Source: Acidobacteriota bacterium (GTDB lineage Bacteria > Actinomycetota > Acidimicrobiia > Spongiisociales > UBA11373). From it: 34,437 nucleotides of DNA. The stretch lies in NCBI GenBank assembly GCA_022571885.1, contig JACZWZ010000007.1, positions 4,493-38,929 on the forward strand, given 5' to 3'. Shown here piece after piece: positions 1-34,437 of the stretch; position 1 is the first letter of the stretch; each line of letters opens with the position of its first letter. The position numbers were made by a program, and so were the translations under genes. The notes beneath the pieces were generated by a model, which did no database searches, was not told where the DNA came from, and saw nothing but the letters and a program-made list of their open reading frames with translations.

Positions 1-726
1 GTGGTCGGCACGTTTGCATTGGCGGGTCCAGGCAGAGCCGGCCTCCCCGACGACACTCTGACGGGAACCTTTGCATTTGCGGCCCCGCCCGGTGTGGAAC
101 CGAGCCGCGTGTTGCTCTTTGGCGACGCCTCCACGCTTCCCGGAACCTCGCGTGATATCGACGGTCTCGGGTATCGGGTGTTCGTGCCGCCGTATCCGAC
201 ATCCTCCGAGGCCTTTTTGAACGAAGAGCGACTCGGTGACCAGGCGTTGCAGTCGTTGCTGGAGGATCTGATCGACGGGCGGTCACGGCGCGCCGGGTCG
301 GCCTTGGCCGACTTCGGCATCGGATGGGTGGCGTTTACCGAGTCGAGTCCTCTCGAGGCGTTGTTCGAGTCGCAGTTGGATCTGGTGACCCTGCGATCAC
401 TCGACTTCCCGGTTTTTCGAAACGAGGCGCCCGCGGCAATTGTGAGATCGAGCGATGGCGCGGTTTGGCTCGCAGAGGGCACCGGTTATTCGGCTCCCGA
501 CGGTGGGTCTACCGGTGAGGTGTTTGTGGCCGCCAACGCCGACTTCCGGTGGGGTCCGGGTGATTGGTCACAGTCGGATTGGGGCAATCTGATCTCGACG
601 ACCGGATCTGAGATTCGGTTCTCCGCCTACGGGCCCCGTCGGCTGGCTGCGTTCGGTGCGTTGCTCTGGCTGCTGGGTTTGGGGGCCGCCTTCTTCGCTG
701 CACGCATCAGGTGGAATCGGCGATGA
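1..726 (+). CDS. C-terminal part of a large membrane protein, probably glycosyltransferase-associated (5' truncated by window)
   Basis: Open frame from base 1; C-terminal TM helix (LAAFGALLWLLGLGAAFFAARIRW); directly precedes a DUF5719-like gene with overlapping ends. Family assignment rests on neighbourhood. Confidence 0.55.
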   Translation: MVGTFALAGPGRAGLPDDTLTGTFAFAAPPGVEPSRVLLFGDASTLPGTSRDIDGLGYRVFVPPYPTSSEAFLNEERLGDQALQSLLEDLIDGRSRRAGSALADFGIGWVAFTESSPLEALFESQLDLVTLRSLDFPVFRNEAPAAIVRSSDGAVWLAEGTGYSAPDGGSTGEVFVAANADFRWGPGDWSQSDWGNLISTTGSEIRFSAYGPRRLAAFGALLWLLGLGAAFFAARIRWNRR

Positions 727-2054
727 AACGAGCCCTCGTCGCCGCCTTGATCTTGGCGCTCGGAGCTCTGGCGGCGGCCCTCCCAACCCCAGAACCAGCG
801 GCTGGCCCTCTGGCGGGGCTACTCATCGATCGGCCGGGAATCGATTCCCCGGTGGATGCCAGCATCTGGTACTGCCCGTGGGCTCAGGCGAACGCCGGAC
901 GCGACTCGTTCTTTGGTGTTGCTTCGATCGCGGCTGCCGACGCCGAGTTCACATTCCCGGTGGCGATTCCGGGAGAGCCGCCCGATCAGGCTTCGACGGG
1001 GACGCTCGGACCGGGTGCCTCGATACTGACGCTCTCCGACATCGCTCAGCGAGGCGACTCACCCGGATTCGTCGAGTTCAGTGGCGGCCCGGCTGCGGCC
1101 AGCGTGACGGTCATGGGCGAGGTGTTGACAGCCGACTCTTGTGTATCTCAGGGTCCCGACGAGTGGTTCTTTGCCGGCGGGTCGACTCTCAGCGGAGAGC
1201 GGCTGAGGCTCAGATTGTTCAATCCCTTCCCGGAGACCGCCAAGGTGACCGTCACCGGATTCAGCGAGATCGGCGTGGAGGCACTTGGCGAACTGCGATC
1301 GGTGTCGATCAATTCCAGGTCGTGGCGCGACATCGATTTCGAGGAGATGCTTCGGCAACGCCAGGCACTGGTGATCTCGGTCCGGGTAGATGAGGGCCTG
1401 GTCATTCCCGCGATGTCGTATTCCCAGGGTGACGACGAGGCTTGGTGGATCGGCTCGGGCCTTTCCAGAGAGTGGGAGTTTCCGATCGTTCGAACCGACG
1501 GTCTCGAAAACGGAGTGGTCGTGGTGGGAAATCCCAACTTGACGGAGGTAATCGTCACCGTCGATGTGTACACCTCCGAAGGCCCTGAACGGTCTGCCTT
1601 CGAGTTCGTGCTGGCGCCGGAGGCGCCGCTGCGAATCGATCTCGGGTCGGTGTCCGGGGGCGCGGTGGGGGTGCGAATTTCGGCCACGGCTCAGGTAGCG
1701 GCAGGAGTCGTGGCGAGTGGAGAAGCCGGGACCGCGGTCACCGGGGGAGCTTCGGCGCCCGCCCGGGTTTGGCTTCTTCCCGGGTTACGCTCGGTTGGGC
1801 TCAACCAGGGGACGTTGTGGCTGATGAACTCCGGATTTGAGCAGATATCTGTCACCGTCAGTGTGTTGACGGGAGCCGCTGCGGTCAACTCGCAAATCGT
1901 GGTTGAGCCGGGGACCCAGGTGGCGGTGCCGATCTCCGATCCCGATGCGCTCGGTGTTCTCGTGGAGTCGAACGACCCGTTCACGGCCGCGTGGTCGGTC
2001 GAAGGGCCTTCCGGCGGTGCTTTCAGCGCCGGGCTCGCCGTCATCGATGAGTGA
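723..2054 (+). CDS. DUF5719-like secreted/cell-envelope protein
   Basis: ATG at 723 overlaps the preceding stop; signal peptide MKRALVAALILALGALAAALP; beta-rich repeats (VVGNPNLTEVIVTVDVYTSEG) typical of DUF5719. Confidence 0.7.
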   Translation: MKRALVAALILALGALAAALPTPEPAAGPLAGLLIDRPGIDSPVDASIWYCPWAQANAGRDSFFGVASIAAADAEFTFPVAIPGEPPDQASTGTLGPGASILTLSDIAQRGDSPGFVEFSGGPAAASVTVMGEVLTADSCVSQGPDEWFFAGGSTLSGERLRLRLFNPFPETAKVTVTGFSEIGVEALGELRSVSINSRSWRDIDFEEMLRQRQALVISVRVDEGLVIPAMSYSQGDDEAWWIGSGLSREWEFPIVRTDGLENGVVVVGNPNLTEVIVTVDVYTSEGPERSAFEFVLAPEAPLRIDLGSVSGGAVGVRISATAQVAAGVVASGEAGTAVTGGASAPARVWLLPGLRSVGLNQGTLWLMNSGFEQISVTVSVLTGAAAVNSQIVVEPGTQVAVPISDPDALGVLVESNDPFTAAWSVEGPSGGAFSAGLAVIDE

Positions 2055-2424
2055 GTGGGTGGCACCCGTGATTCTCACGGCTGCCGCGGTAGGTGTTGTC
2101 CTCGGAGTCGCCTATTGGGGCCACCGGCGTGAGCGACGCACCGCGATGACCTCGCAATTGCGTCTCGACGGTGTCGAGGGTGCGGTGTTGTTCTTTTCCG
2201 ATGTTGCCTGCAGGCGTTGCGATCTGGTTCGGGATCGCTTGGAGTCCATCGGTGCCGACTTTGTCGAGATCGCCTTCAATCACGAACCGGAGCTTCAGAG
2301 GGCCATCGGTGTGGTGGGCGTTCCTCTCTTGGTGATCCGCGACGACAGTGACACGATTGTGGGGCGAATGGCCGGTGTGCCGTCGGCCAGGCGGATCGGT
2401 CGAGCGCTGGCTCGGTCTCGTTGA
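2047..2424 (+). CDS. Thioredoxin/glutaredoxin-fold membrane-anchored protein
   Basis: ATG at 2047 overlaps the preceding stop; N-terminal TM segment, then VLFFSDVACRRCDLVRDRL (CxxC) and a GVVGVPLLVIRD thioredoxin-like cis-Pro region. Confidence 0.65.
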   Translation: MSEWVAPVILTAAAVGVVLGVAYWGHRRERRTAMTSQLRLDGVEGAVLFFSDVACRRCDLVRDRLESIGADFVEIAFNHEPELQRAIGVVGVPLLVIRDDSDTIVGRMAGVPSARRIGRALARSR

Positions 2425-2456
2425 ATTCCGGGGGAGCGGCGATCTGGATGGCGTCA

Positions 2457-2478
2457 TTAATCACATCAATGTGATTAA
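2457..2478. promoter_or_regulatory. Perfect 10-2-10 inverted repeat TTAATCACAT-CA-ATGTGATTAA, candidate operator
   Basis: Exact palindrome, AT-rich within GC-rich DNA, about 11 bp upstream of the DUF3499-like start. Confidence 0.55.
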
Positions 2479-2489
2479 ACTTGCGGCCA

Positions 2490-2716
2490 TGACCGAGTTC
2501 TGTGTTCGCTGTTCTGCTCCCGCCGGCATCGTGATGTCGTTCGCATATGTCGATCGGGCGGTGTGGCTCGATGACCTGGTTGAACCCGTCGTCCCCGGAT
2601 CGGCATACGCAATGTGCGAGAAGCACGCCGGGCGGCTCACACCCCCGGTCGGCTGGACATTGGTGGATCGACGTACCGCGGCGCGCCCGCTGTTCGCATC
2701 GCTCGAAGTTGCCTAG
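2490..2716 (+). CDS. DUF3499-like small Cys-containing protein
   Basis: MTEFCVRCSAPAGIVMSFAYVDRAVWLDDL...YAMCEKHAGRLTPPVGWTLVDRR matches the DUF3499 pattern; lies upstream of manB as in actinobacteria. Confidence 0.75.
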
Positions 2717-2877
2717 TGCCCCGACCGGCAGTGTTCGCCGGGTTCAGGGCCTCCACAGACGCCTCTGGCTGAGTCCTCGAATGCACGGTCTAGTGCGCCT
2801 TCGCCCGAGGTCCGCGCCAGAGCCACCGTGGCCTCGCCCCGAACGTCACCGGCGCCGCCGGCCAGGGCACTAAGCCG

Positions 2878-3195
2878 GTGCCGATCGACCGGGACGTCCT
2901 CGAGGCTGTTCGGGAGATGGATGAGCATGATCTGCGGCGCCTCCTCATCTTGGCCAGGGCACGCCTCGAGAATCGGGGATTCTCTTTCGAAGCGGCCTCC
3001 GGTCCGGATGTCAGTCTTCGTGAGCAGTGGGTTCGTTGTGGCAAGGAAGCATGCTCCAAGTGCCCGCATGGACCCTATTGGTATGCCTTCTGGAGCGAGG
3101 ATGGTCGGAGGCGCTCCCGGTACGTCGGGAAACTCGACGAAGAATCAGTCAATCCCGTAGGCATCGCTGCCGAACCTGCCCCGAGTGGAGAATGA
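2878..3195 (+). CDS. DUF6788-like protein
   Basis: GTG start; LREQWVRCGKEACSKCPHGPYWYAFWSEDGRRRSRYVGK is the typical Cys/His core of this family. Confidence 0.6.
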   Translation: MPIDRDVLEAVREMDEHDLRRLLILARARLENRGFSFEAASGPDVSLREQWVRCGKEACSKCPHGPYWYAFWSEDGRRRSRYVGKLDEESVNPVGIAAEPAPSGE

Positions 3196-3205
3196 GGAGG
3201 AAGGT

Positions 3206-3403
3206 ATGAGTCGTAGGCGTGAGCCGTCGACGATCAAGTGCTCTGAGTGCGGGGCGTCCGACGCCATCCAGATCGAGATCACTCTCCCGGATCAAACCGA
3301 CGTGACGTTCAACTCCTGCCATCGGTGTGAACACCGGTGGTGGAAGTCGGGGGCCGAGGTGCTCGACCTGACGACCCTGCTGGAGAAGGCTCGGCGGCGC
3401 TGA
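3206..3403 (+). CDS. Small zinc-ribbon protein
   Basis: ATG preceded by AGGAGGAAGGT; two CxxC pairs (KCSEC, CHRCEHRW) resembling a TFIIS-type ribbon. Confidence 0.65.
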   Translation: MSRRREPSTIKCSECGASDAIQIEITLPDQTDVTFNSCHRCEHRWWKSGAEVLDLTTLLEKARRR

Positions 3404-3440
3404 ACCATTGCGGGCGCGGCAGCGTTAGCCTGCTGAAACC

Positions 3441-5600
3441 GTGACTGCCTCGAGCCGGGCGCCATCGCGCCGCATCGATATCGACCGCCCTTGGATTCGC
3501 TTCGCCGTGCCGGCGCTCCTCACTCTGGGGGCGCTGCTGGCGTTCGGGTTCATGCGGCCCGACCGTCTGTTCCTGGCGAACACTCCGACCGGCGGCGACA
3601 TGGGAGCCCACGTGCTGGTGCCCGCCTACATCCGCGACACCTTGTTGCCGAGTGGCCGTCTGCTGGGGTGGAGCAATGACTGGTACGCCGGGTTTCCGAT
3701 CCTGTACTTCTACTTTCCGTTGCCGGCGTACACAATCGTGTTGCTCGATGTGTTCGTGCCCTATGGAGTCGCCTTCAAGCTGGTGACCGTTGCCGGCTTG
3801 GTTGCGCTGCCGTTCGCCGCCTATGTGTTCGCCAGGGGGATGGGGTTGGCGAAGTCGGTGTCGGTGGTGGCGGGCATTGCGGGCGGGACCTTCATATTCA
3901 TGGAGTCGTTCTCGATCTTTGGCGCCAATACGCTGTCGACCCTCGCCGGGGAGTACTCGTTCTCTTGGTCGTTCGCCTTGTCGTTCGCCTACCTCGGTCT
4001 CCTCATGAAGAACGTGCGCGAAGGGAGGGGGTTTACTGCGTCTACCGGCGTGTTGCTTGCCCTCACTGCGCTCACCCACCTCATCACCACCGTCGTCGTT
4101 GTTCTGGTGTCTCTCCCGCTGCTGTTCAGGCGACGCGGGCCGGCGATACTCGTCGGGAGTTGGGTCGTCGGATTCGGCATTGCAGCCTTTTGGGCACTGC
4201 CGCTCTTGGCGACGGTTTCGTATACCACGGACATGAGGTGGTTCCCGATCACCGGGTTCGATGCCGTCTTCCCGCGAGAGCTGTGGCCGGTCTTGGTGCT
4301 CGCCGGCGGCGGACTCGCATATTCGATTTGGCGCCGGGTGACACTGGGGCCGGTCTTGGCGCTGCTGGTGATGCCGGTTGCCGGCTACTTCATCATCCAA
4401 TATGTCGACTTTCGCAAGCTGTATAACGCCAGGTTGCTCCCGTTCTGGTTCTTTACGGTGTTCCTGCTTGCCGGCATAGCCGTTGGTGCCGTTGCCAAGT
4501 CGATCGCGCAACGGGTTCGGGGTGGAACGGAAGTGCGGTGGGTTGCGGCCGCGGTGGGCGTGGTCTTTTTCCTGACTGTGGCCGGCTTGGGTGTCAACAA
4601 GGCGCCGAAGTGGGCGACTTGGAACTACAGCGGCTACGAGGCCAAGGCTGTGTACGCCTACGGAGAGGATGGCGAGGAGATTCTCCAGACCGACTACTGG
4701 GCGGAGTATTCGGGTCTGATGGCCACGCTCGACTCCCTGCCGGATGGCAGGGTGATGTGGGAGGCCAACAGCGACCTCAACAGATACGGAACTCCGATGG
4801 CGCTGATGCTTACCGGATACTGGGTCGAGGGCCACCCTTCGATGGAAGGCCTGCTCTTCGAGTCTTCGTTGACCACGCCGTTCCATTTCATCAACGCGTC
4901 GGAAGTGAGCCAGCGCCCTTCGAACCCCATCCCCGGCCTTCCGTACTCAGGCCTGAATTTCGAGCGCGCGGTCAAACACTTGGCGGTGTTTGACGTTGAG
5001 TACTACGTGTCGTTCACCGAGTCGGCAACACAGGCTGCCCACGAGTTTGGCCTGGATGTCGCCGCGGTATCCGACCCGTTTACCGTCTTCCGGCTCCCGC
5101 CGGCCTCGCTGGTCGATATCGCGTCGTTCGAGCCGGCAGTGTGGGACGGTGATGACACCTTCGTCGATGCTGCGATCGACTGGTACGACCAAGTCGAGAG
5201 CCTCGATCGGTGGATCGTCGAGGATGGCCCTGCGGCGTGGCGTCGGATCGACAATGTGTCACTTCGAAGCCGCCAGGTGATCACGACGTCCGGCGTGGTG
5301 ACTGATATCGTCCTTGAGGATCATCGAATCTCGTTCTCGACCACTGCGGTGGGAGTGCCCCACCTGGTGAAGGTCTCGTGGTTCCCCAACTGGTCCGCCT
5401 CCGGCGCTGATGGACCATATCGCGCCGCACCTTCGCTGATGATCGTGGTACCGACTCAGCAGGACGTGGTCATCGATTTCAAGGAACGACTCCCGGAGAT
5501 GGTCGGGAAGGCGATGTCGGCGGCGACCATCCTCGGGTTGGGCACCATGGCGTTCATTCGGCGGAAGGGTCGGCGGCCGGCGGCCGCCTCCCGCGATTAG
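3441..5600 (+). CDS. Large polytopic membrane protein (YfhO/6-pyruvoyl-tetrahydropterin-synthase-related / glycosyltransferase C-like)
   Basis: 719 aa with many TM helices, short conserved loops (TPTGGDMGAHV, WYAGFPILYFYFPLPA) and a large extracytoplasmic domain. Confidence 0.65.
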   Translation: MTASSRAPSRRIDIDRPWIRFAVPALLTLGALLAFGFMRPDRLFLANTPTGGDMGAHVLVPAYIRDTLLPSGRLLGWSNDWYAGFPILYFYFPLPAYTIVLLDVFVPYGVAFKLVTVAGLVALPFAAYVFARGMGLAKSVSVVAGIAGGTFIFMESFSIFGANTLSTLAGEYSFSWSFALSFAYLGLLMKNVREGRGFTASTGVLLALTALTHLITTVVVVLVSLPLLFRRRGPAILVGSWVVGFGIAAFWALPLLATVSYTTDMRWFPITGFDAVFPRELWPVLVLAGGGLAYSIWRRVTLGPVLALLVMPVAGYFIIQYVDFRKLYNARLLPFWFFTVFLLAGIAVGAVAKSIAQRVRGGTEVRWVAAAVGVVFFLTVAGLGVNKAPKWATWNYSGYEAKAVYAYGEDGEEILQTDYWAEYSGLMATLDSLPDGRVMWEANSDLNRYGTPMALMLTGYWVEGHPSMEGLLFESSLTTPFHFINASEVSQRPSNPIPGLPYSGLNFERAVKHLAVFDVEYYVSFTESATQAAHEFGLDVAAVSDPFTVFRLPPASLVDIASFEPAVWDGDDTFVDAAIDWYDQVESLDRWIVEDGPAAWRRIDNVSLRSRQVITTSGVVTDIVLEDHRISFSTTAVGVPHLVKVSWFPNWSASGADGPYRAAPSLMIVVPTQQDVVIDFKERLPEMVGKAMSAATILGLGTMAFIRRKGRRPAAASRD

Positions 5601-5700
5601 CGATTAGCCCTTAGCAAGAGAGAATCACTCCCCCCTCGAGGGGGAGTCGACCGACGAAGTCGGTCGGAGAGGGGGCCCTCCGACTCCGGGGACTTGCCGC
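5589..5700 (+). repeat. Composite dispersed element, copy 1: heptamers (GCGATTA)2-GCCCTTA-GCAAGAG, CTCCCCCCTCGAGGGGGAGTC, hairpin CGACCGAC-GAA-GTCGGTCG, GGGGGCCCTCCGACTCC
   Basis: Shares TTAGCAAGAGAGAATCACTCCCCCCTCGAG with the reverse strand of 19858-19889 and the GAGTC-hairpin-CCTCCGACTCC frame with 10165-10202 and 19552-19610. Confidence 0.75.
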
Positions 5701-5723
5701 GCGACGGCGGCTGGGCCCGAGAT

Positions 5724-6449
5724 TCACTCGCCGGCCTGGTGCCGGGCCTCGTTGCGCAGCGACCTGCGTATCCGCCACAGTCCGACCAGAGTCCGCGGGA
5801 TCCGTTTGACGAACGAGGATCGAGCCGTCCGCAGCTCCTCGACGGTGGCCGGAACTTCGGCGATCCGATAACCGGCGCGCTCGGCGCGGATCACGAGTTC
5901 GGTGTCGAACAGGTCCTGGGTGGATTCGACCGCAGGTACAAGCGTTTCGACGACGGACCGTCGAATCATCTTCATGCCGTGGGTGTCCGTCACCTCAGAT
6001 CGGAAGAGCATTTTGAGCACTATGTTGAAGCCCCAGGTGCCGAGCCGGCGCAGCAGGGATCGTCTGTCGTCGGATCCAGCGACCCGCTTCGATGCGAGCA
6101 CGATGTCGGCGGAATCCTTGATTCGAAGACCGGTGCGGATGAAGTCGGCCGAGAAATAGTCAATGTCGAAATTGACGATCCAGGCGCCCTTTGCCCGAAG
6201 GAAACCGGCTCGCATCGCCGCTCCGTAATCCGGTTCGGGCAGTCTGATCATCGTCACCCGATCGTCGGTGTCGCTGATTCGGGAGACGATCTCAGCAGTG
6301 GCGTCCGTCGATCCGTTTTCGGCGATGATGACCTCGAATACCTCTCCCAACGACTCCATCGACTCGATGAGACGGGGAAGGGCAGAGTCGATGAACCCCG
6401 CCTCATTATGGACAGGGATCACTGCGCTGACGGCGGGAGTCGAAGGCAT
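5724..6449 (-). CDS. Family 2 glycosyltransferase (dolichyl-phosphate mannose synthase-like)
   Basis: SAVIPVHNEAGFIDSALPRL..VIIAENGSTDAT..GAAMRAGFLRAKGAWIVNFDIDYF; start set at the internal Met (6449), so it does not overlap manB. Confidence 0.85.
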   Translation of the reverse strand: MPSTPAVSAVIPVHNEAGFIDSALPRLIESMESLGEVFEVIIAENGSTDATAEIVSRISDTDDRVTMIRLPEPDYGAAMRAGFLRAKGAWIVNFDIDYFSADFIRTGLRIKDSADIVLASKRVAGSDDRRSLLRRLGTWGFNIVLKMLFRSEVTDTHGMKMIRRSVVETLVPAVESTQDLFDTELVIRAERAGYRIAEVPATVEELRTARSSFVKRIPRTLVGLWRIRRSLRNEARHQAGE

Positions 6450-6498
6450 GGGCGGGTGGAGTCTAGGGATGGGCTGTTCCCCGTAGAATGACTGATCC

Positions 6499-7839
6499 AT
6501 GGATCTCGACGCCATCTTCAAGGCCTACGACGTTCGCGGAGTGGTGCCTACCGAGATCGACGAGGAGGCCGTCCGTCGGATCGGATATGGTTTCGCCCGG
6601 TTCGCCTCGGCAGACCGGATCGTGATCGGGCGGGATGCTCGAATTTCGTCGCCGGTGTTGGCGGCAGCTCTCTGCGACGGAATTCGGTCGGCCGGAGTCG
6701 ATGTCAGCGACCTCGGCATGATCACCACCGACATGGCGTATTTCGGCTCCGGGCACTTCGATCTTCCCGGAGCGATGGTCACCGCGTCTCACAACCCCAA
6801 GGGTTACAACGGGATAAAGCTGTGTCTGGAGGGCGCTGCTCCAGTCGGTGTCGACAGCGGTCTCATCGAGGTTCGAGAATTGGCGGAGGGTGAGCCACCC
6901 TCAGATCTCATAGGCAAGTACCGGGCGGACGACATCCTCGATCCATATGTGGATCATGTCCTCAGGGTGGCGGGGGCCGCGGCGATCGGTGATCTCAGAG
7001 TGGCGGTCGACGGCGGGAATGGTGTTGCCGGCGTCGCGATCCCATCCATCTTCGATCGGATTACGCCCGAAGTCATCGGACTCTTCCTTGATCCTGATGG
7101 GACCTTTCCCAACCACCACCCGGACCCGTTGCGGCCTGAGAATCTGGTTGATCTCACGGCCCTGATGGCGTGGGAACGCCCCGACATGGGAGTCGCTTTC
7201 GACGGTGACGCCGACCGTGCCTTCTTCATAGACGATGCCGGAGTCCCGGTTTCCGGCAGCACGATCACGGCCATGTTGGCCAAGTGGTTCCTCGCCGAAG
7301 ATTCCGGTATGAGCATCGTCCACAATCTGATCTGCTCGAAGGCGGTGCCGGAGACGATCCTGGCGGCCGGAGGTACGCCGGTGCGAACCAGGGTCGGCCA
7401 TTCCTACATCAAGCAGGTCATGAAGGACACCGGCGCCGCGTTCGGTGGCGAGCACAGCGGGCACTACTACTTCAAAGACAACTTCAACGCCGACTCCGGA
7501 ATTCTCGCCATGCTGATACTCATGCGGATCGTCACGGAGTCGGAGCAACCCCTGTCCGAGCTTCGTGGCGAATTCGAGCCTTACGCTCAGTCGGGCGAAA
7601 TCAATATGGTGGTCGCTGATCCGGAGGTAGAGGTCGATCGGATAGCCGGCGTCTTCAAGGGCGAAGATCGACTCGACGGCCTCACGGTCGACGTCGGTGA
7701 CGGGTGGTTCAACCTGCGGCCCTCGAATACCGAGCCGGTTCTGCGATTGAACGTCGAGGCGCCGGATGCGAAGGCAGTGGAGAAGCTGGTGGCCGAGGTG
7801 CGATCCCACATAGAGGAGGTCGGCGATGGCAGTTCCTGA
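6499..7839 (+). CDS. manB: Phosphomannomutase/phosphoglucomutase
   Basis: FKAYDVRGVVPTEID; catalytic TASHNPKGYNGIK; GDADRAFF; GEHSGHYYFKD; RPSNTEPVLRLNVEA. Confidence 0.95.
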   Translation: MDLDAIFKAYDVRGVVPTEIDEEAVRRIGYGFARFASADRIVIGRDARISSPVLAAALCDGIRSAGVDVSDLGMITTDMAYFGSGHFDLPGAMVTASHNPKGYNGIKLCLEGAAPVGVDSGLIEVRELAEGEPPSDLIGKYRADDILDPYVDHVLRVAGAAAIGDLRVAVDGGNGVAGVAIPSIFDRITPEVIGLFLDPDGTFPNHHPDPLRPENLVDLTALMAWERPDMGVAFDGDADRAFFIDDAGVPVSGSTITAMLAKWFLAEDSGMSIVHNLICSKAVPETILAAGGTPVRTRVGHSYIKQVMKDTGAAFGGEHSGHYYFKDNFNADSGILAMLILMRIVTESEQPLSELRGEFEPYAQSGEINMVVADPEVEVDRIAGVFKGEDRLDGLTVDVGDGWFNLRPSNTEPVLRLNVEAPDAKAVEKLVAEVRSHIEEVGDGSS

Positions 7840-7996
7840 CGAGCTGATGGAGATCCTGCGCTGCATCGAATGCCATTCGCAGTTGGATCAACGGGACGCC
7901 GAACTGGTCTGCCGGGAGTGTGGGCTTCACTTCCCGGTGGAGGGAGACATTCCGGTGATGCTCCCCGAATCCTCGTATCGCCCAGAGGGTCCGTAG
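7826..7996 (+). CDS. Trm112 family protein
   Basis: Manual translation: MAVPDELMEILRCIECHSQLDQRDAELVCRECGLHFPVEGDIPVMLPESSYRPEGP*; not in the ORF track (56 aa); overlaps the manB 3' end. Confidence 0.88.
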   Translation: MAVPDELMEILRCIECHSQLDQRDAELVCRECGLHFPVEGDIPVMLPESSYRPEGP

Positions 7997-8148
7997 GAGG
8001 CTCGGGCGAGCCCGTTGCACTCGCTCGTCGTGTTGGAGCCGATCGGCATGGCTGCGCCCTCTGAGGTCGCGTTGGCGCCGACGCGGTTCTTCGCCCGAGG
8101 CCGGGGTGGTGTGTACCGTGGCGAGGAGGCGGGAATGTGGGGAGCGAG

Positions 8149-8508
8149 ATGGATTGGCGAGAGCGGATCGTCGAGGATCAGAGGCCGTGGGGGCGCTTTA
8201 GGCGCTACTCGCTCAATGAGGTGTCAACGGTAAAGATCATCACAGTTCTGCCGGGGCAGAGTCTGAGCGAACAGCGCCATCAACGGCGTCAGGAGCTGTG
8301 GGTGGTCTTGGACGACGGTATTGAGGTTCGTGTCGGAGACACGGCGACGGTCGCCGACAAAGGTGACGAGTTCTTCATCCCGGCGGGAGAAACCCATCGC
8401 TTGTCGTGTGTCGGCGATGCTCCAGCCCGAATCCTCGAGGTGGCATTCGGCGAATTCGATGAGTCAGACATCGAGCGGCTTTCGGACGACTACGGGCGGG
8501 TGGACTGA
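8149..8508 (+). CDS. Cupin, mannose-6-phosphate isomerase type II-like
   Basis: RPWGRFRRYSLNEVSTVKIITVLPGQSLSEQRHQRRQELWVVLDDGIEVRVGD..FIPAGETHRLS. Confidence 0.8.
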   Translation: MDWRERIVEDQRPWGRFRRYSLNEVSTVKIITVLPGQSLSEQRHQRRQELWVVLDDGIEVRVGDTATVADKGDEFFIPAGETHRLSCVGDAPARILEVAFGEFDESDIERLSDDYGRVD

Positions 8509-8537
8509 GAGGACTCGCCGACAGGCGTGGACGCGGC

Positions 8538-8607
8538 GGCCTGGGGTTGGGGCCCCGGGGGCCGCACTGCGATGAGCCGTGTGGCGAAGAGCCATGGGCA
8601 CAGAGGG
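8538..8607 (+). repeat. Dispersed repeat family C, single copy
   Basis: GGCCTGGGGTTGGGGCCCCGGGGGCCGCACTGCGATGAGCCGTGTGGCGAAGAGCCATGGGCACAGAGGG aligns with the 24379-24807 array unit and with the reverse complement of 33437-33506. Confidence 0.55.
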
Positions 8608-8787
8608 CGAGCCCGGCTGTCTGATGGGTCGAATTCGATCGATCAGGGCATGGGTACCATTATCCGGCTGTCGCTTTGGCAGTGATCGGCGTCCTCGTCT
8701 CAGCATTTCAGCCGACCGCGCGGGCTTCGATCCCACTCCAGTACTTACCATCGAAGGTCTAACGACCCGTCACCTCCAGGAGTCTCA

Positions 8788-10035
8788 ATGAACCACGACA
8801 TCGCAGATCCGTCGCTGGCGGAAGCAGGAGCGCTTCGCATCGAGTGGGCCGAGGGTCGCATGCCGGTCCTGGCCTCGATCCGAGAGCGCTTCGAGAAGGA
8901 GTCGCCGCTGCAGGGGCTTCGTATCGCGGCTTGCCTCCACGTGACCTCCGAGACCGCAAATCTGATGACGACGCTGCGGGCCGGGGGAGCCGAGGCCATG
9001 CTGTGTGCTTCCAATCCACTGTCGACTCAGGATGATGTGGCGGCGGCTCTGGTGGCAGATGGAATCGCGGTCTTTGCGGTTCGGGGGGAGGACAACGACT
9101 CCTACTACTCGCATCTGCGTGAGGTGCTCGACGCCGACCCGCAAATCACCATGGACGACGGCGCCGATCTGGTGACGATGGTGCTCAAGGAGCGTCCGGA
9201 TCAACGCCTCGTCGGGTCGACCGAAGAGACGACGACCGGAGTCATCCGGTTGCGGGCGATGGAGGCAGATGGTGTCATCAGGTTTCCCGTGATTGCGGTC
9301 AACGACTCGGCTACCAAGCACCTGTTCGACAACCGTCACGGGACCGGTCAGTCGGCGATGGATGGCATCATCCGCTCCACCAATCTCCTGATTGCCGGCA
9401 AGACGGTGGTGGTGGTCGGGTTCGGTGACTGTGGGGCGGGTGTGGCGGCACGAGCAGACGGACTTGGGGCGAAGGTGGTCGTGGTCGAGGTCGACGCGGT
9501 CAGGGCCTTGTCGGCGGCGATGGAGGGATACACGGTGGCTACAGCCGACGAAGCTGCACGGATAGGCGATATCTTCATCACCTTGACCGGCAACCTTCGG
9601 GTGCTGCGCGGAGAACACTTCGAGCTGATGAAGGACGGGGTCGTCCTGGCCAATGCCGGTCACTTCGACGTCGAACTGGATCTTGGCTATCTCGCCGACC
9701 ATTCCGTCGGTAAACGCCGCATCCGTCACGAGTTAGATGAATGGACGATGAAGGATGGTCGTCGGATCCACGTGGTGGCAGAGGGTCGCCTGGTCAATCT
9801 CGGCGCGGCCGAAGGGCACCCGGCCGAGGTGATGGATATGTCGTTCGCAAATCAGGCGCTGGCTGCCGAGTGGCTGGCGAAAGACGGTGCCGATCTCGAG
9901 AACAAGGTGTTGCGTCTCCCCGATTCGATCGATCAAGAGGTGGCGGCGATCGCGCTCGAAGCCATTGGTGGCGGACTCGAACAGCTCACCCCGGAGCAGG
10001 AGGAGTACCTCTCCTCCTGGGAGTTTGGGACCTAG
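8788..10035 (+). CDS. ahcY: Adenosylhomocysteinase
   Basis: RIAACLHVTSETANLMTTLRAGGAEAMLCASNPLSTQDDVAAAL; GKTVVVVGFGDCGAGVA; LANAGHFDVE; YLSSWEFGT C-terminus. Confidence 0.95.
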   Translation: MNHDIADPSLAEAGALRIEWAEGRMPVLASIRERFEKESPLQGLRIAACLHVTSETANLMTTLRAGGAEAMLCASNPLSTQDDVAAALVADGIAVFAVRGEDNDSYYSHLREVLDADPQITMDDGADLVTMVLKERPDQRLVGSTEETTTGVIRLRAMEADGVIRFPVIAVNDSATKHLFDNRHGTGQSAMDGIIRSTNLLIAGKTVVVVGFGDCGAGVAARADGLGAKVVVVEVDAVRALSAAMEGYTVATADEAARIGDIFITLTGNLRVLRGEHFELMKDGVVLANAGHFDVELDLGYLADHSVGKRRIRHELDEWTMKDGRRIHVVAEGRLVNLGAAEGHPAEVMDMSFANQALAAEWLAKDGADLENKVLRLPDSIDQEVAAIALEAIGGGLEQLTPEQEEYLSSWEFGT

Positions 10036-10041
10036 TTCTTA

Positions 10042-10128
10042 CCCGGCCGGACTTCGGCGCCAGGGGCGGCGAACAGGCGCTGGTCCGGCCTCCTCCGCAT
10101 CGTGGGGCCCCTGCCCCACGGCGGCCGT
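10042..10128 (+). repeat. Dispersed repeat family B, copy 1
   Basis: Shares GAACAGGCGCTGGTC and CCTCCTCCGCAT-GTGGGGCCCCTGCCCCAC-GCGGCCGT with 25688-25880. Confidence 0.75.
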
Positions 10129-10205
10129 CAGGTATTAGGTAACACTCTCCCCTTGAGGGGGAGTCAAAAGCCGAAGGCTTTTGGTGGGGGTCCTCCGACT
10201 CCGAA
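10129..10205 (+). repeat. Composite dispersed element, copy 2: heptamers GGTATTA-GGTAACA, CTCCCCTTGAGGGGGAGTC, hairpin CAAAAGCC-GAA-GGCTTTTG, GTGGGGGTCCTCCGACTCC
   Basis: Same architecture as copy 1, with an entirely different but self-complementary stem. Confidence 0.75.
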
Positions 10206-10221
10206 GCCCCGCAACGCCTTC

Positions 10222-12015
10222 CTAACTTCTGACGCCTAAAGCCTCATCGGTCAGGTCCACAGTTGCGCCGCCGGCATCACGTGCCGCGTCGAGCACCTCG
10301 AGGATCTCTCGCTCTGCGAGTTCATCCCGCTCGAGCAGGGCGTCGCGGAGCGCCTCGATGAGGTGGCGATTGTCGCGTAGGAGAGCGGTGACTACCGCCT
10401 TCTGATCGTTGAGCAGCGAGTCCACTGCATCGCGGGCCTTTTCGTCGGCCAAGACCGCGGCGACGAGGTTTCCACCGATCAACCCTTGGTCGACCGCCCG
10501 GAAGGAGATGAGGGAACCTCCCATTCCCAGGGAGCCGACCATCTCTACGGCGATGTTGGTTGCCGTTGTCAGATCTGCTGCCGGTCCGGTTCCGGACTCT
10601 CCGTAGAACAACTCTTCGGCGACCAATCCTCCGAGGGCGATCTGTATCAAAGCCAGCGTCTCGCTGCGTCGCTTGGTGTAACGCTCCTCGGTTTCGGTGT
10701 GGGCCAGCAGTCCCAGCGCGTCCTTGCGCTTTACGATGGAGAGCAGGTTCATCTTTCGCCCCTTGCCCGCCAGGTAGGTAACCACCGCATGGCCGGATTC
10801 GTGAACCGCGATGTTCTCTCGCTCCTCAGGGGTGTACTCGGTCGGTTCGGCGAGGCCGATTTCGACGTCGAGGCGTGCTTGGCGCAAGTCGGCAACGCTC
10901 AGAGCGTCGCGCTCGTCTCGCAGCGCGAACAGGAGTGCCTCGTCGAACAGCCGTTCGATCGAAGCCGGCGAATAACCAATCGTCGTGGCCGCCAGGTCGG
11001 CGCGGGCGACATCGTCGACGCTGAGATCGTGCACCTTGGTCTTGAGGAAGAAATCGATCAGCTCTCGTCGTTGCCCACGAGCCGGGAGGGCAAAGTGGAA
11101 TGAGCGATCGAAACGACCGGGGCGCAGCAGGGCCGGATCCAGTTGATCTGCTCGGTTGGTCGCTCCGATCAACAGGATGTTGGCAAACTGCGGCTTGCTG
11201 GTCATGAGGTGTCGATGCTGGGGGAGGAATCTGTTTGCTCCTCGCCTGAGGGCGTTGGCGAACCGGGTGCCCCGGGGTGGGTCGTCGAACGACTGCATCT
11301 GGACGAGAAGCTCGTTGACCACACCACCGGTTCCTTCAGACATCGCCGATCGGTTGAGGCCCGGATCGCCTGCCGCGGCGCGGTTCATGCCTCCGCGCCG
11401 ACCGCCGATGGCGTCGAACTCTTCGATGAATCCGATGGCCCCGCCTTCTTGGCGGGCAACCTTTCGGAGGCGGCGGAAGTAGGCGCGAATCTTGCGAGCT
11501 GTGGCCCCGTACCACATGCTCTGGAAGGCGGTCGACGACACGAACAGAAACGGCACCCCGGCCTCTCTGGCCAGCGCCTTCGCAGTATGGGTCTTGCCTG
11601 TCCCCGGGGGCCCTTCGAAGAGGATCCCGCGTCGCGGTTGGCCACCCATTTGGTCGCGGAACCGTTGATGGTTGAGAAAGACGTCGAGCGTGTGGCGTAC
11701 CTCCGCCAGAACCGGTCCTAGCCCCTTTACGTCGTCGAAGGAGACGTCGATCTGTTCCGGGAGGAAGATCACTTCGGGGGACCGTCCGTTGCCGAGCATC
11801 GGGACGATGAGCACCACGCCCAGGAGAAGGATGATGAAGACGCCGGGGAGCCAGTACACGGCCTCCGGGGGAAGATCTGGCCATCCAGGCGAGACCGGGC
11901 TGCTGTAAATGATCCGCAGCCAGAGCCAGGCGACCAGTGGTGCCATCACCCACGCCACCCTGCGCAGGCGACGCCGGCGCTGGCGCTCCCTCGTGATCTG
12001 AACGTCTACCGGCAT
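10222..12015 (-). CDS. FtsH-like membrane AAA+ zinc metalloprotease (M41)
   Basis: N-terminal TM region, Walker A GPPGTGKT, SRH GATNRADQLDPALLRPGRFDR, zinc motif HESGH, GPAADLTTAT third-ligand region. Confidence 0.9.
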   Translation of the reverse strand: MPVDVQITRERQRRRRLRRVAWVMAPLVAWLWLRIIYSSPVSPGWPDLPPEAVYWLPGVFIILLLGVVLIVPMLGNGRSPEVIFLPEQIDVSFDDVKGLGPVLAEVRHTLDVFLNHQRFRDQMGGQPRRGILFEGPPGTGKTHTAKALAREAGVPFLFVSSTAFQSMWYGATARKIRAYFRRLRKVARQEGGAIGFIEEFDAIGGRRGGMNRAAAGDPGLNRSAMSEGTGGVVNELLVQMQSFDDPPRGTRFANALRRGANRFLPQHRHLMTSKPQFANILLIGATNRADQLDPALLRPGRFDRSFHFALPARGQRRELIDFFLKTKVHDLSVDDVARADLAATTIGYSPASIERLFDEALLFALRDERDALSVADLRQARLDVEIGLAEPTEYTPEERENIAVHESGHAVVTYLAGKGRKMNLLSIVKRKDALGLLAHTETEERYTKRRSETLALIQIALGGLVAEELFYGESGTGPAADLTTATNIAVEMVGSLGMGGSLISFRAVDQGLIGGNLVAAVLADEKARDAVDSLLNDQKAVVTALLRDNRHLIEALRDALLERDELAEREILEVLDAARDAGGATVDLTDEALGVRS

Positions 12016-12160
12016 GTGCTGTCCCTTCCCGCGGCTTCCTCTTCGGTCACCCTAGAACACGTACAGTGGTCTCTCAATGCGTAAAGCAGTCAAGGCCAGA
12101 TCATTTAATTCGACCGCAGGTGACTAGTCACTCCCCGGCACCGGTGGCAGGCTGCTTGCC

Positions 12161-12712
12161 ATGACGTGCGTCGCCTGCCGGCAGGCGTCTCCTGGTTGGC
12201 TGTGCACTTCGTGCCGACAGACCCTGGTCATGGCGCCCGACCAGGTGCGAGGAGGAGTCTTTGTTCGAAGTGCCTTCGTTCATGAAGCGGCAGCACGGCT
12301 ACTCGTCCACCGGCTCAAGTACGAGGCGGTGGCCGGGATCGCCGACCGGATGGCGATGGTGCTCGAGCCTTTGCTCGGCACCGAGGCGACGGCGTTGGTG
12401 CCGATCCCACGCGTCACGGCCAGGCGGTGGAAATACGGGATCGACCCGGCGGCGGCCTTGGCGACGGCGCTGGCTCGCCGCGCCGAGATTCCGGTGGTTC
12501 ACTGCTTGCGTGCCCGCTTCTGGGTGCGCCGCCGCGCCGGGACCACAGCCAGTCCGCGAGCGCTGCCGTCGTTCCGGCTCCGGATGCCCGCCCCAGCCGG
12601 CGCGGTCCTCATCGATGACGTAGTCACCACAGGCACAACCCTGGTGGCGGCCTCCAGGGTTGCCGGGAGTCGATTGGCAATCACTTTTACGGCAAGCAAG
12701 TCTCGCGGGTGA
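12161..12712 (+). CDS. ComF family phosphoribosyltransferase
   Basis: N-terminal CxxC zinc motifs (CVACRQ..CTSCRQ), LKYEAVAGIADRM, LIDDVVTTGTTL PRPP-binding motif. Confidence 0.88.
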   Translation: MTCVACRQASPGWLCTSCRQTLVMAPDQVRGGVFVRSAFVHEAAARLLVHRLKYEAVAGIADRMAMVLEPLLGTEATALVPIPRVTARRWKYGIDPAAALATALARRAEIPVVHCLRARFWVRRRAGTTASPRALPSFRLRMPAPAGAVLIDDVVTTGTTLVAASRVAGSRLAITFTASKSRG

Positions 12713-12760
12713 GGGGAAAGCCCAATTCCTCAGGCTGTACAGTCCCGGGTCCGAGCCAGC

Positions 12761-12991
12761 ATGCCGATCACCAAACCACTCAGTTCCGTGCTTCTTGTCG
12801 GACTCATCATGTCCGGCGCGGTGTTGTCCGCTGATGCCGTTGCCTTGGCGTCGGAGGGCGGAGAAGAAACCCTTCCCGTCGGCGCCGGAGACAGTGCGCA
12901 GATGGGCGCTCCGGAATTCTTGTCCGACTGTGGACGCGATGGCGGTTCCTGTCGCTCGAGGTCAAGCAGGGCGGTGGACCAACTGTGCTGA
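12761..12991 (+). CDS. Short putative secreted protein, possibly frame-disrupted
   Basis: Signal-peptide-like MPITKPLSSVLLVGLIMSGAVLSADAVALA; protein-like sequence continues in another frame to 13115. Confidence 0.3.
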   Translation: MPITKPLSSVLLVGLIMSGAVLSADAVALASEGGEETLPVGAGDSAQMGAPEFLSDCGRDGGSCRSRSSRAVDQLC

Positions 12992-13293
12992 CGGCACGGT
13001 CGTGCAGTTCCGATGGCTACCAGACCCCCACGCCGTCCTGATGACAGAGGACCTTCTTGCGTCCATCGTCGACTTCATTCGCTTGCAAGATCGTTCTGCT
13101 CCTTTGATCAGGTAACGACATTGGGCCCTGGCATTGGCGCGTCGGTTCCTTAGGATGGGGGTATCAGCCCCCGTCGAGGGGGGATCGAGAGCAAGGGGAG
13201 GACGGGTGCCACCAGCCCCGCATCTACACCGGCCCGACGCTCCAGCCCATGACCGCGACCATCCGGCGTTGACACGCGTCCGCTAAAGGAGAC

Positions 13294-13851
13294 ATGATGG
13301 AGATTCGCATTCACGGCAACCACATGTCTATCGACGGTGAACTGCGGAAGACCGCCGAGGAGAAGGTTGCCAGAGCCGCTCGGGTGTTTGACGACGCCGC
13401 CTTCGCCGACGTCGAATTCTCCGCGGAACACAACCCCCGTATCACTGCCGAGCGCTTCCGGGTGGAGATCACTGCGACAGCAGCCGGTCACACCGTCCGC
13501 GTCGAGGCGGCCGAGTCTGAGGCCCACGCTGCCCTCGATGTTGCGGTGGATGTATTCGAGCGAAACCTCCGACGGTTGAAGGAACGCTTGATCACCCGAC
13601 ACCGCCGTAGCGAGAAACGGCTCAATGACAGCTCCTATGAGGTCGAAGAAAGCATCGAAGAAGAAGACCGCGACCTCCGTATCGAGCGGGTGAAGCAAAT
13701 CGCGGTGAAGCCGATGATGCCAGAGGAGGCAGCTCTTCAGATGGAAGCTCTAGGACACAGTTTCTATCTATTCCTCAACGCGGAGACCGACCGGTACGGA
13801 GTGCTGTACCGCCGCCGCGGAGGAACGCTCGGGCTGATCGAACCCCAGTGA
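13294..13851 (+). CDS. hpf: Ribosome hibernation promoting factor, long form
   Basis: MEIRIHGNHMSIDGELRKTAEEKVARAARVF N-domain; C-terminal KQIAVKPMMPEEAALQMEALGHSFYLFLNAETDRYGVLYRRRGGTLGLIEP dimerisation domain. Confidence 0.95.
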   Translation: MMEIRIHGNHMSIDGELRKTAEEKVARAARVFDDAAFADVEFSAEHNPRITAERFRVEITATAAGHTVRVEAAESEAHAALDVAVDVFERNLRRLKERLITRHRRSEKRLNDSSYEVEESIEEEDRDLRIERVKQIAVKPMMPEEAALQMEALGHSFYLFLNAETDRYGVLYRRRGGTLGLIEPQ

Positions 13852-14495
13852 CGCGCGTACTAGTAGTCGATGACGTAGATCTCTTCCGAACCGGGCTCTC
13901 CGCTGCGCTCGAGGGCGCCGGCTTCGATGTCTGTGGTGAGGCGGCCGATGCCGAGAGCGCTGTTTCGATGGCCGAGGCTCAGCAGCCCGATATCGTCGTG
14001 CTCGACATCCTGATGCCGGGTGTCTCCGGTCTGGACGCCGTCGAAAAGATCATGGCCGTCTCGCCCGCGACGTCGGTCGTCATGTTGACGGCGAGCGAGT
14101 CCGAAGAGGATTTGCTTGCCTGCATCAAGGCCGGTGCTCGCGGCTACCTGGTCAAGGACGTCCCGTTCCCCGACTTGGCCCGTGACCTTCACGAAGTCGC
14201 CGCCGGCGGGGCGGCAATCACTCCGATGATGACCGGGAAACTGCTCGATATCCTGAACCAGTTGCTTCGCCACAACGACTTCTTGGCACCTCGAAAGCCG
14301 GCGCTCACCGGCAGAGAGGTCGAAGTTCTTGGTTACGTGGCTTCCGGATTGACGTCAAAGCAGATCGGTCACGTGCTATTCATCAGTGAGAACACGGTGA
14401 AGAACCACGTGAGAAACATCCTTGACAAGCTCGGATTGCACTCCCGCAACGAAGCGGTTCTCTACGCCGTCCGCGAGAACCTGATCGAGTTGTAG
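13848..14495 (+). CDS. NarL/LuxR-type response regulator
   Basis: VLVVDDVDLFRTGL..DIVVLDILMPG..KAGARGYLVKD; HTH LTGREVEVLGYVASGLTSKQIGHVLFISENTVKNHVRNILDKLGLHSRNEAV; 4-nt overlap with hpf. Confidence 0.92.
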   Translation: MTRVLVVDDVDLFRTGLSAALEGAGFDVCGEAADAESAVSMAEAQQPDIVVLDILMPGVSGLDAVEKIMAVSPATSVVMLTASESEEDLLACIKAGARGYLVKDVPFPDLARDLHEVAAGGAAITPMMTGKLLDILNQLLRHNDFLAPRKPALTGREVEVLGYVASGLTSKQIGHVLFISENTVKNHVRNILDKLGLHSRNEAVLYAVRENLIEL

Positions 14496-14497
14496 TC

Positions 14498-15550
14498 ATG
14501 GCCGTGAGCAACAGCTCGGCCGATGTCGACACTGCGGGTGTCAGCTGGCACCACGAGCAGTTGCAACGCGTCAGGGCCGTCTTCGACTCGGTGGACGCCA
14601 ACGCCGCCGACGCCGAGCTGCGGGCCAAGGTCCTCGCTCAACTGCCGGATGCTTTCGGCGGATCCGTGTTGGGCACCCGCCTTTTCCGCGATCTGCTCAG
14701 AGTCGAGCACCGCTCCAGTCGGTTCCTGCGTCTCTTGAGGATCTGGTCCGGCAAGGTGGCTGCCGAGGTGTGGGCCGGCGACTACCAGGCAGCCGGACTT
14801 TGGATGCGAGCCCTGACCGAGGCCCCGGTGTTTCCGGAGGAGTTCTCCCAGCTGGTCGCAGAGGCCAAACGTGACCTCTCGCGAGACAGCCTGTTCGAGG
14901 AGCTGGTGACCGGTCTGGTTGCTGGCGAGAGCCCCGAGTCTGCGGACTTGCTGCTGGCGTCCTGGGGCGAGCCTCTTATCGAGTATCTGGTTTCTCAGAT
15001 CACCGGGGACGAGCCGGTCGTCAACAGGCGCTCCATAATTCAACTCCTCGGCATGGCCGGTCGCGGCGATGTTCGACACCTCACGGCTCGGCTGGCCGAT
15101 CCGCGCTGGTTCGTCGTCAGGAGCGTGGTGACTGCCATCGGTAAGGCCGGCAGGGTGTCGGCTTTGCCGGCTCTCGAGGCAGTGGCCAAATACGACGATG
15201 ATCGGGTACGGGTGGAGGTCCTAAGGGCCGTCGGTGCGCTCACACCGGACGAAGTCACTTCGGGGGCACTGGATGCTTTGGGAGATCCAAGCTCCAAAGT
15301 GCGTCATGCGGCCATCTCTCTGCTGCGAGCGAGCGCATCCGACTCAGTCGTGACCGGGGTGGTGGAGGTGCTCGAAGCAGGGATCGTGTCCACCAAGGAC
15401 GTCGTACGGCTGGTCGAAATCATCGCCGAGAGACGTGGACCACATGTGCGAGAGGCGTTGGAACGTTTGACGGTCCGGAAGCTCAGCGGCGGAGTCTCCA
15501 GATCGGTGCGGTCCGCGGCGCGTGATGCTCTAGCCGGTTGGTCAGAATGA
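14498..15550 (+). CDS. HEAT-repeat protein
   Basis: Repeated helices RHLTARLADPRWFVVRSVVTAIGKAGRVSALPALEAVAKYDDDRVRVEVLRAVGAL. Confidence 0.75.
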   Translation: MAVSNSSADVDTAGVSWHHEQLQRVRAVFDSVDANAADAELRAKVLAQLPDAFGGSVLGTRLFRDLLRVEHRSSRFLRLLRIWSGKVAAEVWAGDYQAAGLWMRALTEAPVFPEEFSQLVAEAKRDLSRDSLFEELVTGLVAGESPESADLLLASWGEPLIEYLVSQITGDEPVVNRRSIIQLLGMAGRGDVRHLTARLADPRWFVVRSVVTAIGKAGRVSALPALEAVAKYDDDRVRVEVLRAVGALTPDEVTSGALDALGDPSSKVRHAAISLLRASASDSVVTGVVEVLEAGIVSTKDVVRLVEIIAERRGPHVREALERLTVRKLSGGVSRSVRSAARDALAGWSE

Positions 15551-16839
15551 GTGAACTTCTCGGCAAGAATTTCTTGCAAGCCTTATCGAATGCCTCCCGT
15601 AGCGTGGCGAATGCCGACTCAGAGGCGGCGGCCACCGACGCCGTAGCGGCTCTTCAGGGTGCAGTGGAGGTTCTGGTGGTCGGCTCCGGTGAGGCGACGC
15701 TGTCCATCGTCGAGGACACGTTCTATCTGGATCGAAAGATGCTCGCCCATGCCAGTACCGCGTTCGACGCAATGCTGTCCGAACTGAAGGAACGCAAGAT
15801 CGATTCGATCACTCTTATGCGCGGCGCCACTGCCAGCGACCTCGCCGATTTGGCCGCTCTGGTGGCGGGGGTCTCTGACGACCTGCCGGCCGGCGGAACC
15901 GTTCGCCTCAACGAGAGCGGACTGAGTCCGTCGGACCTCGACGTCCGACCGCTTCACGATCTCCGTCGGCCGTACTCGTTCTCGCTGGACACTTTGCGCG
16001 AGGTGTCTCGATACGGCTCGTTGCATCTCGATGGCGTGATGGCTGCGGTCGATGACCTCATAGAGCGTGGAGCGGCCGATGCCAGTTCCTCCATGCTCTT
16101 GGCGACTGTGCAGAACCATCATGAGGTCACCTACTACCACTCCGTAAACGTTTGTCTGCTGTCGATGGCGCTCGGCCGTTTCGCCGGATTCGAACGCGAC
16201 CAAATGCGGATCCTCGGTCTGGCTGCACTGCTGCACGACGTCGGCCGCGTCGTTGTCGATGAGGCTGCCCTCCGCAACCCCGGACGGCTCGGCAACGAGG
16301 AATGGGCACAGGTGCGGCTGCACCCGCAGGAAGGAGCTGCCACGATCATGGCGGCTTCCGGGGCCGGCCAAGAGATAGCTGCGATCGTGGCCCTGGAACA
16401 CCACATCCGAATCGACGGAAGCGGCTACCCCGAACTGAACGGGTCGGAAACCCATCTGTTCAGTCGTATGGTCGCCATCGCCGACTCCTACGACGCAATA
16501 ACGTCATTCCGACCCTACCGGCCGGCAAGAACGCCCAACGAGGCACTTCGGGTGCTGCTCGAAGGCGCCGGAACCGCCTATGACACGGACCTGATCAGGC
16601 TGTTCATTCAGATGACGGGGGAATATCCACCCGGATCGCTGCTCAAGATCGGCGACGGGCGGGTGGTCATGGTCACCGACACGTCGCATGGGTCGCGCAG
16701 TGGGTTGGTGGTGCGATCGGCCGACGGAGAGGTGCTCAGCGAGCCCGAACCGATCGATTTGAGCGATGTCGAGCTGTTGTCACAGCTAATGGTCGAGGAG
16801 GCCGGGGTGGACCCCGGCTCGATGCTGGAATCGATGTAA
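15538..16839 (+). CDS. HD-GYP domain phosphohydrolase
   Basis: [54 protein letters not shown] region overlaps the HEAT ORF end. Confidence 0.85.
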
Positions 16840-16918
16840 CCGGGCGAGTGCGTCGAGTGCTACGAGACTTCTAACACTCTATTCCACACTCCCCACCTGT
16901 CGATATGATGGCGGTCCC

Positions 16919-19546
<2,628 letters not shown>

Positions 19547-19551
19547 GAAGG

Positions 19552-19612
19552 CCTTGGAGTCGGAGGGCCCCCCCACCAATCGGCTATGCCGATTGGTGGG
19601 GGGACTCACCAA
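19552..19612 (-). repeat. Composite dispersed element, copy 3 (right half), with a perfect 16-bp stem hairpin 19569-19603
   Basis: CCCCCCACCAATCGGC-TAT-GCCGATTGGTGGGGGG directly after secA; flanked by GGAGTCGGAGGG. Could also serve as a secA terminator, but no T-tract. Confidence 0.7.
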
Positions 19613-19765
19613 GTCGCGGCAATCCCGCTGCCCATCTGACGCACACCGGCTCGGCGAACTGACCCACAAGACGCATGATCGAGTAGCTACCCAACCCGGC
19701 GCAACCACCCGGTGAAAGGCCATTACAACACACAAGACGCGTTGGCCTGACGAAGACGAAGACCA

Positions 19766-19818
19766 GGTACCCCCCACCAGCTCGCTTCGCTCGCTGACTC
19801 CCCCCAAAGGGGAGAGTA
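19766..19818 (-). repeat. Composite dispersed element, copy 4 (left half)
   Basis: Reverse complement ACTCTCCCCTTTGGGGGGAGTCAGCGAGC-GAA-GCGAGCTGGTGGGGGG-type sequence; same order as copy 2; stem has a central G-A/A-G mismatch pair. Confidence 0.65.
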
Positions 19819-19856
19819 TTCAGAACAGAACCGTCGGCCCTATCGCCCAACCCGAC

Positions 19857-19917
19857 ACTCGAGGGGGGAGTGATTCTCTCTTGCTAATTGCTAATTGCTA
19901 ATTGCTAATTGCTAATG
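19857..19917 (-). repeat. Composite dispersed element, copy 5 (heptamer end): five direct TTGCTAA copies plus conserved boundary
   Basis: TTGCTAA at 19881, 19888, 19895, 19902, 19909; adjacent ACTCGAGGGGGGAGTGATTCTCTC equals the reverse complement of the 5611-5641 boundary. Confidence 0.75.
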
Positions 19918-19963
19918 CCGCGCGACGGGACGCCACGGACACGCAACTACCCTCCCTGCAGCA

Positions 19964-21071
19964 ATGGATCAGGACCCCAGAGCCGCCATCTCGTCCCTCC
20001 GGGCGCGTCTCGATGACGCCAGGAGGTTCCTTTGACGTTCCGGGGAAACGGGAGGCGCTGGAAGGGCTGAGGCAGCAAGTCGCCGCGCCCGATCTGTGGG
20101 ACGACCAGCAGCGGGCCCGGCAGGTGACCCGCACCCTCGCCCGGTATGAGGGAGTGATCGATCTGGTGGATCGGCTGTCCGGGTCGATCGACGACGCCGA
20201 GGTGTTGTTCGACCTGGCGGTCGAAGAGTCTGATGAGTCTGCTGTTGCGGACGTCTTGGTCGAGCTCGCCGCGGTCGAGACCAGGCTTGGCGAGCTCGAG
20301 CGTGAGAGCCTCTTCTTTGGTGAGTACGACGACCGGCCGGCGATCATGAGCATCCATGCCGGCGCGGGTGGGGTCGATGCGGCTGATTGGGCCGAGATCC
20401 TCCTTCGGATGTATCAGCGCTACCTCGAGAGGCGAGGGTTCGACGTCGAGGTGGATGAAGTCCTCCCCGCCGAGGAGGCCGGAATCCGGTCGGCGACGTT
20501 GACCGTGCGCGGCGAGCATGCATACGGGATCCTCGAGAGTGAGCGTGGGGTCCATCGGCTGGTCCGTATCAGTCCGTTCGATTCGGCTTCTCGGCGGCAC
20601 ACGTCATTCGCCGGAGTCGACGTGATCCCTGAGGTCGAGGTGGAAGAGGTGGAGATCAATCCCGACGATTTGCGAATCGACGTCTTCAGGTCATCAGGAG
20701 CCGGGGGTCAGCACGTCAATGTGACCGACTCCGCAGTACGAATCACCCACGAGCCCACCGGCATCGTCGTGGTGTGCCAGGCGGAACGATCACAGCTCCA
20801 GAACCGGAATCGGGCCATGGCTCTGCTGGCGGCCCGTCTAGCTGAAAGAGCCAGGCAGGAGCAACTGGATCAGATCGACCAGATTCGCGGCGAGCAGGGC
20901 GAAGCGGCATGGGGACGTCAGATCAGGTCGTATGTGATGCAGCCCTATCAGATGGTCAAGGATCTCCGCACCGATCTCCAGGTGGGCAACGTCCAGGGCG
21001 TGCTCGATGGCGCTCTCGAGGAGTTCTCCGACGCGTATCTCCAATGGCGGAGGGCACAGACCGTTTCGTGA
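19964..21071 (+). CDS. prfB: Peptide chain release factor 2, expressed by +1 programmed frameshift: join(19964..20032,20034..21071)
   Basis: ORF1 MDQDPRAAISSLRARLDDARRFL-TGA; +1 shift gives DVPGKREALEGLRQQVAAPDLWDD; downstream GGQHVNVTDSAVRITHEPTG is the GGQ motif. Confidence 0.92.
20021..20036 (+). promoter_or_regulatory. RF2 programmed +1 frameshift signal AGGAGG-TTC-CTT-TGA-C
   Basis: SD-like AGGAGG 3 nt before the CTT slippery codon and in-frame TGA C, identical in spacing to the classical prfB site. Confidence 0.92.
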
Positions 21072-21186
21072 TATGCACAGAACTAAACCACCTCGCTAGT
21101 AATCTCAGCCGGGTGTCGTTGGATTCGAGGGGAGTCGCCGAAACCAATGCGCGTCGAACCCCGCCGAGCAATACCCAAGAGGTCCG

Positions 21187-21891
21187 ATGATCCGACTGCA
21201 GGACGTATCCAAGGTCTACGACGGTGCGACCGTCGCGGTCAGCGACGTCTCACTCGAGATACAAAAGGGCGAGTTCGTGTTTCTCGTCGGTCCGTCGGGA
21301 TCGGGCAAGTCGACTCTGATTCGACTGATGCTGCGCCAGGAGCTTCCCACTCAGGGGGAGATCTGGGTGGCCGGCAAGCAGATCACGACGTTGCCATCGT
21401 GGAAGGTGCCATTACTGCGTCGATCTCTGGGGACGGTGTTCCAGGACTTCAAACTCCTCCCCAATAAGACTGTCCACGAGAACGTCGCCTTCGCCCTCGA
21501 GGTGATCGGACGGCCTCGGCATGTGATTCGGAACCAAGTTCCGCAGGTGCTCAAGCTCGTCGGTTTGGCAACGAAGGCAGACCGGCTTCCGACGCAACTC
21601 TCTGGTGGTGAGCAGCAGCGCGTATCGATCGCCCGGGCCTTCGTGAATCGGCCACTCATCATCCTCGCCGACGAGCCGACGGGAAACCTCGATCCGGCGA
21701 CATCGGTTGGGATCATGCGCTTGCTCGATCGAATCAACCGGAGTGGGACGACCGTGGTGATGGCCACCCACGATCACGCCATCGTCGACGCCATGAGGCG
21801 CCGGGTGGTTGCTCTCGAGCGAGGGCGCGTCGTGCGTGATCAGTCCCGCGGAGCCTACGAGACACCCGGCCAGAATCCCGTCGAGGTCTGA
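21187..21891 (+). CDS. ftsE: Cell division ATP-binding protein FtsE
   Basis: [83 protein letters not shown]. Confidence 0.95.
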
Positions 21892-21893
21892 TC

Positions 21894-22775
21894 ATGAGAC
21901 TGCAATATCTGTTCAGCCAGGCGATCTCCAATCTCAGACGCAACGTCCTCGTCGTTTTTTCCGCAGTTGTGGCAGTTCTGGTGATGCTGACGCTCGTGTT
22001 CGGAACCATCGTCTTGCGTTGGTCTATCGATCAGGACATAGGCAGGTGGGACGACAACGTCCGAGTCATCGCGTTCCTGAGTGACGATCTCACGCTCGAA
22101 GACATCGACACTCTCCAGCAAGACATCCAGGGGTGGGAGCAGGTCGATGGGATCGAGTACTTCTCGAAGGCCGAGGCTCTCGAGGAGTTTCGCGAGCTGT
22201 TCGCCGACCAGCAGTCGCTGATCGACGTGGTCGAAGAAGACCCATCGATCCTCCCGGCCTCGTTGCGCATCAGACCTGTTGCGGCCGCCGATTACTCCAC
22301 GATCACCGACCGATTGGTGGTGATTCCGGGCATTCGCGAGGTATCGGCTGCCGACGAGGCGATTGACGCACTCGTCGCTCGGTCGAACCGTCTCCGCACC
22401 TTCTCGGTGTGGATCGTTGTTGTCCTCGGCGCCTCTGCAGTGGTACTCATTGCCAACACGATTCGTATCGCCATATTTGCCCGGCGGGACGAGATCGGCA
22501 TCATGAAGCTGGTGGGTGCCGGCAACTGGTTCGTTCGCATCCCGTTCTTCCTCGAAGGGATAGTGGAAGGTCTGGTGGGCGCGGCGCTTGCCGTTGCTCT
22601 GGTTTGGGCGGTGAGCGGATCGATCGCCGAGTTGTTCTCGACTTCGACGGATTCCGGTGCGCTCACGGTCCCGATTGATTTCCTGATCCGCAACGGTCTA
22701 CTCATCGTCGGGTTCGGCGGAGCGACCGGACTCATGGGAAGCGCCTTCGGTATGTGGGGATTCCTGCGGGACTGA
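21894..22775 (+). CDS. ftsX: Cell division protein FtsX
   Basis: MRLQYLFSQAISNLRRN N-terminus, four TM helices, RRDEIGIMKLVGAGNWFVRIPFFLEGIVEGLVGA. Confidence 0.95.
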   Translation: MRLQYLFSQAISNLRRNVLVVFSAVVAVLVMLTLVFGTIVLRWSIDQDIGRWDDNVRVIAFLSDDLTLEDIDTLQQDIQGWEQVDGIEYFSKAEALEEFRELFADQQSLIDVVEEDPSILPASLRIRPVAAADYSTITDRLVVIPGIREVSAADEAIDALVARSNRLRTFSVWIVVVLGASAVVLIANTIRIAIFARRDEIGIMKLVGAGNWFVRIPFFLEGIVEGLVGAALAVALVWAVSGSIAELFSTSTDSGALTVPIDFLIRNGLLIVGFGGATGLMGSAFGMWGFLRD

Positions 22776-23956
22776 TGAGGCGTTCACTGGTGCCGGCTCT
22801 TGCCGTCGCCGTATCTCTCCTCGTTGCGGCTCCGGCCGCGGCAGACCTCGGGTCCGACCTCAGCGAGATACAGAACCAGATCGAGGCTCTCGAAAGTTCG
22901 ATCGCCGCGGCCGAAGGCGCCCGAACCGATTTTGTCACGACCCTGCTCGAAACCGCCAAGCGACTCGAGGCTGTGGTACGAGAGCTCCTCGCCGCCGAGC
23001 AGAGGTTGGCAGACACCGAGTCCTCGATTGTCGCCACGGAAGCGTTGCTGATCGACTTGGTCGACCGGATGGACGTCCGGCAAGGGTTGATCCTTCAGTT
23101 GCGAGCAGATGTCGGACGGGAGCGCCAGGCGGCAGTTGCTCGTGCCGTGACCGTGTACATGGCGGCTCATGCCGATGCATCGGTTCGTTTCGCCGGAGGG
23201 AATGATCCCGATTCGGGAGTCGGCATCGTCTACGCGAACCGGGTGCAGGCAGTCGCCGATCAGGTCATCACGGAATACGAACTCCATCGTTTTCGAGAGG
23301 AGCAGGAGGTCGGGCGGCTCGAAGCCGAAGAGAAAGAAGCAGAAGTCCAGCGCGAGGCGCTAGGCATTCAGCAAGCAGAGGGCGAGGCAATCGCCGCTGA
23401 GGTCGCAGCACGTGCCGCCGAGGTCGAGACGCAGCTCGCCGAACAGAGGGCGTTGCTGGCTCAGATGGAACGCGAGATCGCTCACTTCGAGGGTGAGATC
23501 GCCGACCTGGCCAGGGAAGAGGATCTGGTCCGGGCCCTCATCGCTCAAGAACAGAGCGGCGAAGGCGAGGCGCCGGGCGTTCTGCTGCGGCCGGTTCCGG
23601 GTGGAGTTTCTAGTGGGTTCGGCTGGCGCATCCATCCGATTTACGGCGATTCTCGCCTGCACACCGGCTGGGACATCGATGCATCGTGCGGCGAGCCGAT
23701 CGTTGCCGGTGCCGCAGGGCGAGTCTTCTTCGCGGGTTGGAAGGGCGGCTATGGGAACGCGGTGATGATCGATCATGGAGGGGGTCTCTCCACTCTCTAC
23801 GCTCATCAGTCGGCGACGGGCGTCGTCTACGACCAGCAGGTCGTAACCGGCCAGGTGATCGGCTGGATCGGATCCACCGGTAGTTCGACGGCGTGCCACC
23901 TACATTGGGAGGTGCGGGTGAACGGGATCCCAACGGACCCGTCCCTGTGGGTGTGA
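22775..23956 (+). CDS. M23 family peptidoglycan hydrolase (EnvC-like, FtsEX partner)
   Basis: TGATG overlap with ftsX; signal peptide, long coiled coil, C-terminal SGFGWRIHPIYGDSRLHTGWDID..HLHWEVRVNG LytM motifs. Confidence 0.92.
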   Translation: MRRSLVPALAVAVSLLVAAPAAADLGSDLSEIQNQIEALESSIAAAEGARTDFVTTLLETAKRLEAVVRELLAAEQRLADTESSIVATEALLIDLVDRMDVRQGLILQLRADVGRERQAAVARAVTVYMAAHADASVRFAGGNDPDSGVGIVYANRVQAVADQVITEYELHRFREEQEVGRLEAEEKEAEVQREALGIQQAEGEAIAAEVAARAAEVETQLAEQRALLAQMEREIAHFEGEIADLAREEDLVRALIAQEQSGEGEAPGVLLRPVPGGVSSGFGWRIHPIYGDSRLHTGWDIDASCGEPIVAGAAGRVFFAGWKGGYGNAVMIDHGGGLSTLYAHQSATGVVYDQQVVTGQVIGWIGSTGSSTACHLHWEVRVNGIPTDPSLWV

Positions 23957-24414
23957 TGGGTACCAAGAAAATCGCCACCAACCGCCGAGCTCGGTTCAAC
24001 TATGAGATCAGCGAAACGTATGAAGCCGGCATAGTGCTACTCGGATCCGAAGTAAAGAGCCTTCGCGCCGGCCACGCCGACCTCAAGGACTCCTACGCCG
24101 CGGTCCACGGCGGCGAGATGTGGCTGGTGGGGCTCCGCATATCTCCGTATGAGTATGCCCGCGATGGAGGGCACGATCCTGAGAGAGAGCGCAAGCTCCT
24201 TCTCCACAAGCGTGAAATCGAGAAGATCGGAGCCAAGATCGCCGAGAAGGGTCTCTCGCTCCTCCCGTTGAACCTCTACTTCAAGGACGGCAAAGTCAAG
24301 GTCGAACTCGGGCTGGGCAAGGGCAAGGTCCAGCGCGACAAGCGTGAAACCCTCCGGCGCCGCCAGGCGGATAGGGAGATGGAGCGTGCGATGAGGCACA
24401 GGAGTCTTGAATGA
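23956..24414 (+). CDS. smpB: SsrA-binding protein SmpB
   Basis: KKIATNRRARFNYEISETYEAGIVLLGSEVKSLRAG..KLLLHKREIEKIGAKIAEKGLSLLPLNLYFKDGKVKVELGLGKGKVQRDKRETLRRRQADREM. Confidence 0.97.
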   Translation: MGTKKIATNRRARFNYEISETYEAGIVLLGSEVKSLRAGHADLKDSYAAVHGGEMWLVGLRISPYEYARDGGHDPERERKLLLHKREIEKIGAKIAEKGLSLLPLNLYFKDGKVKVELGLGKGKVQRDKRETLRRRQADREMERAMRHRSLE

Positions 24415-24807
24415 GGGGGCGGGTAGCGTGTCGCTCCATCTCGGTCGTCTGGGTAGGGACCCGGGCGACACTGCGATGAGGCTCAGCCGAAGAGCCTTGG
24501 GAGTTGCGATGGAGCGTGCGATGAGGCACAGGAGTCTTGAATGAGGGGGCGGGTAGCGTGTCGCTCCATCTCGGTCGTCTGGGTAGGGACCCGGGCGACA
24601 TGCGATGAGGCTCAGCCGAAGAGCCTTGGGAGTTGCGATGGAGCGTGCGATGAGGCACAGGAGTCTTGAATGAGGGGGCGGGTAGCGTGTCGCTCCATCT
24701 CGGTCGTCTGGGTAGGGACCCCGGGCGACATGCGATGAGGCTCAGCCGAAGAGCCTTGGGAGTTGCGATGGAGCGTGCGATGAGGCACAGGAGTCTTGAA
24801 TGAGGGC
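24379..24807 (+). repeat. ~130-bp tandem array, three full units plus a ~40-bp partial unit
   Basis: ATGGAGCGTGCGATGAGGCACAGGAGTCTTGAATGAGGG begins at 24379, 24509, 24638, 24768 (periods 130, 129, 130); copies differ by single-base indels; the first unit includes the last codons of smpB. Confidence 0.95.
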
Positions 24808-25240
24808 CCACCGCCTGATCCCGCTGCTTCTTGTGTTCGGTCTGGTAGTGGTGGCATGTGGGCAGGATCCCGACACTCAGACCGACGGCACCACTTCCTC
24901 GCTCGAGCCGGTCTCAGGACCGTTCACGGTGCCGGAGGCGCGCGCTTTCGCTGATGGACGGATGAGCGTGACTGGGAGCATTCTGCGTGTTGGCATCGGG
25001 CCTGAGTGCGATCCCGATGGGACCTGCCCGGCTGTGATCTTCGAGATGCACCTTTGTGGGGCCATGACCCGCTCGGTTCCACCGCAGTGCGTCGGCGAGT
25101 TCTTCTACCTGCGCGGCATCGATCCGGACATCATCGAGTTTCAGGAAGCACCCGACGGGACCGGCTGGAGCGCTCCGATTCTCATTACAGGCCGCAAGCA
25201 AGGTGAGGCGTTCATCGGCGAGAGCGTCGAAGGAGGTTGA
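24800..25240 (+). CDS. Putative lipoprotein
   Basis: MRAHRLIPLLLVFGLVVVACGQD lipobox; start codon lies inside the last partial repeat unit. Confidence 0.75.
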   Translation: MRAHRLIPLLLVFGLVVVACGQDPDTQTDGTTSSLEPVSGPFTVPEARAFADGRMSVTGSILRVGIGPECDPDGTCPAVIFEMHLCGAMTRSVPPQCVGEFFYLRGIDPDIIEFQEAPDGTGWSAPILITGRKQGEAFIGESVEGG

Positions 25241-25292
25241 GCCTCCAGGAATCCCCCTTGAGCACCGATGGTTGTATCTTGTGATTGCCCAT

Positions 25293-25642
25293 GGGGGTGA
25301 CATGGTTTCGACTTTGAGGGTTGAAGCGTCGGAAGCGAGCCGAGGTCCCCGGAGTCCTCGTTAAAGAGCCGGGAAACAATACAAGTGCCGAAGACAACTT
25401 CGCACTGGCTGCTTAACAATGCAGCTCGTCCGTCTGGAGGGTTCCCCTCTCACCAGGTCCGGGCGTCGCAATAGGGGACGCTCCCGCCGGGATTGCCGGG
25501 ACCGGCGGGTCAAGACCACTCCGGCTAGGGCGCAGGACCACCCGCCGATAGGGCCCTGCGTTCCGAAGCTCGCTATCGGCTGCGCTCGGAGATGCCGACG
25601 CTGATGCCTCAGAGGACCGGGGTTCGACTCCCCGCACCTCCA
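25293..25642 (+). ncRNA. ssrA: tmRNA
   Basis: 5' GGGGGTGACATGGTTTCGAC, tag reading frame GCC GAA GAC AAC TTC GCA CTG GCT GCT TAA, 3' CCGGGGTTCGACTCCCCGCACCTCCA; acceptor ends pair GGGGGTG/CACCTCC. Confidence 0.95.
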
Positions 25643-25645
25643 CTC

Positions 25646-25673
25646 GATTCGGCCCGCATATGCGGGCCGAATC
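25646..25673 (+). terminator. Perfect 28-bp palindrome downstream of ssrA, candidate terminator hairpin
   Basis: GATTCGGCCCGCATATGCGGGCCGAATC begins 4 nt after the tmRNA end; no downstream T-tract. Confidence 0.6.
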
Positions 25674-25680
25674 TCGTGGT

Positions 25681-25882
25681 GTTGTATTCCCGGGCCGACT
25701 TCGCCCTCCGCTTCGCTTCGGGTGAACAGGCGCTGGTCGGCCCTCCTCCGCATAGTGGGGCCCCTGCCCCACTGCGGCCGTGTTGTATTCCCGGGCCGAC
25801 TTCGCCCTCCGCTTCGCTTCGGGTGAACAGGCGCTGGTCGGCCCTCCTCCGCATAGTGGGGCCTCTGCCCCACTATGGCCGT
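25681..25882 (+). repeat. Dispersed repeat family B, two tandem 101-bp copies
   Basis: GTTGTATTCCCGGGCCGAC at 25681 and 25782; nearly identical copies, each containing hairpin GTGGGG-N6-CCCCAC. Confidence 0.92.
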
Positions 25883-26026
25883 GTTCCTGAGGAACCCTCT
25901 TTTCAAGCGGGCCTCTCAGCTTCAGTCCCAGATGTGGGGGGTCGTCACCTGCGGGACGCGGCGACCCGGTCGGTGCGATCGTGCCGTCGAGTCCCCAGTC
26001 TCCAGCCAGAACGAGGGAGGCTCTTT

Positions 26027-26056
26027 GGTGACTGGTGACTGGTGACTGGTGACTGG
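26027..26056 (-). repeat. Heptamer tandem repeat (CCAGTCA on the minus strand) x4, abutting the ABC permease stop
   Basis: GGTGACT at 26027, 26034, 26041, 26048, followed by GGT and the stop codon at 26057. Confidence 0.88.
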
Positions 26057-26869
26057 TTACGCCAGCAACAGCTTGTCGAGGCGGCGGGAAGTGACGGCGA
26101 CTCCGATCGCGCCCATGGCTAACAGGAATGCGATGTGGCCCACGAGGCTGAAGTCGAACACGCCCAGTGTCAGCGCTCGGATCAACTCGACTCCGTGGTA
26201 GAGCGGAGAGAACTTGGTGAGGATCTTGAAGACGTCCGGGTACACATCGAGCGGGTAGAAGGTGCCGGAGAACAAGAAGAGGGGCAATGTCACCATGTTT
26301 ACCAAGTCGAAGTCCTGCCACGACTTCATAAATGTGGTGGCCGCCATCCCCACCGCGGCGAAGGCGAACCCGATCAGAACTGCTGCCGGTATTGCCATCA
26401 CGGCCCACGGCGAGTGGGCGTACCCGGCAACGGTGATCACGACCAGAAAGGCGGTCGCATAGAGCGCCCCGCGACCCAGTGACCAGGTGATCTCACCGAT
26501 GGCGATGTGGCGGGGGAGCATCGGTGTGGAGAGGATGGCGTCGTAGACCTTGCCGTAGCGGAGCTTGAAGAAGATGTTGAACGTCGATTCGAAAATCGCA
26601 CCGTTCATGGCAGACGCCCCGAGCAACGCCGGCGCCACGAACGCCGCATAGGCGACCGGCTCACCGCCGGGGCCGGTGACATCGCCGATCAGTTCGCCGA
26701 GGCCGATGCCGATCGAGAAGAGGTAGAAGATCGGCTCGAAGAACCCAGAGAACACGATCAGCCAGACGCGCCGGTAGACCAGGAAGTTGCGCTCGAGCAT
26801 CTTGGTGGCTCCGCCTCCGAGCATCGGAGGCGGGATCACCCGAGCCATCAGAGTCGCCGAGTCGCTCAT
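26057..26869 (-). CDS. ABC-2 type transporter permease
   Basis: Six TM helices; YGKVYDAILSTPMLPRHIAIGE, LFLFSGTFYPLDVYPDVFKIL typical of ABC-2 (DrrB/NodJ-like) permeases. Confidence 0.88.
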   Translation of the reverse strand: MSDSATLMARVIPPPMLGGGATKMLERNFLVYRRVWLIVFSGFFEPIFYLFSIGIGLGELIGDVTGPGGEPVAYAAFVAPALLGASAMNGAIFESTFNIFFKLRYGKVYDAILSTPMLPRHIAIGEITWSLGRGALYATAFLVVITVAGYAHSPWAVMAIPAAVLIGFAFAAVGMAATTFMKSWQDFDLVNMVTLPLFLFSGTFYPLDVYPDVFKILTKFSPLYHGVELIRALTLGVFDFSLVGHIAFLLAMGAIGVAVTSRRLDKLLLA

Positions 26870-27645
26870 GTGATCAAGCGCCTACCCATGAGGCGGATGG
26901 CGAGGAGGGTGCCGAGGATCAGCATGGCGAGCAGGTAAGTGATGCTGTACATCGGGTGAACCGCGAAGTCGGTCCCCAGAGCCAGGCCGCGGCACAGGGA
27001 GACTCCGTGGAACAGAGGCGTGGCGTATGCAGCCGGTTGGATCCAACCCGGGAGTTGGGAGAGCGGGAAGAACGTCCCCGAGAACAGAAACAGCGGCATG
27101 ATCGCAAAGCGGAACAGCGCCGCTAGGCCCTGTTCGTCCTTGAGGCGGGCGGTGTACGCGGTGATGATTGCGGCGAAGCCGAGCCCGGTGAGAAGGGCCG
27201 GGGGGATCGCCAGGGCACCCTGGGCGATTGTGGTTGCACCGAACGCCGTCATCACTCCCGAATACACGACCGTCACGAACAGGAGCCTGATCCCGACCCA
27301 GGAGAGGTGCCCCACCACCAGTTCCGGCACTCCGACCGGGGTGGCCAGGATGGCATCGTAGGTCTTGCGCCATTTGATGCCGGCCATCACCGGCCAGGAG
27401 GCGTCGCCGGCCCCCGTCATCATGGCCGTCGCCGCCAGTAGCCCGGGTGCCAGAAAGGTGAGGTAAGGGATGGCGAGCGTGGTGCTGCCGGTGCCGTCGT
27501 CCACCAGTTGCCCGAGCCCGACTCCCATTGCCAGCAGGTACAGGATCGGATTGAAGAAGGTGCTGATGACGCTGCCGCGCCAGGTTCTGCGGTACACCCT
27601 GGCCGAGGCCTCGACGACCCGACCGGAAAGGGCGAGCATCGTCAT
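26866..27645 (-). CDS. ABC-2 type transporter permease (second subunit)
   Basis: Start set at ATG 27645, giving a 4-nt overlap with the ATPase; KWRKTYDAILATPVGVPELVVGH, LFLFSGTFFPLSQLPGWIQ. Confidence 0.88.
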   Translation of the reverse strand: MTMLALSGRVVEASARVYRRTWRGSVISTFFNPILYLLAMGVGLGQLVDDGTGSTTLAIPYLTFLAPGLLAATAMMTGAGDASWPVMAGIKWRKTYDAILATPVGVPELVVGHLSWVGIRLLFVTVVYSGVMTAFGATTIAQGALAIPPALLTGLGFAAIITAYTARLKDEQGLAALFRFAIMPLFLFSGTFFPLSQLPGWIQPAAYATPLFHGVSLCRGLALGTDFAVHPMYSITYLLAMLILGTLLAIRLMGRRLIT

Positions 27646-28568
27646 TCGACCAGTGTCCTCCCGGTGAGACGCAGGAACACGTCTTCGAGGGTGGAGCGGC
27701 GACTCACGGTCGACTCGGGCACGATTCCCTGGGCGGCAACGGCGTCGGCGGTGGCGTCGGCGTCGTCGGTATACAGCAGCACCCGGTCGGGCAGTATCTC
27801 CACTCTGGGAGCAAGGCCTTCCAGGCGGCCGGCGTACTCCTCCTGGGTGCCCACCGCGAACCGCATCTCGAGTACCTCGCGTCGCGAGTGCTGTTCGATC
27901 AAATCCCGCGGTGAGCCTTCGGTGACTATCCGCCCCTTGTCCATGATCACCAGGCGGTCGCACAGCTGCTCGGCCTCGTCCATGTAGTGGGTTGTGATGA
28001 TCAGCGTCACGCCTTCTTGCTTGAGCCGGTACAGGCGATCCCACAGAAGATGGCGCGCCTGCGGGTCGAGCCCGGTGGTGGGCTCATCGAGCAGTAGCAG
28101 TTTGGGGGTGTTGATCAACCCCCGGGCGATGGTCAGCCGGCGTTTCATCCCGCCGGAAAGGGGCTCGACCCGGCTGTGGCGCCGCTCGTCGAGCTGGGTG
28201 AATGTGAGAAGTTCGTCGATCCGTTCGTTGATGACCTTCCTGCTCATCCCGAAATAGCGGCCGTAGATGAGCAGGTTCTCGTACACGGTGAGCTCCAGGT
28301 CGAGGTTGTCCTCCTGCGGGATGACGCCGAGCTGGGCCCTTATTTCCTGGCCGTGTTCGTTCGGATCCTTGCCCAGCACCCGCAGATCCCCGTCGGTGCG
28401 CGGCGACACAGAGCCGATCATCTTCATCGTCGACGACTTGCCGGCACCGTTTGGTCCGAGAAAGCCGAACGCCTCGCCGGCCCGCACCTCGAAATCGATG
28501 CCATCGACCGCGACCAGCTCACCGAACTCCTTGCGGAGGTTGCGTGCGTCTACCAGGGCGTCCGTCAT
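27642..28568 (-). CDS. ABC transporter ATP-binding protein (DrrA/NodI-like)
   Basis: GFLGPNGAGKSSTMKMI, PLSGGMKRRLTIARGLINTPKLLLLDEPTTGLDPQARH. Confidence 0.93.
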   Translation of the reverse strand: MTDALVDARNLRKEFGELVAVDGIDFEVRAGEAFGFLGPNGAGKSSTMKMIGSVSPRTDGDLRVLGKDPNEHGQEIRAQLGVIPQEDNLDLELTVYENLLIYGRYFGMSRKVINERIDELLTFTQLDERRHSRVEPLSGGMKRRLTIARGLINTPKLLLLDEPTTGLDPQARHLLWDRLYRLKQEGVTLIITTHYMDEAEQLCDRLVIMDKGRIVTEGSPRDLIEQHSRREVLEMRFAVGTQEEYAGRLEGLAPRVEILPDRVLLYTDDADATADAVAAQGIVPESTVSRRSTLEDVFLRLTGRTLVE

Positions 28569-28669
28569 GAGGCGGACACGCTAGTGCTGCTACCGACGAT
28601 GTCGGCAGGTGGGAGGATGCTCCTGAGGACCTCGTTGGCTGTCGTCGAAAGGCCGGGCGCCGCGCCGCC

Positions 28670-29395
28670 ATGCTGGGTGAGTGGCCGATCTCCTACGCTG
28701 AGTGGGTGATGGATCCCACGCCTCGTATCTCGTCGGACGTGCATCGCAGTCTGAACCCGGCGCTGACCCTCCTGTTGCGGGTGGCGCTCTACGCAGTAGC
28801 TGCGTTTTCTCTTGCATCGACAATCGCCACTCTCAATGAGGTTGCCGCTTTCGACGACCTCATGAGAACGGGCCGTTCGGTATCGGTGACCGAACTGGCG
28901 GCAGCCGAGGGGCTGACCGAGGGTTTTGCACGGCTGGCGTTCTGGGTGGGGTTGGCCGCGGGCGGACTCACGATCGTGTGGTGGTATCGCGCCTATCAGG
29001 TGGTCGCCGCTGCCAGACCGACCGGGCGAACCTGGTCGGCCCGGTGGGCGGTGGGCAGCTGGTTCATTCCGTTCGCCAACATGGTGATACCGAAGCTGGT
29101 ACTCAACGAGATCGATCGTATTTCCAGGGCAGCCGAGTCGGGGGATGCCGATTGGCGCAGCGAACCGCTCACGGTTCTACCTCACTGGTGGTGGTTCTTC
29201 TGGGTGGGGGGCCTGGTGCTCACATTGGTAGGAGTGGGTATCTCCACCGGTGAGATGGCGGCGGCCACCTTCCGAAGCGACGCCTACCGGACCGGTTTGG
29301 TGTTGACCGAGTGGGGATTCGCCGCGTCCACTCTGGCCGGGTTCTTGGGGGCGGCCAGCGTCAGGGTCATCGGAGCCCGTCTCCACTCATTCTGA
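28670..29395 (+). CDS. DUF4328-like membrane protein
   Basis: Multiple TM helices; WWYRAYQVVAAARPTGRTWSARWAVGSWFIPFANMVIPKLVLNEIDR is characteristic. Confidence 0.75.
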   Translation: MLGEWPISYAEWVMDPTPRISSDVHRSLNPALTLLLRVALYAVAAFSLASTIATLNEVAAFDDLMRTGRSVSVTELAAAEGLTEGFARLAFWVGLAAGGLTIVWWYRAYQVVAAARPTGRTWSARWAVGSWFIPFANMVIPKLVLNEIDRISRAAESGDADWRSEPLTVLPHWWWFFWVGGLVLTLVGVGISTGEMAAATFRSDAYRTGLVLTEWGFAASTLAGFLGAASVRVIGARLHSF

Positions 29396-30544
29396 TCACG
29401 ATCCGGGAACCCAGTCCCGGAGTCGCATCGATTTGTCGGTCATGACTGCCTCTTCGACCAGATCGTCGACCTGGGCCATGATCGCGCGGAGCTTGCCCGG
29501 CGAGGTAGAGACCGAAACCCTGGCTCCCCCCGAGATGTCGCACATCTCCTGGGTACGGGAGGACACCTCGAACGTGCCGATCTGGCGAGCCCGGACGACG
29601 ATGGTGTTCTTGTCGAGACCGATGAGTGGTCGCAGCATCGGCATTTCGATGACCCGATCGAGGGCGGCGACATTGTCCAATGTCTGGGTTGACACCTGAC
29701 CGAGAGATTCGCCATTGATGATGGCGCGGGTGTCGCCATCCGAGAGGGCGATTCCCTCCGCAGCCCGGTACATCACACCCTTTAGTGCCATCTGGCGGTC
29801 ACGGGCGGGGACACGGCGCTGGATTTCTGCGATCGCCGGCTCGAGATCCACGATGTGAAGTATCGGATCGGTTCCGGCGCCGTAGAGCTCGGTGAGGAGG
29901 TGGGCGATACCTGCCGCATGGTCGGCCTGTCCGCACCCGAGCGAGAAGTGGAGGTAGTCGAGGGCCACGCCGCGCTGCGCCATGAGGTAAGCAGCAACCG
30001 GGGAGTCGATACCGCCGGAGAACATGACCAGTGCCTTGCCTTGGGTTCCGGCGGGGAGACCCCCAACACCGGGTTCGGTTGCGAGCGTGAGGTAGGCCGT
30101 CCCATTGACGACTCGGATGCGCACGGTCACCGCGGGGTTGCTCAGATCTACCACGCCTCCCGCCTCGACCAGCAGCGTGCCGGCGGCGATGGCGAGGTCT
30201 TGTGACGACCAGTCATGCGATCCGAGCCGTTTGGGGCGAACCGCAAATGTCTTTCCGCGCACCGTGTCGCCGAATTGGGCGGCGACAAGGTGCGCCAGTT
30301 CCTCGATCGTCTTGAACTCGACCGCCTCGACGGTCTCGACCGCGCCAACACCGAACACCCTGGAGAGTCGCTTCACCGCATTTTCGGCGGACACGGACAC
30401 AGCGAGGCGGTGTCCGGCGAGTCTGCTGATCTCGACTTCGCCGTCGAAGGCAGCAGAGATCGCTTTGGTCAGCACGCCGATCATGCGGCGTTGGGTGCGC
30501 TGCGACTTGAGGTAGATCTCTGGTTCGAGCGATGCGACGAGCAT
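29396..30544 (-). CDS. thiI: tRNA 4-thiouridine synthase ThiI
   Basis: EPEIYLKSQRTQRRM, THUMP region, PP-loop MFSGGIDSPVAAYLMAQRG, MPMLRPLIGLDKNTIVVRARQIGTFEVSS; start at ATG 30544. Confidence 0.92.
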   Translation of the reverse strand: MLVASLEPEIYLKSQRTQRRMIGVLTKAISAAFDGEVEISRLAGHRLAVSVSAENAVKRLSRVFGVGAVETVEAVEFKTIEELAHLVAAQFGDTVRGKTFAVRPKRLGSHDWSSQDLAIAAGTLLVEAGGVVDLSNPAVTVRIRVVNGTAYLTLATEPGVGGLPAGTQGKALVMFSGGIDSPVAAYLMAQRGVALDYLHFSLGCGQADHAAGIAHLLTELYGAGTDPILHIVDLEPAIAEIQRRVPARDRQMALKGVMYRAAEGIALSDGDTRAIINGESLGQVSTQTLDNVAALDRVIEMPMLRPLIGLDKNTIVVRARQIGTFEVSSRTQEMCDISGGARVSVSTSPGKLRAIMAQVDDLVEEAVMTDKSMRLRDWVPGS

Positions 30545-30650
30545 CAGGACACTCCGGAGGGGGCAACGCAGAGGATACCGAGAGGCTGATCGAACGCGCG
30601 GCAACGGGCGATTCCCATGTGCATGGTCGCCGTATGGTTGTGGTGGACCG

Positions 30651-30980
30651 TCAACTCATTGCCTGTAGTAGCCACAGCACGCTCATTCCGGCGCCGATCG
30701 TGGCGAGTACGTTCTTGGTGCGCCACGCCACCACGCCGGCGATGATCCCTGCCACGAAGCGGTCGGTTCCGAGATCGAAGGTCCCGGAGGCGTGGGTGAT
30801 CGACGGGGTCACGATGGCCGCCAGCACTGCTGGCGGGATCAGGCGGAGGATGCGCATCGCAAGATCGGGAATTGTGGCCACCCGCCCGAGGAGTGCGATG
30901 AAGGACAGCCTGATGAGCCAGGTGCCGAGTCCGGCCAAGCCGATCAGGATCCAGATGAGGGTGGGGGAGTACGTCGTCAT
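30651..30980 (-). CDS. azlD: AzlD family branched-chain amino acid transport subunit
   Basis: GTWLIRLSFIALLGRVATIPDLAMRILRLIPPAVLAAIVTPSI; overlaps an AzlC-like gene. Confidence 0.85.
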   Translation of the reverse strand: MTTYSPTLIWILIGLAGLGTWLIRLSFIALLGRVATIPDLAMRILRLIPPAVLAAIVTPSITHASGTFDLGTDRFVAGIIAGVVAWRTKNVLATIGAGMSVLWLLQAMS

Positions 30981-31669
30981 TCTCGGCTCCAGATCACTCC
31001 GGCCACAAGACCAAGTCCCGATGCCACCAGAAGCCCCAGATTCAACGGAAGTGATACGAAGGCAACGGCAGACGTCGCCGCGGTCACGGCTGCAATCGTG
31101 GAGGCGCGGTCATTGATGGCCGGGAAGACCAATGCCATGAACACCAGCGGAACCGCGAAGTCCAGTGACCACTTTTCGGGGACACCTGAGCCAATGATCA
31201 CCCCCGCCAGGGACGCGATCTGCCAGGTGACCCAGAGGCCCAGTGAGGCTCCCATGTAGTAGGAGAATCGCTCCGAGGGAGTTTCGTCGATTTGGTCGAA
31301 CCGGACGATGCTGACTGCAAATGACTGGTCGGTGATGATGTAGGACCCGTAGGCCTTGCGCAGCGGCGAGAGATCACGAAACGTCGGGGCCAGCGCAGCG
31401 CTGTACATGGCCATCCGCGCGTTGATCACTAGAACGGTGGCGACGATGACGATCGGTGCTGCGTCACGTCCGATCAGGTCGATCATCGCCAGTTGCGAAG
31501 CCCCGGCGAACACGATCGGAGATGCGGCATACGCTTGGATCGAGTCGAGTCCGGCCTCGACCGCGGCGATGCCTGCAATGATGCCGAACGGGAACACGCC
31601 AACCAGGATTGGTGCAATGTCGAAGAATCCTGCTTGGAATGGGGCACGTCTGGCCGAGGGCTGGTTCAT
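30977..31669 (-). CDS. azlC: AzlC family amino acid permease
   Basis: PFGIIAGIAAVEAGLDSIQAYAASPIVFAGASQLAMIDLIG..TDQSFAV; start at ATG 31669. Confidence 0.88.
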   Translation of the reverse strand: MNQPSARRAPFQAGFFDIAPILVGVFPFGIIAGIAAVEAGLDSIQAYAASPIVFAGASQLAMIDLIGRDAAPIVIVATVLVINARMAMYSAALAPTFRDLSPLRKAYGSYIITDQSFAVSIVRFDQIDETPSERFSYYMGASLGLWVTWQIASLAGVIIGSGVPEKWSLDFAVPLVFMALVFPAINDRASTIAAVTAATSAVAFVSLPLNLGLLVASGLGLVAGVIWSRE

Positions 31670-31747
31670 TGAGGCAGGGACGGTAACGCCAACGAGCCGG
31701 GAGGTTGTGGCTAACGTCGCCCTCGGTCGAGCCGGGCTCTGGAGATC

Positions 31748-33415
31748 ATGCACCAGGACATCTACACCCTCAGCAGTGAGATCGTGGACGAGACCGCGGC
31801 TGCGATTCCGACGCTCGCCACCTCGCTCGGAATCGCCGGATACGACCACGAATGGGGGGATCTCTCACCTTCCGGACTCGAGGCACTTGCCGACCTCCGA
31901 AGGGACCAGCTACGCCGGGTGGCCGGGCTTCCTGCCGCCGCCGATCAGTGGGCTCGGCTGGCGGTAGATGTGGTGACTGCCGAGTTGGAACGTGATCTCG
32001 GCTTCCATGAGGCTGGCGAGGACTTACGAGAGCTGAACAGCATTGCGTCGCCGCTGCAGGACCTGCGCGATGCTTTCGACCAGATGGATACCGAGACGGT
32101 GGAAGGCTGGTCCAACATCGCTTCTCGGCTCGAGAAGCTCCCGGGTGCCCTGGAGCAGTACGCCGAAAGCTTGTCTCTCAGCCAGGAACGGGGCCAGACA
32201 GTGGCGCGACGACAGGTTGTGGAGGGCGTGCGGCAGGCGCGCAACCACTCTGGGGACGATTCCCACTTCAACACGTTCCCCGCCGCCGCCGCCGGCGTCG
32301 TCGGCGAGTCCCTGGCCCGGCGAATCGAGGTCGGAGTCGCATCGGCCCGAGCGGCGTATGGAACGCTTGCCAACTTCTTGGAGCAACAGTATCTACCGCG
32401 GGCGACCGAGCGCGATGGCGTCGGTCGCGATCGCTACGTCATGCACGCGGCTCGGTTTCTCGGGTCCGAAGTCGAACCGATATCAACCTACGAGTGGGGG
32501 TGGAGCGAGGTCGAACGGCTCCGAGGACGCATGGTCGATGTGTCGGAGGAGATCCTTCCGGGTGGCGAGCTAGCCGACGCACTCGAACTGCTTCTCACCG
32601 ATCCAGAGCGAGCCGCCAAGAGCCAGGATGAGTTCCGCGACCTGATGCTGGAGCGACAGGAGATAGCGCTGCGGGAGTTGGACGGTACCCACTTCGACGT
32701 CCCCGAACCGGTCCGTGCGATCGATGTCAAAATGACACCGCCCGGGGGCCCCCTGGGGGCGTACTACTACCAGCCGAGCGAGGACTTCTCCCGCCCGGGC
32801 ACCGTCTATTGGTCAAAGGGCGATCAGCAGCAGATCCCGTTGTTCGATGAAGTGACTACCGCGTATCACGAAGGCTTCCCCGGGCATCACCTGCAGGTGG
32901 GGCTCCAACTGACCGCCGGGGATCGCTTCTCGAGGATGCAGAAGGTCATGGTGTGGTACTCGGGGTCCGGGGAAGGCTGGGCGCTGTATGCCGAGGATCT
33001 CATGGAGGAACTCGGGTACCTCGAAAAGCCCGACTACGTGATGGGCAAGCTTGCTTCTGAGATGCTTCGGGCGTGCCGGGTGGTGATCGACATCGGATCG
33101 CATCTCGAGCTTCTGATCCCCGACGACCAGCCATTCCATCCGGGCGAGAGATGGACCTTCGATGCCGGGGTAGAGATGCTCGAGGCCTATGCAGCCCAAG
33201 ATCATGACCTTTCGGTCTCGGAGATGAACCGCTACCTTGGGTGGCCGGGCCAGGCCATCTCCTACAAGGTGGGCCAGCAGGCAATCCGGGACCTCCGCAG
33301 CGAAGAGCAATCCCGGCTTGGTGGCGACTACGACCAGAAGGCTTTCCACGCCAGGTTGCTCGAGGTCGGGGCAGTCGGCCTCGATACGCTCCGCAGCCAC
33401 GTCAGAGACGCCTGA
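31748..33415 (+). CDS. DUF885 family putative metallopeptidase
   Basis: TAYHEGFPGHHLQ and GEGWALYAEDLMEELGY motifs; 555 aa. Confidence 0.9.
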   Translation: MHQDIYTLSSEIVDETAAAIPTLATSLGIAGYDHEWGDLSPSGLEALADLRRDQLRRVAGLPAAADQWARLAVDVVTAELERDLGFHEAGEDLRELNSIASPLQDLRDAFDQMDTETVEGWSNIASRLEKLPGALEQYAESLSLSQERGQTVARRQVVEGVRQARNHSGDDSHFNTFPAAAAGVVGESLARRIEVGVASARAAYGTLANFLEQQYLPRATERDGVGRDRYVMHAARFLGSEVEPISTYEWGWSEVERLRGRMVDVSEEILPGGELADALELLLTDPERAAKSQDEFRDLMLERQEIALRELDGTHFDVPEPVRAIDVKMTPPGGPLGAYYYQPSEDFSRPGTVYWSKGDQQQIPLFDEVTTAYHEGFPGHHLQVGLQLTAGDRFSRMQKVMVWYSGSGEGWALYAEDLMEELGYLEKPDYVMGKLASEMLRACRVVIDIGSHLELLIPDDQPFHPGERWTFDAGVEMLEAYAAQDHDLSVSEMNRYLGWPGQAISYKVGQQAIRDLRSEEQSRLGGDYDQKAFHARLLEVGAVGLDTLRSHVRDA

Positions 33416-33436
33416 CGGAACCAGAGGCCGGCGCCG

Positions 33437-33506
33437 CCTACTGTGCCCAGCGGTCTCAGCCATGCGGCTCTGGCGTTGGGCTCGGGGGGCCGCCAGTCCC
33501 AGGCAG
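33437..33506 (-). repeat. Dispersed repeat family C, inverted copy
   Basis: Reverse complement CTGCCTGGGACTGGCGGCCCCCCGAGCCCAACGCCAGAGCCGCATGGCTGAGACCGCTGGGCACAGTAGG aligns with 8538-8607. Confidence 0.5.
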
Positions 33507-33521
33507 CCGAGCCCGCGCCTT

Positions 33522-33884
33522 CTAATCGCTTGAGGGTGGATGCGCCGAGATTTCGACGGCGACCCACAGCGTCTTCGACATGGGGTAGAAGAGCAATGGG
33601 ACGAGCAGGTTGATGACAATCCCCGTCGCGGTCATGGCGGTCCAGGGCGGATCCGGCCAGGCAGCGATGGCCCAGACGACCATGGCCACTGCGAACAAGC
33701 CGATTGTGAATGCGGTATTGATGAGGACTGCACCCAGCCAGTAGCCCTCTTCTCGCTCGTACTTGTGATCGCATGAAGGGCATCGATCAACCATCGTGCC
33801 CCATGATTGGAACACACCGCGGTGCCCACAATTGGGGCAGCGACGCATGGAGGCGCGACCGATTCGACGTAGCACGGGCCGCAT
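33522..33884 (-). CDS. DUF983 family protein
   Basis: RRCPNCGHRGVFQSWGTMVDRCPSCDHKYEREEGYWLGAVLINTAFTIG. Confidence 0.85.
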   Translation of the reverse strand: MRPVLRRIGRASMRRCPNCGHRGVFQSWGTMVDRCPSCDHKYEREEGYWLGAVLINTAFTIGLFAVAMVVWAIAAWPDPPWTAMTATGIVINLLVPLLFYPMSKTLWVAVEISAHPPSSD

Positions 33885-33932
33885 TCTCGCGCGTCGCTAC
33901 AGGTTCCCGGCCGTTGGGCCGATACACCGACG

Positions 33933-34437
33933 GTGACCGCCCCCCCTCAACCGACCATCGACGTCGGCGCCGTCGTTCCGGACGCCGTCGCCCCAGCGGT
34001 CGTGGCCCCAATTGTGGGCACCGCGGTCGTGGCCCCAGAGGCTGTCGCCCCAGCGGTCGTGGCCCCAGAGGTTGTTGCCCCAGAGGCTGTCGCCCCAGCG
34101 GTCGTGGCCCCAGACGCTGTCGCCTCGAGCGCCGATGGCGACGATTTGGTCGGGCAGCTTCTCGACGCCTGCATCGCCCGCGGCGCCTCCGATCTTCACA
34201 TCACTCCGGGGAGTCCCCCGGTTTGCCGAATCGCCGGCGAACTAATACCGCTCACCGATGCCGTGTGGGGCGCCGAGACGACCGAGGTCTTTTGTCGCGC
34301 TGTGGCGGGGCACCACTGGGAGGAACTGGACCGGATCGGGACGACCGACTTCGGGCTGGCGCACCCCTCGGGTAACCGGTTCCGAGCGAACGTGATGAAG
34401 CAGCGGGCCGGATACTCCGCAGTGTTGCGCCGCATCT
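33933..34437 (+). CDS. pilT: PilT-type twitching/type IV pilus ATPase, N-terminal part (truncated by window end)
   Basis: Manual translation from GTG 33933: VTAPPQPTIDVGAVVPDAVAPAVVAPIVG...DDLVGQLLDACIARGASDLHITPGSPPVCRIAGELIPLTDAVWGAETTEVFCRAVAGHHWEELDRIGTTDFGLAHPSGNRFRANVMKQRAGYSAVLRRI; absent from the ORF track. Start codon uncertain. Confidence 0.85.
   Translation, partial: MTAPPQPTIDVGAVVPDAVAPAVVAPIVGTAVVAPEAVAPAVVAPEVVAPEAVAPAVVAPDAVASSADGDDLVGQLLDACIARGASDLHITPGSPPVCRIAGELIPLTDAVWGAETTEVFCRAVAGHHWEELDRIGTTDFGLAHPSGNRFRANVMKQRAGYSAVLRRI

Follow-up and report, generated by a model that had tools for sequence, protein, structure and literature searches.

The window analysed here, a stretch of 34,437 nt, covers positions 4493-38929 of contig 69 in a 2.79-Mb Acidimicrobiia MAG of 228 contigs. 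Its SecA is 87% identical to the SecA of an Acidimicrobiia MAG, and a tmRNA gene lies at 25293-25645 (Rfam RF00023, 164 bits). A first-pass annotation had pointed to palindromic intergenic sequences at 5589, 10129, 19552, 19766 and 19857 with a shared frame and changing hairpin stems; the sequences are as described and the observation as a whole was confirmed. The repeated unit is ~50 nt long and consists of a near-invariant hairpin 1 (CTCYCC-loop-GGGGAGTC), a variable hairpin 2 and then GGTGGGGG, with the fuller consensus CACTCYCCCC-loop-GGGGGAGTC, hairpin 2, GG(T/A)GGGGG.

Unit A (5625-5687, plus strand) has hairpin 1, ACTCCCCCCTCGAGGGGGAGT, at 5627-5647, hairpin 2 at 5649-5665 (GACCGAC-GAA-GTCGGTC, with the closing pair C5648-G5666) and the tail GGAGAGGGGGCCCTCCGACTCC. 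It lies in a convergent gap between genes ending at 5600 (plus) and 5724 (minus). Unit B (10142-10202, plus strand) has the same arrangement, with hairpin 1 at 10144-10164, hairpin 2 at 10166-10182 (AAAAGCC-GAA-GGCTTTT) and the tail GGTGGGGGTCCTCCGACTCC, and is likewise in a convergent gap, the neighbouring genes ending at 10035 (plus) and 10222 (minus). The C-D-E cluster starts 9 bases after secA.

The three sequences of this last cluster had been counted as independent copies but amount to one unit split by a MITE that brought in a unit of its own. Read on the minus strand, E (19905-19858) holds the left half of an A-type unit, matching the corresponding part of unit A at 92%, which runs as far as CTCGA in the hairpin-1 loop and breaks off after AAGAGAGAATCACTCCCCCCTCGA; at 19857 a truncated IS481-type MITE begins (19578-19857, minus strand; 93% identity to the complete copy L060:90-434), with its right end GTGTCGGGTTGGGCGATAGGGCCGACGG in place and its left end missing. 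Unit D (19770-19819, minus strand; AGCGAGC-GAA-GCGAGCT, with a tandem G-A mismatch) is the right-hand unit of this MITE. The MITE ends in its own AATCGGC stem. The right half of the host unit comes next, as GCCGATTGGTGGGGGGGCCCTCCGACTCC, and extends to 19556. C (19556-19603, minus strand; AATCGGC-ATA-GCCGATT-GGTGGGGGGGCCCTCCGACTCC) is this right half fused to the AATCGGC unit of the MITE, and forms a perfect palindrome with arms of 16 bp. C and E are thus the two halves of a single host unit, and D is part of the guest. The missing MITE end and host segment were probably lost by deletion between the two CAATCGGC repeats of MITE and host. Inversion through the palindrome, also considered as the origin of C, was dropped in favour of this simple deletion because the alignment to the MITE does not go past the stem and neither half of the host unit is missing.

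The units are not confined to a few loci. The pattern CTCYCCN{3,8}GGGGAGTC gave 161 whole-genome matches, with overlapping CTCTCC and CTCCCC starts counted twice, against 1 for the reversed control pattern. A covariance model (R1) built from 24 unit copies returned at least 150 matches in the genome itself, and 134 in the sister genome, which is the sole other genome of the genus; further genomes from the family gave 63, 31, 18, 14 and 14. Across the order, 138 genomes searched under stricter filters included 22 with matches at E<=1e-6. The assembly is broken up at these repeats, and the 1.17 Mb of 2.79 Mb (42%) that was read directly includes stretches picked for containing units, so densities from it are not to be extrapolated. 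The tail CCTCCGACTCC, annotated as part of the shared frame, belongs only to a subset of the units, namely A, B and the split host unit of 19552/19857. Whole units also occur as tandem arrays with a 55-90 bp period (L158:4499-4850 on contig C6 of G001; L037:2088-2248 on contig C40 of G000) and as inverted doublets. Many flanks match between G000 and G001, but the copies are not alike and the intergenic DNA has diverged too far for any orthologous copy with an altered stem to be traced from one to the other; at the sites of units A and B, G001 has no unit.

The two arms of hairpin 2 had been proposed to change together, with pairing kept over sequence, and covariation was indeed far above shuffled and slid controls. 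In an unselected own-genome set of 134 matches (110 distinct rows), 92.8% of cells were paired against 82.9% with the 3' letters shuffled, and double-sided changes were found in 145 cells against 35 in shuffles and at most 18 in slid controls, counts that are inflated by the descent of the copies from one another and by model-fitted alignments, which favour the structure of the model. All 8 pairs of hairpin 2 were altered on both sides in this genome; hairpin 1 was nearly invariant. Double-sided changes numbered 130 against 51 in the control for the sister genome and 102 against 30 for a set drawn from five other genera of this family plus two further families. In the set of 52 distinct 17-nt stems that leaves out the AGCGAGC class, pairing reaches 93.4% of positions, while the shuffled mean was 75.8% and the maximum of 2000 shuffles 81.3%. 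Twelve distinct fully paired 7-bp arms were seen, including AATCGGC, AAACGCC, AAACGGC, AAACACC, AAAAGCC, GACCGAC and AACGGCC.

Compensated stems of this kind could arise in two ways, both of which the first-pass annotation had offered: selection on the structure, or a copying process that regenerates one arm. If template switching or hairpin gene conversion rewrote one arm from the other, stems would drift unselected and always look compensated. Many stem classes do differ by transversion swaps (A-T to T-A, C-G to G-C) with few intermediates seen, and under point mutation such swaps require an unpaired intermediate; chimeric stems such as AAACGGC-GGA-GCCGATT are also found. Arm-copying should, however, erase the tandem G-A mismatch of the AGCGAGC-GAA-GCGAGCT class (about 69 copies across two genomes), which is kept in 20 of 27 distinct stems and 60 of 69 copies, and the arms of hairpin 1 show no drift. 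This stem, first described as imperfect, is a fixed class with a conserved mismatch and not a product of random decay; the pairs beside the mismatch change on both sides (AGCGAGC to AACGAACC/GGTGAGTT). The C-GAA-G loop noted at first is one case of a broader rule, C-GNA-G with N free, which holds in 68 of 106 distinct stems and 153 of 215 copies. DNA mini-hairpins of the d(GCGNAGC) type have unusual stability, and only one of the two strands forms them. Among departures from Watson-Crick pairing, G-T cells outnumber A-C cells by 18 to 7 in a raw count over related copies. The loops, the persistent mismatch and the G-T excess together indicate selection on the folded G-rich strand and disfavour arm-copying as the main cause. 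Selection is the better fit to the turnover of hairpin 2 stems and its likelier cause; we consider arm-copying an unlikely explanation.

Whole loci show that many units form the interior of a gene-free element of ~365 bp with the ends GTGATCTGTCGCGGTTAGTGCCCGACGG and GTGTCGGGTTGCGCGATAGGGCCGACGG, and this MITE carries two units of its own near its ends. Its junctions lie within other units, in the apical loop of their hairpin 1 (CACTCCCCCCTCGAG/GTG and ATCACTCTCCCCTTTG/GTG, with the slash at the junction), and a nested series is found at L055:4646-4816. Within the 1.17 Mb read directly, a C-run stands 3-8 nt before the MITE end at 48 of 51 ends, against 12% of random positions, and CCCC precedes 40 of the 51 ends against a background of 2.5%. 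Clear target duplications accompany two copies (CCACAG at L060, CTTTGG at L070).

Four rve genes were found in the genome, of which one, on C205, is intact and encodes a protein of 323 aa; the others were rejected as intact IS481 partners, the C228 gene being IS3-like and those on C9 and C40 fragments. The C205 gene lies between CTCTCCCCTTTGG and CCAAAGGGGAGAG, and its product matches Pfam rve and rve_3 and, best of all families, NCBIfam IS481 (NF033577) at 165.6 bits. As this is below the equivalog cut-off of 224, the transposase is a divergent member of IS481. Element ends in relatives across the order were located without use of the flanks, and a C-run precedes 18 of 19 of them, against the same background of 12%. 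The G001 copy (L191) is a clean insertion into an AATCGGC-stem unit, with ACTCCCCCCAAAGG before and CCAAAGGGGAGAGT after the element and an exact CCAAAG duplication; the G057 copy (L204), between TTCCCCCTCCAG and CTCCAGGGGGAAG, has an exact CTCCAG duplication in TTCCCC-CTCCAG-GGGGAA. Two further duplications differ by one change (CTTGAG/CTCGAG at L207, CGTCAG/CCTCAG at L205), and at L206 and L190, the latter the IS copy of G000, the flanks are mutually inverted instead of direct repeats. Hairpin 1, taken at first for a mere frame, is where these IS481-like elements insert. Single autonomous elements (L204, L205) bear both types of MITE end with 1-3 differences from those of the MITE, and because the G057 copy does so, the MITE is assigned to this IS481 group, whose transposase would mobilise it. 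In the unit-rich genomes G006, G008 and G012 no IS481 relative was found at E<=1e-20; units can therefore persist or move without IS481.

With respect to genes, none of 71 unit clusters lies inside one, with 83% of the sequence coding according to a simple codon-based gene finder. The 53 clusters with both neighbours comprise 22 in convergent, 24 in tandem and 7 in divergent gaps, against 112, 340 and 137 (19% convergent) for all gaps. This placement, with its enrichment in convergent gaps, and the excess of G-T over A-C would also suit a purely RNA-level account, in which the units are 3'-end processing or termination hairpins multiplied by other means and the insertion sequences are drawn only by C/G-rich sequence. 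Against this, no T-run follows the hairpins, an Rfam search of the window returned the tmRNA alone, with the units matching no curated family, and many units are parts of a MITE with defined ends and target duplications; we regard the RNA-level account as improbable.

The account that we favour, at a probability of about 0.72, begins with REP-like bipartite palindromes residing between the genes of this Acidimicrobiia family, with near-invariant C-run/G-run arms in hairpin 1 and compensated, class-specific stems in hairpin 2. IS481-family elements and the ~365-bp MITE, which share terminal repeats, enter the apical loop of hairpin 1, or that of similar CCCC-N4-6-GGGG palindromes, with a target duplication of ~6 bp. 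With two units near the MITE's ends, every insertion adds landing sites, and nested mosaics like that in the window result. Hairpin 2 stays foldable, and the most likely reason is that the G-rich strand is under selection to fold as a hairpin while single-stranded, in ssDNA or RNA. The account covers MITE-borne units; the spread of solo units without MITE ends falls outside it. IS481 insertion would be guided by recognition of the hairpin and not just of its sequence. More tentatively, the transposase may target the extruded loop, with the MITE bearing landing pads into which it nests itself, sparing genes, and hairpin 2 serving as the structural part of the pad.

REP-like palindromes with compensated stems are a known kind of element. 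REPs have stems with alternative complementary residues, ascribed to 'selection for complementary mutations' (PMC2817692; also PMC3733652), and the present units resemble REP, BIME and REPIN elements with their RAYTs (PMC2817692, PMC3116915, PMC3733652) in copy number, intergenic location, bias to the 3' side and convergent gaps, 6-9 bp compensated stems, inverted doublets and clusters. They differ in their two hairpins, C-GNA-G loops, Actinobacteria host and lack of both a GTRG tag and a Y1/RAYT transposase. A classical REP/REPIN mobilised by RAYT or another HUH Y1 transposase, although matched in size, copy number, inverted doublets, convergent bias and stems (PMC3733652, PMC2817692), is very improbable here, as Y1_Tnp (PF01797) had no match in G000, G001, G006, G008 or G012, with control genomes positive, and was found in 1 of 31 genomes, one with a single unit, while the GT(A/G)G tag does not occur beside the stem, which has GAGTC before it and GG(T/A)G after. 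The first-pass interpretation as a dispersed REP/MITE-like element is therefore retained without its RAYT/IS200 link, the linked elements being IS481-like.

CGTC REPs, which have a CGTC/TGTC/CCTC tag, a stem of 8-9 bp, a 4-5 nt loop and a CCA tail (PMC3733652), are like these units in that the first two stem pairs are almost always A-T (here in 27 of 30 and 30 of 30 distinct fully paired stems), GTC lies directly 5' of the stem and no dedicated transposase is known. The units here have instead an AGTC tag, a 7-8 bp stem, a 3-nt loop, a GG(T/A)GG tail and the additional hairpin 1. Specific insertion inside a dispersed palindrome is also known from REP-targeting insertion sequences, namely IS1397 and ISKpn1 (IS3), IS621 (IS110) and members of IS4, IS256 and IS5 (PMC1525189); IS481 is absent from the families of that survey, and here the derived MITE also bears the target palindrome. 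Like IS481 members, the elements here encode a DDE/rve transposase (~330 aa), end in short terminal repeats and duplicate 6 bp of target. In that family, ISRe46 of TnRErm46 duplicates NCTAGN (PMC6794481), whereas here insertion is into the loop of a CCCC-N4-6-GGGG palindrome, the duplications are CTCCAG, CCAAAG, CCACAG and CTTTGG, and the ends start with GTG. What is new is that the transposase linked to these REP-like units is IS481-like, and a search limited to open-licence papers found none on IS481 elements or MITEs that target palindrome loops. The lineage bears on how palindromes spread in RAYT-free genomes, a question also posed by CGTC REPs, which are noted to lack a dedicated transposase (PMC3733652). 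Its REP-like elements are tied physically to a different and ordinary DDE transposase family with loop-specific insertion, so that one can test directly whether DNA secondary structure governs the choice of target and whether the elements direct themselves to safe sites.

Further repeats were seen. One is a second intergenic family, dispersed and ~93-101 bp long (CCGGCCGGACTTCG...GAACAGGCGCTGGTC...GTGGGGCCCCTGCCCCAC), which occurs at 10036-10128 and, as two tandem copies, at 25679-25885, with many copies in the sister genome. The segment at 8505-8601, after a gene ending at 8508, is probably another dispersed repeat, given several matches of 81-87% at other places in the sister genome. A 130-bp unit at 24378-24806 is present in 3.3 copies with 99% matches, and the repeat runs across the 3' end of an SmpB-like gene. 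Differing tandem heptamers (GCGATTA, TTGCTAA, TGGTGAC, TTGTCTG, CTATCGG) are repeatedly found next to the palindromes, including in a different family of the order; in the window they lie at 5593-5608 (GCGATTA, plus strand, beside unit A), 19881-19916 (TTGCTAA, plus strand, beside E) and 26026-26057, and elsewhere near 10770 of L040 and 1400-1440 of L193.
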